Shown here: positions 1-64,000 of the stretch, in pieces
How positions within the stretch are numbered: position 1 is the stretch's first letter
How the letters are laid out: each line of letters opens with the position of its first letter
NCBI GenBank assembly: GCA_000230955.3
Contig: CP007060.1
Location: 1,178,001-1,242,000, forward strand
Source: Halobacterium sp. DL1
GTDB taxonomy: Archaea > Halobacteriota > Halobacteria > Halobacteriales > Halobacteriaceae
Reading direction: 5' to 3'
DNA length: 64,000 nucleotides
The notes under the pieces: generated by a model
What the model saw: the letters and a program-made list of their open reading frames with translations, nothing else
Database searches by the model: none
What the model was told of the DNA's origin: nothing
Made by a program: the position numbers and the translations under genes

Positions 1-1
1 C

Positions 2-871
<870 letters not shown>

Positions 872-936
872 TCGACACCGTCCCGTCTTCTTTAGGCACA
901 AGAACCTAACCACTCGGTGGCCTATCCGCAGTCGAG

Positions 937-1137
937 ATGACGCAGACGCTCTCCGTTCCCGGAATGGGCTGTGACGGCTGCGAGCGCATCGTGGAGAGCG
1001 CACTCTCGGAGGTCGCCGGCGTCACCGGAGTGACTGCCGACCAGTTGGACGGGACGGCGACAATCGAAGGTGACGTGGAGACGGAGACGCTCGTTCGAAG
1101 CCTCGAACTCGCGGGCTACGACGCCGACGTGGCGTAG
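937..1137 (+). CDS. CopZ-like heavy-metal-associated (HMA) domain protein
   Basis: A 66-residue single HMA domain with the metal-binding loop GMGCDGC near residues 9-15, in place of the usual GMTCxxC. The beta-alpha-beta-beta-alpha-beta pattern and length match cytosolic copper chaperones that hand Cu(I) to CopA. It lies directly downstream of the copper ATPase on the same strand, so delivery to that pump is the likely role. The ATG at 937 is the only start that keeps the whole fold. Metal identity is inferred. Confidence 0.9.
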   Translation: MTQTLSVPGMGCDGCERIVESALSEVAGVTGVTADQLDGTATIEGDVETETLVRSLELAGYDADVA

Positions 1138-1164
1138 TCCGGTCCCGGACGATAGCGGAGGGGG

Positions 1165-1178
1165 TTACCGGTAGGTAA
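1165..1178. promoter_or_regulatory. Inverted repeat TTACC-N4-GGTAA upstream of a winged-helix gene
   Basis: A perfect 5-base inverted repeat with a 4-base spacer lies 59 bases before the ATG at 1237. A third GTTACC copy occurs at about 1194-1199. Spacing and symmetry suit a dimeric winged-helix regulator. No binding data are visible, so operator function is inference. Confidence 0.35.
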
Positions 1179-1236
1179 GTGGCTCACACGACCGTTACCG
1201 AGTGCTAAAGGGGGTGGCGTCCCGAGTACCGGGTAG

Positions 1237-1512
1237 ATGACCACGACTGACGAACTCGTCCAGGACCTGCCGCCCAGCGCGAAACTCGTCTGGAAGGTAC
1301 TGGAGTACAACGGGGGACTCACGCAGAAACAGATCGTCGAGAACTCCCGGCTCTCTCAGCGTACCGTCCGGGACGCGCTCGACCGGTTGCAGGAGGCCGA
1401 CGTGGTCGAGAAGGACATCTACATCCCTGACGCGCGCCAGAACCTCTACCGCCTCTCCCTCGACGAGGAGGAGGCCGAGTCGGAGTCCGAGGCCGAAGTC
1501 GCCCTCGACTAG
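1237..1512 (+). CDS. Small winged-helix transcriptional regulator (MarR/TrmB-like)
   Basis: A 91-residue protein whose residues 12-75 form a winged helix: a helix around AKLVWKVLEY, a recognition helix around SQRTVRDALDRL, and a wing ending with LYRLS. The C-terminal tail is a run of Glu and Asp. It follows the copper ATPase and CopZ genes on the same strand, 99 bases downstream, so it could control them, but no ligand-binding Cys or His pair is present. It overlaps tail-to-tail by 4 bases with the HxlR-type gene on the other strand. Confidence 0.85.
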   Translation: MTTTDELVQDLPPSAKLVWKVLEYNGGLTQKQIVENSRLSQRTVRDALDRLQEADVVEKDIYIPDARQNLYRLSLDEEEAESESEAEVALD

Positions 1513-1880
1513 ACCAGCGACGCCCCTTCCTCCTCGACGGGTTCGAGGTGCTCGTTCCCCCACTCCGCCAGCGACATCACCACTGGTTCGAGGGACTCAC
1601 CGAGGTCCGTCAGCGCGTACTCGACGCGGACGGGTTTCTCGCTGACGATGGTCCGGGAGACGATGCGCTTCTCTGTCAGGTCCTCGAGGTTCTCGGAGAG
1701 CACCTTGCTGGAGATGCCGTCGACCTCCGACTGGAGGTCGTTGAAGCCGAGCGGCCCCTCCGCCAGCAGTCGATGGATGATGACGGGATACCACTTCTTC
1801 CCGACGAGTGACGCCGTCGCGGTGATCGAACACCACGAGTCTCCGGGACACCACGCGGGTAGCCGCTCGCTGTCGTCCAT
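1509..1880 (-). CDS. HxlR-family transcriptional regulator
   Basis: 123 residues with the HxlR layout: an N-terminal Cys-containing segment (WCPGDSWC), the LVGKKWYPVIIHRLL helix, a helix-turn-helix at FNDLQSEVDGISSKVLSENL, and a wing with VEYALTDLGESL. Such proteins act as dimeric DNA-binding sensors, some responding to thiol or aldehyde stress; the inducer here is unknown. Two N-terminal Cys residues (11 and 17) could be redox-active. An inverted repeat lies 49 bases upstream of its start. Confidence 0.9.
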   Translation of the reverse strand: MDDSERLPAWCPGDSWCSITATASLVGKKWYPVIIHRLLAEGPLGFNDLQSEVDGISSKVLSENLEDLTEKRIVSRTIVSEKPVRVEYALTDLGESLEPVVMSLAEWGNEHLEPVEEEGASLV

Positions 1881-1928
1881 GCCCGTAGGTTGGGACGGAC
1901 GGAAGTTAAGGCTACCTCACGATAGCTA

Positions 1929-1944
1929 CTTACCTTGTAGTAAG
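1929..1944. promoter_or_regulatory. Inverted repeat CTTAC-N6-GTAAG upstream of the HxlR gene
   Basis: A perfect 5-base inverted repeat with a 6-base spacer, 49 bases upstream of the minus-strand start at 1880. It is a candidate autoregulatory operator. The half-site resembles the TTACC arms at 1165-1178 in front of the neighbouring regulator. Confidence 0.35.
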
Positions 1945-2030
1945 CCCAGGGAGTCGATGCTCCCAGAACCACCACCGTCGGCGGTCGCAGTTGCAAACTG
2001 ATAAGTTCCGGACGGGAGACGCAGCCGACG

Positions 2031-2795
2031 ATGCCCTCCCTGCTAGCCCGTGCGTCCCGCGTCGCGGGGCGCGTCTCCGAGTACGCCCTCGTCCCCCTCG
2101 CTCTGACGCTGTTCGCGTTCGGCAAGGTGGCCGCCGCCGTCGACCCGTCGAGCGTCGGCGTGAACGTGAAGCTGTCCTTCCCCGCGGACGTCGCCACGCT
2201 GTGGACCGTCGTCGACCCGCCCGCACAGGGCGTCGCGTTCCGCAGTCCGACGCCGCTGCTGTTCGTGCCCGTGTTTATCGCCGTCGAGGCAGCGGTGGTC
2301 GCGGGCTACCTCGGCGGCATCCGCGACGCCCACCGCGACCGCGACCCGGACTTCGTGGCGGCCGTCCGCGACCACTGGCTCTCCATCCTCGGCATCAGGG
2401 TCGTCCAGTTCCTCCTGTTCGGTGGCCTCGCCCTGAGCCTGCTCGCCGGCGGTGCCGGCGTCCTCCTCGTCCTCGGCGTCCCGCTGCTGCTCGTGGTCGG
2501 CTACCTCCTCTGGGCGGCGCCGTACCTGGTCGTCTTGCGGGACACCGACGCCCTGACGGCGCTCGCGGAGAGCGCGTCCCTCGCCGTCGAGGGCGGCGAC
2601 TACCCCGCGTTCTCTGCCGGTTACGCGGTCGCCGTGGCGGTCGCTTCGGTGGTGGTCTCGCCGCTCGTGACCAGCGCGGGCATCGTCGGCGTCCTCGTCG
2701 GCGCGGCGCTCGTCGCATACCCGTCGCTGGTTGGGACCGCGGCCGCGACCATCGTCGTGGACGCCGCGGCCGCCGCGGCGTCTCGCGGCGCTTAA
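2031..2795 (+). CDS. Multi-pass membrane protein, haloarchaeal, unknown function
   Basis: 254 residues with about five to six hydrophobic segments (roughly residues 18-38, 75-95, 120-145, 145-170, 195-215 and 220-245). A soluble loop after segment two carries GGIRDAHRDRDPDF. The pattern resembles haloarchaeal DUF4013-like or DUF7847-like integral membrane proteins, but I do not recognise a specific family and assign no function. The next gene begins 26 bases downstream on the same strand. Confidence 0.8.
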   Translation: MPSLLARASRVAGRVSEYALVPLALTLFAFGKVAAAVDPSSVGVNVKLSFPADVATLWTVVDPPAQGVAFRSPTPLLFVPVFIAVEAAVVAGYLGGIRDAHRDRDPDFVAAVRDHWLSILGIRVVQFLLFGGLALSLLAGGAGVLLVLGVPLLLVVGYLLWAAPYLVVLRDTDALTALAESASLAVEGGDYPAFSAGYAVAVAVASVVVSPLVTSAGIVGVLVGAALVAYPSLVGTAAATIVVDAAAAAASRGA

Positions 2796-2820
2796 GACCG
2801 ACTACCGTCTACGGTGGGTC

Positions 2821-3438
2821 GTGCAGAACGTCACGGACCGGACGAGCAACCCCTTCGACATGCGGCCGCCCTGCGACGCGTTCGTCCCCGGCTACGGCGA
2901 CGCGAACGCCGATTTCCACGCCATCGGCGACCACCCCGGAATCCACGGCGGCGCGGAGACGGGCGTACCGCTCACGGAGACACCAGCGGCCGAGCGGTTT
3001 CGGGACGCGCTCGCTGCCGTCGGCCTCCTCGACGAACACGCCGAACCCGCGAACCTGTTCCTCTCGTACCTCCACGCCTGCGTCGCCGAGGAGACGCCCT
3101 CGGAGCGCGAGTACACCGAACTCGAACCGTTCTTCGACGCGGAACTCCGGGCCATCACCGCCCACGTCCTGCTCCCCGTCGGGGAGCGCGCGACCCGTCA
3201 CGTCCTCCGGGAGTACACCGCAATCGACCCGGACAGCGTGACGCTCGCCGACGTCCACGCCGAGGAACTCCACGGGAGCGGGTGGCTCGTGGTGCCAGCC
3301 CTCGACCCCGCGGAGTGGACCGACGCCGACGAGACGGCCTACATCGACGCCCTCGCCGACATCCGGGAGTCCGACTACTTCCGGGAGGCCGACCTCGGTC
3401 GGTTCCTCGTGGAGTCGGAGCGATATCTGGTCAGATAG
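2821..3438 (+). CDS. Uracil-DNA glycosylase superfamily protein
   Basis: 205 residues from a GTG start at 2821; the open frame runs further upstream but the conserved sequence begins here with QNVTDRTSNPFDMRPP. The segment PGYGDANADFHAIGDHPG resembles the UDG motif that contacts the DNA phosphate and activates water. The FDAELRAITAHVLLPVGERA segment matches the second half of a UDG fold. Only two Cys residues occur, so the 4Fe-4S cluster of family 4 enzymes is unlikely. A role in base-excision repair is inferred from fold similarity. Confidence 0.7.
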   Translation: MQNVTDRTSNPFDMRPPCDAFVPGYGDANADFHAIGDHPGIHGGAETGVPLTETPAAERFRDALAAVGLLDEHAEPANLFLSYLHACVAEETPSEREYTELEPFFDAELRAITAHVLLPVGERATRHVLREYTAIDPDSVTLADVHAEELHGSGWLVVPALDPAEWTDADETAYIDALADIRESDYFREADLGRFLVESERYLVR

Positions 3439-3469
3439 TGATTTATCCGCCCGCCTGCTAGCCAGCGGT

Positions 3470-4417
3470 GTGCACCACATCCAGTTGACGAACGCCGCCT
3501 TCGAGGGGCGGAACAGCATCTACCTCCTCGGGGCGGACGACGCCGGCGCGCCGACGACGCTCGTCGACACCGGCATCGCCACACCGGCTGTCGAGGCCGA
3601 ACTCCGGGACGCGCTCGCCGACGGCGGCGCGTCGTTCGCGGACGTCGACCAGGTGTTGCTCACCCACTGGCACCACGACCACTCCGGTCTCGCCGGCGCC
3701 ATCCAGGCCGAGAGCGACGCCACAGTCTACGCCCACGAGGCAGACGCGCCGCTCGTAGCCCACGACGCCGGCGCCCTCGACGCGACGGAGTCCGCTCGCC
3801 TCGAGTGCCTCGACCGCTGGGGGATGCCCGCCGAGAAGCAGCGCGAACTGGAGGCGGTCTTCGACCGGCACGCGGACCTCGCTGGGGACCCGGTCGACGT
3901 CACTCCACTGAGCGACGGCGACAGCGTCTCGCTCGGCGGCTTCGACGTGGAGGCGGTCCACCTCCCCGGTCACGCCGCGGGTCTGGTCGGCTACCAGTTC
4001 GAGCGCGACGGCCGCCGCGAGGCGTTCGTCGGCGACGCCATCCTGCCGAAGTACACGCCGAACGTCGGCGGCGCCGACGTCCGCGTCGACCGGCCGCTCG
4101 CGCAGTACCTCGCCAGCCTCGAGCGCGTGCAGTCCCTCGACTGGGACCGCGCGTGGCCCGGCCACCGAGGCCCCATCTTCGCGCCGAACGCCCGCGCCCG
4201 CGACATCGCCGCCCACCACGACGAACGCACCGAGCGCGTCCGCTCGGTAGTCGCCGAGCAGGGCCCCGTCTCCGCGTGGGACGTGAGCGCGGAACTGTTC
4301 GGCTCGCTGTCGTCCATCCACATCCTTCACGGGCCGGGCGAGGCGTTCGCTCACCTCGACCACCTCGTCCACGAGGGCGAACTCGAAGAGACCGAGGACG
4401 GCTACGTCCTCGCCTGA
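3470..4417 (+). CDS. MBL-fold metallo-hydrolase
   Basis: 315 residues, GTG start. The zinc-binding signature T-H-W-H-H-D-H occupies residues 65-71, followed by LPGHAAG (third His site) and VGDAILP (bridging Asp). The C-terminal 100 residues contain a winged-helix-like extension, as in LACTB2-type members. Glyoxalase II-like, lactonase or nuclease activity are all possible; the substrate cannot be told from sequence. It begins 31 bases after the UDG-like gene. Confidence 0.88.
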   Translation: MHHIQLTNAAFEGRNSIYLLGADDAGAPTTLVDTGIATPAVEAELRDALADGGASFADVDQVLLTHWHHDHSGLAGAIQAESDATVYAHEADAPLVAHDAGALDATESARLECLDRWGMPAEKQRELEAVFDRHADLAGDPVDVTPLSDGDSVSLGGFDVEAVHLPGHAAGLVGYQFERDGRREAFVGDAILPKYTPNVGGADVRVDRPLAQYLASLERVQSLDWDRAWPGHRGPIFAPNARARDIAAHHDERTERVRSVVAEQGPVSAWDVSAELFGSLSSIHILHGPGEAFAHLDHLVHEGELEETEDGYVLA

Positions 4418-4480
4418 GCGGACACCGTCTCAGTTCCGCGAGCACAACTGTCTTTGTCCGCGCTACTCGTACGTCCGTGC

Positions 4481-5050
4481 ATGGTCGAGATGGAATCCGA
4501 CGCCGAACTCGAGGCGGGCGACCCGGCGCCGGGCTTCGAACTCCGCGGCACCGACGACGAATCGTACGCGCTCGCGGACTTCGCGGACCACGAGGCGGTG
4601 TTGCTCGTGTTCACCTGTAACCACTGCCCGTACGCGAAGGCGAAGTTCGACGTGCTCAACGACATCGCCGCCGACTACGACGACGCCGCTGTTATGGGCG
4701 TCAACCCGAACGACGCCGAGGAGTACCCCGACGACTCCTTCGAGCGCATGCAGGAACTCGTCGACGAGGGGACCGTCGACTACGACGCCTACCTCCACGA
4801 CGAGTCCCAGGACGTCGCTCGCGCGTACGGCGCGACGTGCACGCCCGACCCGTTCCTCCTCCGGAACGCGGGGGACGGCTTCGAACTCGCGTGGCAGGGC
4901 CGCCTCGACGACGCACTGAATCCGGACGACGAACCGACCCGCCCCGGCGGCGACATGCGCGACGCCATCGACAGCGTCCTCGCCGGCGAGGACGTCGAGA
5001 AGGGGGACCTGCCGTCGCGCGGGTGCTCCATCAAGTGGCGCGGGGAGTGA
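4481..5050 (+). CDS. Thioredoxin-fold protein, AhpC/TSA-like
   Basis: 189 residues from ATG 4481; an upstream TTG and an internal ATG at 4490 are less or equally possible starts. The N-terminal GDPAPGFELRG and the CNHC motif at residues 46-49 (TCNHCPYAKAKFD) mark the AhpC/TSA-type thioredoxin family with a resolving-Cys pair. FLLRNAG is the usual strand after the cis-Pro region. It probably acts as a cytosolic thiol-disulfide oxidoreductase or peroxidase. Partner reductase unknown. Confidence 0.85.
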   Translation: MVEMESDAELEAGDPAPGFELRGTDDESYALADFADHEAVLLVFTCNHCPYAKAKFDVLNDIAADYDDAAVMGVNPNDAEEYPDDSFERMQELVDEGTVDYDAYLHDESQDVARAYGATCTPDPFLLRNAGDGFELAWQGRLDDALNPDDEPTRPGGDMRDAIDSVLAGEDVEKGDLPSRGCSIKWRGE

Positions 5051-5164
5051 CGCTGTCGGGCGGTCCGCGCCCTGTACCCGGAGCGCCGGAGAGTATCCCC
5101 TGAGATGGAAGCCCAGGCGATGGTGGTGGGGCCACGACGGCAGTCAAGGTGCCGGGTGACCTAC

Positions 5165-5173
5165 AGATATTTG
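5165..5173 (+). promoter_or_regulatory. TATA box for the gene at 5199
   Basis: AT-rich AGATATTTG lies 26-34 bases before the ATG at 5199, the spacing expected for a leaderless haloarchaeal transcript. Confidence 0.45.
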
Positions 5174-5198
5174 TCGCTGGCATCGACATCTTGGTCCG

Positions 5199-5777
5199 AT
5201 GTACCGCTCCCTCCGGGACGCAGCGACGACAGTCGGCAGTGTGGCCGTCCTGCTGGTCGTCGTCATGTTGGTCTCGTCAGACACGAAGACGGTTGTCGCG
5301 CTGATGGTATTCTGTGTCGTTGGGTGGGTTTTCAGCCGAGCTTACCGGTCGTCCAGCACGGTGGGTGCCGTCCGCGCTCGCCTGTCGCCGCGTGCGAAAC
5401 GTGCTATCGGCGTGGTCGTCCTCATCGGAGTCGTCATCGTCGTGGCCGACGAGCTCGACGAGGTGGTCGTTCTGGCCGTCGCGGGCCTGTTCGGCTACGT
5501 CGGGTATCGGGCCGGCAGCGTTCTCCGCGGGGCGTGGCACGGGACTCTCGGCGGCATCCTGGGGTCCGTGTGCCTCGTCGTCCTCCTCGGCGTCATGTTC
5601 CTCCTCGCAACCGTCGTGGGCGTCGACGGCGCCCGAACCATCGCACTCAAGACGCTGGTTGCACCGCAGGTAGTCGGGTTCGTCACACTGGTGTGGAGCG
5701 TCTTCGTGGTCGTCCTGGGCGGCGTTGTCGGCCTAATCAGCGGTAGTGTCGGCGGGGCCTTCGCGCGGTTGTTCTGA
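5199..5777 (+). CDS. Hydrophobic membrane protein, unknown function
   Basis: 192 residues, mostly Val, Leu and Gly, with about five membrane helices (near residues 13-28, 33-48, 70-87, 112-138 and 152-180). A short positively charged loop (RARLSPRAKR) sits between helices two and three. No catalytic or transport motif is recognisable. It has its own TATA-like box and is not closely linked to its neighbours. Confidence 0.75.
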   Translation: MYRSLRDAATTVGSVAVLLVVVMLVSSDTKTVVALMVFCVVGWVFSRAYRSSSTVGAVRARLSPRAKRAIGVVVLIGVVIVVADELDEVVVLAVAGLFGYVGYRAGSVLRGAWHGTLGGILGSVCLVVLLGVMFLLATVVGVDGARTIALKTLVAPQVVGFVTLVWSVFVVVLGGVVGLISGSVGGAFARLF

Positions 5778-5882
5778 CGCGGTGCTGTGAGATTCCCGTC
5801 GACGGTGGGTGCGGGAGCGACCCGGCTCTCCACGTTGTGCGGACGTCGGTAGCTCTTTGCCCGTCCGCCGCCACGGTCCGCC

Positions 5883-6830
5883 GTGACCCGTCGTGGTACG
5901 CTCTACGTGCTCGCCGCGCTCGCCAGTGGCGTCCTCGCGGCCGTCCTCCCGCCAATTCTCGGAACTGCCGTCGACACGACGTACCCCCTCGCGCTCGTCG
6001 CGGCCCGTGGGCTGAGCGCCGTGGGCGTCGCGTTCGCCGTCGCCGCGGGCTACCACGTCGTGACGACGCTCGCGCTGCCCGCCTCGATGGACCGCCGCCG
6101 CCGACACCGCGTCGAGTCCGTTCTCCGTCTCGTCGCCCTCGTCGTCGCCGCTATCGCCGTGCTCGGGGTCGTCACGGACCGCTGGGTGCCCGCCCTCGTC
6201 TCCCTCGGCGTGGCGGGCGTCGCCATCTCCTTGGCGCTCCAGCAGCCCCTGTTGAGCCTCCTGGGCTGGGTGTACGTGATGACCAAGCAACCGTTCCAGG
6301 TCGGTGACCGTGTGCGCATCGACGAGTCGAAGGGGGACGTCATCGACGTCGACTACCTCGTCACGACGCTGTGGGAGATCAACGGCGAACTCGTCTCCTC
6401 GAACCAGCCCTCCGGCCGGCACATCACGGTGCCCAACAGCGTCGTGCTGACGAGCCACGTCGTCAACTTCAGCCGCGATGAGTTCCCGTTCGTCTGGAAC
6501 GAACTCTCCGTCCAGGTCTCCTACGAGACGGACCTGGAGTTCACGCAAGAACTGCTCCGCGAGACCACCGAGGAGCATCTCGGAGAGACGATGCACCGGG
6601 AGGTGGCACGGTTCCGCGAGCAACTCGCGGAGACTCCCGTCGAACTGGAGGTCCAGGACCGCCCGAGCGTCAACATCGCCCAGAATGAGTCGTGGGTCGA
6701 ACTCCGCGTTCGATACCTCGTCAGCCCCAAGCGCGCCCAGCGCACTCGCAACGAACTGTACGAGCGCATTTTCGAGCGACTCGATGACCACCCCGAGCGC
6801 GTCAGCTTCCCGGTCAGTCGGAGCCGCTGA
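5883..6830 (+). CDS. MscS-family mechanosensitive ion channel
   Basis: 315 residues from a GTG start. Four N-terminal membrane segments (to about residue 130) lead into the pore-lining helix and the conserved PFQVGDRVRI turn, then the beta-domain segment ending ITVPNSVV near residue 180. The C-terminal alpha/beta domain completes the MscS layout. It should release small solutes on osmotic down-shock at the plasma membrane. The linker insert WEINGELVSSNQPSGR is longer than in E. coli MscS. It ends 40 bases before the methyltransferase gene. Confidence 0.9.
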   Translation: MTRRGTLYVLAALASGVLAAVLPPILGTAVDTTYPLALVAARGLSAVGVAFAVAAGYHVVTTLALPASMDRRRRHRVESVLRLVALVVAAIAVLGVVTDRWVPALVSLGVAGVAISLALQQPLLSLLGWVYVMTKQPFQVGDRVRIDESKGDVIDVDYLVTTLWEINGELVSSNQPSGRHITVPNSVVLTSHVVNFSRDEFPFVWNELSVQVSYETDLEFTQELLRETTEEHLGETMHREVARFREQLAETPVELEVQDRPSVNIAQNESWVELRVRYLVSPKRAQRTRNELYERIFERLDDHPERVSFPVSRSR

Positions 6831-6870
6831 GGGCACAACCGCTAAGGCCGGGGACGCCGACATTTCGCCC

Positions 6871-7533
6871 ATGAGCCTGGTGCTCGACGACACCGCGGCG
6901 GCATTCCTGCGGGCGGCGAACCCCGGCCAGTCGTCGCTGCTCGCGGAGATGACGGAGTACGGCGAGTCTCAGGGGTTCCCTACGGTCGGCCCGGACGCCG
7001 GCCAGTTCTTCAGGGTCGTCGCGACGCTCGCCGGCGCCGAGCGGATCTTCGAGTTCGGCTCCGGGTTCGGCTACTCGGCGGCGTGGTTCCTCGGCGCGCT
7101 CCCCGCCGACGGTGAGATCGTGCTCACGGACTACGACGATGAGAACCTCGCCGACGCCCGCGAGTTCCTCGGCCGCCTCGACAACGACACCGACGTCCAC
7201 TTCGAGGCGGGCGATGCACTGGAGACGTTCGAGAAGTACGACGGCCCGTTCGACGTCGTTTTTCTCGACCACGACAAGGAGCGCTACGCCGAGGCGTTCG
7301 ACCAGGCAGTAGCGAAACTCGCCCCGGGCGGCGTCGTCGTCGCGGACAACATGATGGCCGGCCCCGTGGAGACGGGCGACGTGACCGCCACCCTCGACGG
7401 CGCGCCAGCACCCGACGACATGACGGAGGGAATCGCGTCGTACATCGAACACGTCCGAGACCACCCCGACTTCGAGACGGCGTTCGTGCCGCTCGGCGAG
7501 GGCGTCGCGGTCAGCGTCGAAAACGAGTTCTGA
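6871..7533 (+). CDS. O-methyltransferase (catechol/caffeoyl-CoA type)
   Basis: 220 residues from ATG 6871; the frame is open further upstream but overlaps the MscS gene, and conserved sequence begins at MSLVLDD. SAM-binding motif I is FEFGSGFGYS (residues 61-68), followed by VLTDYDDENL and the FDVVFLDHDKERYAEAF metal/substrate segment typical of the TrrmR/CCoAOMT class (PF01596). VVADNMM is the usual next strand. The acceptor is unknown. Confidence 0.88.
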   Translation: MSLVLDDTAAAFLRAANPGQSSLLAEMTEYGESQGFPTVGPDAGQFFRVVATLAGAERIFEFGSGFGYSAAWFLGALPADGEIVLTDYDDENLADAREFLGRLDNDTDVHFEAGDALETFEKYDGPFDVVFLDHDKERYAEAFDQAVAKLAPGGVVVADNMMAGPVETGDVTATLDGAPAPDDMTEGIASYIEHVRDHPDFETAFVPLGEGVAVSVENEF

Positions 7534-7536
7534 GCG

Positions 7537-7770
7537 TCAGGCGTCGGCTTCCGGGCCGGAGCGATGCTTGAACGCCTCGACGCGGGAGAGCGCGGCGTCC
7601 TCGCTGCCGACGGTCACGCGCTCGTAGGCCGACCCCTCGGGCGCCTGCTCGAGGCGGTCGAAGGTGACAGCCCACTCGCCACGCGCGGTCTGGCGGAGAC
7701 GAATCACCGCGTAGCCGTCTTCGCGCTCCCACTCGCGACCGCTCCGTCGGTCGAGCTCCTCCCACTCCAT
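7537..7770 (-). CDS. Conserved haloarchaeal small protein, unknown
   Basis: 77 residues, acidic, with a likely beta-rich core (YAVIRLRQ, WAVTFDRLEQ, YERVTV) and a C-terminal helix (EDAALSRVEAFKHR). No known motif was recognised. It is convergent with the methyltransferase gene, separated by 3 bases. It may be cotranscribed after the MazG-like gene located upstream on the same strand (62-base gap). Confidence 0.7.
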   Translation of the reverse strand: MEWEELDRRSGREWEREDGYAVIRLRQTARGEWAVTFDRLEQAPEGSAYERVTVGSEDAALSRVEAFKHRSGPEADA

Positions 7771-7832
7771 GGCCCCGGGTTGGGACGCTCAACTCCTAAA
7801 CCCCGCGGTATCCGGCACGCAGTTCCGATTCG

Positions 7833-8147
7833 CTACTCCTCGACGCGCTCCAGGACGACTCCCTCCGCGAACCCGCCCCGTTCGTCGGCCTTCTCCGCAC
7901 GCAGTTCCGCCAGTTCCTCGGCGTCCACGTCGTGGGCTTCGCGGAGAGCAGCCACCACCTCGAGGACGTCGGCGAGTTCCTCGACGTCGCGGCTCTCCGC
8001 GTACTCGGCGGCCTCCTCAGTCAGTTTGTCTGCGAGGCGGTCGCGGTACGCCTCGCCCTCGGCGCGGTGCGTCACGGGCGTCTCGTCGTCCTCGCGGACC
8101 ACCCCCGGGATGCGGTCGCGGACCAGTTTGTCGTACTCGCGGCTCAC
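7833..8147 (-). CDS. MazG-like nucleotide pyrophosphohydrolase
   Basis: 104 residues beginning with the KLVRDRIPG motif of the phosphoribosyl-ATP pyrophosphohydrolase-like family. The helical metal-binding pairs EEAAEYAE and ELADVLEVV supply the ExxE and ExxD Mg2+ ligands. Such proteins hydrolyse non-canonical or phosphoribosylated nucleoside triphosphates. The precise substrate is unknown. It lies 37 bases downstream of the peroxiredoxin gene on the same strand. Confidence 0.85.
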   Translation of the reverse strand: MSREYDKLVRDRIPGVVREDDETPVTHRAEGEAYRDRLADKLTEEAAEYAESRDVEELADVLEVVAALREAHDVDAEELAELRAEKADERGGFAEGVVLERVEE

Positions 8148-8184
8148 GGCGCAGCCATCGTCGACCCGGGAGAAGAGCGTGTCG

Positions 8185-8640
8185 CTACTCGACGACAGCG
8201 AGCACCTCGTCGGCGTGCTCCTCGGGGTCGACGCCCTCGAACACCGCCGCGAGGTCGCCGTTCGGGCCGACTACGAACGTGTTCCGGAACGTGCCGACGA
8301 CCTCGTTGCCGAAGATGGTCTTCTCGCCGTAGGAGTCGTAGGCGGTCGCCACCTCGCCGTCCTCGTCGCTGAGCAGGTCGAAGGGGAGGTCGTACTTCTC
8401 CTTGAACGCCGCCAGGTCGTCGACGGGGTCGTCGCTGATGCCGAGCACCGTCACGTCGCGGTCGGCGTAGTCGTCCCAGCGGTCCCGGAAACTGCACGCC
8501 TGCGTCGTGCAGCCGGGGGTGTCGGCCCGGGGGTAGAAGTAGACGACAGTGTAGCCGCCCTCGGAGTCCGAGAGGGCCACCGTCTCGCCGTCCTGGTTCG
8601 GGAGTTCGAAGCCGGGCGCCGTGTCGCCTTCTGCGAGCAT
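8185..8640 (-). CDS. bcp: Peroxiredoxin, Bcp/PrxQ type
   Basis: 151 residues from the ATG at 8640. The peroxidatic Cys sits in PRADTPGCTTQACSF (Cys44) with the resolving Cys five residues on (Cys49), the classic PrxQ arrangement. GETVALSD and the NTFVVGPNG strand complete the fold. It reduces hydroperoxides using thioredoxin-type donors in the cytosol. The frame is open upstream but that part overlaps azlD and lacks homology. Confidence 0.92.
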   Translation of the reverse strand: MLAEGDTAPGFELPNQDGETVALSDSEGGYTVVYFYPRADTPGCTTQACSFRDRWDDYADRDVTVLGISDDPVDDLAAFKEKYDLPFDLLSDEDGEVATAYDSYGEKTIFGNEVVGTFRNTFVVGPNGDLAAVFEGVDPEEHADEVLAVVE

Positions 8641-8671
8641 ACGACGCCTTCGGACGCCCCCACTGAAGCAG

Positions 8672-8989
8672 TTACGGTAGCAGCGAGAGTGCGTACAGCA
8701 CCCCCATCCCCACGGCGACGGTGGCGAGCATGTCCTCGGTGTACCACGCGACACCCGCCGCGACCAGGCCGGCGAGCAGGCGGTCGTTGCCCAGCGAGAC
8801 GGCGAACGACCCGTCGCTGAGGAACAGTTCCGGCGCGACGAGCGCGGCAAGCACCGCGGGCGGAACGAACGCGAGAGTGCGCTCGACGCGCGCCGGGACC
8901 TCGTCCATCCGACCGAACAGCGTAACGAAGGACACCCGGAAGATGTACGTCCCGACAGCCGCGGCCAGGATGACCAGCCAGAGTCTCAC
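8672..8989 (-). CDS. azlD: AzlD-family small subunit of branched-chain amino acid exporter
   Basis: 105 residues with four hydrophobic segments and the AzlD signature near the N-terminus (GTYIFRVSFVTLFGR), then FVPPAVLAALVAPEL. AzlD pairs with AzlC to export branched-chain amino acids or analogues. The start overlaps the azlC stop by 4 bases, which suggests translational coupling. Confidence 0.9.
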   Translation of the reverse strand: MRLWLVILAAAVGTYIFRVSFVTLFGRMDEVPARVERTLAFVPPAVLAALVAPELFLSDGSFAVSLGNDRLLAGLVAAGVAWYTEDMLATVAVGMGVLYALSLLP

Positions 8990-9672
8990 TGGCCCACCCC
9001 TGTCGCGTCGACGACCACGCCCGCCACGACGCCGCTGAGTGCGGCGATGACGATGCCGAGGTTCATCGGCACGCCGACGGCGGCGAGCGCGACGAACCCG
9101 CCGACGGCGGCCGCGACTGTCGTCGGTTCGTCGGTTATCGACGGGACCAGGAGCGCGAGGAAGAGGAGGGGGACCGCGAACTCTAGCTGGAACCCGTCAG
9201 GGATGCGGTTGCCGACCAGCACGCCCACCACCGTGCCGAGGACGTACATCCCGTAGATGGCGGCGGAGACGCCGAGGTAGTACGACAGCCGGTCGGTGTC
9301 CTCGTCTCGCTCGTACTCGGTGACGGCGATGGCGAACGTCGTGTCGACGATGAACTGACAGCAGATGAGCCGCCAGCGCTCGGAGAACCGCCGGAAGTAG
9401 GGCGCGATGGCGGCGCTGTACATCGTGTACCGGACGTTCACCACGATCGCCGTGAGGGTGACGACCACGAGGGGCGACCCGCTGTTCAGGAGGTCGATGG
9501 CCGCGAGCTGGGCCGCGCCGCCGAAGATGAGCGCAGACATCGCCACCGCCTGGACGTCCGTGAAGCCGGCCTGGACGGCCGCCGCGCCCGCGACGAACCC
9601 GAACGGGATGTTGGCCGGCATCGCCGGCATCGCTCCCCAGATTCCCGACAGGAAGTCGGCTCGTTCGGTCAT
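8986..9672 (-). CDS. azlC: AzlC-family permease, branched-chain amino acid exporter
   Basis: 228 residues from ATG 9672. PANIPFGFVAGAAAVQAG, FGGAAQLAAIDLLNSG and NVRYTMYSAAIAPYF are the conserved AzlC motifs, spread over about seven membrane helices. It works with AzlD (next gene, 4-base overlap) at the plasma membrane. A 26-base hyphenated palindrome lies 84-109 bases upstream. A LivF remnant from a branched-chain amino acid importer lies just beyond. Confidence 0.92.
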   Translation of the reverse strand: MTERADFLSGIWGAMPAMPANIPFGFVAGAAAVQAGFTDVQAVAMSALIFGGAAQLAAIDLLNSGSPLVVVTLTAIVVNVRYTMYSAAIAPYFRRFSERWRLICCQFIVDTTFAIAVTEYERDEDTDRLSYYLGVSAAIYGMYVLGTVVGVLVGNRIPDGFQLEFAVPLLFLALLVPSITDEPTTVAAAVGGFVALAAVGVPMNLGIVIAALSGVVAGVVVDATGVGQ

Positions 9673-9755
9673 TGACGCGGAGTAGTCGCCGGGGCGTGAA
9701 AGAAGGTTGTCGTTGCGGCAGGGCCAGAACCGACGGCGAAGCCGAGAGACGGGAG

Positions 9756-9781
9756 TTTCCACCGGAGCGCTCCGCGTGAAA
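9756..9781. promoter_or_regulatory. Hyphenated palindrome TTTC-N3-CGGAGCGCTCCG-N3-GAAA
   Basis: A perfect 12-base palindrome (9763-9774) is flanked after 3-base spacers by matching TTTC and GAAA arms. It sits between azlC (start 9672, minus strand) and the LivF remnant (from 9811). Size and symmetry suit a dimeric regulator such as an Lrp/AsnC protein. Function is inferred. Confidence 0.4.
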
Positions 9782-9810
9782 ACGGGTACGTCAAACCGGT
9801 GCGGTCACAA

Positions 9811-10026
9811 CTCTTCGCCCCTGACCTCGTCGACGAGATGTTCGACCGCATCGACGACGTCAACGACGCTGGCACCTCCATCCTGATGGTCGAACAGAAC
9901 GCCAAGGAAGCACTCCGGCGCTGCGACCGCGGCTACGTGCTCGCGCAGGGCGAGAACCGCTACGAGGGCCGCGGCGACGAGCTGCTGGGCGACGACGAAG
10001 TGCGCCAGCAGTTCCTCGGCGACTGA
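9811..10026 (+). pseudogene. livF: C-terminal remnant of branched-chain amino acid ABC ATPase LivF
   Basis: The frame encodes LFAPDLVDEMFDRI, then ILMVEQNAKEALRRCDRGYV and RGDELLGDDEVRQQFLG, the C-terminal third of LivF from just after Walker B. A GTG at 9799 could start a 75-residue peptide, but Walker A, the ABC signature and Walker B are all missing upstream. Only about 72 of the usual 235 residues remain, and no other liv genes are present. The region is best read as a deletion remnant; the sequence retained has no frameshift, so the loss may be recent. Confidence 0.85.
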
Positions 10027-10050
10027 GGCGCCGTTCTTCTCTCCGCGACG

Positions 10051-11022
10051 TCAGAGCGATTGCTCCGTCCCCACGTCAGCGTCGCGGGCAGCGTCGTACA
10101 CCTCGGAGGCGGCAGCGACGTCCAGCACCGCGGTGCCGACGCTCTCGACCACCAGAATCTCCTCGTCGCTCTCGCGGCCCGCGGCCCCCTCTAGCACTTC
10201 GGAGAATGGAATCAGGTTGCCCTCTTCGAGAGTCGACGAGAGCAGGTCCCCGATTCCGGCGACCTCCTCGGGCACGTCCGCGAACACGCGGGCGGCGCGG
10301 TCGAACACCGCGGGCTCGAGTTCCTGCATCTCGGCGTTGTACGAGCCGACGGCGACGACCAGTGTTCCTGGCTGCAGTGCCGCCGCGGGGAACACGGGGT
10401 CGGTACTCGTGGTCGCCGTGACGACGACGTTCGCGTCCTCGACGGCCGCTTCGGGCGACTCGACGGCGGACGCGTCGATGCCGTGGTCCCCGAGGTCGCT
10501 CGCGCAGTCGTGTTTCGAGTCGCTCGGCGAGTAGACCGAGACCGATTCGACGTCGGTGAGCGCGTCGATGGCCCTGGTCTGCCAGCGGGCTTGCGCGCCG
10601 GCGCCGAGGACGCCGAGTCGGACCGGCTCCACGGCGAGTTCGCGGGCCGCGAGCCCACCTATACAGCCCGTGCGGGCGTTCGTGATGCGGGAGCCGTTCA
10701 TGAACGACAGCGGCTCACCGGTCCGGGCGTCCGTGAGCACGATCTGGGCGTGTATCGTCGGCAGCCCTCGCTCCGGGTTGTCCTCGTAGACGCCGACGAG
10801 TTTGGTCGCGAAGTACGATCCTCCGTGGACGTACGCCGGCATTACCAGTCCCATCCCGGGAGCGTCCGCCGAGTCGAGGCCCGCTCCGACCGGGTAGTGT
10901 GGCCGGTCGGGGCGTTCGACCTCGTCGTTGCCCTGCTTGACGAGCGCGCGCTCGACGACGTCCGCCAGCGACTCGAGGTCGAGGATGTCGCCGACGTCCT
11001 CGTCCGACAGTACGAGTACCAT
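10051..11022 (-). CDS. Ornithine cyclodeaminase / mu-crystallin family protein
   Basis: 323 residues from ATG 11022. Conserved pieces are ATKLVGVYEDNPERGLP, DARTGEPLSFMNGSRITNARTG, and the Rossmann NAD-binding motif LGVLGAGAQARWQTRA. The family includes ornithine cyclodeaminase, archaeal alanine dehydrogenase and ketimine reductases, all NAD(P)-dependent enzymes acting on imino/amino acids. The substrate cannot be decided from motifs. Divergent from the small membrane protein at 11252. Confidence 0.88.
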   Translation of the reverse strand: MVLVLSDEDVGDILDLESLADVVERALVKQGNDEVERPDRPHYPVGAGLDSADAPGMGLVMPAYVHGGSYFATKLVGVYEDNPERGLPTIHAQIVLTDARTGEPLSFMNGSRITNARTGCIGGLAARELAVEPVRLGVLGAGAQARWQTRAIDALTDVESVSVYSPSDSKHDCASDLGDHGIDASAVESPEAAVEDANVVVTATTSTDPVFPAAALQPGTLVVAVGSYNAEMQELEPAVFDRAARVFADVPEEVAGIGDLLSSTLEEGNLIPFSEVLEGAAGRESDEEILVVESVGTAVLDVAAASEVYDAARDADVGTEQSL

Positions 11023-11251
11023 AGTCGAGAGGACGCGAGCCACCGGGTTAGGGTTTTCCCGGGGCTCGTCGCACGCGCAGGTGGTCGAGGGACGCCACGC
11101 TACTCGCCGGGTGTCACAGCCTACTCCCGCACTCTGTGTGCGTCCCACGGCGCTGGTTGACCGTCTGCGAGTAATCCCGTCCTACGTCAGCGGCCGAAGG
11201 GGTTATACAGTGTCCTCCCAAGAGAGCTACGAAGCGGTACGAGCAGAACCA

Positions 11252-11503
11252 ATGGACAACAAAATTGGACTCGACGTCGACGCCTTCCTCCGAATGGCCC
11301 GCCGGTTCCCGGTACGAACGGGCATCTTCACGTTCGCACTACCACTGTTCGCGCTCTTCCAGCTGGTGAACGGTCTCGTTCACGGCGGGTCGCTGGAGTT
11401 CATCGCCCTCTTCGCGGTGCTCACTGTCGCGTGTTCGGTGCTGCTCGCTCAGTACCAGGTGGCCGTCTTCCGCCGGCGGCGGCTCACCCGCGAGCGCGTC
11501 TGA
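11252..11503 (+). CDS. Small two-helix membrane protein, unknown
   Basis: 83 residues. Two membrane helices (about residues 24-43 and 48-67) are followed by a basic tail (RRRRLTRERV), which would be cytosolic. A TATA-like GGTTATACAG at 11201-11210 lies 42-51 bases upstream. No family recognised. Confidence 0.7.
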   Translation: MDNKIGLDVDAFLRMARRFPVRTGIFTFALPLFALFQLVNGLVHGGSLEFIALFAVLTVACSVLLAQYQVAVFRRRRLTRERV

Positions 11504-11531
11504 ACGACGCCGGTCGAGAACTGCCGGGGCG

Positions 11532-11984
11532 TCAGGTCGTGGTCCGCCGGACGTCCTCCTGGTTGTCGCGGACCTTGTAGGCGCTGTAGGCGCCCAGAAC
11601 GATGGCCGCCAGGCCGACGATGATGTCGTTCCAGAAGCCGGCGGCGTTCACCGCCTCGGTGGCTCCGGCGTCGGGGCCGACCAGGAACGGCGCAGCGACC
11701 AGCCAGAGACCGACGAGCACGGCGATTATCGCCGCAGCGACGTTTCCGAGTCGCTCGTCAGCGCGTCTAGAGTAGTTGTACGCCCCGACGGCGAGCAGGA
11801 GCGCGCCAACCGCGACGTCGTTCCAGAACTGCCCCGTCGACAGGTCAAGCAACAACACCTGGACGATCATCCACGTGCCCAGCAGTGCGATGAGTGCCGA
11901 CACCCACTTCCCGCTCTCGTCGGGGTTCGGGTCGTACTCTCTGGTCTCAGTTCGTACGTCGTCGTCGCGTTCTGTGTGACTCAT
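11532..11984 (-). CDS. SPW-repeat membrane protein
   Basis: 150 residues. After a charged N-terminus (residues 1-25) come two internally similar halves, each with a helix pair: KWVSALIALLGTWMIVQ and the later GLWLVAAPFLVG, with FWNDVAVGALLLAVGAY and FWNDIIVGLAAIVLGAY as near repeats. This FWND...VGA pattern is the SPW repeat (PF03779). The role of the family is unknown. It has a 174-base upstream gap shared with the divergent FAD oxidoreductase. Confidence 0.85.
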   Translation of the reverse strand: MSHTERDDDVRTETREYDPNPDESGKWVSALIALLGTWMIVQVLLLDLSTGQFWNDVAVGALLLAVGAYNYSRRADERLGNVAAAIIAVLVGLWLVAAPFLVGPDAGATEAVNAAGFWNDIIVGLAAIVLGAYSAYKVRDNQEDVRRTTT

Positions 11985-12158
11985 GCGTGTGCCTCCAGTT
12001 CGACCTTCGCCTCTCAGTTGCAAAAGGACGAAGCCTAGGGTATTAGCCAACCAGGCCGTGCCGTTCCCGCTGATTCGGCCGATTTCGTATGCCAGAAACA
12101 GCGAGCGATCGACCTGGCCCGGTAGATTTATTCGCGTCACGGAGGGAGGATAGTTCAC

Positions 12159-13310
12159 ATGGACGTTGTTGTCGTCGGCGGCGGAATCGTCGGACTGTCG
12201 TCGGCTCACTACCTCGCCGAGCGCGGGGTGGACGTGGTGCTCTGCGAGAAGGGGTCGCTGGGTTCGGCGAGCACCGCACGCTCCGCCGGCGGCATCCGGA
12301 GCCAGTTCTCCACGTCGGTGAACGTCAGGCTCTCGGAAGCCAGCCGCGAGGTGTGGGACGACTTCGAGGCGACGTTCGGCGTGGACATCGAACACCGGCG
12401 CTGTGGCTACCTGTTCCTCGCGCGCAGCGAGGAGACGGCCGGACAGTTCCGGGAGAACGTCGCGATGCAGAACGACCTCGGCGTGGACAGCGTCTTCCTC
12501 GACCCGGCTGACGCTGTCGAGCACTGCCCCGGTCTGGAAGCCGAGAAATTCGTCGGCGCAACCTACAACGCCACGGACGGGTTCGCGGACCCGAACCTCG
12601 CCGTCCAGGGGTACGCGACGGCGGCCCGCGAGGGCGGCGTCGACATCCGGACGAACACGGCGGTCAGTGACGTGCTCACGGACGGGGACCGGGTCACGGG
12701 CGTCGAACTCGCCGACGGCGAGCGCCTCGACGCCGACTTCGTCGTGAACGCCGCTGGCGCGTGGTCGGGCCCGCTGGCCGCGATGGCCGACGTCGACCTT
12801 CCCATCGAACCCCACCGCCGACAGATTGCAGTCGTCGAACCGACCGAACCCGTCGCGGAGACCAACCCGCTCACCATCGACCTCGACAGGGGATTGTACT
12901 TCCGGCCGGAGCGCGACGGCGACGCGCTCGTCGGCGGCCACTTCGGCGGGGACGACGACCCCGTCGACCCGGACCGCTACTCGGAGTCGATGGACATCGA
13001 CTGGGCCGCGACGGCCGTCGAACGCGCCGCCGACTTCACGACGTACTTCGACGGCGAGTCCCGCATCAAGCGCGGGTGGGCCGGCCTCTACGCCGTCACG
13101 CCCGACCACCACGCGATTCTCGAGGAGTCCGCTCCAGGGTTCGTGACGGCCGCCGGCTTCTCCGGGCACGGCTTCCAGCACGCGCCCGCCGTCGGCAAGA
13201 TCGTCGCAGAGATCTGCGTCGACGGCGAACCGTCGCTGACGGACGTCGACGTGCTCTCCAGCGAGCGCTTCGAGGCGGGCGGCGACGCTGTCGAGTGGAA
13301 CGTCGTCTGA
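12159..13310 (+). CDS. FAD-dependent amine/amino acid oxidoreductase (DAO family)
   Basis: 383 residues. The N-terminal dinucleotide-binding motif VVVVGGGIVGLSSAHYLAE and the second FAD strand VVLCEKG are followed by ARSAGGIRSQF. The C-terminal GLYAVTPDHHAILEES and TAAGFSGHGFQHAPAVG match the sarcosine oxidase beta / D-amino acid dehydrogenase group. It should oxidise a secondary or primary amine with FAD. A TATA-like GATTTATTC (12124-12132) and a GGAGGGAGGA Shine-Dalgarno (12141-12150) precede the ATG. Confidence 0.9.
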   Translation: MDVVVVGGGIVGLSSAHYLAERGVDVVLCEKGSLGSASTARSAGGIRSQFSTSVNVRLSEASREVWDDFEATFGVDIEHRRCGYLFLARSEETAGQFRENVAMQNDLGVDSVFLDPADAVEHCPGLEAEKFVGATYNATDGFADPNLAVQGYATAAREGGVDIRTNTAVSDVLTDGDRVTGVELADGERLDADFVVNAAGAWSGPLAAMADVDLPIEPHRRQIAVVEPTEPVAETNPLTIDLDRGLYFRPERDGDALVGGHFGGDDDPVDPDRYSESMDIDWAATAVERAADFTTYFDGESRIKRGWAGLYAVTPDHHAILEESAPGFVTAAGFSGHGFQHAPAVGKIVAEICVDGEPSLTDVDVLSSERFEAGGDAVEWNVV

Positions 13311-13340
13311 GAACCGAGTCGGTTGAGCTGCTCTGCCCGC

Positions 13341-14714
13341 TCAGAACTGGTAGTCCGACTCCCGGACCTGGGCGTACTTCTTCTTCCGGTAGCGGAACTT
13401 CGCGCGCTTGTACTGGGCATATAGTTTGAGCCCGCCGGCCGCCGAGCGGGCGTTCGACTTCGAGATGAGCTTCCCGCTCTCGTTGGACTCCAGCATCTTG
13501 CGGGTGATGCGGATGGTCCGGTCCCAGTCGGCCGGCCCGTACTCGCCGACAACGTCGGCCATCGCGACGTTGCGCCGAATCTCCGTCCCGATGGCGTCGT
13601 GCCACGCGTCGTTGTAGTCGGCGAGTCGGCCCTCGGCGGCGAGTTCACCGGCGAGCAGGCCGGTGCGGTGGGCGACGTGGTCGCCGCCCTCGTGGAACGC
13701 CGAGGTGGTGCCCATCGCCCCGCCGACGACGGCGATACCGGCCGCCGTTGGTGACTCGATGGGGCGCGTCGAGGAGATGGGGTACGTCTCCGTGCTCTTG
13801 GACTTCCCGTGGCCCTCGACCAGCGGGAAGTCGGCCTCGACGTCGTACTCGTCGCCGTACAGTTCCTCCAGCAGGCGACGGATGTAGACGCCGCCGGAGG
13901 GGATCTTCTCGTCGTCCTCGCGGAGCAGTCGCCACTCGCTGGCGTCGAACTCCTCGACGTCCATCCCCATCGGCATCGTGAGGCCGACGCGCACCACGTT
14001 GTCGCGGTTCGGGAACACCCAGGGGTAGGCCGTCTCGCCGGGCATCCACCCCCACCAGAACTTCATCGAGTCCGCGTCGAACAGTTCGTCGGGGAACCGC
14101 CGGTACTCCTGGTAGGCGATGTGGTTCGCAGTGGGCGGGGAGAGCAGTTCGCTGGCCCGTTTCCCGTCGGGCAGCAGCGGGTCGAGGACGCGCATCGTCA
14201 CCTGGCGCTGGGGGCCGTCCGCGAGCACCAGATACTCCGTCGTCACCGCCTCGCCGTCGCCGAGTCTGAGCGTGTGGCTGTGGCCACCCGCGAGGTCCGA
14301 GTCGACCGACTTCACGGTCGTGCCCACGACGTACTCAGCGCCCGCGTCCTCCGCTCGAGAGCGGAGCCAGTCGTCGAACTTCGCGCGGTGGAAGGTGAAG
14401 CCGAAGCCGTCGTAGTCGGCGTCGATGCCTGTGCGGTCGACCGACACCCGTTCGGTGGGGCCGATGAACTCGGCGTCCTCGAGTTCCTGTTCGATTACGT
14501 CCGCGGGGATGTCCTCGAACTCCAGGTCCGCGATGTCGAGCCAGTAGTCGAGGAAGCCCGCGGCGTCCGTCGAGTCCGGTCCGAGTCCCTCCCGGTCGGC
14601 CCGGGGCACGCCCTTCTCGTAGACGACGACGTCCGCACCTCGCTCGGCGGCCGCGTAGGCGGCAGCGGACCCGGCCGGTCCGCCGCCGACGACGGCCACG
14701 TCGACGTTGGTCAT
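13341..14714 (-). CDS. Geranylgeranyl-reductase-family FAD-dependent oxidoreductase
   Basis: 457 residues. It has a GGGPAGSAAAYAAAERGADV FAD site at residues 10-29, YLVLADGPQRQV (the family ADGP motif) and GIAVVGGAMGTTSAFHEGGD near residue 335, as in archaeal geranylgeranyl reductase-like proteins that saturate isoprenoid lipid chains. Trp-rich FWWGWMPGETAYPWVFP replaces the usual YAWVFP segment. The C-terminus is basic (KRAKFRYRKKKY), possibly for membrane contact. It may reduce menaquinone or lipid chains; the substrate is inferred. Confidence 0.8.
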   Translation of the reverse strand: MTNVDVAVVGGGPAGSAAAYAAAERGADVVVYEKGVPRADREGLGPDSTDAAGFLDYWLDIADLEFEDIPADVIEQELEDAEFIGPTERVSVDRTGIDADYDGFGFTFHRAKFDDWLRSRAEDAGAEYVVGTTVKSVDSDLAGGHSHTLRLGDGEAVTTEYLVLADGPQRQVTMRVLDPLLPDGKRASELLSPPTANHIAYQEYRRFPDELFDADSMKFWWGWMPGETAYPWVFPNRDNVVRVGLTMPMGMDVEEFDASEWRLLREDDEKIPSGGVYIRRLLEELYGDEYDVEADFPLVEGHGKSKSTETYPISSTRPIESPTAAGIAVVGGAMGTTSAFHEGGDHVAHRTGLLAGELAAEGRLADYNDAWHDAIGTEIRRNVAMADVVGEYGPADWDRTIRITRKMLESNESGKLISKSNARSAAGGLKLYAQYKRAKFRYRKKKYAQVRESDYQF

Positions 14715-14799
14715 AGTCGCCAGTCACCGCGCTGTCCTTAAAGTGCTTCGAGTTTTCACGCCCACAGCGCTCAAGCGGCCCGCGCCCGTCACCACAGCT

Positions 14800-16083
14800 A
14801 TGCCGCGTCTCGACGACCCAGTGGACGTGGGCGGCCTCGGCCTGCCCAATCGCCTCTACCGCGCGCCACTGCTGGAGTGCGCGGGCACGGACGCGGACAC
14901 AGCGGAGACGCTCGTCGCGGACCTCGAACCCGCGGCCGCGTCGGGCGCCGGCCTCCTCTGCCAGGGGGCGACCATCGTGCGCGGCGAGAGTGGGTGTGCC
15001 GCGCCGAACATGACCCGCGTCCACGACGACGCGTTCGTCGCCACTCTCTCGCCAGTCCCCGAGGCTATCGAGGCCCACGGCGGCCGCGTGTTCGCGCAAC
15101 TTGCCCACGGCGGCCTGCGCTCGATGGAGGTGTGGCACGCGGGCTACCGCGACGCCCACCCTGACCTCGACCAGTTGGCCGTCTCCCGGCCGCCGCCTTC
15201 GATGCGACTCGCCGACCGCATCGGCTTCCTCGACCTCTCCCCGCACGTGCTCTCGACCGACGAGGTGTACGAACTCGCGGCCGACTTCGGACGCGCGGCC
15301 GAGCGACTCGCGGACGCCGGCTACCACGGCATCCACGTCGCCGGCGCGAACATGGGCCTCGTCCAGCAGTTCCTCTCCCCGTTCTACAACCGCCGCGACG
15401 ACGAGTTCGTCGACGGTTTCCGGTTCCTCGAACGCCTCCACGACGAGGTACGGGCCCGCACGGACGTCCCCCTAATCGCCAAGATTCCCTCGGAGTCGCA
15501 GGCGCCGCGGGTGATCCGTCGACGCCTCACCGACGACGACTGCGTCCGACTCTGCGAGCGCGCCGCGGCCATCGGCTTCGACGCCGTCGTCCCCGTCTCC
15601 GGGAGCGTGTTCTGGGACATGCACGTCGTGCGCGGCGAGTACCCCGAGCGCGCGTGGCGGGCGACCCAGTTCCAGTCGGGGTACGCCGAGGCGTTCGGCG
15701 GTCCGTGGCGCGCCCGCCTCGTCTCGCTTGCCAACCGCCTCCAGGCCCGAAACGCCACGTTCGAACCCGCGTGGAACGCCGACCTCTGCCGGCGCGTCCG
15801 GGAGCGCGTAGATATTCCTGTGATGCTGGAGGGCGGCGTCCGCGAGCGCGACCGAATGGACCGCTTGCTCGGCGACGCCTGCGACCTCGTTGGGATGGGG
15901 CGGCCGTTCTACGCCGAACCCCGACTCCCGGCGCGCCTGCTCGACGGCGGCGCTGCGGTCTGCGAGAACTGCAACAACTGCACGGTCCCCCAGGTCACTG
16001 GCGCCCCGGGCATCTGTCGCACGCCGTCGGTGCTCGCCGAACGCGGCCGCCTCGAACGCGAGAACGCCTACGACCGCGACTGA
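14800..16083 (+). CDS. Old-yellow-enzyme family NADH:flavin oxidoreductase, single-domain
   Basis: 427 residues from ATG 14800. The TIM barrel shows RLYRAPLLECAG, FAQLAHGGLRS, GYHGIHVAGAN and VGMGRPFYAEP, as in OYE/2,4-dienoyl-CoA reductase proteins. Near the C-terminus, CENCNNCTVPQVTGAPGIC places four Cys like the 4Fe-4S ligands of 2,4-dienoyl-CoA reductase. The protein stops there and lacks that enzyme's FAD/NADPH domain. It probably binds FMN; whether it carries a cluster is unknown. The 3' end overlaps the methyltransferase gene by 16 bases, convergent. Confidence 0.85.
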   Translation: MPRLDDPVDVGGLGLPNRLYRAPLLECAGTDADTAETLVADLEPAAASGAGLLCQGATIVRGESGCAAPNMTRVHDDAFVATLSPVPEAIEAHGGRVFAQLAHGGLRSMEVWHAGYRDAHPDLDQLAVSRPPPSMRLADRIGFLDLSPHVLSTDEVYELAADFGRAAERLADAGYHGIHVAGANMGLVQQFLSPFYNRRDDEFVDGFRFLERLHDEVRARTDVPLIAKIPSESQAPRVIRRRLTDDDCVRLCERAAAIGFDAVVPVSGSVFWDMHVVRGEYPERAWRATQFQSGYAEAFGGPWRARLVSLANRLQARNATFEPAWNADLCRRVRERVDIPVMLEGGVRERDRMDRLLGDACDLVGMGRPFYAEPRLPARLLDGGAAVCENCNNCTVPQVTGAPGICRTPSVLAERGRLERENAYDRD

Positions 16084-16727
16084 CCCGCGAACAGGCGGAC
16101 GAAGCCGCCGGCCCGTCGCTCGTCGCGGGTGAGCCGTGCGTACTGGGCCATCGCCCCGCGCGCGTCGTCGATGCGGCGGTCGAGTTCCGCGGCGGGGTCG
16201 TCCTCCCCCTCGCCCGGGGACCCGGCCGCGACGAACGCCTCGAAGCCGCGGTTGAGCGGTCGCGCGAACCGGCGGTCGCTGCGGCCGGCCTCGAGCACGG
16301 CGACGTGGCCGTCCGGTGCGAGGCGGTCGACCCACTCCCGGACGCCGGCGACGGGGTCGGGGAGCAGGCCGACGACGAACGACCCGAGTATTCCGTCCAC
16401 GTCGTCGACCGGCGGCCGGCCGGCGTCGCCGCGGACGAGGTGGACGTTCCGCCAGTTCGACCGCTCGACGCCCGCCTGGGCCTGCGAGAGCATCTTCGGC
16501 GTGAGGTCGACGCCGACGACCGTCCCCTCGGGACCGACGCGCTCGCGGAGGTAGCCGAGGTTCGCGCCCGTGCCACAGCCCAGGTCGACGACCGTGTCGC
16601 CCGCGGTCAGCGCGAGTGAGTCGGCGGCCTCGGCGCGGAGGCTGCCGAGGCCGGGGAGGAGCCGGCTGAACCAGTCGTACGCGCGGGCCCAGCGGCCGTA
16701 GAACGCCTGCGTCTCCGCGAGAGTCAC
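16068..16727 (-). CDS. Class I SAM-dependent methyltransferase
   Basis: 219 residues from a GTG. Motif I is VVDLGCGTGANLGYL (residues 46-60), followed by VVGVDLTPKML and APDGHVAVLEAG. The N-terminal FYGRWARAYDWFSRLLPG is typical of UbiE/phosphatidylethanolamine-type methyltransferases acting on quinones or lipids. The substrate is unknown. It is convergent with the OYE gene. Confidence 0.87.
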   Translation of the reverse strand: MTLAETQAFYGRWARAYDWFSRLLPGLGSLRAEAADSLALTAGDTVVDLGCGTGANLGYLRERVGPEGTVVGVDLTPKMLSQAQAGVERSNWRNVHLVRGDAGRPPVDDVDGILGSFVVGLLPDPVAGVREWVDRLAPDGHVAVLEAGRSDRRFARPLNRGFEAFVAAGSPGEGEDDPAAELDRRIDDARGAMAQYARLTRDERRAGGFVRLFAGQSRS

Positions 16728-16775
16728 GCCACTACGTTCTACGGGCCGTCACAAAAGTCCGCGGGCCCGTTGGGT

Positions 16776-17090
16776 TCAGTCGACGCGCTGGACTGGCTTG
16801 AGGCCGTAGGCGAGGCTCCCGACGAGTCCGAGCACGAGCGGGATGGCGAGACTCACGTACAGGAGCTGTCCCGACCCCCAGTACGCCGCCAGCCTGCCCG
16901 CGTCCGAGAGCACTGCGAGGAAGACGACCCAGGCGAGGAGGCCGAACCCGAGGCCGGCGGCGAGCGCGCGCGACCACGAGCGGGCGAGCGCGCCGACCAG
17001 GACCCCCCCGACGAGCAGGCCGACCCAGTGGAACCACGCGACGGCGAGCCCGACGACGGCAGAGACCCCCATCCAGGCGAGGCGCCGCAT
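16776..17090 (-). CDS. Small multi-pass membrane protein coupled to penicillin acylase
   Basis: 104 residues with about four membrane helices separated by short loops (RSWSRA, SDAGRLAAYWGSG). Its ATG overlaps the stop of the penicillin acylase gene as TGATG, so the two are surely cotranscribed and probably translationally coupled. No known family recognised. It could anchor or assist the acylase at the membrane, which is inference from the coupling alone. Confidence 0.75.
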   Translation of the reverse strand: MRRLAWMGVSAVVGLAVAWFHWVGLLVGGVLVGALARSWSRALAAGLGFGLLAWVVFLAVLSDAGRLAAYWGSGQLLYVSLAIPLVLGLVGSLAYGLKPVQRVD

Positions 17091-19456
17091 CAGTCGCCAC
17101 CCCCGAACTCCACGCGAGGCCCCCCGAACGTCCGGTCGAACGCGTAGTAGTCGCCGGCCGCCCAGGCGGCTAGCTGGTCGTCGTACTGGCCGCTGAACGG
17201 GTCGCCGTCGTTCCCGCCCGGGAGCACGACAGTCGCCTCCCCGTCCATCGGGACGACCATCCGCCAGCTGCTCCCCACGTCGCTGTCCCGCCGGAAGTTG
17301 TTCACCGTCGCGGCGGAGCCGTCGGTCGGCATCTCCGGATAGTTGAGGAACGACTGGTCGAACGGGTGCGAGAGCGCGACGACGTTGTAGTCGCCGTACG
17401 TCTCCCAGCCCTCGCTGTCCACGCGGCCGGCGGCCGCGTCGAGGGCCGACTGCATCGCCCCCGAGGCGCTCGCCGGCGTCGCCTCCCGGTCGAACCAGGC
17501 GGCGTCCTCGGGGAGGGTGACGGTCACCCAGTCGCCCGGCCAGTACTCCTCGCCGAGGCCCGCGGCGTCGAACCCCTCGCGGTAGAGTTCTTCGCGGTAG
17601 GCGTCGAGGACGACGGCGAACGCGAGTGCGGCCTCGCTGTCCCGGACCATCCGGTAGTCCCACTCCGTGAGCGCGTCGAACGGTGCGCCCGCACTCTCGA
17701 CGTCGACGGCGTCGAGGAGCCGCGGAACCAGCCGACGGGCGCGCGTGTCCAGAGCGTCGCGCTGGAGGTCGCGCATGTCCTCAGGAGTCACGTCGCCCGC
17801 GGCGGTCCATTCGTCGAGCAACTCGTAGATGCGCTCGCCGCGGAAGGGTGCCGAGAACGACTCCCCGAGGTAGTACTCTGGGTCGTCCAAGATGCGCTGA
17901 TTCGCGGTGGCGACGTACCCGGCGTTCAGGGCGCCGGGCTTCTCCTCGAAGGGGACGAAGCCCTCCCACGACGACTCGCCGTATGGCGTGAATCCCGCCC
18001 ACTCGCCCTCGCCCGCGGAGCCGTCGAACACTCGCCAGCCGGGAACCGCTTCGCCGTCGACGCGCCGGACGGGGATGCGGCCGGTCACCTTGTAGTAGGT
18101 GTTCCCATCGCGGTCTGCGTAGACGACGCACTGCGTCGGCAGGTCGAACTGCCGCGTCGCCTCGCGGAAGTCGTCGACTCCGTCGCTGTGGGCGTACGCG
18201 TGGATGGCGTCGGTCGTCGCGGTGGCGGTGAGGCCAGTCCACGCGACGCCGACCCGCTCTCCTTCCCGCTCCACGATGGGTCCGTGCACCGTCTTCCGCT
18301 TCGTGACGGTGACGTCCTCGCCGTCGGCCACCTCGATGGAGTGGTCCTCGGTGTCGAACTCGCGCCACTCGCCCTCGTAGCGGTAGCGCTCGCCGTCGGT
18401 CTCGTACTCGTAGACGTCCAGCACGTCCGCGCCGGCGTTCGTGAATCCCCACGCACCGGCGCGGTTCTCGCCGATGATGACGAACGGCACGCCGGGGAAC
18501 GTCACCCCCCGAACCCAGTCCTCGGGGCCGTCGAGGTGCTGCTGGTACCAGACCGGGGGCGCGAGCAGGGAGAGGTGGGGGTCGTTGGCGACGATGGGCG
18601 CGCCGCTCTCGGTGTGGTCGCCGCTCACGACCCAGCTGTTCGACCCGACGCCGTCCGGGGACTCGAACGACGAGAGCCAGTCCGTGAGCGCCGCACCCGG
18701 ACTCCCGCCTGTGTCGCCGAGTTCGCCCGTGAGCGAGTCGACGGGACCGGCGTCCGCGTCGCGGAGAATCGGGCTGTCGTGGTCGAGTCGCCGCGGGAAC
18801 AGTTCTTCGTAGCCGTCACCGAGCGCGTTTCGGAGGCGTGCGCGGCGGAGCGTCTCGAAACTTCCGGTCAGCGTCCACGATATCTGCAACTGCAGGATGA
18901 GCGTGTCCGCCGGCGTCCACGGCGCCGGTTCGTAGTCCAGCAGTTCGAACTCGAGTGGGTAGCGCTGGTCGTCGCGGGCGGCGTTGACGCCCGCGGTGTA
19001 CGCCTCCAGAATCCCGGCGACCTCGGGATTCCGGGACTGGAGGGCCGTCCAGTTCGCGTCGGCCGCCCGCGCGAAGTCCATCCGGACGTGGAACTCGTCG
19101 GAGTCGAGGGTCGCTTCGCCGACGACGGCCGACAGCTGTCCGCGCATCAGGCGGCGCTGGAGGTCCATCTGGAACAGCCGGTCGGTGCCGTGGGCGTAGC
19201 CGACCGCGTAGTAGAGCGCGCGCTCGTCGTCGGCGCGCACCTCGGGCACGCGGTGCCCGTCGTACTGGAGGGTCGCGGAGCCGTACGGGCTCTCCACTTC
19301 GTCGGGGGTCTCGTCGGTCGTCGACCGCCAGACGTCCCCTGACAGCGGCGCGAACCGGTCGAGGTAGCTCGCGGCCGGCGTGAAGAAGCCGCCGGCCGTC
19401 ACCCCGCCGACGACTGCCGCCACGAGCCCGCGACGGAGGGTGTCGACTTCGTCCAT
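17090..19456 (-). CDS. Penicillin acylase family amidase (N-terminal nucleophile hydrolase)
   Basis: 788 residues. A hydrophobic N-terminus (residues 9-27) is a signal or anchor, so the enzyme probably acts outside the membrane. GSNSWVVSG at residues 271-279 contains the catalytic Ser272, which becomes the first residue of the beta chain after autoproteolysis. DPHLSLLAPPVWYQ, FVIIGENRAGAWGFTNAGAD and a late TVNNFRRD are further family motifs. These enzymes cleave amides such as acyl-homoserine lactones or beta-lactams; the substrate is unknown. Coupled to the small membrane protein downstream. Confidence 0.92.
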   Translation of the reverse strand: MDEVDTLRRGLVAAVVGGVTAGGFFTPAASYLDRFAPLSGDVWRSTTDETPDEVESPYGSATLQYDGHRVPEVRADDERALYYAVGYAHGTDRLFQMDLQRRLMRGQLSAVVGEATLDSDEFHVRMDFARAADANWTALQSRNPEVAGILEAYTAGVNAARDDQRYPLEFELLDYEPAPWTPADTLILQLQISWTLTGSFETLRRARLRNALGDGYEELFPRRLDHDSPILRDADAGPVDSLTGELGDTGGSPGAALTDWLSSFESPDGVGSNSWVVSGDHTESGAPIVANDPHLSLLAPPVWYQQHLDGPEDWVRGVTFPGVPFVIIGENRAGAWGFTNAGADVLDVYEYETDGERYRYEGEWREFDTEDHSIEVADGEDVTVTKRKTVHGPIVEREGERVGVAWTGLTATATTDAIHAYAHSDGVDDFREATRQFDLPTQCVVYADRDGNTYYKVTGRIPVRRVDGEAVPGWRVFDGSAGEGEWAGFTPYGESSWEGFVPFEEKPGALNAGYVATANQRILDDPEYYLGESFSAPFRGERIYELLDEWTAAGDVTPEDMRDLQRDALDTRARRLVPRLLDAVDVESAGAPFDALTEWDYRMVRDSEAALAFAVVLDAYREELYREGFDAAGLGEEYWPGDWVTVTLPEDAAWFDREATPASASGAMQSALDAAAGRVDSEGWETYGDYNVVALSHPFDQSFLNYPEMPTDGSAATVNNFRRDSDVGSSWRMVVPMDGEATVVLPGGNDGDPFSGQYDDQLAAWAAGDYYAFDRTFGGPRVEFGGGD

Positions 19457-19536
19457 GCCTCCCGAGTGACGGCCCGCGACGTATAACTGTACAGGTCGGC
19501 TCGCCGACAGGCAGGAGGAGGGGAGTGCGAGGCCGT

Positions 19537-20163
19537 CTACTGCCCGTAGGACTCGAACTTCTCCTCGACGGTCGCCAGTTCGTCGTCTGAGAGCCGGTTC
19601 GGCTCGCCGTGCTCGCGGGCCTGCAAGTAGAGCCGGCAGAGGTTCTCGACGTGGACAGTGTTCTCGACGGCCGACGGGAGGTCCTCACCGACGACGACGA
19701 GGCCGTGGTTCGCGAGGATGCAGGCCTTCGAGTCGGCGTCTTCCATCTCGCTCACGACGAGTTTCGCGAGTTCGTCCGTGCCGTAGGGCGCGTAGCCCGC
19801 GACTGGCACCGAGCGGCCGACGGCGGTGATCATGTAGTGGATGGGCGGGAGTTCCTCGCCGAGCACCGCGAGCGTCGTCGCCCACGTCGAGTGCGTGTGG
19901 ACGATGGCGCCCGCGTCGAGGCGCTGGTAGATGCCGGTGTGCATCGGTACCTCGCTCGTCGGCTTCATCTCGCCGGCGACCACCTCGCCGTCGAGGGAGA
20001 CGACTGGGACGTCGCTGGCGTCGAAGCCGTCGTAGGGGACGCCGGTCGGGGTGGCCGCGAACTCGTCGCCGCGGCGGACGCTCAGGTTCCCCGTCCGGCC
20101 GGGCGTGAGGTCGCTCAGCAGCGGTGCGTGGTCGACGACGGCGACGCGTTCGCGGGCGAGCAT
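19537..20163 (-). CDS. fucA: Class II aldolase, fuculose-1-phosphate aldolase type
   Basis: 208 residues. Zinc-site residues are visible: catalytic Glu71 in PTSEVPMH, His89 and His91 in the HTH motif, and His153 in [21 protein letters not shown] is the phosphate-binding N-terminal motif. Family enzymes split L-fuculose 1-phosphate or related sugar phosphates to DHAP and an aldehyde. In haloarchaea such genes are also proposed for nucleoside or aromatic metabolism. The ATG overlaps the HAD gene stop as TGATG. Confidence 0.85.
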
Positions 20164-20861
20164 CAGTGTACCAGACCCGTTAGCTCCCCGAACTCCTCAA
20201 TCCTGTGGTCCGGGCGCTGGTGCTCGTCGAGGTCCGTCGCGTCGCTGTTGAACAGCACCGTGGTCAGCCCGAGCGCGTTGGCGCCAGCGATGTCCGCCGT
20301 CGGGGAGTCGCCCACCATCACTACCTCGCTCGACCGGACGTCGAGTTGCGCTATCGGGAGGGTGAACATCACGCTGCTGGGCTTCTCGCGGCCCGTCTCC
20401 TCGGAGGTGACGACCAGGTCGACGTGCTCCTCGATGCCGAGTCGCTCTATCTTCTTCAACTGGATGCGCGTCGTGAGGTTGCTCACGATGGCGACGTCCA
20501 CGCCGGACGCCTGGAGCGATTCGAGGGTCTCGACGACGCCGTCGAACAGCTCCATCTCCTCGACGTACGTCTCCCAGTACGCCTCACCGAGCGCGAGCGC
20601 GTCCCGGGCGCTGTGGGTGCCGGCGTGCATCTGGACGGCGCGCTTGAAGTAGAGAAACCGCTCGTGGGCGGAGGCGGTGCCAGCGAGTTCGCGCTTGACC
20701 TCCCGGCGGCCCGCCTGATAGACCTCCTCGAAGTCATCGCGGCTCCACTCGTAGCCGAGTTCGCGGGCCGTCTCCCAGGCAGCCCGCTTGCCGGCCTCGT
20801 TGCACTCGGGGTACGGGTAGAGGGTGTCGTCGAGGTCGACGAACACCGCCTCGTAGCTCAT
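20163..20861 (-). CDS. HAD-superfamily hydrolase
   Basis: 232 residues from ATG 20861. Motif I is [11 protein letters not shown], motif [11 protein letters not shown], motif III Lys in GREKPSS and motif [16 protein letters not shown], so all catalytic residues are present. The helical cap (residues 20-100) fits subfamily I phosphatases acting on small phosphorylated sugars. It directly precedes the aldolase gene with a TGATG overlap, suggesting one sugar-phosphate pathway, though the order of action is unknown. Confidence 0.9.
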
Positions 20862-20915
20862 GCCCCAGCGTTCCACGCTCTATGGGTTAACTTCTGGGTC
20901 TATCCCGGGACGGCG

Positions 20916-22166
20916 TTACGGGAACAGGCCGCGGTACTCGTGGGCGGAGGCGGTGCGCTCGAGCGCGATGGTGTACGCGGCGGTGCGCAGCGTCGGGATT
21001 TCCTTCTCCTCGTAGGCGGCGAGCGTCTCGTCGAAGGCGTCCGTGATGCGGGCCTCCAGGTCGTGGTGGACCTCCTCGAGTTCCCAGGAGTACTGCTGGC
21101 TGTTCTGGACCCACTCGAGGTAGGAGACGATGACGCCGCCCGCGTTCGCGAGGATGTCCGGGACGACGGGGATGCCGCGCTCCTCGAGGACGTTCGCGGC
21201 GTCGAACGTCGTCGGCCCGTTCGCGGCCTCGACGACCACGTCGGCCTGGAGCCGTTCGGCGACGTCGACGGTGATGACGTCCTCGATGGCCGCCGGAATC
21301 AGCGCGTCGACGTCGAGGGTGAGCAGGTCGTCGTTCGAGATGGAGCCCGCGTCGTAGCCCTCGAGGCGGCCGGCGTTGCCCGCGACGTAGTCCAGAACGT
21401 CGTCCACGTCGAGGCCGTCCGGGTCGTAGATGGCGCCCGTGACGTCCGAGACGGCGACGACGTTCGCGCCGCGCTCGTCGAGCAGTTTCGCGGTGACGCT
21501 GCCGACGTTCCCGAAGCCCTGGATGGCCACGTCGGCGTCGCGCACCTCGGTGTCGAAGTACTCGAACGTCTCCTCCGTGATGATGGCGACGCCGCGACCG
21601 GTCGCCTCGGTGCGCCCGTCGGTACCGCCGATTTCGGTCGGTTTGCCGGTGACGACCTCCGGGACCGCGTACCCCTGGTAGACGGAGTACGTGTCCATGA
21701 TCCACGCCATCGTCCGGGGGTCGGTGTTCATGTCCGGTGCCGGGATGTCCGTGTCCGGCCCGATCATGCGCCGGATGCCCTCAGTGTACCGGCGCGTGAG
21801 CTGTTCGATTTCGCCGTCGGAGAGCTCCTTGGGGTTGCAGATGATGCCGCCTTTCGCGCCGCCGAACGGGAGGTCGACGAGCGCCGTCTTCCAGGTCATC
21901 CAGCCCGCGAGCGCCGACACCTCCTCCTGGGAGACGCTCGGGTGGTAGCGGATGCCGCCCTTGTAGGGGCCGCGTGCGCTGTCGAACTGGCAGCGATAGG
22001 CCTCGAACACCTCGACGGTGCCGTCGTCCATGCGGACGGGGAGGCTGACGGTGAGTGTGCGTTCGGGGGACTGCAGCCGTTCGTAGATGCCGTCGTCGAT
22101 GTCGACGTACTCCCGGGCCTCTTCCATCTGCGCGAGCATGTTGTCCAGCGGGCCGCTCTCGGTCAT
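20916..22166 (-). CDS. gdhA: Glutamate dehydrogenase (NAD(P)+)
   Basis: 416 residues from ATG 22166. GPYKGGIRYHP (substrate and catalytic Lys region), LPFGGAKGGIICNP (catalytic Lys) and PAPDMNT identify the family. The nucleotide-binding motif is VAIQGFGNVGSVTA, and LANAGGVIVSYLEWVQN lies near the C-terminus. It interconverts glutamate and 2-oxoglutarate plus ammonium in the cytosol. It would take up glutamate made by the hut pathway, although the genes are 14 kb apart. Confidence 0.95.
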   Translation of the reverse strand: MTESGPLDNMLAQMEEAREYVDIDDGIYERLQSPERTLTVSLPVRMDDGTVEVFEAYRCQFDSARGPYKGGIRYHPSVSQEEVSALAGWMTWKTALVDLPFGGAKGGIICNPKELSDGEIEQLTRRYTEGIRRMIGPDTDIPAPDMNTDPRTMAWIMDTYSVYQGYAVPEVVTGKPTEIGGTDGRTEATGRGVAIITEETFEYFDTEVRDADVAIQGFGNVGSVTAKLLDERGANVVAVSDVTGAIYDPDGLDVDDVLDYVAGNAGRLEGYDAGSISNDDLLTLDVDALIPAAIEDVITVDVAERLQADVVVEAANGPTTFDAANVLEERGIPVVPDILANAGGVIVSYLEWVQNSQQYSWELEEVHHDLEARITDAFDETLAAYEEKEIPTLRTAAYTIALERTASAHEYRGLFP

Positions 22167-22242
22167 ACTCTCGCAAAATTTGCGGCCCGTACAAGTGAGT
22201 GCCGTATCGGACCCGCCGTGCCACGCGACGACACGCCGGGGA

Positions 22243-23376
22243 CTACTCGTCGCTGTTCTCGCCCGGTGCGTCCGCATCCGGGAGCTTCAGGACGTTCTCG
22301 CGACCGATGCGGAACGAGTCGAGCCGGTCGTCCTCGCGCATCTGCTTGACGACCTGGCTGGTCTTGGCCTCCGTCCAGCCCAGCGCCTCGACGACGGCCT
22401 GCTGTTTCGCGCGGCCGCCCTGGGACTCGAGGAACTGCTCGACGCGCTCCTCGTTGCTCAACAGCTCCGACGGCGGCTCGTCGTCCGCTGCGCCCGCTGC
22501 TGCCACACCGGCGTTCCCGTCGTCGGGACTCGTCGTTGCCCCCGGGCCACCGTCCCGGTCGGCGGTCTCGCGCCGCCAGTAGAGCCAGCCCGCGCCGCCG
22601 AGCAGGAGGACGGCGATGGCGCCGCCGAGCGCGGGCACGAGCAGCCCACCACCCTCGTTGTCGGTGGTCGGGCCGTCACCCGTGGTCGTCGGGCCGGCGG
22701 TCGTGTTCGTCGGCGTCTCCGTGGTCGTCGTCGCGCTGGGCACCACGACGACGCTCGGCTGCCCGTCGCCGAACTCCAGCGGGCCGCGCCACTGCACGGC
22801 GTTCTCGCGTGGCTGGGTCGCTTCCGGCGCCACCTCGACCGTCTCGTACCCCTCGGGCCAGGACACCGTCAGCGACGTCTCGTTGTCGAGGTAGAACCCC
22901 TCGAGGGCGTCACCCGCTGCGATGGCGTTCTCCTCGGTTTCCGCGAACCCCTGCCACTCGAAGTGGTAGGTGACGACGCCCAGGGATTCCTCGTTGAGGC
23001 TGTTCACGCGCGTCGAGACGGAGACGTTCTCGACGGCCATCTGTCTACCCGTGGTGTTCTCTGCCGCGTCAACCGTCGCCGTGATGCGGTCCTCGAACTG
23101 TCCGACGTAGTTGGAGGTGTTCGTCCGGATGTCGTTCTGCAGCGACTCGAAGGCCGCCGTTTCGTTGTCGTTAGACAGTCGCGTCCGGTAGGTGAACGTC
23201 CACGCTGCGTCGCCGTCCTCCTGCAGCGAGGCGGACAGCGAGACGGAGTCCGGGTCGAACTCCTGTGGCATCCCGAGCGCGCCGTCCGGTGTCGTCGCTG
23301 TCGTCGCGACCGCTGCTGGTGACAGCACCGTCGCCAGGACGAACAATCCGGCGACCCAGGCCGCTCCCCATTCCAT
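22243..23376 (-). CDS. Membrane-anchored protein with extracellular domain and cytosolic winged helix
   Basis: 377 residues from ATG 23376. Residues 1-24 are a signal peptide. Residues 25-212 form a secreted domain with several N-x-S/T sites (for example NET, NTS, NTT), then a Thr-rich linker (213-240), one membrane helix (about 246-266) and a cytosolic tail. Residues 308-366 hold a winged helix (QQAVVEALGWTEAKTSQVVKQM). This fits a one-protein surface-to-DNA sensor of a haloarchaeal DUF7345/DUF7343-like type; the signal and targets are unknown. Confidence 0.85.
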   Translation of the reverse strand: MEWGAAWVAGLFVLATVLSPAAVATTATTPDGALGMPQEFDPDSVSLSASLQEDGDAAWTFTYRTRLSNDNETAAFESLQNDIRTNTSNYVGQFEDRITATVDAAENTTGRQMAVENVSVSTRVNSLNEESLGVVTYHFEWQGFAETEENAIAAGDALEGFYLDNETSLTVSWPEGYETVEVAPEATQPRENAVQWRGPLEFGDGQPSVVVVPSATTTTETPTNTTAGPTTTGDGPTTDNEGGGLLVPALGGAIAVLLLGGAGWLYWRRETADRDGGPGATTSPDDGNAGVAAAGAADDEPPSELLSNEERVEQFLESQGGRAKQQAVVEALGWTEAKTSQVVKQMREDDRLDSFRIGRENVLKLPDADAPGENSDE

Positions 23377-23410
23377 GGTTCCCCCTCGGACGGCGTGCTT
23401 GAAAGGGTTG

Positions 23411-24220
23411 TTATCGACCACGCCACTCGGGGGTCCGGTCCTCGAAGAAGGCGTCGATGCCCTCGTCCTTGTCCGCCGTCGAGAACAGCTGCGCGAACAG
23501 CTCCGCCTCGTACTCGATGCCCGCCTCGAGGTCCATCCGGGAGGCCGCCTGCACGGCGTCCTTCCCGTACGCCAGGGCGACCGGACTGTTCTCGGCCATC
23601 GACGCCGCGAGGTCGGACACCGCGTCGTCGAACTCGTCGTCGCCGTACACGTCCTCGACGAGGCCGATATCCCTGGCCTCCGCGGCGTCCACGAGGTCCC
23701 CGGAGAGCACGAGTTTCATCGCCTGCCCCTCCCCAACGATTCGCGGGAGGCGCTGGGTCGCGCCGCCGCCCGGGATGATGCCGAGGTTGATCTCGGGGCT
23801 CCCGAGTTTGGCCCGCTCGTGGGCGACCCGGACGTCGCAGGCGAGCGCGAGTTCGAGACCGCCCCCCAGCGCGTGACCGTTCAACCGGGCAATCACGGGC
23901 TGGCGAACGTCTTCGACCGTCTCGTAGACGCGGGGCCGCTCGCTCGCTCGGCGCTGCTCGACGGCGTTCCGCTCGCGGAGTTCACTGACGTCGGCGCCAG
24001 CGACGAACGCCCCTGCGTCGTCGCTTCCCGTGAGAACCACGACCCGCGCGTCGCTCTCGTCGACGGCCGCGAACACTGCCTTCAGTTCCTCGCGGAGCGG
24101 CCCGTGCAGCGCGTTCCGCGCGTCCGGTCGGTCGATGGTGACCGTCGTCACGTGCTCTGGGTCGTTCTCCGTCACAGCCACGAACTCACAGTCCGCCGCG
24201 GTCTCGGCGACGTCGCTCAC
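23411..24220 (-). CDS. Enoyl-CoA hydratase (crotonase family, PaaF-like)
   Basis: 269 residues, GTG start. GHALGGGLELALACD and GSPEINLGIIPGGGATQRL contain both catalytic Glu residues of true enoyl-CoA hydratases. GAFVAGADVSEL supplies the oxyanion loop. The GTG overlaps the stop of the 3-hydroxyacyl-CoA dehydrogenase gene by 4 bases, so hydration and dehydrogenation are made together, as in beta-oxidation or the PaaF/PaaH steps of phenylacetate breakdown. Substrate inferred. Confidence 0.92.
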   Translation of the reverse strand: MSDVAETAADCEFVAVTENDPEHVTTVTIDRPDARNALHGPLREELKAVFAAVDESDARVVVLTGSDDAGAFVAGADVSELRERNAVEQRRASERPRVYETVEDVRQPVIARLNGHALGGGLELALACDVRVAHERAKLGSPEINLGIIPGGGATQRLPRIVGEGQAMKLVLSGDLVDAAEARDIGLVEDVYGDDEFDDAVSDLAASMAENSPVALAYGKDAVQAASRMDLEAGIEYEAELFAQLFSTADKDEGIDAFFEDRTPEWRGR

Positions 24221-25128
24221 GCCCCATCACCTCCGTCGTCGTGCCCGCTCGAGTCGAGGTCGCCACTCACTCCCCCTATCTCGCCGTCCTCCCAGACGTA
24301 GAACCCCTCGCCGGTCTTCTTTCCCAGTTTGCCTGCGCGCACTTTCCGCTTCAGAATCTGTGGCGGCCGGAACCGCTCCCCGAGCTCCTCGCGGAGGTGT
24401 TCGAGGATGTCCAGGCGCACGTCCAGGCCGACCACGTCGCCGAGTTCGATGGGGCCCATCGGGTGGTTGTAGCCGAGTTCCATCGACGCGTCCACGTCGC
24501 GAGGGCTGGCCACGCCCTCCTCGACCATCCGCATCGCCTCGACGCCGAGCGAGACGCCTAGCCGCGAGGACGCGAACCCGGGCGAGTCCTGGACTTCCAC
24601 GGCAGTCTTGTCGATGCCCTCGACGAACTCGCGGGCGAACGACAGCGTCTCTCCGCTGGTCTGCTCGGCGACCACCACTTCGACGAGCGCCATGATGTGG
24701 ACGGGGTTGAAGAAGTGGAGGCCGACGAACTGGTCCGGGTTCTCGAGGACCGACGCGAGCTCCGTCACCGGGAGACTCGACGTGTTCGACGCCAGCACGG
24801 CGTCGTCGGGTGCGGCACTCTCAGCCTCGCCCAGCACGGACTGCTTCAGGTCCACGTCCTCCGGGACAGCTTCCACGACGAGTTCGGCGTCCGCCACGGC
24901 CTCGTCGAGGTCGGTCGTCCCCGAGAGCCGGTCGAGCGTCGCGTCCCGCTCCGCCGGTGTCACCTTCTCCCGTTCGACGCCGCCCGCCAGGTTCGACTCG
25001 ATGGCGTCGAAGCCCTCGTCCACGATGTCCGCGTCCACGTCCCGGAGCGACACGTCGTGGCCCGCCATCGCGGCAACCTGGGCGATGCCGTGCCCCATCG
25101 TGCCCGCGCCGAGTACTGCGACCTTCAT
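24217..25128 (-). CDS. 3-hydroxyacyl-CoA dehydrogenase (PaaH/Hbd-like)
   Basis: 303 residues from ATG 25128. The NAD site is VAVLGAGTMGHGIAQVAA, with ASNTSSLPVTELA and the catalytic VGLHFFNPVHIM. The C-terminal YNHPMGPIELGDVVGLD and KKTGEGFYVW complete the single-fold Hbd type. It oxidises 3-hydroxyacyl-CoA to 3-ketoacyl-CoA. The last 20 residues are an acidic Gly/Asp tail. Confidence 0.95.
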   Translation of the reverse strand: MKVAVLGAGTMGHGIAQVAAMAGHDVSLRDVDADIVDEGFDAIESNLAGGVEREKVTPAERDATLDRLSGTTDLDEAVADAELVVEAVPEDVDLKQSVLGEAESAAPDDAVLASNTSSLPVTELASVLENPDQFVGLHFFNPVHIMALVEVVVAEQTSGETLSFAREFVEGIDKTAVEVQDSPGFASSRLGVSLGVEAMRMVEEGVASPRDVDASMELGYNHPMGPIELGDVVGLDVRLDILEHLREELGERFRPPQILKRKVRAGKLGKKTGEGFYVWEDGEIGGVSGDLDSSGHDDGGDGA

Positions 25129-25213
25129 GCCACGGCCTTCCCCACGAACCGTGAAAAAGCTAGGAGAAGGTGTTCTGTGCGGGCCGTTCCTCGGGCAGTA
25201 CGCGTCGGGGCTG

Positions 25214-25330
25214 TCAGGTGAACGTGACGTTGACCGGCTCCCCGCACGTCGGGCAGGCCTCCTCGTCGAGGTCGGTCGCGTGCCCTGTCCACCCACAGAT
25301 TGGACACTGCACGGGTTCGCTGTCGGTCAT
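25214..25330 (-). CDS. Very small zinc-ribbon protein
   Basis: A 38-residue protein with two CxxC knuckles: CPICGWTGHA and CPTCGEPVNV. An in-frame extension to 25411 is rich in Arg and looks non-coding, so ATG 25330 is preferred. Haloarchaea have many such micro zinc-finger proteins, several linked to stress or biofilm phenotypes. No partner is evident. Confidence 0.7.
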   Translation of the reverse strand: MTDSEPVQCPICGWTGHATDLDEEACPTCGEPVNVTFT

Positions 25331-25437
25331 GCTCGTGTACCACTGTGCGCCTGCCCGAAAAGCGTGGTCCCGCCTGCGCCCGCGTCGTAGCCCCTGTGCC
25401 ACGGCGTTCATTAGCCCCGGCCGTCACCACCGACACG

Positions 25438-25635
25438 ATGGCCGAAACCGCCGACGCGTGGTACTCGCCACAGCGCCCCCTCGACTGGCTGCGCGCGAAG
25501 CTGATTCCGCGTCTGGAGGAGAGCCGCTGGGTCTCCGCGGAGGCGACGGCGCTGCTCGACGAACTGCTGCGGGCCGACAGGGACCCCGACCGCGCGAACG
25601 AGAAACTCGACGACTGGGTCGACGAACGTCGGTAG
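25438..25635 (+). CDS. Small conserved protein, unknown
   Basis: 65 residues, acidic and mostly helical, with Trp-containing segments (DAWYSPQRPLDWLRAKL and SRWVSAEATALLDELL). It is followed after 1 base by the convergent amidohydrolase stop. No family recognised. Confidence 0.6.
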   Translation: MAETADAWYSPQRPLDWLRAKLIPRLEESRWVSAEATALLDELLRADRDPDRANEKLDDWVDERR

Positions 25636-25636
25636 T

Positions 25637-26932
25637 TCAGTAGCCCTCGGCGAACTCGCTGGCGCGCTCCCTGATGGCCGCATCGTCCATCCGGACGTGC
25701 TCGCCGTCCCGGTAGAGCACTTCGCCGTCGACCATCGTCAGCGACACGTCGTCGCCGTGCGCGGCGAACACGAGGTGGGAGTACGGGTCGTGGACCGGCG
25801 TCGAGCGGGCGTTGTCCGTCGACAGGCCGACGACGTCCGCCGTCCACCCCTCGCGGAGTTTGCCGACGTCCTCGAACCCCGCGGCCTTCGCGCCGTTCCG
25901 GGTCGCCATCCCGAAGACGGTGCGCGCTGGGAGTGCCGTCGGCTCGAGGTCCGACACCTTCCCGAGCAGGCTCGCCTGGCGCATTTCCGTGAACGCGTCC
26001 AGGGTGTTGTTGCAGGGCGGGCCGTCGTTGCCGAGCGCGACGTTGATTCCGCGGTCGAGGTAGTCCGTGATTGGCGCCACGCCGGAGGCGAGTTTCATGT
26101 TCGACGACGGGCAGTGCGTGACGTGAGTCCCCGTCTCGGCGAGCACTTCGCGCTCGCTCTCGTCGGTCCAGACGCAGTGAGCGAGCACCACATCCTCGCC
26201 CGTCAGCCCAACTTCGTCCAGCCAGTGGACGTTCCGCTTGCCGGTGTCCTCCTCGACAGTCGTAATCTCGCCCTTGTTCTCGCTGGCGTGCGTGTGAATG
26301 CGGACGCCGTACTCGTCGGCGAGTTCGCGGCAGCCACGCAGGCACTCCTCGGTGCAGGAGACGGCGAATCGCGGCGTGACGGCGTACCGGATGCGGCCGT
26401 CGCGAGCGCCGTCGTACTCCCGGATGAGTGCCTCCGTCTCGTCGAGCGCGGCCTCGGTCTCCTCGAGCAGGCCGTCCGGGGAGTCCTTGTCCATCAGGAC
26501 CTTCCCCATGAGCGCGCGCACGCCGCTGTCCCCCGCGGCCTCGAACGCCTGATCGGCGTGGGAGACGGAGAGGTGGTCGATGGCCGTCGTCGTCCCGGAT
26601 TCGACGAGTTCGAGGTACGCGAGGTCGGCGGCCGCGCGCATCTCCTCGGGTCCCATCGACGCCTCCATCGGGAGGACGTGGTCGAACAGCCAGTCCAGCA
26701 GTTCCTCGTCGTCGGCGATGCCGCGCCCGAGGCTCTGCACGGAGTGGACGTGGCCGCCGACCAGCCCCGGCGCCAGCAGGTCGGACTCCACGCGCTCGTG
26801 GTCCGGGTAGCGCTCCCGGAGGTCCTCGCGGTCCCCGACCGCTGCGATGCGGTCGCCCTCGACCACGACCGCGCCGCCCTCGACGACTGACTCGGCGTCA
26901 CAGACGACCGTGTCGGCGCACAGTAGCGTCAT
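25637..26932 (-). CDS. Amidohydrolase, TRZ/ATZ deaminase type
   Basis: 431 residues from ATG 26932. Metal ligands are visible in GGHVHSVQSLGRG (HxH), IHTHASE (third His), AHCVW and LGNDGPPCNN (Asp). The family deaminates or dechlorinates purine- or triazine-like rings, for example 5'-deoxyadenosine/S-adenosylhomocysteine deaminases. The first motif has Val between the two His instead of the more usual Thr. The substrate is undecided. Divergent from the MFS gene at 27050. Confidence 0.88.
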   Translation of the reverse strand: MTLLCADTVVCDAESVVEGGAVVVEGDRIAAVGDREDLRERYPDHERVESDLLAPGLVGGHVHSVQSLGRGIADDEELLDWLFDHVLPMEASMGPEEMRAAADLAYLELVESGTTTAIDHLSVSHADQAFEAAGDSGVRALMGKVLMDKDSPDGLLEETEAALDETEALIREYDGARDGRIRYAVTPRFAVSCTEECLRGCRELADEYGVRIHTHASENKGEITTVEEDTGKRNVHWLDEVGLTGEDVVLAHCVWTDESEREVLAETGTHVTHCPSSNMKLASGVAPITDYLDRGINVALGNDGPPCNNTLDAFTEMRQASLLGKVSDLEPTALPARTVFGMATRNGAKAAGFEDVGKLREGWTADVVGLSTDNARSTPVHDPYSHLVFAAHGDDVSLTMVDGEVLYRDGEHVRMDDAAIRERASEFAEGY

Positions 26933-27049
26933 TCCCTCACGTTCTACGACGGCCGCGCCCCTAACTCGTTCCGGTATCCCGTCGGGGTAGCTGGTCACCA
27001 GGCGGTAACCATCCTTTCCGCCGACCGCGCCGAACAGCCTCAGTGTGGC

Positions 27050-28240
27050 ATGGAAGTGAGCGAACGCGTCCCGTGGGACTCTCCCACCGTCCGGGTGGTG
27101 CTGCTCGGCACCGCGATGGCGCCACTCGGCGTCCCACTGCTCAGCCCCGCACTGCCCGCCTTCCGCGACCAGTTTCTGCTCACGGACGCACAGGCAAGCC
27201 TCCTCGTCTCCACGTATTTCCTCGCGGGCATCGTGCTCTCTCCGTTCCTCGGCGCCTTCGCCGACCGGTACGGCCGCCGCCGCCTGCTCGTCGGGTCGCT
27301 CGTCGTCTTCTCGCTCTCGGGCACGAGCATCGCCCTCTCGCCGCCGTTCTGGACCGTCATCGCCGTCCGTGTGGTTCAGGGAACCGCTGCCGCGGGCCTG
27401 TTCGTCTCCACGGTGACGCTCGTCGGCGACACGTTCGAGGGTGTCCAGCGGAACGCGGTCCTCGGCGTGAACACCGCCGTGCTCTCGGCGGCGGCCGCCG
27501 TCTACCCGGTCGTCGGGGGCCTGCTCGCCGGCGTCGCCTGGAACGCGCCCTTCTTCGCGTACCTGCTTGCACTCCCCGTCGCCGGCGTCGCGTGGCGCGT
27601 CCTGCCGACGGAGGTCGGTATCCCGCAGCGCCCGGGCTACCTCGCCGCGATGGCGCGCGTGGCGACCTCGACGGGCGCCCTCGGCTTCTACGCCGCCACC
27701 CTCCTCACCGAACTCCTCCTGTTCGGCGCGATATTCACCGCGCTCCCGTTCCTCCTCGTCGACGACTACGCGTCCTCCGCCGTGGTCGTCGGTCTCGTCA
27801 TCACTGCCGCGGAGGTCGTCTCCACCGCCGCCGCCGCGCTCAACGGCCGCCTCGCGCACCGGGCGAGCAACGCCACCCTCGTTCGCGCGGGCATCGCGGT
27901 GTACGCCGTCGGACTGCTCGTCGTCCCCTTCGCCGTCTCCCCGGTCGGCGTCGCAGCGGGCGCGAGCATCGCCGGCGGTGGCGTCGGCCTCGTACTCCCG
28001 TCCGTCGACGCCGGCCTCACCGACCACGTCCCCGCGGACCTCCGCGCCGGTGCGCTCAGCCTCCGCAACAGCGTCACATTCCTCGGCCGCGCCAGCGGCC
28101 CCGTCGCGTTCGCGGCGCTCGCGGGGTCTGTCGGGTACGACAGTCTGTTCACCCTCGCCGGAGTGGTCTCGCTCGCAGTGGTCGCGGTCGTTACCGCCGC
28201 CGCTCGTTGGTGGGGACGACCTTCGCGCCGTACCGTCTGA
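27050..28240 (+). CDS. MFS transporter
   Basis: 396 residues with twelve hydrophobic segments. The loop 2-3 signature GAFADRYGRRRLLVGSL is intact, as is the RVVQGTAAAGLF segment of helix 4. The family moves drugs, sugars or metabolites by proton antiport or symport. Its 3' end runs 50 bases into the convergent HMGCS-like gene. Confidence 0.9.
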   Translation: MEVSERVPWDSPTVRVVLLGTAMAPLGVPLLSPALPAFRDQFLLTDAQASLLVSTYFLAGIVLSPFLGAFADRYGRRRLLVGSLVVFSLSGTSIALSPPFWTVIAVRVVQGTAAAGLFVSTVTLVGDTFEGVQRNAVLGVNTAVLSAAAAVYPVVGGLLAGVAWNAPFFAYLLALPVAGVAWRVLPTEVGIPQRPGYLAAMARVATSTGALGFYAATLLTELLLFGAIFTALPFLLVDDYASSAVVVGLVITAAEVVSTAAAALNGRLAHRASNATLVRAGIAVYAVGLLVVPFAVSPVGVAAGASIAGGGVGLVLPSVDAGLTDHVPADLRAGALSLRNSVTFLGRASGPVAFAALAGSVGYDSLFTLAGVVSLAVVAVVTAAARWWGRPSRRTV

Positions 28241-29621
28241 CGCCCTCCTGCTCGTACAGCAGGCGCGGCACGGCCACCACCTCGTCGCCGATGCCGGGCG
28301 CGTCGTCGCCCGCGAGCACGACCTGCACCGGGACGCTCACCGACCCGCTTTCGACGCCGTCGAACGCCACGATGGCACTCGCGTACTCCCCAGCGCGGGC
28401 CTGCTGCGGGACGAACTCCGGCGGCGCGCCGCCCTGCGAGATGGTCGTCACCGCCTCCACTGTGCCCCGCTTCGAGAGCGGTGTGTCGTCGTAGCCCTCG
28501 CTCGCGCCGCACTCCGTGCACGCGCCCTCCGGCGGGAACCGGAGCGCGCCACAGGCCCGGCAGCGTCCGGCCACCAGACGGTGGCGCTGCGGGAGCGTGC
28601 GGCGGTAGGACGGGACACTGACGTACGCCCCGCCGCCCTCCGGGACACCGGAGTCGAACGCGCCGCACCGCCGCTGGGCCGCCGCGAAGTCGAGGTCTCG
28701 GTCGCCCGCGACCGTCCGTCTGACCGGAATTTCACCACCCTCAACCCGGAACGCGTGCGCCGCGCCACCGCTACCGTACGTGACGACCAGTATCGTCTCG
28801 CTACCGTCGGCGACCGCGTCGGCGAAGCCGAGCAGCGCGCTCGCAGCGCCCGCGTCGCCTACCTCATCCGCGACGGTGCCGGCGGCCACCGTCTCGCTGT
28901 CGAGACCGAGCGCTCTCGCGGCGCGGTACGGCAGGTCGCCGTCGGGGGCCTGCAGCGCCGCGGCGTCCGGGTCGTTCGCGCCGCCGAGTTCGTCGACGGC
29001 GCCCGCGACGGTCTCGCGGTAGGCCTCCCGGTCGTAGGCGGTCACGCCGAGTCCCGTCGTCTCGTCGCTGCCGCGCTTCCTGAACCGGGTTCCTGGGTAG
29101 GTGGCGGTGTACGACGAGCGGTCGGTGACGGCTCCGGGGCTGTCGGGCGCGCAGACGATTGCACAAGCCCCCGCCCCGGCAGCGTGCCCGACAGCCTCGT
29201 CAAGGGCCCCCTGCGGGCAGTCCGCAGCGACGACCAGCGCTACGCCACCGCCGTCGAGCGCCGCCGATAGCGCCTCCCCGCCCGCAGCGGTGCTGCCGCC
29301 GAACTGGCTCGTTCGGGTGGTCTCCCCGACGCCGAGCAGGCTACCGAGTCGGCCGCTGCCGGCCTCCTCGTCGTACGGGAGCGTCGTGGACGCGAGGAAC
29401 AGCGCGTCCACGCTCCCCGCCTCGTAGCCCGCCGCGTCGAGGGCGCGCTCGCCGGCCTCCGCGGCCATCGTGAGCGCGTCCTCGTCGGCGTCCGGCACGG
29501 CGACCGAATCGACGCCGCGCGCACGGAACCGGCCCAGGGCGTCCTCGACCTCCGCGGCCGACAGTCGGAACCGGGGGACGTACGCGCCGACACCCGCGAT
29601 TGCAGAGTTCTCCGCAGTCAT
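28191..29621 (-). CDS. HMG-CoA-synthase-like protein fused to DUF35 (zinc ribbon + OB fold), catalytic residues absent
   Basis: 476 residues. Residues 1-300 follow the archaeal HMG-CoA synthase/KAS III fold (AIAGVGAYVPRFRLS, then LQAPDGDLPYRAARALG). The catalytic positions are changed: ASTT replaces the Glu-bearing strand, FGGSTAAG (107-114) replaces the Cys motif, and Gln224 stands where the family has His in HQPNGK. Residues 351-372 form a zinc ribbon (Cys354, 357, 368, 371), followed by an OB fold to the end. DUF35 proteins bind CoA and bridge thiolase and HMGCS in archaeal complexes. The thiolase gene lies upstream on the same strand. This fusion is probably a structural or substrate-holding partner of that thiolase (inference). 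Confidence 0.88.
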   Translation of the reverse strand: MTAENSAIAGVGAYVPRFRLSAAEVEDALGRFRARGVDSVAVPDADEDALTMAAEAGERALDAAGYEAGSVDALFLASTTLPYDEEAGSGRLGSLLGVGETTRTSQFGGSTAAGGEALSAALDGGGVALVVAADCPQGALDEAVGHAAGAGACAIVCAPDSPGAVTDRSSYTATYPGTRFRKRGSDETTGLGVTAYDREAYRETVAGAVDELGGANDPDAAALQAPDGDLPYRAARALGLDSETVAAGTVADEVGDAGAASALLGFADAVADGSETILVVTYGSGGAAHAFRVEGGEIPVRRTVAGDRDLDFAAAQRRCGAFDSGVPEGGGAYVSVPSYRRTLPQRHRLVAGRCRACGALRFPPEGACTECGASEGYDDTPLSKRGTVEAVTTISQGGAPPEFVPQQARAGEYASAIVAFDGVESGSVSVPVQVVLAGDDAPGIGDEVVAVPRLLYEQEGVRRYGAKVVPTNERRR

Positions 29622-29679
29622 GCCTTCCCCTCCCGCGCGTTGCGCGGTCGGTTTCGCGTTCGCAAGCTCACGCGACTTC

Positions 29680-29700
29680 CGTCAGAGCTTTGCTCTGACG
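29680..29700. repeat. Perfect 9-base hairpin with 3-base loop between thiolase and DUF35 fusion genes
   Basis: The arms CGTCAGAGC and GCTCTGACG flank TTT. It lies in the 106-base gap of an otherwise close gene pair on the minus strand. It could be an mRNA processing or attenuation element, or a remnant of a dispersed repeat. No T-run follows on the minus strand, so an intrinsic terminator is unlikely. Confidence 0.5.
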
Positions 29701-29727
29701 ACGTCTCGCTCGCTCGTTGATGCTCGC

Positions 29728-30885
29728 TCACGAGACTCCCTCCAGGAGCGTGACGACCGCCGCACCGCCGCTTCCGCCGACGTTGTGCGCCAGTCCAAGT
29801 TGCGGGTCCTCGACCTGCCGCTCTCCGGCGTTCCCGGTGAGCTGTTTCCACAGTTCGACGACCTGTCCGGCGCCGGTCGCGCCGATGGGGTGGCCCTTCG
29901 CCTTCAGGCCGCCGGAGACGTTCACGGGGAGGTCGCCGTCCGCGTCGGTGACGCCCTCGCGCAGCAGTTCCGGGGCCTCGCCGCGCCCGCAGAAGCCGAG
30001 GTCTTCGTAGGCGAGCAGTTCCGCGATGGCGAAGCAGTCGTGGACCTCCGCCAGGTCGACGTCTTCCGGTCCCGCTCCGGCCATCTCGTAGGCCGCGTCC
30101 GCCGCGTTCTGGCTCGCTGGTATCGACGTGTAGCTCTCCCGCTCGAAGAGGCCGACGCGGTCGCTCGCGGCGCCGACGCCCGCGACTCTCGCGGTGTCCT
30201 CGAACTCGGCGGCAACGTCCTCGCTGGCGACGAGGACGGCGGCCGCGCCGTCGCTGGTCGGACAGCAGTGGTAGAGCGTTAGCGGGTCCGCGACCGTCGC
30301 GCCGCCGCTCGCGTCTTCGAGCGAGCACTCGAAGCCGAGGTGCGCGTGGGGGTTCTTCGCGGCGTTCGCGTGGTTCTTCACGGCCGCCCGGGAGAGGTCG
30401 TCGACGGCGGCGTCGTACTCGTCCACGTAGGCGCTCGCCATCTGGGCGTAGGTGCCCGCGAACGTCGTCCCAGTGAGGCGCTCCCACTCCGTCTCGCCGC
30501 TGACGCCGAGCCAGTACTTCGCGGCGTCGCCGCTCAGGTCCGTCATCATCTCGTAGCCGCCCGCGATGACGACATCGGCCATCCCCGACTTCACGGCCTG
30601 TACGGCGTTCCTGACCGCGTAGCCGCTGGCCGCGCAGGCGTTCTCCACGCGGGTCGTCGGCACGGAGAGCCCGGCGTGTTCGGCGACGGCGGGTCCGGAG
30701 AGACCGATCTGTCGGCCGCCGACGCCGAGCGTTCCTACGACCGCTTCGTCGACGTCTGCCCGGTCGAGTCCGTCGGCGCTCGCCAGCGCGCGCTCGACGG
30801 CGGTGGCGAACAGCGAGCGGTAGGACTCCCCGGGGAACGCCCCGAAGGCGGTCTGGCCCGCGCCGACGACGTAGGCGTCTCGCAT
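29728..30885 (-). CDS. Thiolase, SCP-2/archaeal acetyl-CoA acetyltransferase type
   Basis: 385 residues. The nucleophile Cys84 lies in RVENACAASG. EVHDCFAIAELLAYEDLG carries the His of SCP-2-type thiolases, and GGLKAKGHPIGATGAGQ the second His. HNVGGSGGAAV is the C-terminal loop, which in this subgroup lacks the third Cys. It should condense or cleave acyl-CoA units. The DUF35 fusion gene follows 106 bases downstream, as expected for thiolase/DUF35 partners. Confidence 0.93.
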   Translation of the reverse strand: MRDAYVVGAGQTAFGAFPGESYRSLFATAVERALASADGLDRADVDEAVVGTLGVGGRQIGLSGPAVAEHAGLSVPTTRVENACAASGYAVRNAVQAVKSGMADVVIAGGYEMMTDLSGDAAKYWLGVSGETEWERLTGTTFAGTYAQMASAYVDEYDAAVDDLSRAAVKNHANAAKNPHAHLGFECSLEDASGGATVADPLTLYHCCPTSDGAAAVLVASEDVAAEFEDTARVAGVGAASDRVGLFERESYTSIPASQNAADAAYEMAGAGPEDVDLAEVHDCFAIAELLAYEDLGFCGRGEAPELLREGVTDADGDLPVNVSGGLKAKGHPIGATGAGQVVELWKQLTGNAGERQVEDPQLGLAHNVGGSGGAAVVTLLEGVS

Positions 30886-30980
30886 ATGTCCCGGAGTTGT
30901 CCCCCATCCCTCATAATCTCTGTCGACCGAACCGCGGCCTCTGTCGGAACGTTGATGTGACTGCCGTGCGGCGTGGTGGC

Positions 30981-31367
30981 ATGGCTACGCTCGCCGGCAG
31001 ATTCCGCTCGTGGCTGACAAGCGTGGAGTTCGCGGTGACCACCGGAGCCATCGCCGTCGCACTGGTCGCTGGCGCAGTCGCCTTCGAGACGTGGGGGGAC
31101 TCCGTGGACGCCTACTTCGTCGTCCTGCTCGCGGGCGTCGGTGTGCCGAACATCTACGAGAACCAGTGGCCGCGGGCCTACGAGCGGCGGGTCGTGGGCG
31201 TCGCGTGGGCGCTCGTCACTTCGCTCGCGCTCGTGGCGTGCTACCTCTTCCTCGCGAACGGACTGCGGGCGTTCCTCGACGGGTTCGTGCCCGGCGCCGT
31301 AGCGTTCGCCGTCTCCTGGCTCCTCGGCATCTACGCGGCCCGCGTCTACGGCTGGGACTCGGCATAA
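30981..31367 (+). CDS. Small membrane protein, unknown
   Basis: 128 residues with about four membrane helices (residues 16-35, 45-60, 72-92 and 98-120). ATG 30981 is preferred over a longer frame whose N-terminus is Arg- and Cys-rich. VPNIYENQWPRAYERR is the only soluble loop of note. No family recognised. It is divergent from the thiolase gene. Confidence 0.7.
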   Translation: MATLAGRFRSWLTSVEFAVTTGAIAVALVAGAVAFETWGDSVDAYFVVLLAGVGVPNIYENQWPRAYERRVVGVAWALVTSLALVACYLFLANGLRAFLDGFVPGAVAFAVSWLLGIYAARVYGWDSA

Positions 31368-31373
31368 TTATTT
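31364..31373 (+). promoter_or_regulatory. TATA box for the MaoC-amidohydrolase pair
   Basis: ATAATTATTT sits 25-34 bases before the ATG at 31398 and overlaps the stop of the previous gene. This suggests a leaderless transcript starting near 31398. Confidence 0.5.
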
Positions 31374-31397
31374 GTCGTCCGAGCGACCTCTCTCAGT

Positions 31398-31859
31398 ATG
31401 GCGTACAGCTACGAACCCCACTACTTCGAGGAGTTCGAGGAGGGGGAGACGTTCGAGAGCGTCGGCCGCACAGTGACGGAAGCTGACTTCACGTTCCACT
31501 CGATGTTCACCGGGGACTGGACGGAACTCCACTCCAACGCGGAGTACGCCGCCGACCAAGAGTTCGGCGAGCGCGTCGCCCACGGCCCGATGACGTTCGT
31601 GCTCGCCACCGGGTTCGTCTACCGTTGTGGCTTCCTCGAGCGCCGCGTCATCGCGTTCCTCGGGATGAACTACATGGACATCCCCGCGCCGGTGGCGATG
31701 GGCGACACCATCTCCCTGGACATGGAGGTCACGAAGACGAAGGAACTCTCCTCGCGGGACGACGCGGGCCTCGTCGTCATCGACACGGAGATGACGAACA
31801 GCGACGGGGAGACCGTCTTCTCGGGGGACATGAAGTTCCTCGTGAAGCGCGACCGATGA
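31398..31859 (+). CDS. MaoC-like hot-dog dehydratase
   Basis: 153 residues. The hydratase motif appears as FTGDWTELHSNAEYA (catalytic Asp and His) and the substrate loop as GERVAHGPMTFVLATG. Such R-specific hydratases add water to enoyl-CoA; PaaZ also carries a MaoC-type domain in phenylacetate breakdown, but no such link is shown here. The stop overlaps the next start as ATGA. Confidence 0.9.
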   Translation: MAYSYEPHYFEEFEEGETFESVGRTVTEADFTFHSMFTGDWTELHSNAEYAADQEFGERVAHGPMTFVLATGFVYRCGFLERRVIAFLGMNYMDIPAPVAMGDTISLDMEVTKTKELSSRDDAGLVVIDTEMTNSDGETVFSGDMKFLVKRDR

Positions 31860-32731
31860 GCGCGCTCGACGACCTGCTCGCGGAGACCCGGGCGATAGAT
31901 ACCCACGCCCACCAGCCCACCCGGGAGTTCCTCGAGGACGCGGGCGGCCAGATGATGGAGGACGCCGCGAGCAAGTTCGGCTCCGAGATGGAGACGTGGG
32001 ACTACGAGGAGATGGTCGAGGAGTACCACGACGCCGGCGTCTCGCGGGCCGTCCTCCTCGGCTGGGACGCCGAGACGAACACCGGCAACCCGCCCGTGCC
32101 CAACGACTACGTCGCGGAGGTGCGGGACGACCACCCCGAGTTCTTCGTCGGGTTCGCGTCCGTCGACCCGCTGAAGGACGACTGCGTCGAGGAGGCCGTC
32201 CGCGCCGTCGAGGACCTCGACCTCTCCGGGTTCAAGTTCCAGCAGATCGCCCAGGGCTTCGACCCGAGCGACCCCGAACACGACGCACTCTGGGACACCA
32301 TCGAGGACCTCGGCGTGCCCTGCGTCTTCCACGGCGGGAACTCCACGCTCGGCGCCGGCGCGCCCGGCGGTCGGGGGCTGAAGGTCAAGCACGGAAACCC
32401 GATGCTCCTCGACGACGTGGCCGCAGAACACCCCGAACTACAGATTCTCATCGCCCACCCCGCGTTCCCCTGGGAGAAGGAGCAACTCGCCATCTGCCAG
32501 CAGAAGGGCAACGTCTACATGGACCTCTCCGGCTGGCTCCCGAAGTACATCGACGAACAGGTGCTCCACTACGCCGGCACCGTCCTCCGCGACAAGGTGA
32601 TGTTCGGCACGGACTACCCGATGATTCGGCCCGGTGAGTGGCTGGACTCGCTCGGCGAGCACACCGACTACTCCGAGGACGTCTACCGGAAACTGCTCTG
32701 GGAGAACGCCGAAGAGTTCCTCGACCTGTAG
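31856..32731 (+). CDS. Amidohydrolase_2 family metal-dependent hydrolase
   Basis: 291 residues from ATG 31856. DTHAHQPTREF gives the HxH metal pair, FHGGNSTLGAGAPGGRG and IAHPAFPWEKEQ further His ligands, and MFGTDYPMI the catalytic Asp. This TIM-barrel family includes ACMSD-like decarboxylases and lactonases. Translationally coupled to the MaoC gene, so both probably act on the same acyl or ring-cleavage compound. Identity unknown. Confidence 0.88.
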   Translation: MSALDDLLAETRAIDTHAHQPTREFLEDAGGQMMEDAASKFGSEMETWDYEEMVEEYHDAGVSRAVLLGWDAETNTGNPPVPNDYVAEVRDDHPEFFVGFASVDPLKDDCVEEAVRAVEDLDLSGFKFQQIAQGFDPSDPEHDALWDTIEDLGVPCVFHGGNSTLGAGAPGGRGLKVKHGNPMLLDDVAAEHPELQILIAHPAFPWEKEQLAICQQKGNVYMDLSGWLPKYIDEQVLHYAGTVLRDKVMFGTDYPMIRPGEWLDSLGEHTDYSEDVYRKLLWENAEEFLDL

Positions 32732-32755
32732 CGGCCACCGGGTCCGACCCCCGAC

Positions 32756-33982
32756 TCACGACTCCGGGACGACCCAGACGAACGCGACGCCGACGAGAGC
32801 GAGTCCGCTACCGACCAGGAACGCCGTCTCGTAGCCCGCCGCCTCGATGAGCGCGCCGCCGGCGATGGGGGCGACGAACGCGCCGGCGAGACCCAGAGTG
32901 GTCTGGAACGCCACCGCGGTGGCGGCGACGCGCCTGTCGACCAGTTCGCGGACGTACGCGAACGAGAGGCCGAGCGTCAACTGGATGGTGAAGCCGGCGA
33001 CGAGCAGCGCGACGACGAGCGCAGCGACCGACCGAAGCGTCGCCAGCACCATGAGCGCCGGTACGGTGAACAGGAACGAGAGCAGGAGCACTGGCCGACG
33101 GCGACCACCGAACAGGCGGTCGGAGAGCAGCCCGCTGCTGACGCGGGAGACGATGCCGACGGCCGGGAACACCGCGATGAGCAGTCCGCTCAGACCGATC
33201 GCGAGACCGACCTCGTCCGTGAGGTACGACGGCGCCCAGCTGTTGACGAACAGGTAGAGCGAGTAGGCGAGAAAGCCCAGACCGCCGACCAGCCAGACGC
33301 TCCGGTCGCGGAGCACGCTCCCAAACTCCGCCAGGCTCGGCGCGGCGCCAGCGTCGCTGCGCCCGAGGCCGCGACTCGTCGGCCAGTACATCGCCAGGCC
33401 GACCAGCGGGACCGCGTTGAACACGAGGAAGATGGCGGGCCAGCCGAACTGCGCGGCTATCGTGGGGCCGCCGCCCTGACCGAGTGCGAACCCGACTGGA
33501 CCGCTCGCGGTGAAGATGCCGACCGCCGTCGCGCGGCGGGACGGCTCGACGGCGCGGCTGACGATGTCGATGCCAGCGTTCCAGATAGTGACGAACGCGG
33601 CGCCACCGACGAGACGCGACGCGATCAGGAGGTAGTAGGCGTTGCGCTCGGCCGCCATCCACCCCCAGACGCCGACGACGAGCGACACCGCGATGGCGAG
33701 AGCGATGGCGACCCGGGAGTTCGTCCGGTCGAGCAGCGCGCCGACCGGGAGGCTGGCGACCACCGCGGCGCCGAACATGCTCCCCACGACGAGACCGGCT
33801 TTCGTCGCGTCGATGCCCATCGACGCACGGATGAGCGGTGTGACGCTCGCGGGCACGATCTCGTTCGCGGAGAGCGCCACCGATATCAGGCTCAGTCCGC
33901 CGACGAGTATCCAGCGCTCCCGCTCGCTGCGGGCAGCCCGGGTCGTCACGCCCGAGGAGTCACTGCCCGCCTCGTCTGTCAT
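32756..33982 (-). CDS. MFS transporter
   Basis: 408 residues from ATG 33982. Residues 1-24 are a charged cytosolic tail, followed by twelve membrane helices. The loop 2-3 motif is present as GALLDRTNSR, and a second copy as GLLSDRLFGGRRRP in loop 8-9. ATAVGIFTASGPVGFALGQGGGP is helix 5. Substrate unknown. It is convergent with the amidohydrolase (24-base gap) and could export or import a related compound. Confidence 0.9.
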   Translation of the reverse strand: MTDEAGSDSSGVTTRAARSERERWILVGGLSLISVALSANEIVPASVTPLIRASMGIDATKAGLVVGSMFGAAVVASLPVGALLDRTNSRVAIALAIAVSLVVGVWGWMAAERNAYYLLIASRLVGGAAFVTIWNAGIDIVSRAVEPSRRATAVGIFTASGPVGFALGQGGGPTIAAQFGWPAIFLVFNAVPLVGLAMYWPTSRGLGRSDAGAAPSLAEFGSVLRDRSVWLVGGLGFLAYSLYLFVNSWAPSYLTDEVGLAIGLSGLLIAVFPAVGIVSRVSSGLLSDRLFGGRRRPVLLLSFLFTVPALMVLATLRSVAALVVALLVAGFTIQLTLGLSFAYVRELVDRRVAATAVAFQTTLGLAGAFVAPIAGGALIEAAGYETAFLVGSGLALVGVAFVWVVPES

Positions 33983-34099
33983 TGGCAGATTCTGGACGCT
34001 GTCGAACAAGTATCTGTGCTTCGGCGTAGTCCTGTCCGGGTTCTCCCACGCGGATACCCCGGCGCCGGGGCCGCGGGGACGCCCGGTCGTTCTCAACCC

Positions 34100-34258
34100 C
34101 TACCGCCGGCGACCGAGTGCCACGACACTGCCGAGGAGGCCGCCGACAGCGAACGCCGCGGCGACGAGGAGACCTGCCACTGTCGCGACGACCCGCGGAA
34201 TCCCGACCACGTACTCGTCCGGGACGCCCGCCGTCGCGAGGCGGCGACGGTAGCTCAG
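34100..34258 (-). CDS. Possible small membrane protein with non-ATG start
   Basis: The frame encodes a hydrophobic helix (VVATVAGLLVAAAFAVGGLL) followed by VALGRRR and stop. No ATG exists. A CTG at 34258 would overlap the stop of the upstream HTH_10 gene as CTGA and give 52 residues; a GTG at 34210 would give 36. The single-helix composition looks coding and the spacing suggests coupling, but start choice and existence are uncertain. Confidence 0.35.
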   Translation of the reverse strand: MSYRRRLATAGVPDEYVVGIPRVVATVAGLLVAAAFAVGGLLGSVVALGRRR

Positions 34259-34905
34259 ATAAGGAACTGCTCGACGAGCGTGCCGACGAGCTTCTGTTCC
34301 GCGAGCCGGAGGTGCTCCTCCAGCGTCCGCCGGTCGATGTCCATCTCTTCGGCGAGTTCTTCGGTGGTCGCGCCGCGCGGAATCTCGTAGTAGCCGGCCT
34401 CCCAGGCGAGGACGACAGCCTCCTCCTGGCGGTCCGAGAGGCTCGGCATCACGCGGTCCATCGAGAGCATCGGGTGGTCCTGCGTGACGGTGTCGATCTC
34501 GCGCTTCGAGCGCACGGTCACGTCGAAGGACTCCTGGGCGTCCTGGTAGAACTCGGTGAGATTCCGGGACTCGAGGGTGAGCACGCGGACGACCTTGCCC
34601 CCGCTCTCGTAGCGCAGCGGGGGCAGGAACAGACACTCGTGCTTCGAGAGGTAGCCCTCGATGTTGTCCTCGATGTACGGCTGGAGGCACTCCGCCGTGA
34701 TGATGATCTGTTCGTTCGCCCGCTGGATGGTGTCCTCCACCCCCACCGCACGCTCGACCTCCTGGCGGACCTCGCCGTCGGCGTCCCCCCGCACGTACAG
34801 GAGGTCGCAGTGGTCGTTACACCACAGTTCGATGCTGACGTCACGCCCCGCCGTCGCGCCCTCGTACGCCACGTTTCCCTTGATGTGGAATGTGGCTTCG
34901 TACAT
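34255..34905 (-). CDS. Bat-type HTH_10 transcriptional regulator
   Basis: 216 residues. The N-terminal 150 residues form a beta-rich sensor domain (MYEATFHIKGNVAYE...), and residues 155-208 are the HTH_10 domain (LSDRQEEAVVLAWEAGYYEIPRG spans its start). There is a Cys at residues 29 and 33 (WCNDHC) that could be redox or metal sensitive. It is divergent from the YeiH-type gene, 286 bases apart, and so is a candidate regulator of it. Confidence 0.9.
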   Translation of the reverse strand: MYEATFHIKGNVAYEGATAGRDVSIELWCNDHCDLLYVRGDADGEVRQEVERAVGVEDTIQRANEQIIITAECLQPYIEDNIEGYLSKHECLFLPPLRYESGGKVVRVLTLESRNLTEFYQDAQESFDVTVRSKREIDTVTQDHPMLSMDRVMPSLSDRQEEAVVLAWEAGYYEIPRGATTEELAEEMDIDRRTLEEHLRLAEQKLVGTLVEQFLI

Positions 34906-34930
34906 TCTGCTACCTCTTGGTATCTAGTTG

Positions 34931-34938
34931 TAATATAA
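34931..34938 (-). promoter_or_regulatory. TATA box of the HTH_10 regulator
   Basis: TTATATTA on the minus strand lies 26-33 bases upstream of the ATG at 34905, which predicts a nearly leaderless transcript. Confidence 0.5.
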
Positions 34939-35045
34939 TCCCCTCACCATGGGCGGCCCCACTTACCCATCTCACCCTCCCAGATCTGGCGGCCCGGAAT
35001 TTGCCGAAGACGCTCACCTTCCTCCCCGAGACCCCACGGCCTTCC

Positions 35046-35074
35046 TCCTCACTCCGGAGTGGGGAATTTATTAC
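35046..35074 (+). promoter_or_regulatory. Palindrome adjoining a TATA box upstream of YeiH
   Basis: ACTCCGGAGT (35051-35060) is a perfect palindrome that extends, with one wobble, to 20 bases (35046-35065). It abuts AATTTATTA (35066-35074), the best TATA box before the YeiH gene. An operator at the TFB recognition position would permit repression or activation. Function inferred. Confidence 0.4.
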
Positions 35075-35107
35075 GAGCGCCACCCCTTCCTCGACGTAGA
35101 GATGTCC

Positions 35108-35130
35108 GTCCGGCGGCCGGTTTGCCGGAC
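35108..35130. repeat. Inverted repeat GTCCGGC-N9-GCCGGAC in the YeiH leader
   Basis: Perfect 7-base arms with a 9-base loop, located downstream of the predicted TATA box and before the short leader frame at 35154. On RNA it would form a GC-rich hairpin in the 5' untranslated region. Confidence 0.45.
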
Positions 35131-35153
35131 CAGGCGAACTCGTCAATCGAACC

Positions 35154-35195
35154 ATGACGAACGACACACTCACCGGCGACCAGATTCCCTGGTGA
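35154..35195 (+). other. 13-codon leader ORF overlapping the YeiH start
   Basis: An ATG at 35154 opens MTNDTLTGDQIPW and stops with TGA at 35193-35195. That stop overlaps the GTG at 35192 as GTGA. It is either a translated leader peptide that couples ribosomes to yeiH, or the true N-terminus displaced by a frameshift. Coding status is unproven. Confidence 0.4.
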
Positions 35196-36241
35196 CGACC
35201 GTGGACGACCAGCCCGCGGCGAGTGACGACGCGCCCGGGTTAGCGAGCGCCGTCGTCGCACGGTTACCCGGACTCGCGCTGCTCGTCTTGGTCGCGCTGG
35301 CTGCTCGCGCGGCGGGGCTCTTCGTCCCGGGCGTGAACGCGCTGCTGGCGAGCGTCGCCATCGGCATCATCGTGGTCAACGTCGTCGGCGTCCCGGACGT
35401 CCTCGACCCGGGGGTCGCGACGCACAAGCTCTGGCTGGAGACTGGCATCGTGCTCATGGGCGCTCGTATCTCCGTGGAGTCGCTGCTCGGCGCGGGCGTC
35501 GAACTCACCTTGCTCGTCGTCGTCGCTGCAGCCGGGATGGTGCTGCTGGTCGAGGCGCTATCCAGGACGCTGTTCGACGTGCCCAGGGAACTCGGGGCGC
35601 TGCTCGCCGCGGGCTCCGGCATCTGCGGCGTCTCCGCGGTGGCGGGCGTCGCCGGCAGCATCCGCGCGAACGAGGACCACGTCGCCTACGCCACCGCGAC
35701 CATCCTGCTGTTCGACGCCGTCACCCTGTTCGTCTACCCCGTCCTCGGCTCGGTGCTGTCGCTGTCCGACCAGGTGTTCGGCGTCTGGGCGGGCCTCACG
35801 ATGTTCAGCACCGGGCCGGTGACCGCCGCCGGGTTCGCGTTCTCGGAGACCGCCGGCCACTGGGCGACGGTGACGAAACTCACGCGGAACCTCCTGCTCG
35901 GCGTTCTGGTCGGCGTCTACTCCCTGCGGTACGCGGAGGGCGAACGCGGCGCTAGCGCGTTCTCACCGCGGGCGCTCTGGGCGTCGTTCCCGAAGTTCGT
36001 CCTCGGCTTCTTCGCCGTGATGGTGTTGACGTCCACCGCGCTCGTCTCCCCGACGACGACCGAGCAGTTGACGAACGCCTACCAGTGGCTGTTCCTCGTC
36101 GCGTTCGCCGGCCTCGGGCTCAGCGTGGACGTCGAAGACCTCCTGAACACCGGCGCCCGGCCGGTCGCGCTGGTCTGCACGGCGTTCGTCGTCGGGAGCG
36201 CGGCACTGCTCGTCCTCGTCGGCTTGCTGTTCGGGGCGTGA
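35192..36241 (+). CDS. YeiH/UPF0324 family putative sulfate exporter
   Basis: 349 residues from GTG 35192 (GTG 35201 is also possible). Conserved segments are KLWLETGIVLMGARISVESLL, GSGICGVSAVAGVAGSIRA and GLTMFSTGPVTAAGFAFS, within about ten membrane helices. The family (PSE1-like, PF03601) is annotated as putative sulfate/sulfonate exporters. A divergent HTH_10 gene, a promoter palindrome, a leader hairpin and a leader ORF precede it, so it appears closely regulated. Confidence 0.85.
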   Translation: MTTVDDQPAASDDAPGLASAVVARLPGLALLVLVALAARAAGLFVPGVNALLASVAIGIIVVNVVGVPDVLDPGVATHKLWLETGIVLMGARISVESLLGAGVELTLLVVVAAAGMVLLVEALSRTLFDVPRELGALLAAGSGICGVSAVAGVAGSIRANEDHVAYATATILLFDAVTLFVYPVLGSVLSLSDQVFGVWAGLTMFSTGPVTAAGFAFSETAGHWATVTKLTRNLLLGVLVGVYSLRYAEGERGASAFSPRALWASFPKFVLGFFAVMVLTSTALVSPTTTEQLTNAYQWLFLVAFAGLGLSVDVEDLLNTGARPVALVCTAFVVGSAALLVLVGLLFGA

Positions 36242-36353
36242 CGTCGTGGTGTTCGGGCTCTACCCTTGGCCGACGTGTTCCGCACCGGAACGACGAACGG
36301 AAGCAAGCGCTGGGGGTCTGCCCGCGAGGAGGGGGAGCGAGTGCGCCACCTCT

Positions 36354-36382
36354 CTTAAACGACCCTTCACATGCTGGGTGAA
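36354..36382 (+). promoter_or_regulatory. hut operon promoter with candidate operator
   Basis: CTTAAA (36354-36359) is the best TATA element before hutU. Between it and the expected transcription start lies TTCAC-N7-GTGAA (36366-36382), a perfect 5-base inverted repeat where a repressor would block initiation. The hutU ATG follows 32 bases later. The regulator is not identified. Confidence 0.4.
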
Positions 36383-36414
36383 CGACAAACCCTCCTGGGG
36401 TCGTAGGTCGAGGC

Positions 36415-38141
<1,727 letters not shown>

Positions 38142-38145
<4 letters not shown>

Positions 38146-39053
38146 ACCTCACAGAACCACCCGAGTGGGCGGGCACGTCGTCGGACCCGAACGACGAGCA
38201 GTTCGGGGACGTGATAGAGGCCGCGATACCCGAGACGGCGACGGACTACGACGCCGTACTCGTCGGCGAACCGTACGACGGCGCCGTCATCGGTCGGAAG
38301 GGTGCGGCAGGCGGACCGGCCGCGGTCCGCGAGGCGCTCGCGGGCGTGAAGAGCCACCACTTCCAGACGGGAGCGGTCAACGCTCTCGGTGACCTGGGTG
38401 ACGTCGATGTGGACGCCGACAGCGTCTCGGAGGCACAGGGAGCGTTCCAGGACGCCGCCCACCGCGTCCACGACCTGGGCGCGTTCCCCGTCTTCGTCGG
38501 CGGCGACAACTCGCTGTCGTACGCCAACGCCAGCCCGCTGCTCGACCGCGGGTCGCTCGGCGTCGTGAGTTTCGACGCCCACCTCGACTGCCGGGAGGTC
38601 CGGGGTGAGCCGTCCAGTGGCACGCCGTACCGGCAGCTGTTCGATGAGGGTCTCGACGCGCTCGCCGTCGTCGGCGCGCGCCACTTCGAGACCAGCACGC
38701 GGTACGCCGACTACATCGACGAGCAGGGCGGCAGCGTCGTCACTTCGGAGACCGTCGGCGCGGACCCCGGCGGGGCGCTCGACGCCGCGCTGGCCGCGAT
38801 GGCCGACGTCGACCAGGTGTACGTGAGCGTGGACATCGACGTGCTCGACGCCGCTTACCCGGGGTCAAGCGCGCCGACGCCGGGCGGCATCGAGCCGCGC
38901 GAACTGTTCCGCCTCGTGCGCCGCATCGCTGGCCGCTCGCGGGTCGCCGGCTTCGAAATCGTCGAGACGGCGCCGTCGCTGGACACGGAGGGACGCACGG
39001 TCGACGCGGCCGCGAGAACGATCGCGCACTTCCTCGGAGGCTACCATGGCTGA
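38142..39053 (+). CDS. hutG: Formimidoylglutamase (arginase family)
   Basis: 303 residues. Manganese ligands are visible in SFDAHLDC (Asp145, His147, Asp149) and [13 protein letters not shown]. The first arginase motif reads GGDNS with Asn123 where most family members have His, leaving one Mn position altered or shared by this subgroup. It hydrolyses N-formimidoyl-L-glutamate to glutamate and formamide, so the pathway skips tetrahydrofolate. Coupled to hutU (4-base overlap) and hutI (8-base overlap). Confidence 0.93.
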
Positions 39054-40269
39054 CCTGCAGACGGTCGTCCACGGCGCCGCCGAAGTGGTCGTCGGTCCGG
39101 ACGACGAGGGCGCCCTCCGGAGCTACGAGGACGGCGCAGTAGCCGTCGTCGACGGGAGCGTCGCGATGGTTGGCGCCAGCGAGGACGTGACCCGCGAGTA
39201 CCCCGCGGAGAACGCCGACACCGCCGTCGAGGCGTCCGGGAAGACGGTGATTCCGGGGTTCGTCGACCCACACACCCACGCGCTGTTCGCGGGCGACCGC
39301 TCCGACGAGTTCGCGAAGAAGCTCCGCGGGAAGCCCTACCAGGAGATTCTCGCGGAGGGCGGCGGCATCCTCCGCACCGTTGGAGCCGTCCGCGATGCCA
39401 GCGACGACGAACTCGTCGCGAATCTCACCGAGCAACTGGACCTGATGCTCGACCACGGCACGACCACCGCGGAGGTCAAGACCGGCTACGGGCTGGACAC
39501 GGAGACGGAGCTCCGGATGCTCGACGCCATCGAGCGCGCTGCCGCCGACCACGCGGTCGACGTGGTGGCGACGTTCATGGGCGCCCACGCCACGCCGGAC
39601 GGGATGGACGCCGCGGACTACGTCGACGAGGTCGTCGAAGAGCAACTGCCAGCGGCCGCCGAACGCGGTAGCGCGGCGTTCTGTGACGTGTTCTGCGAGG
39701 AGGGCGTGTTCACCGTCGAGCAGTCCCGACGCATCCTGGAAGCGGGCCGCGAGCACGGCATGAAACCCAAGATTCACGCCGAGGAGTTCACCCGCCTCGG
39801 GAGCGCCCAGCTGGCCGCCGAACTCGGCGCGGTGAGCGCCGACCACCTGCTGCACGCCAACGAGGAGGACGCCGAGGCGCTCGGGGACGCGGGCGTCACA
39901 CCCGTTCTCCTCCCCGGCACGGCGTTCTCGCTGGGCGAGTCCTACGCAGACCCCGAGCAGTTCCAGGCGGCGGGAGCGCCGGTCGCGCTCGCCACCGACC
40001 TCAACCCGAACTGCTACAGTCAGAGCATGGGGTTCGCGGTCGCCCTGGCTTGCAACGGGATGCGGATGACGCCCGCGGACGCGCTGCTCGGGGCGACGAC
40101 CCACGCTGCGCGCGCCATCGACCGGTCGGACGGCACGGGGACGCTCCGCGAGGGAGCGCCCGGTGACGTCGCCGTCGTAGATGGGCCGAGCCACGTTCAC
40201 GTCCCGTACAACTTCGGCGTGAACGCCGTCTCGACCGTCCTCAAGGACGGGGAGGTCGTGCGTGACTGA
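39046..40269 (+). CDS. hutI: Imidazolonepropionase
   Basis: 407 residues. [16 protein letters not shown] holds the HxH metal pair, KTGYGLD lines the substrate, KIHAEEF and HLLHANEED give further His ligands, and [13 protein letters not shown] the catalytic Asp. It hydrolyses imidazolone-5-propionate to N-formimidoyl-glutamate. Starts inside the hutG end and overlaps hutH by 8 bases. Confidence 0.96.
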
Positions 40270-41833
40270 GGTCGTCGTCGACGGCGAGACCCTGACGCCC
40301 GAGGACGTCGAGGCTGTCGCCCGGGACGGCGCCACGGTCCGGATAGCCGACGAGTCTCGCGAGGACGTCCGGCGCTCCCGCGAGCGCGTGGCGGACGTCC
40401 TCGAGTCGGGCGAGGCCGTCTACGGCGTGAACACCGGCTTCGGTCAACTCGTCGACACGCAGATTCCCCGCGAGGACCTCCAGGCGCTCCAGACGAACCT
40501 GCTGCGGAGCCACGCCGCGGGCGCGGGCCACGAACTCGAACGAGAGGCGGTTCGCGCGCTCATGCTCACCCGACTGAACGCGCTCGTCAAGGGCTACTCC
40601 GGCATCCGCGAGGTGGTCGTCGACCTGCTCACAGCGATGCTCAACGAGGGCGTCCACCCGGTCGTGCCCTCCCGCGGGAGTCTCGGCGCGAGCGGCGACC
40701 TCGCCCCGCTCGCCCACACGAGTCTCGTGCTCATCGGAGAAGGGGCTGCTGTGGTGGGTGGTGAACGTCTACCAGGCGAGGAGGCGCTCGCTCGCGTCGG
40801 CCTCGAACCCGTCGCGCTGGAGGCGAAAGAGGGGCTCGCGCTCATCAACGGCACGCAGCTAACGGCGGCCCTGGCGGCGCTCGCCCTCCTCGACGCCGAG
40901 CGGGCGCTCCGCGCGGCGGACGCCGCGGGCGCGCTCACCACGGAGGTCACGCTGGCGACGACGGCGAACTGCGACCCGAACATCCAGCGCGTGCGGCCCC
41001 ACGACGGCCAGTCGGCGAGCGCGCGCAACGTCAAGCGCCTCACCGAAGGGTCCGAAATCGTCGAGAGCCACCGGAACTGCGACCGCGTGCAGGACGCCTA
41101 CTCGATTCGCTGTCTCCCGCAGGTCCACGGCCCCGTCCGGGACGCGCTCGCGCACCTCCGGGAGGCCACCGAGGTGGAGCTGAACAGCGCGACTGACAAC
41201 CCGCTCGTCTTCGACGCCGACGGCGTCGACCCGCGGGCCAGCGGCACCGACTCGGCGGCCGTGCTCTCGGGGGGCAACTTCCACGGCGAGGTGCTCGCGC
41301 TCCGTCTCGACTACGCGACCAGCGCGCTCACCGAACTCGCCGCCATCAGCGAGCGCCGCGTCGACCGGATGCTCAACCCGAACGTCCAGGAGGACCACCT
41401 GCCGCCGTTCCTCACCGAGCACAGCGGCCTCCACTCGGGGCTGATGATCCCCCAGTACACGGCCGCGTCGCTCGTCAACGACCTCCGCTCGCTGGGCAGG
41501 CCGTCGACGGACAACGCGACCGTCTCCGGCAACCAGGAGGACCACGTCAGCATGAGCGCCGGGAGCGCGCTCGGCTTCCGCGAGGCCGCCGAGAAGACCG
41601 CATCGGTGGTCGGCGTCGAACTGCTCTGTGGCGCGCAGGCCAGCGAGTTCCTCGACGACGACCTCGACCACGCCGCCGGCACCCGCGCCGTCTACGACCT
41701 CGTCCGGGAGGTCTCGCCACCCGTCGAGGAGGACCGCTCGCTTGCCGACGAGATGGACGCCATCGCGGACCTGGTCACCGGGGGACTCGTCGACGAGGCC
41801 GTCGAGCGTGCACTCGGCGAGCGACTGGAGTGA
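40262..41833 (+). CDS. hutH: Histidine ammonia-lyase
   Basis: 523 residues from GTG 40262. The MIO prosthetic group would form from Ala143-Ser144-Gly145 in RGSLGASGDLAPLAH. YGVNTGFGQLVDTQI, NSATDNPLVF and QEDHVSMSAGSALGFR are hallmark motifs. It removes ammonia from L-histidine to yield urocanate, the first pathway step, although it is the last gene of the operon. A hairpin plus T-run follows 6 bases after the stop. Confidence 0.97.
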   Translation: MTEVVVDGETLTPEDVEAVARDGATVRIADESREDVRRSRERVADVLESGEAVYGVNTGFGQLVDTQIPREDLQALQTNLLRSHAAGAGHELEREAVRALMLTRLNALVKGYSGIREVVVDLLTAMLNEGVHPVVPSRGSLGASGDLAPLAHTSLVLIGEGAAVVGGERLPGEEALARVGLEPVALEAKEGLALINGTQLTAALAALALLDAERALRAADAAGALTTEVTLATTANCDPNIQRVRPHDGQSASARNVKRLTEGSEIVESHRNCDRVQDAYSIRCLPQVHGPVRDALAHLREATEVELNSATDNPLVFDADGVDPRASGTDSAAVLSGGNFHGEVLALRLDYATSALTELAAISERRVDRMLNPNVQEDHLPPFLTEHSGLHSGLMIPQYTAASLVNDLRSLGRPSTDNATVSGNQEDHVSMSAGSALGFREAAEKTASVVGVELLCGAQASEFLDDDLDHAAGTRAVYDLVREVSPPVEEDRSLADEMDAIADLVTGGLVDEAVERALGERLE

Positions 41834-41838
41834 CGAAG

Positions 41839-41870
41839 GGGGAGCGTCACAGCTCCCCAAGAGATTTTTT
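41839..41870 (+). terminator. Hairpin plus T6 tract after the hut operon
   Basis: The arms GGGGAGC (41839-41845) and GCTCCCC (41852-41858) pair perfectly around a 6-base loop, and a T6 run occupies 41865-41870. This resembles an intrinsic terminator; archaeal termination mainly needs the T-run. It lies immediately after the hutH stop. Confidence 0.6.
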
Positions 41871-41873
41871 CGA

Positions 41874-42464
41874 ATGCCGACGCGACTGTTCGATATGGTC
41901 GACGTCCGGAAGGCTCCTCCGAGCGACTTCGACGCCGTCTACCGGATGCTCTGCGACCGAACCGGCGACCGTGACCGCGACGCCGTCGAGGCCTGGTACG
42001 TCGAACACCCCGAGTTGTTCCATGGAGCGTACGTCGACGACGCGCTCGTCGGGTTCACCGTCGGACGGGCGCGACGTGAGGACTCCGTCGAACTCGTCGG
42101 TATCGCGGTAGACGACGAGTACACTCGCCGGGGAATCGGCTCGCGGCTCCTCGACGCCTTCGAGACGGCCGCCACGGACCTCGGCTACGAGCGCATGAGC
42201 CTCGGCTCCGCGGGCGGCTACGTCGACGAGTTCTACCTCGCGAACGGCTACGAACCGGAGAGCATCCTCGTCCGCCTCCACCCCGACGACGTGCCGGAGA
42301 ACTACCGCGAACTCGGCTTCGAAATCCTCAGGGAGCGCGTGGACGACGGCGTCCAGAAGTTCTACGTCACCCCGGGCGCCCACAACCCGGAGCGCGTCGA
42401 GGCGGTGCGCGAGGCGTTCGGCGACCCCGAGGCCATCTACATCGTGGAGAAGTACCTCGCGTAG
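41874..42464 (+). CDS. GNAT-family N-acetyltransferase
   Basis: 196 residues from ATG 41874; ATG 41895 (MVDVRKAPPSDF) is an equally good start and would leave room for a promoter after the hut terminator. The acetyl-CoA motif is VELVGIAVDDEYTRRGIGSRLLDAFE (R/QxxGxG/A as RRGIGS). GAYVDDALVGFTVGRA is the preceding strand pair. The C-terminal 70 residues are an additional domain. Acceptor unknown. Confidence 0.85.
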   Translation: MPTRLFDMVDVRKAPPSDFDAVYRMLCDRTGDRDRDAVEAWYVEHPELFHGAYVDDALVGFTVGRARREDSVELVGIAVDDEYTRRGIGSRLLDAFETAATDLGYERMSLGSAGGYVDEFYLANGYEPESILVRLHPDDVPENYRELGFEILRERVDDGVQKFYVTPGAHNPERVEAVREAFGDPEAIYIVEKYLA

Positions 42465-42854
42465 TTACATTTCAATCCAAAGAATCAACACCGCTGTCAG
42501 TAGAATCGCACCAAGGAGTGCTTTTCCCATAGTCAAATGTACACGCTCAAGCCAACTGTTGTCTACTTCTGTCATCAGGCTCAATCCAGCTAATCCGACA
42601 ACACTCAAGAAGAACCACACCGAGTAGATTGGGGTTGTTGGCCACTCAGAACCCCTGCTAAGTAGGTACTTTCCCGAAGTTACTGATATTACAAGTATAC
42701 CAAGAAATCCGAGTGTGATGTAGCTAACTCCGTGTTCAACATTGACCTCTGAATCATCGCCATCAATGGTGTACCGAACACTTGCTAGCCAAAGTGGTAA
42801 AACTAGAATTGAGGCTTCTAAGAGACTGATAGCGAGATCTGCTCCGTTTGTCAT
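42465..42854 (-). CDS. AT-rich four-helix membrane protein, likely acquired
   Basis: 129 residues with four membrane helices. Base composition is far more AT-rich than everything around it and codons such as AAT, ATT, AGA and CTA are common. The stop TAA directly abuts the stop of the GNAT gene, and the AT-rich stretch ends at the PaaG-like gene's stop near 42888. This argues for transfer from a lower-GC source. No family recognised, though a DUF-type haloarchaeal membrane protein is plausible. Confidence 0.75.
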   Translation of the reverse strand: MTNGADLAISLLEASILVLPLWLASVRYTIDGDDSEVNVEHGVSYITLGFLGILVISVTSGKYLLSRGSEWPTTPIYSVWFFLSVVGLAGLSLMTEVDNSWLERVHLTMGKALLGAILLTAVLILWIEM

Positions 42855-42885
42855 GATGGATTCTCCTTTGCCATATTAAAATAAA

Positions 42886-43653
42886 TTAGGTGTCGAACTC
42901 CGGCTCCCGGCCCTCGAGGAACGCCGTGACGCCCTCTGCGTGTTCGTCGGTGTCGTAGGCCTGGCTCTGGAGGAGGTTCTCGTGGTCGAGCGCGTCGCCC
43001 CACTCGCGGCCGAGGTTGTCGTGGAGCGCCTGCCGGATGACGCCGATGGTCCGGGTGGGCCGCTCGCGGAGCGTGTCGAGCAGCGCGTCCACTGCGTCGT
43101 CGAGTTCCTCTGCGGGCACCGCCTCGTTGACGAGGCCCAGGTCCGCTGCTTCGTTCGCGTCGACGAACTCGGCGGTGAACGCGAGGCGCTTCGCTTCGCG
43201 GAGGCCGACGAGGCGGGGCAGCAGGAAGCTCCCGCCAGTGTCCGGGACGAGGCCGACGCGGACGAACGCACAGGAGAAGCGAGCGTCGGGGACGGCGTAC
43301 GCGAAGTCCGAGAGCGCGACCACCGCGAGGCCCGCGCCGACCGCGTCGCCGTTCACGCGGGCGACGATGGGGACGCGGGACTCCATCGCGGCCTCCGCGA
43401 GTCGGCCGAACGTCCGCTCGACGCGCTCGTATGCGTCGCGGACGTCCTCCTCGCGGGCGGCCATCGACTGGATGTCGCCGCCCGCGGAGAACGCGCTCCC
43501 CTCGCCCGTGAGGAGAATCGCGTCGTGGGTCTCGGGGTCGGCGGACTCGATTGTTTTCGCGAGGTCCGCGGCGAGGTCGGTGGTGAACGCGTTCTTCACC
43601 TCGGGTCGGTCGAACGTGACGCGCAGGACGCCGTCGTTCGTCTCGGTGTGCAT
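42886..43653 (-). CDS. paaG: Enoyl-CoA hydratase/isomerase, PaaG-like
   Basis: 255 residues. The segment CAFVRVGLVPDTGGSFLLPR matches PaaG, with Asp in place of the second hydratase Glu, as does the C-terminal EGVTAFLEGREPEF. GSAFSAGGDIQSM is the oxyanion loop. PaaG isomerises ring-1,2-epoxyphenylacetyl-CoA to the oxepin-CoA. It lies 950 bases from paaA, beyond the divergent HTH_10 gene, supporting the assignment. A generic enoyl-CoA isomerase is the alternative. Confidence 0.8.
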   Translation of the reverse strand: MHTETNDGVLRVTFDRPEVKNAFTTDLAADLAKTIESADPETHDAILLTGEGSAFSAGGDIQSMAAREEDVRDAYERVERTFGRLAEAAMESRVPIVARVNGDAVGAGLAVVALSDFAYAVPDARFSCAFVRVGLVPDTGGSFLLPRLVGLREAKRLAFTAEFVDANEAADLGLVNEAVPAEELDDAVDALLDTLRERPTRTIGVIRQALHDNLGREWGDALDHENLLQSQAYDTDEHAEGVTAFLEGREPEFDT

Positions 43654-43884
43654 GCAACGGCCTACCTCGCGGGGCGTGATAACTTTGTGCGGACCAGGAC
43701 CATCTGGTGGACCGCACGTCTCAACTGCGCGCAGTCACCGAATTCCGGCGATGGTTCGACGACGAAGGGCGCTAGCGCGTCTCCGTGGACGTGGACGCAA
43801 CGACCCCGGGCGTCGGTCAGACCGCGGTCGTCGGGGACCGCGTGTACGCGCTCTCGGCGAGACGACAGCGGCAATCGACCCCGA

Positions 43885-44520
43885 CTAGAGCGTCTCGCCG
43901 AGCAGGCGGGCGAGGCCCCGTCGGAGGCGCTCCAGGAACGCGGACTTCGAGATGCCCAGCGTCGCGGCTACCTCGCTGGCGTCGGTCCCGCGAGGCACCG
44001 AGAAGTAGCCCATGTCGAAGGCAGTGCGAAGCGCCTCGGCCTGCGCGGGCGTCACGCCCCAGCGGTCCGCGATGGGAGCGTCACCCCGGTCGCCGATGGG
44101 GTAGGTGCGTTCGAGCGTGACGCCGACGGTGTCTCCGGCGGTGTCGAGGACGCCGCGGAGCACGTCCTGGCCGACGACGGCGCCCGTGAACCTGGCCTCG
44201 CCGCCGCGGTAGTGGAGGCTGTCGGCGAGGAACCCCGCGCTGACGAGTTCGTGGAGGACGCAGGGCTGTTTGGAGAGGCAGCGGTACGTGTAGCGGCCGT
44301 CGTCGCGCGCGACGTGGAGGTAGCGCACGCGGTCGTCGGCGTCGAGCGCGGCCGCGAGGTCGTCGCCGTTCGTCGAGGAGAACTGCAGGAGTGCGTTGCC
44401 GTCGGTGCGCAACTGGGGTGGGCGCGAGTCGACGCTCGCGCCGGTGGCGCGGGTCGCCTCCGCGAGCGGACAGTCGTCGCCTTCGACGCCGAACTCGACG
44501 AACAGACACTCCTCGATCAC
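43885..44520 (-). CDS. Bat-type HTH_10 regulator beside the paa operon
   Basis: 211 residues, GTG start. Residues 1-150 form the sensor domain; the HTH_10 domain covers about 155-207 (VTPAQAEALRTAFDMGYFSVPRG begins it). Cys5, Cys17, Cys80 and Cys86 are spread through the sensor. It is divergent from paaA with an 84-base shared promoter region, so it is the best candidate for paa control. A TATA-like TTCAAATA at 44546-44553 serves it. Confidence 0.9.
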   Translation of the reverse strand: MIEECLFVEFGVEGDDCPLAEATRATGASVDSRPPQLRTDGNALLQFSSTNGDDLAAALDADDRVRYLHVARDDGRYTYRCLSKQPCVLHELVSAGFLADSLHYRGGEARFTGAVVGQDVLRGVLDTAGDTVGVTLERTYPIGDRGDAPIADRWGVTPAQAEALRTAFDMGYFSVPRGTDASEVAATLGISKSAFLERLRRGLARLLGETL

Positions 44521-44604
44521 GGGTACTACGTTCGCCCCGTTCGTATTTGAACCCCGTGCATAGACGGGTTAACAGCTACCCCTGCGTGACCCTCACTATC
44601 GTAC

Positions 44605-45543
44605 ATGGACATCGAGACCGTCAAACAGCGTGCCGGCCCCCGGGAGTTCAGCCCGGCGGACGACCTGCCCCGGGAGTACCGGGAGGCCGCTACGCGCATG
44701 ATTCAGTTCCACGCCAACAGCGAGGTGATGGGTGGCTACCTCGACAAGGCGTTCACACGAATGGCGCCCTCGATCGACCGCAAACTCGCCTGCACCGCGA
44801 AGTGCCAGGACGAGATCGGGCACGCCCAGTTGCTCTACCGGGCCGCCGAGACCCTCGGTGTGAAGTCCCGCGAGCAGATGCTCACCGAACTCGAAGAGGG
44901 CGACGGGAAGTTCCTCAACTGCTTCCACTACCCAGTGGACAGCTGGTACGAGGCGCCGATGATCGACTTCTTCGTCGACGGCGGGGCGATGCGACGGCAG
45001 GCGACATTGAAGAACACGTCCTGGGAGCCGTACGCCCACGCGATGGACAAGGTCTGCTTCGAGGAGGGATTCCACGTCAAGCACGGCGAGGACATCCTCC
45101 GCGAACTGATGCGCTCCTCGAAGGCGAACCAGGAGCGCACACAGGAGGTGTTCGACGAGTGGTGGCCGCGCATCCTCCAGTTCTTCGGCCCGACGAACGA
45201 CGAGTCTCGCCACGACGACTTCGCCCAGCAGGTCGGCCTGAAGACGGTCTCGAACGACGAACTCCGCAACTCGTTCCTCAACATGTACGTGCCGAAGGCC
45301 GAGAAGTATGGCCTCGAGATTCCGGAGTATCCGCGCATCTTCGAGCGCGACGACGGCACGATGGCAGTCCGGGAAGACGACCTCGACTGGGACGAGTTCT
45401 GGACCATCGCGAAGAACGACTACGAGGGGAGCCACGAACAGATCGGCAGCCGGCGGCGGCGTCACGAGGCCGTCGCGTGGGTGCGCGATTCGATGGACGA
45501 GTGGGAGACCGGCGCTGCGGGGAGCCCGCAGGCCGCCGACTGA
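44605..45543 (+). CDS. paaA: Phenylacetyl-CoA epoxidase subunit PaaA (catalytic)
   Basis: 312 residues. The diiron motif CQDEIGHAQLLY (Glu70 and His73) follows a first Glu near residue 40 (ANSEVMGGYLDKAF). FDEWWPRILQFFGP and a C-terminal DWDEFWTIAKNDYEGS are PaaA-specific. With PaaC it forms the core that adds oxygen to the ring of phenylacetyl-CoA to make the 1,2-epoxide. It heads the operon paaABCD plus zinc ribbon. Confidence 0.96.
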   Translation: MDIETVKQRAGPREFSPADDLPREYREAATRMIQFHANSEVMGGYLDKAFTRMAPSIDRKLACTAKCQDEIGHAQLLYRAAETLGVKSREQMLTELEEGDGKFLNCFHYPVDSWYEAPMIDFFVDGGAMRRQATLKNTSWEPYAHAMDKVCFEEGFHVKHGEDILRELMRSSKANQERTQEVFDEWWPRILQFFGPTNDESRHDDFAQQVGLKTVSNDELRNSFLNMYVPKAEKYGLEIPEYPRIFERDDGTMAVREDDLDWDEFWTIAKNDYEGSHEQIGSRRRRHEAVAWVRDSMDEWETGAAGSPQAAD

Positions 45544-45545
45544 CC

Positions 45546-45866
45546 ATGATCTGGGAAGTGTTCCGCCAGGAGAAGACGGGCGACCGCCACACGCACTGCG
45601 GGAACGTCCACGCGCCGGACCGCGAGATGGCGCTCATGTTCGCGCAGATCCAGCACGGCCGGCGGATGCAGACGCACTCGCTGTGGGTCGCGCCGAAGGA
45701 CGAAATCGCGGAGGTCGACGCCGACGAGGCGGAGTTCGGCGGCACGACGGACAAGGCCTACCGCTGGGCCATGACGTACAACAACATCGACGCGAGCTTC
45801 GCCGAGGAGGTCGCCGAGAGCGAGGCCGAGCAGGAGGAGGCCGCCCAGAAGCGGGGTGACGTCTGA
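45546..45866 (+). CDS. paaB: Phenylacetyl-CoA epoxidase subunit PaaB
   Basis: 106 residues from ATG 45546, 2 bases after paaA. IWEVFRQEKTGDRHTHCGNVHAPD and SLWVAPKDEI match the PaaB family. The acidic C-terminal tail (about 25 residues) is longer than in bacteria and typical of halophilic proteins. PaaB bridges PaaAC dimers and possibly PaaE. Stop and next start overlap as TGATG. Confidence 0.95.
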   Translation: MIWEVFRQEKTGDRHTHCGNVHAPDREMALMFAQIQHGRRMQTHSLWVAPKDEIAEVDADEAEFGGTTDKAYRWAMTYNNIDASFAEEVAESEAEQEEAAQKRGDV

Positions 45867-46675
45867 TGCCGGGCGACTCGCCAGACAGCGACCTGTCACC
45901 CGAGGAGGCCCAGCTGCTCCGGCTTGCCGACGACGAGTTCGTGCTCGCCGAGCGGTACACGGAGTGGCAGATCTACGCGCCGACCGTGGAGTCCGACCTC
46001 GCGCTCGCGAACATCGCGCAGGACGAGTTCGGCCACGCGCGCCTCTGGTACGACCTGATCCAGGAGGAGTTCGGCTACGAAGAGTCGGAGCTCGTCTGGG
46101 AGCGAGCGCCCGACGACTTCCGACACAGCACGCTAGTCGAACTCGAAACGCCCGAGGGGGATTGGGCGGACACGGTCGTCCGCGGCTACCTCTACGACGT
46201 TGCCGAGCGCCTGCGACTGGACGCGCTCGCCGACTCCTCGTACGAACCTATCGCCGACCGCGTGCCGAAGGTCCAGGGCGAGGAGTCCTACCACCGCGAG
46301 CACGCCCAGTCGTGGCTCGACCGCCTGACCGGCAGCGGGGAGTCCCACGACCGCGTGCAGGCCGCCGTGAACCGCCTGTTCCCCTACGCGCTGACGCTGT
46401 TCAGCGATACCGAACACGAGGCCGAGATTCTCGACGCTGGCGTCAGAACCCGTCCGCTGTCGGACCTGCGTTCGGACTGGCTGGACGAGGTCGTGTCGTA
46501 CCTCGAGTCACTCGATATCGCGGTTCCCCACCCCGCCGACACCGAGCGACCGGACGCCGTCGGCCGGGACGGCACGCACACCGCGGACTGGGACGCGCTC
46601 CACGAGGAGTTCACCGCGACGTACCACGAACTCGGCTTCGACGAACCGGCGACGCTCCGGGGTGAGAACGCGTGA
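45866..46675 (+). CDS. paaC: Phenylacetyl-CoA epoxidase subunit PaaC (structural)
   Basis: 269 residues. It has the ferritin-like four-helix fold with AQDEFGHARLWYDLI (Glu54, His57) and SYHREHAQSWLDRL. PaaC is the scaffold partner of PaaA. The C-terminal GFDEPATLRGENA overlaps paaD by 4 bases (GTGA). Confidence 0.94.
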   Translation: MPGDSPDSDLSPEEAQLLRLADDEFVLAERYTEWQIYAPTVESDLALANIAQDEFGHARLWYDLIQEEFGYEESELVWERAPDDFRHSTLVELETPEGDWADTVVRGYLYDVAERLRLDALADSSYEPIADRVPKVQGEESYHREHAQSWLDRLTGSGESHDRVQAAVNRLFPYALTLFSDTEHEAEILDAGVRTRPLSDLRSDWLDEVVSYLESLDIAVPHPADTERPDAVGRDGTHTADWDALHEEFTATYHELGFDEPATLRGENA

Positions 46676-47073
46676 GCGCCCCGACCGGTGACGCCTGCGC
46701 GCACACCGACTACGAGGACGGCGAAGTCCCCGAGGGCTTCCCGAACACGGGCGCTGGCGCGACTGGAGCCGAGGCCGAGGTCTGGGCGGCGCTCGCGGAG
46801 GTCGAGGACCCCGAGATGCCGGTGTCCATCGTCGACCTCGGCCTCATCTACGACGTGCGCGTCGACGGCGACCACGCGACTGTCGAGATGACGCTGACGT
46901 ACACGGGCTGTCCGGCGAAGGACATGCTCACGAACGACGTGCGCTGCGCCGCCCTCACTGCGTCCGGCGTCCGTGACGCCGACGTGGAGATACAGTACTC
47001 GCCGCCGTGGTCGGTCGAGATGGTGACCGAGGCGGGCAGAGAACAGCTCCGGGAGTTCGGACTGAGCGTATGA
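46672..47073 (+). CDS. paaD: PaaD N-terminal domain only (DUF59/MIP18 type)
   Basis: 133 residues from GTG. VEDPEMPVSIVDLGLIYDVR and TYTGCPAKDML (Cys80) define the DUF59 domain that assists iron-sulfur or diiron maturation of the epoxidase system. Bacterial PaaD continues into a C-terminal zinc ribbon; here the protein ends, and that ribbon is the separate next gene, overlapping as ATGA. Confidence 0.93.
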   Translation: MSAPTGDACAHTDYEDGEVPEGFPNTGAGATGAEAEVWAALAEVEDPEMPVSIVDLGLIYDVRVDGDHATVEMTLTYTGCPAKDMLTNDVRCAALTASGVRDADVEIQYSPPWSVEMVTEAGREQLREFGLSV

Positions 47074-47234
47074 GGGGACTCGACCCGAGCACCACGACGT
47101 CGTCCGACGAACCGGCGGAGTGCCCGTACTGTGGCTCCACGGAGACCGAACGGGAACACCCAAAGGGGCCGGGGCTCTGCCGCTCGATCCACTACTGCCA
47201 CGGCTGCGAGCAGCCGTTCGAGCAGTTCGGGTAG
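47070..47234 (+). CDS. PaaD C-terminal zinc ribbon as a separate 54-residue protein
   Basis: 54 residues. CPYCGSTE (Cys18, Cys21), GPGLCRSIHYC and HGCEQPFEQF (Cys43, Cys46) correspond to the zinc-ribbon tail of bacterial PaaD, including the extra Cys37 in the GxxLCRSIHYC stretch. The ATG overlaps the paaD stop, so both halves are translated together. PaaE, the reductase normally next, is absent. Confidence 0.85.
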   Translation: MRGLDPSTTTSSDEPAECPYCGSTETEREHPKGPGLCRSIHYCHGCEQPFEQFG

Positions 47235-47291
47235 CACCGGCCGGCTCTCGACACCCGCGCGTTCAGAGAGAGTGAACCTGCCCCGCCGCTC

Positions 47292-47299
47292 ACTTATAA
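47292..47299 (+). promoter_or_regulatory. Orphan TATA box
   Basis: ACTTATAA in CACTTATAAACACC is a strong archaeal TATA box, but no good start codon lies 25-40 bases downstream. It could drive a small RNA or a long 5' leader of the broken regulator at 47479. Confidence 0.4.
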
Positions 47300-47445
47300 A
47301 CACCTGATTGAGAAAGGGGTGGTTTCACAACAGTCGGTGTTCTCTCCTACGTTGTTCACCGCTGACCACGCGGTCGGTAGGTGGACGTGCCTCTGACACC
47401 GGTGCGGCGTCCACTGCCTCTGGACTGCCGCTTTTGACGACCCAT

Positions 47446-47455
47446 CGATATATCA
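47446..47455 (+). promoter_or_regulatory. TATA box of the interrupted HTH_10 gene
   Basis: CGATATATCA lies 24-33 bases before the ATG at 47479, giving a nearly leaderless transcript. Confidence 0.5.
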
Positions 47456-47478
47456 GTGTAAAGGACATTCGTGGTTGC

Positions 47479-48120
47479 ATGAGTCTCATCGCGGAGTTCA
47501 CGTTCCGGCACCCGGGGCTGCCGCTCATGTCGACGCTCGAAGCCACGGGAGTCCAACTCGATGTCGAGCAGGCAGTGGCGTCGAACCCGGACCGGCCGGT
47601 ACTGTTCGTGTGGGCGCTGGACGGTGACCTCGACGCCTTCGAGACCGCCGCCGCGGCGGACGACACCGTCGAGTCCCTGACGATGGTCGAAGACGCGGGC
47701 GACCGCCGCCTCTACCGGATACAGGTGAGCGAGCAGACCGAGCTACCGCTGTATCCGCTGGACGACAGACTCCAGGCCTCCCGTCTCGGCGTCAAATCCT
47801 CCGCGGACGGCATCGAGGCGCGACTCCGGTTCCCGGACCGTGAGAGCCTCTCGGAGTACCATCCACTGGTCGAAGAGAAGGGCGTGGACGTGACGCTGCG
47901 GCGGGTGTACGGCGAGAGCGACACCGTCTTCGGCGGGGAGTAAGGGCTCTCTGCGAAGCAGCGCGAGGCCCTGGAAGCCGCCGTCGCTGCCGGCTACTTC
48001 GAGGTGCCCCGCCGCGCGTCCCTGTCGGACATCGCCGACGAACTCGGCGTCTCCACGCAGGCCGTCAGCGAGCGCCTCCGCCGGGGCGTCACGACGCTCG
48101 TCACGAACGCCCTCGACTAG
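47479..48120 (+). pseudogene. HTH_10 regulator interrupted by an in-frame TAA
   Basis: Codons from ATG 47479 give a 154-residue sensor domain ending FGGE at a TAA (47941-47943). Directly after it and in the same frame come GLSAKQREALEAAVAAGYFE and the rest of a complete HTH_10 domain, ending with TAG at 48118-48120. One substitution (for example CAA or GAA to TAA) restores a 213-residue protein like its paralogue at 43885-44520. The cause may be a nonsense mutation, an assembly error or programmed readthrough. It follows paaABCD on the same strand. Confidence 0.85.
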
Positions 48121-48434
48121 GCCTCGAACTCGACGCGCTCCTCGACGTACAGCGTCTCTCCGGCCTCCATGTCCGCGAACTCTGCGGCGTCGGCCTGTAC
48201 TTCTCGTCCCGTCTCCGAGTCGAACGCCGCCGTCAGCGCCGCCATGTCTTCGAAGTACAGTTCGACGACGCCGTCGTGGCTCGACCGCTCCGGGTCGTTC
48301 GGCACGGCGGTCGTGTACTTCTGGAGGTTCGGCAGCGACTCGGCGAGTTCGGCGTGCTCGCCTCGCCAGCGCTCGACGAACTCCTCGTGAGAGTAGTCGT
48401 CGCGCCGGACGAGCAACTGGACCATCTTCACCAT
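48117..48434 (-). CDS. EthD-domain (dimeric alpha-beta barrel) protein
   Basis: 105 residues from ATG 48434 (ATG 48425 also possible). VQLLVRRDDYSHEEFVERWRGEHAE and PERSSHDGVVELYFEDM match the EthD family, small dimeric ferredoxin-like barrels often linked to degradation of aromatic or ether compounds. No catalytic residues can be named. It is convergent with the broken regulator, overlapping 4 bases. Confidence 0.82.
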   Translation of the reverse strand: MVKMVQLLVRRDDYSHEEFVERWRGEHAELAESLPNLQKYTTAVPNDPERSSHDGVVELYFEDMAALTAAFDSETGREVQADAAEFADMEAGETLYVEERVEFEA

Positions 48435-48514
48435 ACTCCGTGTGGTCGGCCGGGGGCCTTCGCTCTTTTGTCGGACCGCGATGCCTTTGTACCAGGGAGC
48501 GCCCACGGACGGGT

Positions 48515-49261
48515 ATGCGCGTCGAGAACTCCTTCCTCCCCGCGCCCGGCGTCGGGGAGACCACCGAACGCCGACTCTGGGAGCACGGCGTCACCCACTG
48601 GGACGAGTTCGAGGGTGACGGTCCGGGCGTCGGCGACGCCACCGCCGAGAACATCTACAGCTTCATCGAGGAGGCACAGGCCGCCCTCGACGCGGGCGAC
48701 ACCCGCTACTTCGCCGACGCCTTCCCGAACAACGCTCTCTGGCGCCTCTACGAGAACGTCGCCGACGACGTGGCGTTCTTCGACATCGAGACAACGGGCC
48801 TCGACAAGCGCGCGAGCTACGTGACGACGGTGAGCGTCCACCACGGCGGGGAGACGACGACGCTCGTGCGCGGCGACGACCTCACAAGCGACAACCTCGC
48901 GGACCTCCTGGACGCCTCGCTGCTCGTCTCGTTCAACGGCAAGCGCTTCGACGCCCCGTTCCTCGAGCACAACTTCGACTGCTCGCTCGACGCCCCTCAC
49001 CTCGACCTCATGTACCTCTGCAAGCGCCTGGACCTCGACGGCGGCCTCAAGCAGGTCGAGCGCGACCTGGGCATCGACCGCGGCGGCATGGACGTCGACG
49101 GCCGCGAGGCTGTGCGCCTCTGGCACCGCTACGAGTCCGGCGACGAGGCCGCCCTCGACCGCCTCGTCGAGTACAACCGCTACGACACCCAGAACCTCGC
49201 GACGCTGCTGGACACGGTCACCGGCCGCCTCCACGACCACGTCTTCGAACCGCACTGCTGA
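48515..49261 (+). CDS. RNase H-fold exonuclease domain protein (YprB-like)
   Basis: 248 residues. FFDIETTGLDKRASYVT (first Asp and Glu), SFNGKRFDAPFLEHNF (second Asp) and the late YNRYDTQNL (third) make up the DEDD set of 3'-5' exonucleases in the RNase H-like_2 group. A helix-hairpin-like N-terminus (LPAPGVGETTERRLWEHG) may bind DNA. It probably acts in DNA repair or RNA processing; the exact substrate is unknown. Confidence 0.87.
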   Translation: MRVENSFLPAPGVGETTERRLWEHGVTHWDEFEGDGPGVGDATAENIYSFIEEAQAALDAGDTRYFADAFPNNALWRLYENVADDVAFFDIETTGLDKRASYVTTVSVHHGGETTTLVRGDDLTSDNLADLLDASLLVSFNGKRFDAPFLEHNFDCSLDAPHLDLMYLCKRLDLDGGLKQVERDLGIDRGGMDVDGREAVRLWHRYESGDEAALDRLVEYNRYDTQNLATLLDTVTGRLHDHVFEPHC

Positions 49262-49273
49262 CGCGTTCCGGAA

Positions 49274-50899
49274 TCAGTCGACGTCCGGCGAGAACTCCAC
49301 GGCCCTGAACTCGACGCACGCGCCGCCCGAATCGCTCTCCTCGGCCCGCACCGACCAACCGTGGGCGTCTGCGATGGCCGACACGATGCTCAACCCGTAC
49401 CCGGTACCCGCCGGTCGGCTGGTACGCCCCTCCTCGAAGACGACCGACGGATCGTCCTGCTCGAACCCCGGCCCGTCGTCCGCGACGAGGAACCCCGCCT
49501 CGCCGCCGCCAGACTGGGGGTCGAGGCTCTCGACGGTCACCCCGACGTCGGGACCTCCGTGGTTCGCGGCGTTCGCGTAGAGGTTCTCGAACACCGTCCG
49601 GAGGCGCTCCGGGTCCGCCAGCAGTTCGTCCCCGGCGCCGACGTCGAGTTCGAGCGTTGCCGCCTCGGGGAGCGCCGTCTCCGCGGCCTCCCGCGCGACC
49701 GCCGACAGCGATACGGGCTCGAAGTCCCCGACCACCTCGCCCTGTTTCGCGAGCGACCGCACCTCGGCGACCAGTTCGTCCATCCGGTCGAGCGCCCCGG
49801 CGGCCTGCTCCAGGTGTTCGGCGGCCTCGCTGTCGGCTCCGGCCTTCGAGGAGGCGAGGTCGAGGTGGCCGGACGCCACGTTCAGCGGCGACCGGAGGTC
49901 GTGGGTGACGACGTCCGCGAACTCGTCGAGGCGCTCGTTCTGCCGTTCGAGGCTCTCTCTGTTGCGCTGGTGGGCGAGTTCGTGGTTCAGCCACTCCGCC
50001 AGCAGTTTCACGAACGCGCGCTCGGTCTCCTGGATGGGCTGGCCTCGTGGCTCCGTGTCCGCGAAGCAGATGGTGCCGTGGACGGCGTTCCCGACCTCGA
50101 GTTTCGCGCCCAGGTAACACTCCAGGCCGTAGAGGTCGAACGCCGAGTCCTCGCCGAACGCAGACTCCCCGACGTCGTTCATCGCCACCGTCTCCTCCGA
50201 GGAGATGGTGCGCTTGCAGTAGCTGTCCGCGAGGTCCGCCTGCTCGCCCTCCTGGAGCAGCGGGTGCTCGGCGATGGACGTCTTCACCATCTGGACGCCG
50301 CCGTCGATCTTCGTGTAGAACGCCTCACCGAGTCCGAGACGGTCCTTGCCGACCTGCAACAGTGCTCGCACGCGCTCCTCGAACGTCAACTCGGAGTTCG
50401 CCGCCGTCTCGTACAGCCCCTCCAGCGCCTCGAGGTTCGCCTGCTGGGCGGCCGCGAGATTCGTCCGCTCGGTCACGTCGTGGCCGGTCACGACGACGGC
50501 GAATACACCGTCGGTCTCCGAGGCGTCGACGGGGTCGGGCGTTTCCCACAGCGGCCTGGCGTCCATCTCGACGTCCCGGTCCGTCCTACCCGCACCCGGG
50601 TGGGTGGTCGTGAACCGCTGGCGGTCGCCCTCCAGCGCCGCGGTGACTCCGGCCCGCACGACCTCCCGGGCCGCGGGGTCGTGGGTCACCCACGGCGTCT
50701 CCCAGAACGGCGTCCCGTACACCGCCTGTTCGCCCGCGTCGACCAGCGACAGCGCCGCGTCGTTGGCGTACCACAGCCGTCCCTCCGCGTCGAGGACGCC
50801 CGCGAAGAAGTCCGCGTCGTCGTACAGCAGCCCGGCGAACTCCGCGAGAACGCGTCGCCCCCGGTCGAGTTCGCCGGTCACCCCGCTCGAATCACTCAT
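49274..50899 (-). CDS. PAS-GAF sensor histidine kinase
   Basis: 541 residues and no membrane helix, so cytosolic. A PAS domain covers about residues 20-145, a GAF domain about 160-310, and the HisKA site DVVTHDLRSPLN has the phospho-acceptor His333. The ATPase carries NLYANAANHGG (N-box), DDGPGFE and GTGYGLSIVSAIADAHGW (G-boxes). It senses an unknown cue, perhaps redox or a small ligand. No receiver-domain partner lies nearby. Confidence 0.93.
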   Translation of the reverse strand: MSDSSGVTGELDRGRRVLAEFAGLLYDDADFFAGVLDAEGRLWYANDAALSLVDAGEQAVYGTPFWETPWVTHDPAAREVVRAGVTAALEGDRQRFTTTHPGAGRTDRDVEMDARPLWETPDPVDASETDGVFAVVVTGHDVTERTNLAAAQQANLEALEGLYETAANSELTFEERVRALLQVGKDRLGLGEAFYTKIDGGVQMVKTSIAEHPLLQEGEQADLADSYCKRTISSEETVAMNDVGESAFGEDSAFDLYGLECYLGAKLEVGNAVHGTICFADTEPRGQPIQETERAFVKLLAEWLNHELAHQRNRESLERQNERLDEFADVVTHDLRSPLNVASGHLDLASSKAGADSEAAEHLEQAAGALDRMDELVAEVRSLAKQGEVVGDFEPVSLSAVAREAAETALPEAATLELDVGAGDELLADPERLRTVFENLYANAANHGGPDVGVTVESLDPQSGGGEAGFLVADDGPGFEQDDPSVVFEEGRTSRPAGTGYGLSIVSAIADAHGWSVRAEESDSGGACVEFRAVEFSPDVD

Positions 50900-51011
50900 C
50901 GGTGTTAGCTCACCGGTAGCAGAGCACGTGGGTAAAACTGCCCCTTCCTCGCACGTCGCTGACTTCTTCGAACCGCGCCGGTCGCCGAATTCGAGTCGGT
51001 CGGTGCCTCTA

Positions 51012-52211
51012 CTACGACTCGACGACGATCTCGGCCTTCATTCCCAATGCGGCGTGGGGTTGACAGATGTACTCGTAGACCCCCTCCACCTCGAACGTGT
51101 ACTGGTACTCCGCGCCGGCGTTGGCTATCTCCGTGAACCCGTTCCAATCTCCTTCCGCTGGCTGGTCCTCCGGTTTGATGTTGTGGCTGTCCGACTCCCA
51201 CACCCACCGGACGGTCGTCCCGGGTTCGATACGTAGCACCTCTGGGTCGAACACGAGCTCCTCATCCGGTCCGACCACTACCTTAGTGTCGTAGTCTGTC
51301 CCCTCGATGGTCTGGACGGGAGTCTGCTCGGTGGTTGTCGTCGTCTCGGTGGTTTCAACGGTGCCACTGTCTCCGTCGCCGCCGTCTCCGCCCTCGCCAC
51401 CCCCGCCCTCGCCACCCCCGTCTGTCGTCGTCGTCTCGGGGACGTCTCCGAACCAGTCCGGTTCGCTCACGGACGTCTCGCCGACCCCCGTCACCTCGAA
51501 CGCCAGGTTCGATTCGCGCTCGCGATTGGCCCCGTAGACGAGGGCGTCGAGCTCGACGGCCCGAACGAGCCCCGCCCCGCTGAGCAGGAGGTGTCCAGAC
51601 CCCACGTCCTGGACGCGGCTCTCGTCGCCGACGTCGCGGACGCCCGTGATGGGGAGTCGGTAGCTCGCGCCGGCGTCTGCCGTAACGTCCTCCATGGGTC
51701 CGTACTCCACTGCCGCCAGCAGGCTCCTGACGCTCTCGCGGAAGCCAGTGTAGCGGTCCCGCGCCGCGGACGAGGAGAGCCGCTCGAGACGACTGTCGTC
51801 TTCCCCGAGGATACTGCGTTCGCCGGCTTTGGAGCCGTCGGAGTACACCTCGGTCTGTTGGCTCCGGTCGCCATCGGGGTAGCGCGCCCACTGCCTGAGA
51901 TGTAACCGGCCCGTTGACGGGTCGTACTTCGCCCGGAGTTCGAGCGCCTTGAACCCGTCCTCGAACGTGTCCGCTGCGGTCTCCGTCAACGAAACTGCGT
52001 GGGACCGCTCCTCGGCGGCCGCTCGCTGGGCGTCGAGGAACGCGTCGACGTTCTCGATACCGTCCTCACCGAGACCAGGCACGTCGCCGCTCTCCACCGT
52101 TGCCCCGCCGTCGCCGCCCTGTTCCCCCTCCGAGGTTCCGTCACCGGCCGTGCTCGAACAACCCGGGAGCACCGCCAGCGCTGCCAGATACCCGAACTCT
52201 CGTCGCTCCAT
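51012..52211 (-). CDS. Lipoprotein with C-terminal halocyanin-like copper domain
   Basis: 399 residues from ATG 52211. LAVLPGCSS is a lipobox, so Cys18 or nearby is lipid-anchored outside the membrane. Residues 20-250 form an unassigned domain rich in Asp and Glu. A Gly/Asp/Thr-rich linker (about 255-305) precedes the blue-copper domain, with Cu ligands in SHNI, YICQPHAALGM (His, Cys, His, Met). It likely carries electrons at the cell surface. The large N-terminal domain is unusual for halocyanins. Confidence 0.88.
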   Translation of the reverse strand: MERREFGYLAALAVLPGCSSTAGDGTSEGEQGGDGGATVESGDVPGLGEDGIENVDAFLDAQRAAAEERSHAVSLTETAADTFEDGFKALELRAKYDPSTGRLHLRQWARYPDGDRSQQTEVYSDGSKAGERSILGEDDSRLERLSSSAARDRYTGFRESVRSLLAAVEYGPMEDVTADAGASYRLPITGVRDVGDESRVQDVGSGHLLLSGAGLVRAVELDALVYGANRERESNLAFEVTGVGETSVSEPDWFGDVPETTTTDGGGEGGGGEGGDGGDGDSGTVETTETTTTTEQTPVQTIEGTDYDTKVVVGPDEELVFDPEVLRIEPGTTVRWVWESDSHNIKPEDQPAEGDWNGFTEIANAGAEYQYTFEVEGVYEYICQPHAALGMKAEIVVES

Positions 52212-52345
52212 ACGACGGCATCCGAATGGGCCCATAAATACGTACTGGGGGTTGACACGATCTCCGGGAACAGGGAGGAACGCCCCGCTCGCTGCGGCGC
52301 TTCGAGTACAGTGGATTTTTGTCGGTCAACTCGCTACCGGCGTCC

Positions 52346-52666
52346 ATGGCAGCGCGTCCACCCGTCGGTGACGACGACCCGCCCGAACCGAACGCGTTCG
52401 GCATCGCGGTCGTCGGCAACCACCTTAGGGACGCCGACCTCTCGTATCCGGCGACTCCCGAGGAGGTCGTCGAGGCCATGGGCGACCAGGGGATTCCCTG
52501 TGGCCCGAACAGCCACGACGTCTCCCTGTCGACCGCCGTCGAGCGGACGGCTCGCACGCAGTTCTCCTCGCGCCGGGACCTGCTCGACGAACTCCACGAC
52601 GAGTTCGAGCGCGAGCGCAGAGCAGGCGGCGGCCTCGTCTCCTGGCTGCGGTCGCTCGTCGGCTGA
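52346..52666 (+). CDS. Small conserved haloarchaeal protein, DUF5789-like
   Basis: 106 residues. DLSYPATPEEVVEAMGDQ and TQFSSRRDLLDELHDEFERER resemble DUF5789-type haloarchaeal proteins of unknown function. Two Cys-free helices and an acidic character. It is convergent with the phosphatase gene (3-base gap). Confidence 0.6.
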   Translation: MAARPPVGDDDPPEPNAFGIAVVGNHLRDADLSYPATPEEVVEAMGDQGIPCGPNSHDVSLSTAVERTARTQFSSRRDLLDELHDEFERERRAGGGLVSWLRSLVG

Positions 52667-52669
52667 CCG

Positions 52670-53347
52670 CTACGCGTCGCGGTCGAGAACCAGTTCGACT
52701 GCCTCGAGGAAGCCGTCCGCGTACGACGCCTCGACGACCACGTCAGCGGCGGCTTTCGCCTCCTCGGCGGCGTTCGCTACCGCGTACGCCCGCCCGGACG
52801 CTTCGAACAGTTCCACGTCGTTCGCGGAGTCGCCGACTGCCACGAAGTCGGTGGCCTCGTAGCCGAGTTCTTCCGCGACCGTCAGGAGCGCGTCGCCCTT
52901 GCTCACCGTCGGTTCCTTGACGTGGTAAGCGAACTCCGAGTCGACGACGCCCATGCCGTGCTTCGTTGCGATCTCCGTGAGCACGTCCAGTGGCTGTTCG
53001 CGGCTCACCGCGAGTTCCGTCTCACGCCAGCGGTTCACCACGTCGGAGTCGCCCCAGCCGAGGTCGTAGCCCGCCTCGACGAACTCCCGGGCGACGGCGT
53101 CCGCGCCCTCCCGGTCACCGAAGTAGAACAGTTCGTCGTTGGCGAACGCGACGCCGCCGTTCTCCGCGACGACGCGCTGCTCGACGCCGACGAACTGGCA
53201 GAGCGCGATGGGGTACGGCAGCGCCTTCCCCGTCGCGATGACGACCGGCGCGTCCCACTCCCGGAGCACGTCCATCACGCGGCTGTCGATGGAGCGGTCC
53301 TCGCGACTCAGCGTGCCGTCGATGTCGACGGCGAGCGGCGCGACCAT
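52670..53347 (-). CDS. Phosphoglycolate phosphatase, archaeal HAD IIB type
   Basis: 225 residues. Motif I is AVDIDGTLSRED, motif III Lys in EPTVSKGDALL, and motif IV VAVGDSANDVELFEASG. The mixed cap between motifs I and III matches the archaeal phosphoglycolate/sucrose-phosphate phosphatase group (TA0175-like). It probably removes 2-phosphoglycolate formed in metabolism or DNA repair. Confidence 0.88.
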   Translation of the reverse strand: MVAPLAVDIDGTLSREDRSIDSRVMDVLREWDAPVVIATGKALPYPIALCQFVGVEQRVVAENGGVAFANDELFYFGDREGADAVAREFVEAGYDLGWGDSDVVNRWRETELAVSREQPLDVLTEIATKHGMGVVDSEFAYHVKEPTVSKGDALLTVAEELGYEATDFVAVGDSANDVELFEASGRAYAVANAAEEAKAAADVVVEASYADGFLEAVELVLDRDA

Positions 53348-53422
53348 GTGCGCGTCGAACGTGGCCGCTCCTAAAGGACGTAGCGATTCGGGTGACTGAC
53401 CGACGCTTCCACACCCGGCGCG

Positions 53423-54880
53423 TCAGTCGTCGGCAGCCGCGTCGGGCCGGTAGCTCCGGCTGATGGCCTTCCACTTCCCGGTCGCGAAGCGGTAGTAGTT
53501 GACCGCTGCGGGGACGCCGGACTCGGCGAAGAACGAGAGGTAGATGCCGAGAATGCCCAGCCGGGTCGTCGCGCCGAGGTAGACCAGCGGGATGGCGAGG
53601 CCGAACATGCCGAGGACGCGCCCGTAGAACGGCCAGCGGGTGTCGCCCGTGGCGTCGAGTGCGCCCGCCGACGCCGCGTTGACGCCCTGGGGAATCACCG
53701 CGACGGCCGCCGCGTACACCATCCCGACCGCTATCGGGACGCTCGGGTCGTTCGGCGACTCCACGAACAGCACCACGATGTCACGGGCGAAGACGGCCAC
53801 GACGGCCGCGAACAGGACGTACGTCGCCACCGAGAAGACGACGATCTCGCGGCCGTAGGAGGCAGCCGTCTTCTCGTCGTTGCGCCCGAGTTCCTGGCCG
53901 ACGAGGCTCGACGCCGCGAGGCCGAACCCCCAGCCGGGGGTGTTCATGATGCCGAGGATGCGACGCGTGACGATGTACGCCGCGACCACCGGCGACGCGA
54001 ACAGGCCGACGAACGCCAGCAGCGGGAAGCGCGCCGCCGTCCAGACGGAGTTCCGCCCGACGACCGGGAGCCCGATTTCGACGACGTCCCGGCAGGTCCC
54101 CCAGTGCCAGTAGCGCCCGATGGGCGAGACGGTGACGGGGAACGCGCCGACGCCGGGGAGGCGCCCGAGCGTCAGGCCGACGGCGAACGCGGCCACGACG
54201 ACCACGTTGCTCGCGACGGTGCCGAGCGCGGCGCCGACGACGCCCATGTCGAGGCCGAAGATGAACACGGCGTTGAGACCGATGTTGACAACCGCGCCGC
54301 TCGCGCGGAGCACCATCGCCGTCCAGGAGTCGTCGGCGCCGATGAGCGCGCGACTCCCGATGAGGTTGAGACCCGCGAACGGGACGCCGAACGCGACTAC
54401 GCGGAGGTAGTCCGCGCCGTAGCGCACCGCCGCGGGGTCGTCGGTCAGCACCGAGATGAGCGCGACGGGGTAGAGGTGGAAGATGGCGGCGACTGGCACC
54501 GTCACCACGACGACGAGCGCCACGCTCGACCGGATGGCCTGTCCGAGTTCGTCGAACGCCTCGGCGCCGAAGCGCTGGGAGACGAGCGCGATGGTGCCGG
54601 CAGCGAGGCCACCACCGATGCTGAACGCGGCGCCCCAGTACGGCCCGGCGAACCCGACGCCCGCGATGGCGGTGCTGCCGAGGGCGACGCCAACCATCGC
54701 CACGTCGGCCGCGCTCTTCGACATCCGGGCGACGCCGGTGACGATGCGGGGCCACGCGAGTTCCGAGGTGCGACGCGCCCGCTGCTCGGAGATGAGCCCC
54801 AGCTTCGCGATGGCGAGACCGATGGCACGGAGGAGCCAGCTGAACGGGTTGGGGACCACGGCTACCGGTGGCTCGGGCAT
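53423..54880 (-). CDS. MATE-family efflux transporter
   Basis: 485 residues with twelve membrane helices in two repeats. MSKSAADVAMVGVALGSTAIAG opens the first repeat, and GLNLIGSRALIGADDSW and TPGWGFGLAASSLVGQELG fall at the expected places. The family exports cationic compounds coupled to Na+ or H+. Substrate unknown. Followed in the same direction by nothing obvious; the upstream gene is an MFS 94 bases away on the same strand. Confidence 0.9.
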   Translation of the reverse strand: MPEPPVAVVPNPFSWLLRAIGLAIAKLGLISEQRARRTSELAWPRIVTGVARMSKSAADVAMVGVALGSTAIAGVGFAGPYWGAAFSIGGGLAAGTIALVSQRFGAEAFDELGQAIRSSVALVVVVTVPVAAIFHLYPVALISVLTDDPAAVRYGADYLRVVAFGVPFAGLNLIGSRALIGADDSWTAMVLRASGAVVNIGLNAVFIFGLDMGVVGAALGTVASNVVVVAAFAVGLTLGRLPGVGAFPVTVSPIGRYWHWGTCRDVVEIGLPVVGRNSVWTAARFPLLAFVGLFASPVVAAYIVTRRILGIMNTPGWGFGLAASSLVGQELGRNDEKTAASYGREIVVFSVATYVLFAAVVAVFARDIVVLFVESPNDPSVPIAVGMVYAAAVAVIPQGVNAASAGALDATGDTRWPFYGRVLGMFGLAIPLVYLGATTRLGILGIYLSFFAESGVPAAVNYYRFATGKWKAISRSYRPDAAADD

Positions 54881-54973
54881 GGACCGGGAAAGGCGTACGG
54901 AATCCGGTCGGTGTCTGGGGGTAGCTAGCCGTCTCCGGGAGCGGGCACCGCGGACCGGGGACGACCACCGTTC

Positions 54974-56209
54974 TCACCCGCGAGTGCTGACGCGGTCCGC
55001 GACGGCGACTGCGAGCGCGCCCCCGACGGCGACCACGCCCGCCGCGACGAAGACCGGGTCGTAGGTAGCGAACGTCTCGTAGCCGACGCCAGCGAGGTAC
55101 GGCGCGAGGATGCCGCTGAGCGCGAACGCGACCGAGATCAGCCCGAACACCGAGTTGATGTTCGCGCGACCGAACAGGTCCGCCGTGAGTGGCGCGAGCA
55201 GCGCGCCGTTGCCGCCGTACGCGAGCCCGAAGACGACCGCGAACGCCCAGAGGCCGACCGCAGTCTCCACGCCGGCGAGCGCGACGGTGGAGACTCCCAT
55301 CGCGCTCGAGCAACCGACGAAGACGCGGATGCGGCCGAGCCGGTCGCCGAAGAAGCCGATGGCGACCCGGCCGGCCGCGCTCGCCGCGCCGACCACCGCG
55401 AGCGCCGTGGCCCCGGTCGCTCGCGTCAGGCCGACGTCCGTGCCGAAGACGACGAGGTTGACGAGCACGACGTACAGCGTCCCGTAGATGGTCATCCAGC
55501 CGACGAACGTGAGCGCGAACGTCCGCGTCCGTGCGACGGCGGCGACCTCGGCTAGCTGGGTGCGCCAGTCCGTGTCGCCGGCGCGGTCGACGCCGTTCGG
55601 GAACTCCGCCGTGGGCGCCTCCTCCGGACCGGGTTCACCGCGGACGAGCGCCGCCGCCGCGGCGAGGACGACCGCGACGCCGGCCGCGAGCGCGACGAGT
55701 GCGTCCCGCCAGCCGACACGCGCGACGAGTTCCGTCGCGACGGGCGAGACGACGAGCATCCCGACGCCGAGTCCGGCCGAGGCGAGGCCGCTGGCGAGAC
55801 CGACCCGCCGGTCGAACCACCGGGCGGGCGTCGCGTACGCCACCACGTAGACCACGCTCAAACCGCCGCCGACGACGACCCCGTACGCCACGACGAACTG
55901 TGGGAGGGTGGCGGCGCGACTGGTTGCGACTAGCCCCCCGCAGAGGACGACGGTACCCAGGACGAGCATGCGGCGGGCGCCGAAGCGGTCCACGAGCGCA
56001 CCGATGCCGACGGCGCCGACGTAGAGGGCTACGGTCTGGACACCGAAGGCCGTGGACGTCGTGCTCCGTGGCGCGCCGAAGGCGTCGAGGACCGGTTCGA
56101 AGAACACGCCGAAAGAGTACGAGAGCCCGAAGACGACGAACGACCCGAGGAAACAGCCGGTGACGACGACCCAGCCGGCGTACACGTCCGAACGACGGTT
56201 CCATCGCAT
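54974..56209 (-). CDS. MFS transporter (monocarboxylate/oxalate-formate antiporter type)
   Basis: 411 residues, twelve helices. GWVVVTGCFLGSFVVFGLSYSFG is the OFA family N-terminus, followed by GALVDRFGARRML and a loop 8-9 GDRLGRIRVF. The family exchanges small carboxylates. It is the upstream gene of the pair with MATE, and both may be cotranscribed. Substrate inferred only by family. Confidence 0.88.
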   Translation of the reverse strand: MRWNRRSDVYAGWVVVTGCFLGSFVVFGLSYSFGVFFEPVLDAFGAPRSTTSTAFGVQTVALYVGAVGIGALVDRFGARRMLVLGTVVLCGGLVATSRAATLPQFVVAYGVVVGGGLSVVYVVAYATPARWFDRRVGLASGLASAGLGVGMLVVSPVATELVARVGWRDALVALAAGVAVVLAAAAALVRGEPGPEEAPTAEFPNGVDRAGDTDWRTQLAEVAAVARTRTFALTFVGWMTIYGTLYVVLVNLVVFGTDVGLTRATGATALAVVGAASAAGRVAIGFFGDRLGRIRVFVGCSSAMGVSTVALAGVETAVGLWAFAVVFGLAYGGNGALLAPLTADLFGRANINSVFGLISVAFALSGILAPYLAGVGYETFATYDPVFVAAGVVAVGGALAVAVADRVSTRG

Positions 56210-56393
56210 CGGCGCCGGCTACGCGGTGGGGGGTTGAAAGAACTGGGGGTCCGTCAAACGGTTCGGGGTGGTCGGGACCCGCGGTCGAACGCACAGGACA
56301 GCCGTTCGAATCTGCCGGACGCTCGGTCGGTGTAGCTCCACTCCCCGTAAGAGATGTTAACAGAAAACGGACGCCATGTTACCTCCACCCAAG

Positions 56394-56401
56394 GCTTTAT
56401 C
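56394..56401 (+). promoter_or_regulatory. TATA box of the AtoE-amidase unit
   Basis: GCTTTATC lies 25-32 bases upstream of the ATG at 56426. The preceding 50 bases hold GTTAAC and an AT-rich run that could serve as a regulatory site. Confidence 0.4.
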
Positions 56402-56425
56402 ACAACTCGGTATAGTCTCCGTTCT

Positions 56426-57856
56426 ATGGCAACATCCCGCAGTCGTGTACAGGCGATGGGGCAACGGATGGCCAACTGGTCCGAGAAGTGGGTGCCGAAC
56501 CCGTTCCTGTTCGCGGTGTTACTCACGATCATCGCGTACATCGCGGCGAACCTCGCGACGCCGGACGGTCCGGTGGAGAACATCAGGAACTGGTACGGCG
56601 GCTTCTGGACACTGCTCACGTTCGCGATGCAGATGGTGCTCATCCTCGTGACGGGGTACGCGGTCGCCGACTCCGACTTCGTCAGCGGCTACCTCGACCG
56701 TCTCGCGTCGTGGCCGGACAACAACGCGCAGGCGGCAGCAGCAACCGGCGTCGTCGGCATGATCGGCGGGTACTTCCACTGGGGCGTCGGCCTCATCGTG
56801 GGCGCTATCTTCGCCATCTTCGTCGCTCGCGCCGGCCACAAGCGCGGGAAGACGTTCCACTACCCGCTGCTCGCCGCGGCGGGCTACACGAGCCAGGTCA
56901 TCTGGCACGTCGGGCCGTCCTCGAGCGCCGGACTGCTCTCGGCGACTGATGACCACCCGTTCGTAGACACCATCGGTATCGTCCCGCTCTCGGAGTCCGT
57001 GTTCACGGTCTACGCGTTCGGGCTCGCCGTGCTGGTTCTCGTCACGGTCACCATCACGCTGTACTACCTCGCGCCGAACGAGGAGAACGCGACCGGCATC
57101 GAGGAGTACGCACCGAGCCTCCTCGACGACGACGAGGACCTCGACGCACTCGACGAACCGACCGACCCCGAACCGCAGGCCGACGGTGGGACCGCCCAGG
57201 TTGACCCCCTCGACCAGGTCACGCCCGCGGACCGCATCAACGACAGCCGCATCATCGCATACCTCATCGGCCTCGGGATGGTCGTCTACATCGTCGACTA
57301 CCTCGCGCAGGTGGGAACCATCGGCGAGGCGCTCGACCTCAACCTCTTCAACTTCATCTTCATCGCGCTCGGCCTCTTCCTCCACAAGACGCCATCGGCG
57401 TACATGGAGGCCATCCGGGACGCGACCGAGGGCGCCGCAGGTATCATCCTGCAGTTCCCGTTCTACGCCGGCATCCTCGGCATCATCAGCGGCTCCGGTC
57501 TCTCCGCGCTCATCGCCGAAGGCCTGCTCGACATCGCGACTCCCGCCACGTTCCCCGTCATCGCGTGGCTGCTCGGCGGCGTCATGAACCTCTTCGTCCC
57601 GAGCGGCGGCGGCGAGTGGGGCATCATCGGGGGCATCATCGGCGGTGCCGCCATCGAACTCGGCGTCTCGCCGGGGAAGGCAATCATCGCCTACGGCACC
57701 GGCGACATGTGGACGAACATGTTCCAGCCGTTCTGGGCGATTCCGCTCCTCGGCCTGACGAAGGTGCGGGCCCGCGACATCCTCGGCTACACGATGATCA
57801 TCCTCATCGTGCTCACGCCGGTGTTCGCGATCGGCCTCTACTTCCTGCCGTACTGA
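56426..57856 (+). CDS. atoE: Short-chain fatty acid transporter (AtoE type)
   Basis: 476 residues from ATG 56426. WVPNPFLFAVLLTIIAYIAA, WHVGPSSSAGLL and SGGGEWGIIGGII are AtoE motifs, and about eleven helices are present. A cytosolic acidic loop between residues 215 and 260 (EENATGIEEYAPSLLDDDED) is an insertion compared with bacteria. It imports short-chain carboxylates such as acetoacetate or butyrate. The amidase gene follows 64 bases later in the same direction. Confidence 0.88.
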   Translation: MATSRSRVQAMGQRMANWSEKWVPNPFLFAVLLTIIAYIAANLATPDGPVENIRNWYGGFWTLLTFAMQMVLILVTGYAVADSDFVSGYLDRLASWPDNNAQAAAATGVVGMIGGYFHWGVGLIVGAIFAIFVARAGHKRGKTFHYPLLAAAGYTSQVIWHVGPSSSAGLLSATDDHPFVDTIGIVPLSESVFTVYAFGLAVLVLVTVTITLYYLAPNEENATGIEEYAPSLLDDDEDLDALDEPTDPEPQADGGTAQVDPLDQVTPADRINDSRIIAYLIGLGMVVYIVDYLAQVGTIGEALDLNLFNFIFIALGLFLHKTPSAYMEAIRDATEGAAGIILQFPFYAGILGIISGSGLSALIAEGLLDIATPATFPVIAWLLGGVMNLFVPSGGGEWGIIGGIIGGAAIELGVSPGKAIIAYGTGDMWTNMFQPFWAIPLLGLTKVRARDILGYTMIILIVLTPVFAIGLYFLPY

Positions 57857-57920
57857 ATCGCAGCACACTCCGGGCCGGACGGCCCGCGAACTGACTCCGC
57901 GTTCTTCCTCTCGGTTCACG

Positions 57921-59213
57921 ATGACTACACACCACAACCCACTCGCAGACCTGATCGCAGACCTGCACGACGGCCGAACGACGCCCACCGACTACGCCGA
58001 ATCGCGACTCGACAGACTCGACGCGACGGAAGACGATATCCGCGCGTTCCTCCCGGAGGAGGGGCGCAACGACCGCGTCCTTGCCGCCGCCGAGTCCGTC
58101 GAGGACGAGTACGTCGACGGTGACCGACCGCCGCTGTACGGCGTCCCGGTCGGGGTGAAGGACATCTACCACGTGGACGGGTTCGAGACGCGCGCCGGCT
58201 CCTCGGTGCCGCCCGAAGCGCTCGCCAGCCCGCAGTCCGACGTCGTGTCCGCACTCCTGGACGCCGGCGCGCTCGTCTTCGGGAAGACGGTCACCGCCGA
58301 GTTCGCCTACTTCGAACCCGGGCCGACCCGGAACCCCCACGACCTGGGCCACACGCCCGGCGGGTCGTCTTCGGGGAGCGCGGCCGCCGTCGCCGCGGGC
58401 GTAACGCCCCTCGCCGTCGGCACGCAGACGTACGGCTCCATCGTGCGCCCGGCCGCGTTCTGCGGCATCGTCGGCGTCAAACCCAGCTACGGCCGCATCC
58501 CGACCGCCGGCATCGTCCCACTCTCGGAGTCGGGCGACCACGCGGGCTACTTCACACAGGACGTCGCCGGTGCGCGCCACGCGGCGCCCGTGTTCTACGA
58601 CGACTGGGAGGACGCCACCCCAGACGCGAAGCCGGTGCTCGGCGTCCCGGACGACGCGTACCTCTCGCAGGCCGACGACGAGATGCTGGCACAGTTCGAG
58701 GCGCGTCTCGACGACCTGCGGGCCGCCGGCTACGAGATCCGGCGGACAGACGCGCTCTCGGACGTCGCGAGCGTCAACGACCGTCACGACGACATGGTCG
58801 CCGGAGAGGCCGCCCTCACGCACGACGAACTGTACGCCGACTACGGCGACCACTACGCCGACAGCACCGCCGGTCTGCTGACCGACGGCCGCGACGTCTC
58901 GGTGGGTCGGCTGGTGGACTGCCGGAACGGCCGCCGGGCGCTCCGTGACAGCCTCGCGGAGACGATGGGCGAGCGGGGACTCGACGCCTGGGTCGCGCCG
59001 TCGGCGCCGGGGCCGGCCCCGGCGGGAATCGACTCGACCGGCGACCCGGTGATGGACGTGCCGTGGACGCACGCCTGCGTCCCCGCGGTCGGGTTGCCGG
59101 CCGGCGAGATAGACGGCCTCCCGGTCGGCCTCCAGGTCGCCGGCCGGTTCGACGACGACGAGCGCCTGCTCGCGTGGTGCGAGGACCTGGCAGACGTGCT
59201 CGGAGACGGCTGA
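57921..59213 (+). CDS. Amidase (amidase signature family)
   Basis: 430 residues. The Ser-cisSer-Lys triad is visible: Lys in VPVGVKDIYHVDG, cis-Ser and Ser in PGGSSSGSAAAVAAGV and TYGSIVRPAAFCG. It is related to GatA but lacks the context of gatB and gatC. It probably hydrolyses a small amide into a carboxylate, and the upstream transporter could import or export the product. The substrate is unknown. Confidence 0.92.
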   Translation: MTTHHNPLADLIADLHDGRTTPTDYAESRLDRLDATEDDIRAFLPEEGRNDRVLAAAESVEDEYVDGDRPPLYGVPVGVKDIYHVDGFETRAGSSVPPEALASPQSDVVSALLDAGALVFGKTVTAEFAYFEPGPTRNPHDLGHTPGGSSSGSAAAVAAGVTPLAVGTQTYGSIVRPAAFCGIVGVKPSYGRIPTAGIVPLSESGDHAGYFTQDVAGARHAAPVFYDDWEDATPDAKPVLGVPDDAYLSQADDEMLAQFEARLDDLRAAGYEIRRTDALSDVASVNDRHDDMVAGEAALTHDELYADYGDHYADSTAGLLTDGRDVSVGRLVDCRNGRRALRDSLAETMGERGLDAWVAPSAPGPAPAGIDSTGDPVMDVPWTHACVPAVGLPAGEIDGLPVGLQVAGRFDDDERLLAWCEDLADVLGDG

Positions 59214-59260
59214 GCAGTTCTTCGTCGTCCGTCGGAACCGGCGGCAGAAGGTCGGCCGAA

Positions 59261-59986
59261 TCAGGACTCTCCGATGACGCCACCGACGGCACCGAGTACG
59301 ACCGGGTACCCGATGCCCGCGACGATGGTGGATTCGACGAACTTCGGGCCGATGGCCATCGAGACCGATTCGCCGAACATCGTCGTACTCAGCGTCCACT
59401 TCGAGAGGAAGGCGATGGCGACGACGCAGACGAGGTAGCCCGCGGCGACCGACGCACCGGCTTTCGCGCCGCTGACGTTCGCGTGGTCTGGCGCACGTGT
59501 CACCACCCAGTACCCCGCAAAGACGAGCGCAATTGCCGGGACGAGGAGCATCCACTGTTCCTCAAGCGCCCCCGCTGACAGGCTCTCAGACACGGACCGC
59601 GACCCCGCCGACCCGGTGACCTCGACGGTGGCGTGGTGCATCGCCATGAACACCCAGCCGACGGCCTGCCACGGTTCGGGTGTCGACGAGATCTGCGACG
59701 GCAGGCTTCCGACGGCGTCGAGTGCTTCCCCCGACTTCCTGGCGTACGTGAACAGGTAGCCCGCGGCGAAGGCTCCGATGCCCGCGACAAACCCCAGTCG
59801 CAACGGGAACTCCTCGATTGCCGAACGCTCTCCGGTGGACGTTCGCTGGTGACCGCTCGCCCCGGACTCGCCACCGCTCGCTGCCTGTCCCCCGCCAGTC
59901 GCGTCCGACCCCAGCGACTCTCCACAGGACTGGCAGAACGCGTTGCTCGTGCCGACGTCGCCTCCACAGTTCGAACAGTACGGCAT
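59261..59986 (-). CDS. Zinc-ribbon membrane protein, unknown
   Basis: 241 residues. The N-terminus has two CxxC knuckles (CSNCGGDVGTSNAFCQSCG), followed by a Gly/Ser linker (to about residue 55). Five membrane helices follow: 65-83, 107-125, 139-158, 172-192 and 218-235. The plan resembles DUF zinc-ribbon membrane proteins common in haloarchaea. Its role is unknown. Confidence 0.78.
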   Translation of the reverse strand: MPYCSNCGGDVGTSNAFCQSCGESLGSDATGGGQAASGGESGASGHQRTSTGERSAIEEFPLRLGFVAGIGAFAAGYLFTYARKSGEALDAVGSLPSQISSTPEPWQAVGWVFMAMHHATVEVTGSAGSRSVSESLSAGALEEQWMLLVPAIALVFAGYWVVTRAPDHANVSGAKAGASVAAGYLVCVVAIAFLSKWTLSTTMFGESVSMAIGPKFVESTIVAGIGYPVVLGAVGGVIGES

Positions 59987-60012
59987 ACGGTCTCCAACAC
60001 GACACTAGCCGG

Positions 60013-60020
60013 TTATAAAA
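60013..60020 (-). promoter_or_regulatory. TATA box of the zinc-ribbon membrane gene
   Basis: TTTTATAA on the minus strand is centred 30 bases upstream of the ATG at 59986. Confidence 0.5.
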
Positions 60021-60077
60021 TCTCGCACAGGTCAGTGGGCTGGGGCGTCTGTATCGTTACGTCGAGCCGTACTACGT

Positions 60078-61178
60078 TCACCAGCCGCGGTCGGTGTGGT
60101 TCAGCCGCTCGCAGCCGTCCTCCGTGACCGCAACCAGGTCCTCGATGCGCACGCCGAACTCGCCCTCGAGGTAGACGCCCGGTTCGACGGAGAACACCAT
60201 CCCCGCCTCCAGTTCGCGGTCATTCCCCGCCACGATGTAGGGCTCTTCGTGGACGTCGAGGCCGACGCCGTGGCCGGTGCGGTGGACGAACTCCTCGCCG
60301 TAGCCCGCGGCCTCGATGACCTCGCGGGCCGCCGCGTCCACCGCGTCGGCTGTCACGCCGGGTTCTACGGCATCGACCGCGGCCTGCTGTGCCTCGCGGA
60401 CGACGTCGTGGACCGTCTCGAACTCCGACGACGGGTCGCCCGCGAGCACCACCGTCCGGGTCTGGTCGCTCGGGTAGGCGTCGACGCGCGTCCCGAAGTC
60501 GAACACCACGGGGTCCCCCGACTCGATTTCGCGGTCGCCGTGGCGGTGGTGGGGTTTGGCGCCGTTGGGCCCGCTGCCCGCGATGATGCCGAAGGAGGGA
60601 CCGTCTCCGTCGTGGGCGGCGAGGCGCTCCTCGACGTACTGGGCGAGTTCGGCCTCGGTCATCCCCACCGCGTCGTCTCCGAGTTCTCGGACGTCACGCA
60701 TCGCGGCGTCGGCCACCTCGCCGGCGCGCCGGAGCGCGTCGAGTTCCGCGGCGTCCTTGCGCACGCGCAGCGGACCGAGCACCTCGTCGGCCAGCCCCCA
60801 CTCGGCGTCCGGGAGCGCCCCTCGCAGGTCCTGCGTGAACCGCGCCCACATCGTCGCGTCCACGAGCAGTTCGCCCGAGGCCATCCCAAGGTCGCTGGCT
60901 GTCTCGCCGACTAGTTCCACGGGGTCGTCGCCGTCCGCCCAGAGTCGCAGGTCCTCGACCCAGGTCTCGTCCCGGATCTGTTCGCCGTACAGTTCGGGCG
61001 CGACGAACGCCGGCTCACCCTCGCTTGGCACGAAGAGGAACAGGTGGCGCTCGGAGGGTTCCTCGTGGAAGCCGCCGAGGTAGTAGAGGTTCTGGCTCGG
61101 GAACAGCACGACCCCCGCCGCGCCGCGCTCGTCGAGGCGTCGCTGACAGCGCCGGGTTCGGTCCTCGAAGTTGTCCAT
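60078..61178 (-). CDS. pepQ: M24-family Xaa-Pro peptidase
   Basis: 366 residues. The N-terminal creatinase-like domain (to about residue 135) is followed by the pita-bread fold with metal ligands in VFDFGTRVDAYPSDQTRTVV (two Asp), GHGVGLDVHEEP (His), SVEPGVY (Glu) and VRIEDLV (Glu). It removes proline-bonded residues from dipeptides in the cytosol. The family also includes creatinase, so the exact substrate is inferred. Confidence 0.9.
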   Translation of the reverse strand: MDNFEDRTRRCQRRLDERGAAGVVLFPSQNLYYLGGFHEEPSERHLFLFVPSEGEPAFVAPELYGEQIRDETWVEDLRLWADGDDPVELVGETASDLGMASGELLVDATMWARFTQDLRGALPDAEWGLADEVLGPLRVRKDAAELDALRRAGEVADAAMRDVRELGDDAVGMTEAELAQYVEERLAAHDGDGPSFGIIAGSGPNGAKPHHRHGDREIESGDPVVFDFGTRVDAYPSDQTRTVVLAGDPSSEFETVHDVVREAQQAAVDAVEPGVTADAVDAAAREVIEAAGYGEEFVHRTGHGVGLDVHEEPYIVAGNDRELEAGMVFSVEPGVYLEGEFGVRIEDLVAVTEDGCERLNHTDRGW

Positions 61179-61203
61179 ACTCGCGGGTCGGCCGCCGCGG
61201 ACC

Positions 61204-63468
61204 TTAACTCCCCGCTACCTGCGCCGGGACGTCACCGAACACGACGTCGGACCCGGCGAGGAGCGCACTCCGCAGGAGTCCAGTTTGCGAGACGGTGTCG
61301 GACCCACTCTCCCCGTCGGCAGTGAGTGTGTCCGTCACGTCCTCACCGTCGAAGACGAGTTCGTACCCAGACCCGGCGCCCGTGAGCCTGAACTCGACGA
61401 TCTCACCTGAGACGAGGAACGCGTCGCCCGCCGCGTCGCCGGTCGACCCAGTCACCGTGACAGTCCCGTCGTCGTTCTCGGTCACGGTGTCCTCGCTGTC
61501 GGCGGAGAGGTCGTCGGTCGCGTGCGGTTCGGCGGAGCCCTCGACGACGAACTCGTAGCTGAAGTCGGCGTCCTCGCGGAGAGAGCGGACGACGAACGGT
61601 GCGTCCGTCCCGCTCACGCCAGTGCCGGCCGCCTGTCCGTCGCTGCCGGTCAACCGCTCGGTGACGTCTTCACCGTCGAACGTGAGTTCGTAGCCGGAGT
61701 CGACGCCGTCGATGGAGAACTCGACGATCTCTCCGGTGACGAGGAATGCGTCACCCGCGGCGTCGCCGGTCGACCCGGTCACCGTGACAGTCCCGTCGTC
61801 GTTCTCGGTCACGGTGTCCTCGCTGTCGGCGGAGAGGTCGTCGGTCGCGTGCGGTTCGGCGGAGCCCTCGACGACGAACTCGTAGCTGAAGTCGGCGTCC
61901 TCGCGGAGAGAGCGGACGACGAGCGTCGCGTCCGTCCCGCTCACTCCGGTCCCGCTGTCGGCCGAACTGTCCTCGTTGTCGCTGTTGGCCGAACTGCCTT
62001 CGTTCCCGCTGTTGGCCGAACTGCCTTCGTTCCCGCTGTTGGCCGAACTGCCTTCGTTCCCACTGTTGGCCGGATTGTCCTCGCTCTCGCTGTTGGCCGG
62101 ATTATCCTCCGTCCCGTTCTCGGTGGATCGATTCACCGTCGACTGCGCCACCAGCACCCGGCCGTCTCCGCTGACGGTCCCGGTGATGGTGCTCGCCGAC
62201 CTATCGACGCTCACGTCGGTGACGACCTCCCAGTCCGAGCCGTCCTGTCGCCAGAGCCTCGCTTGTGCGCCCTCTCCCTCGTACTCGAACGTGAGCGTCA
62301 CCTCGTCCGCGACGTTCGAGAGTTCGACCCCGCTGTCGGCCGGCCGCGAGTTCGGGGGCGTCGTCGCGAGGTCCGCGGTGTCGAACGGCTCCAGAACGAT
62401 GGCCTCGTCCCGGAAGGACAGCGAGGCGACCTGGCCGATTCGCAGGCCGTCGGCGTTCAGGCCGCCGCCGACGATCTCGACCTCCGGTCCGCCGTTGTCC
62501 CTGACGGTCACGTTCTGGAGGGACTCGCCGCTCGCGCGGGCACCGAAGAGCCCGCGGTTTGCGTTGGACTCGACGACCACGTCGCGCAGCACGTTCCGGA
62601 AGCTGTCGGAGAACCGAATGCCCGGCCCGTCGTTGTTCGCCACGTAGGCGTCCACGATGCGGTTGTCCACCACGTCTGTCGAGAGGTAGATGCCGGCCGA
62701 AGCGTATCCTGCCGGGCCGTTCCCGGTCGCGGTCACGTTCCTGAACGTGTTGTCCTCGACGTTCTGGTAGAGCCCGAAGCCGAGCTGGTCGTTGTCGCTG
62801 GCGGTGACGTTCCGGACGGTCGTGTCGCTGACCTCCCAGAACGTGAGTCCGTTCCGATTCTCCGTTGCGGTGACGTTCAGGAGGCTGCCGCGTTCGGCCT
62901 CCGTCAGCCTGACGCCGGCGCGGGTGTTGTTGGTCGCGACCACGTCCTCGAGGCGCGCCTCCGTGTCGGTGCCCGCGATGTCGCCGACGGCGACGCCGTC
63001 ACCCCAGTCGGTGACGCGGAGGTCCCGGACCGTGACCGAGGAGAGCGTCTCGTTCAGGGCTACGGAGGACCCGGGCGTCCCACGGTAGACGAGGACGCCG
63101 ACGCTGTCGTTCGTCCGGTTCCCGGCTATCGTGTGGTTGTTCCCGTCGAGGACGACGTCGCTCGCCCGGACGTGGATGCAGGCGTCCGTCATCTCGCTGC
63201 GGACGTCGCTGGTCAACTCGTAGCGCCCGGGTTCCGTGATGACAGTACAGGAGTCGATCTCCTGGGTCGCCTGCCGGGCCTCCGTCTCGCCGTTCGGTGT
63301 TGCTGGCAGGACTGGTGTGGAGCGGTCTACTGTCCCCACCCGGCTCGCCCCCGTCGTCGGCGTCGCTACGGCGGCCGTCACGGGCGACGTGACGACGAGC
63401 GCCGTGACGAGCACGACGAGAAATCCGAGCAGCAGTCCCCGCACTCCGTCCGGCCGTTCGTTCGACAT
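61204..63468 (-). CDS. Secreted beta-helix surface protein with two identical C-terminal repeats and a 9-residue minisatellite
   Basis: 754 residues from ATG 63468. Residues 1-34 are a signal peptide. From about 70 to 370 parallel beta-helix (PbH1) repeats carry many N-x-T/S sites. Residues 452-505 are six copies of a 9-mer like GNEGSSANS. Two 109-residue repeats (506-614 and 615-723) end the protein, which has no visible PGF-CTERM or membrane anchor. It probably faces the cell exterior; sugar or surface binding is inferred from the fold. Confidence 0.88.
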   Translation of the reverse strand: MSNERPDGVRGLLLGFLVVLVTALVVTSPVTAAVATPTTGASRVGTVDRSTPVLPATPNGETEARQATQEIDSCTVITEPGRYELTSDVRSEMTDACIHVRASDVVLDGNNHTIAGNRTNDSVGVLVYRGTPGSSVALNETLSSVTVRDLRVTDWGDGVAVGDIAGTDTEARLEDVVATNNTRAGVRLTEAERGSLLNVTATENRNGLTFWEVSDTTVRNVTASDNDQLGFGLYQNVEDNTFRNVTATGNGPAGYASAGIYLSTDVVDNRIVDAYVANNDGPGIRFSDSFRNVLRDVVVESNANRGLFGARASGESLQNVTVRDNGGPEVEIVGGGLNADGLRIGQVASLSFRDEAIVLEPFDTADLATTPPNSRPADSGVELSNVADEVTLTFEYEGEGAQARLWRQDGSDWEVVTDVSVDRSASTITGTVSGDGRVLVAQSTVNRSTENGTEDNPANSESEDNPANSGNEGSSANSGNEGSSANSGNEGSSANSDNEDSSADSGTGVSGTDATLVVRSLREDADFSYEFVVEGSAEPHATDDLSADSEDTVTENDDGTVTVTGSTGDAAGDAFLVTGEIVEFSIDGVDSGYELTFDGEDVTERLTGSDGQAAGTGVSGTDAPFVVRSLREDADFSYEFVVEGSAEPHATDDLSADSEDTVTENDDGTVTVTGSTGDAAGDAFLVSGEIVEFRLTGAGSGYELVFDGEDVTDTLTADGESGSDTVSQTGLLRSALLAGSDVVFGDVPAQVAGS
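61300..61953 (-). repeat. Tandem 327-base duplication inside the surface protein gene
   Basis: Two in-frame copies of 327 bases. In the segments 61441-61595 and 61768-61922 they differ at a single base over 155 bases. The flanks are more diverged. This points to recent duplication or gene conversion. Confidence 0.9.
61954..62115 (-). repeat. 27-base minisatellite, six copies
   Basis: Six 27-base units, each coding a 9-mer such as GNEGSSANS; the middle three units are nearly identical, the outer ones diverged (ESEDNPANS, GTEDNPANS, DNEDSSADS). Copy number may vary between strains. Confidence 0.85.
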
Positions 63469-63643
63469 ACGACAGGTATTTCCCTGCACGTAAGTCGCAA
63501 TTGTGGCCGGGTCCTGCCACGACGCAGGCAAGAACCCGAGCGTTGCCGTCACGTTGGGTGCACGCTGGGTGCAAGTTTGCAACCACCAGAGAATCCCGGG
63601 GAGGGGCCGGAACGTTCTACTACCCCCGCCGCCTCCGTCGATT

Positions 63644-64000
63644 GTGCACCGGAGTGGTCACTACGGCGTCGCGCTGCTCTCCTACGCCCCTGTACTCTAC
63701 GTACTCGCCTCCCAGGGTCGCTTCGCGGCCGGCGTGGCGGGCGCCGGCCTCGTGGTGGCACTGACGCTGCTGCCGGACGTCGACCTCTCGATTCCGCTGC
63801 TGGCCCACCGCGGCGTGACGCACACGCTCGCGTTCGCCGCGTTCGTCGGCGCGGCCGCCTGGGCCGCCGTCTGGTTCGCCCCGGTGGAGTTGGCCTCACG
63901 CGAACTGCTGGCGCCCGGCGTGGGCGGCCTGGCGGCGTTCGCCATCCTCGCGCACCTGTTCGCCGACGCGCTCACGCCGCGGGGCGTTCCACTGCTCTGG
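63644..64000 (+). CDS. YdjM/DUF457-like metal-dependent membrane hydrolase (3' end outside window)
   Basis: 119 codons from GTG 63644 run off the right edge. HYGVALLSYAPVLYVLA (helix 1 with a His), LLPDVDLSIPLLAHRGVTHTL and AHLFADALTPRG contain the HRGxTH and D/H motifs of the YdjM (PF04307) family of inner-membrane proteins. Function is unknown, with predicted metal binding. Confidence 0.8.
   Translation, partial: MHRSGHYGVALLSYAPVLYVLASQGRFAAGVAGAGLVVALTLLPDVDLSIPLLAHRGVTHTLAFAAFVGAAAWAAVWFAPVELASRELLAPGVGGLAAFAILAHLFADALTPRGVPLLW

Follow-up and report, generated by a model that had tools for sequence, protein, structure and literature searches.

In the acetoacetyl-CoA thiolase/HMG-CoA synthase (HMGCS)/DUF35 complex of M. 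thermolithotrophicus (6ESQ), the HMGCS is catalytic (Glu82, Cys114), forms a chain separate from DUF35 and belongs to the mevalonate pathway. A triad-less HMGCS-like partner is already known from the MAPG acetyltransferase PhlABC (5M3K/5MG5), where PhlA carries Gly115 in place of the Cys and Cys83 in place of the Glu (PMC6392133), as well as Gln at the His position; the thiolase-like PhlC is catalytic and PhlB is a DUF35 protein. The benzoylsuccinyl-CoA thiolase BbsAB (7PXP) is a degradative enzyme of an aromatic pathway and has a DUF35 partner, and in the MucABC acyltransferase of Streptococcus macacae (9VBO) an HMGCS-like subunit is complexed with a thiolase-like subunit. Finally, PaaJ (3-oxoadipyl-CoA / 3-oxo-5,6-dehydrosuberyl-CoA thiolase) is a classical thiolase which, to our knowledge, needs no DUF35 or HMGCS-like partner.

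We report that thiolase, HMGCS-like and DUF35 modules are all present and encoded together in a 64,000-nucleotide stretch of Halobacterium sp. DL1 DNA (the window). The pair shares the three modules, adjacent genes and folds with 6ESQ, which provides both the best structural match of the HMGCS-like/DUF35 fusion and the best relative of the thiolase; unlike 6ESQ, the HMGCS-like part has lost its catalytic residues and is joined to DUF35. PhlABC resembles the pair in its triad-less subunit, its catalytic thiolase-like subunit and its DUF35 component, but consists of three separate proteins and performs a Friedel-Crafts acyl transfer in antibiotic synthesis. BbsAB is without an HMGCS-like domain, PaaJ has the reaction and pathway position proposed here for the pair but differs from the SCP2-type thiolase of the window, and MucABC shows lower similarity to the fusion (18% identity) and comes from a different organism. 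Since its fold groups with the 6ESQ HMGCS and with PhlA, the known triad-less partner, the haloarchaeal fusion is a variant of a known design. Neither the existence of such partners nor the phenylacetate-type gene context had been foreseen in the preliminary description of this DNA.

The fusion protein and its thiolase partner

The fusion (476 aa) is encoded at 28191..29621 and the thiolase (385 aa) at 29728..30885, both on the minus strand, as judged from open reading frames and profile matches together with a predicted structure of the fusion and an alignment of the thiolase. Residues ~6-294 of the fusion are HMGCS-like, with matches to NF003274 (E 6.7e-42; 143.7 bits, below the 244-bit cut-off) and TIGR00748 (85.5 bits, below the cut-off of 353.35). 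A zf-ChsH2 match marks residues 344-374 as a zinc ribbon, whose cysteines C354, C357, C368 and C371 (28509..28562, minus strand) are invariant across 32 diverse homologues, and residues ~377-470 form an OB fold. The single-chain AlphaFold model (pLDDT 88, pTM 0.90) gave the HMGCS chain I of 6ESQ as best Foldseek match (TM 0.85 by target), and PhlA ranked next after archaeal HMGCS (TM 0.80). The DUF35 chains 6esq_E and PhlB match the fusion by profile; against the BbsA family it scored 22 bits, the cut-off being 250. In the predicted structure, the HMGCS-like fold and the zinc-ribbon/OB domain are thus present.

The catalytic set of the thiolase is intact in the alignment (Cys84, His282, Cys284, His332), a Thiolase_C_1 domain (PF22691) was detected with E 2.8e-44, and the active site is also conserved in the partner thiolases of other loci. 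Its nearest match is the 6ESQ thiolase (E 6e-86), and it shares 26% identity with a haloarchaeal PaaJ-like protein across 340 aa. An Ltp2/Sal-type DUF35 aldolase, which has an altered active site and performs retro-aldol cleavage, could be excluded because the residues are as in the 6ESQ thiolase. The coding features claimed earlier, including a thiolase with Cys84, are borne out by these data, as are the retained HMGCS fold with a four-Cys zinc ribbon and OB domain and the idea of a DUF35-fused, degenerate HMGCS-like scaffold whose partner is a thiolase with intact catalytic residues.

A search of other haloarchaea, proposed in the preliminary description, recovered the fusion in 182 of 292 genomes, and the pair occurs in hundreds of microbes. 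In a scan of named genomes the thiolase adjoins the fusion in 76/82 open reading frames. Nearly every other haloarchaeal locus shows a 4-nt overlap between the two genes, whereas the window has a spacer of 106 nt (29622..29727) containing a perfect hairpin at 29681-29700; this was rejected as a dispersed repeat, being single copy in the genome. Sampled operons of true HMGCS have the HMGCS gene first and the thiolase gene second, the opposite of the haloarchaeal order.

The catalytic triad positions

Triad columns were taken from an alignment of 105 proteins and two PDB rows. In the fusion, the Glu column holds Thr79 (29385..29387; coordinates derived from the ORF start), the Cys column Thr111 (29289..29291) and the His column Gln224 (28950..28952), all on the minus strand, while all true archaeal HMGCS sampled keep Glu, Cys and His. 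The motif readings given earlier, ASTT (77-80), FGGSTAAG (107-114) and Gln224 (within LQAPDG), are correct, and the Cys equivalent can be refined to Thr111. Pairwise alignment alone places Gly109 in the Cys slot instead; in the model, Thr111 lies directly ahead of the predicted helix 113-124, the usual seat of the catalytic Cys in this fold being just before this helix.

Replacement of all three residues, as previously claimed, therefore stands for the window protein but not as a family rule: the His slot holds Gln, Thr, Phe, Tyr and, in one protein of the same genus (L047), even His, so that the universal loss concerns Glu and Cys only. These two are missing from every inspected fusion of this type, including all the haloarchaeal ones, and 0/82 fusion open reading frames in the scan of named genomes keep either. 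We conclude that triad loss is a family trait, which rules out local gene decay. The preliminary description had also asked whether a Cys or another nucleophile occupies the site; no conserved nucleophile was found there in the 105-protein alignment or among the 82 open reading frames. Moreover, a separate HMGCS (PF08540) is encoded elsewhere in the genome, which makes a backup HMG-CoA synthase unlikely and, together with scores below the HMGCS cut-offs, agrees with the earlier view that the fusion is distinct from the mevalonate enzyme.

Phenylacetate-type gene context

Conserved neighbours of the pair are a MaoC / PaaZ-C-terminal-like hydratase gene (31398..31859, plus strand), divergent from it, and minus-strand genes for a PaaH-like 3-hydroxyacyl-CoA dehydrogenase (24217..25131) and a PaaF-like enoyl-CoA hydratase (23411..24220). 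A PaaG-like isomerase/hydratase gene (42886..43653, minus strand) has its best match in TIGR02280, below its cut-off. The phenylacetyl-CoA epoxidase genes, recognised by profile matches, form a plus-strand block at 44605..47073 with paaA (44605-45543; just under the family cut-off, 260 vs 280 bits), an open reading frame assigned to paaB by position only (45546-45866), and paaC (45866-46675) and paaD (46672-47073), both above their family cut-offs.

In many haloarchaea the pair lies within a phenylacetate cluster with paaK, paaI, MaoC, PaaH- and PaaF-like genes and paaABCD, e.g. on plasmids of Haloferax, Haloarcula and Halorubrum, and paaK lies right next to it in genomes from several families, two of these genomes belonging to the genus of the window strain. 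Hence the genomic link to paaABCD and paaK appropriate to a PaaJ role exists, though no PaaK orthologue was found in the genome of the window. The fusion is carried by 131/133 genomes with haloarchaeal PaaD (Fisher p ~3e-37, phylogeny not corrected for). Among the sampled genomes of the window's genus, five have fusion and PaaD, four have neither and one has a weak fusion match only. A strict tie to phenylacetate was rejected because 51 of the 182 genomes with the fusion are without strong PaaD, and these genomes, together with several clades in which acyl-CoA ligases, acyl-CoA dehydrogenases, UbiD or TRAP genes instead of paa genes adjoin the pair, suggest that the substrate varies by clade.

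Published RNA-seq data from Haloferax alexandrinus (PMC10694973, Table 3) show genes in the positions of the pair, its apparent orthologues, being induced together with paaABCDHIK under silver. This link was made by comparing gene order in two strains, and the condition was silver stress rather than phenylacetate as growth substrate; the corresponding 25-kb locus of another strain contains no classical thiolase. A classical PaaJ-like thiolase is also present in many paa clusters, and one strong classical thiolase, 51% identical to the PaaJ-like thiolase, is encoded elsewhere in the genome of the window. A full-text literature search found no paper in which the fusion is deliberately assigned to the phenylacetate pathway.

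Proposed function of the pair

Its genomic surroundings suggest that the pair acts by cleavage, in the catabolism of phenylacetate or related acyl-CoA compounds. On balance we consider it probable that the pair is one two-component beta-ketoacyl-CoA thiolase, which in haloarchaea of this clade performs 3-oxoacyl-CoA cleavage of the phenylacetate type. With respect to mechanism, we infer complex formation, CoA binding, reaction direction and substrate as follows. The SCP2-type thiolase would perform the chemistry with Cys84 as nucleophile, and the fusion would contribute, as one polypeptide, an HMGCS-like domain without catalytic activity and a DUF35 domain. By analogy with PhlABC and the archaeal thiolase/HMGCS/DUF35 complex, these two domains would jointly form the interface that binds CoA and would keep the complex together. 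The substrate in this clade would be 3-oxo-5,6-dehydrosuberyl-CoA and/or 3-oxoadipyl-CoA, i.e. the role of PaaJ in bacteria. If so, the pair is a new thiolase candidate for haloarchaeal phenylacetate clusters, and a family of hundreds, many of them in anaerobic bacteria, acquires a testable role, that of a dead enzyme kept as CoA-holding partner. A wider and more tentative proposal is that the pseudo-HMGCS–DUF35 chain is the required but non-catalytic half of a two-gene thiolase of wide distribution, which replaces or supplements PaaJ in the phenylacetate pathway of haloarchaea, the triad of the chain having been lost independently of PhlA.

The same two-component thiolase might instead serve beta-oxidation of fatty acids or other acyl-CoAs in general, with the phenylacetate link reflecting mere clustering of catabolic genes. 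Relatives in Halostagnicola, Natrialba, Desulfobacterota, Chloroflexota and Methanoliparia, which are surrounded by genes for acyl-CoA dehydrogenases, CoA ligases, HAD, ECH or CoA transferases and not by paa genes, are consistent with this, as are the haloarchaeal fusion genomes lacking strong PaaD and the absence of a detectable PaaK in the window genome; we nevertheless regard it as rather unlikely given the near-complete co-occurrence with PaaD, the direct adjacency to paaK and the co-induction with paa genes.

A PhlABC-like acyltransferase or condensing enzyme for biosynthetic C-C bond formation is improbable. PhlA, similarly triad-less, is the closest structure after archaeal HMGCS, and MucABC is another multi-component acyltransferase with an HMGCS-like subunit, but in a quick tree with a partial PhlA sequence PhlA groups with true HMGCS, apart from the haloarchaeal clade (SH-aLRT 98). 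Its triad loss therefore looks independent of that of the fusion, and a shared ancestor apart from true HMGCS was rejected. Furthermore, the gene neighbourhoods read are catabolic in character, and none has an annotated polyketide synthase.

It is highly improbable that the fusion is still a condensing enzyme, whether HMG-CoA synthase or another, that works through a different residue, e.g. Thr111. Thr is by far the commonest Cys-slot residue in haloarchaea, and an apparent orthologue is taken for HMG-CoA synthase in one paper, but the Glu slot is lost too, the genome has its PF08540 enzyme, the fusion is far under the HMGCS equivalog cut-offs, and most relatives carry Leu, Ile, Val, Met or Phe in the Cys slot, which makes Thr unlikely as an alternative nucleophile. 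That paper annotated the protein as HMG-CoA synthase and read it as a membrane-lipid enzyme (PMC10694973), an assignment that would be wrong for the family if the proposed function is correct. Database names of family members include HMG-CoA synthase, ACP synthase and "zinc ribbon" or "OB-fold" protein.

The fusion and its active-site residues

Both genes lie on the minus strand at the positions claimed in the preliminary description: an open reading frame with profile matches at 28191-29621 encodes the HMGCS-like/DUF35 fusion, and one at 29728-30885 encodes the SCP2-type thiolase (Thiolase_C_1, E 2.8e-44). The N-terminal part of the fusion scores well below the equivalog cut-offs of the archaeal HMG-CoA synthase models NF003274 (143.7 bits, cut-off 244) and TIGR00748 (85.5 bits, cut-off 353), and a zf-ChsH2 zinc ribbon is recognised at residues 344-374. 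When 105 proteins and two PDB rows are aligned, the window protein has Thr79 where HMGCS has its catalytic Glu, Thr111 in place of the Cys and Gln224 in place of the His; all true archaeal HMGCS sampled keep E, C and H. The proposed replacement of all three catalytic residues applies to the window protein, while Glu and Cys are absent from every haloarchaeal fusion examined and the His column is variable, being His in one same-genus member and several more distant haloarchaeal ones. Across 32 aligned proteins the four zinc cysteines (354, 357, 368 and 371) never vary. On sequence comparison, the HMGCS–DUF35 protein is genuine and conserved, lacks the catalytic residues and is encoded together with a thiolase.

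The thiolase has Cys84, His282, Cys284 and His332, with equivalents in its counterparts; the 11 Asn/Ala variants in this group of 57 would be accounted for by classical thiolases of the same loci, which the group appears to include. Its nearest solved structure is the thiolase in the thiolase/HMGCS complex of Methanothermococcus thermolithotrophicus (E 6e-86). Structure prediction had been proposed for the fusion with the thiolase and was performed for the fusion alone (AlphaFold2, 32 homologues; pLDDT 88.2, pTM 0.90). The model has an HMGCS-like fold in which helix 113-124 starts right after Thr111, and the linker 328-341 joining the two halves is poorly predicted. The top Foldseek matches are the HMGCS chain of the M. 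thermolithotrophicus complex (6ESQ; TM 0.85 by target) and PhlA (0.80), and the MucABC acyltransferase of Streptococcus macacae is also among the matches (0.79). In the archaeal complex DUF35 links the thiolase and HMGCS, and these two use a common CoA site (PMC12329534). Work from 2010 described phlABC as combining DUF35 with an "active as well as inactive" pair from the thiolase superfamily, and already remarked on DUF35 fused to proteins of that superfamily (PMC2954200); PhlA lacks Cys and Glu, and catalysis is by PhlC residues only (PMC6392133).

Gene order, spread and ancestry

Searching other haloarchaea, as had been suggested, recovered the fusion in 182 of 292 sampled genomes (E at most 1e-10), and in nearly all loci the upstream thiolase gene overlaps it by 4 nt. 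This thiolase-first order differs from the sampled true HMGCS operons, where HMGCS comes first. A 106-nt spacer (29622-29727) is found only in the window species and carries a perfect hairpin, CGTCAGAGC..GCTCTGAC, present as a single copy genome-wide; in the sister species, whose fusion is 85% identical, the two genes abut.

A scan of named genomes with archaeal and sphingomonad relatives as queries gave at least 565 stretches encoding fusion relatives, the best 80 of which come from Chloroflexota/Dehalococcoidia, Desulfobacterota, Syntrophobacterales, Actinomycetota, Methanoliparum, Methanolliviera and others. In the 82 ORFs from these 80 loci the Glu site is never Glu and the Cys site never Cys; for 76 of them a same-strand thiolase lies no more than 300 bases away. 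Two sphingomonad megaplasmids encode a full-length fusion (~29% identical) and a thiolase; one pair is near SDR genes, the other near acyl-CoA dehydrogenase, MaoC and CoA ester lyase genes.

In a quick tree that is unrooted and so gives no direction of change (triad columns removed; PhlA and 6ESQ rows partial, from a pairwise alignment) the haloarchaeal fusions form one group and most other archaeal and bacterial fusions another. The partial PhlA row groups with true HMGCS (98% SH-aLRT), and therefore it looks as if PhlA lost the triad independently of the fusions. Apparently unfused HMGCS-like and DUF35 genes beside a thiolase in two haloarchaeal loci (L086 8992-10367 and L142; possible frameshift) branch at the margin of the haloarchaeal fusions. 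Such apparently unfused genes were seen in Halorientalis litorea and one same-family genome. Three loci (L124, L125 and L126) from a non-haloarchaeal family of the same phylum encode HMGCS with intact Glu/Cys/His and an extra ~155-residue N-terminal region, possibly a fusion of another kind.

Phenylacetate context

On annotated plasmids of Haloferax mediterranei, Haloarcula sinaiiensis and Halorubrum ezzemoulense the pair sits between paaK/paaI/MaoC and PaaH/PaaF-like genes, accompanied by paaABCDE in Haloarcula sinaiiensis and by a classical thiolase on all three. The same neighbourhood recurs in further haloarchaeal loci; for three paa clusters (L055, L059 and L062) the stretch examined holds the pair without a classical thiolase. 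In the window, the pair has PaaH-like, PaaF-like, MaoC, PaaG-like and paaA/C/D genes no farther than about 20 kb away. Of the 292 haloarchaeal genomes, 133 encode haloarchaeal PaaD (NF041868, E below about 1e-45); the fusion is present in 131 of these, and 51 genomes have the fusion without such a PaaD (Fisher p about 3e-37 from hand-compiled genome lists, not a calibrated probability since the genomes are related).

Published expression data point the same way. Under silver stress, cds129-134 of Haloferax alexandrinus (enoyl-CoA hydratase, paaH, "pksG hydroxymethylglutaryl-CoA synthase", "paaJ", paaK and paaI) rise together with paaABCD, and cds131 was read as HMG-CoA synthase for membrane biogenesis (PMC10694973, Table 3). 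Because another strain of that species has a matching order (ECH, HAD, fusion, SCP2 thiolase, paaK, thioesterase) in a 25-kb stretch that contains no classical thiolase, we infer that cds131/132 are the fusion/thiolase pair. In strain BNX82 the protein corresponding to cds131 has none of the Glu, Cys and His residues, and the published HMG-CoA synthase (pksG) annotation of the Table 3 gene, an apparent fusion orthologue matched by L236 11965-13533, looks like a misannotation.

A PaaJ-like role in phenylacetate catabolism is the best-supported guess from gene context, weakened by a classical thiolase encoded elsewhere in the window genome and by the lack of a detectable PaaK there. Phenylacetyl-CoA could instead derive from phenylalanine via oxidative decarboxylation of phenylpyruvate. 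The substrate probably varies by clade, as in other clades the neighbours are acyl-CoA dehydrogenases, CoA ligases, UbiD-type or TRAP genes. A 2026 survey described archaeal phenylacetate configurations as incomplete, its archaeal class being set by epoxidase subunits, not PaaJ (PMC13186573); the pair, if the PaaJ-like reading is true, would fill the thiolase role and, because of that class definition, not directly answer the survey's point.

The window genome encodes five SCP2-type thiolases (PF22691) and only one strong classical thiolase, and a zinc-ribbon match adjoins two of the other SCP2-type loci. An apparent histidine-degradation cluster lies at 36415-41833; family matches confirm a urocanase (PF01175) and an aromatic amino acid lyase (PF00221), with putative hutG and hutI between them.
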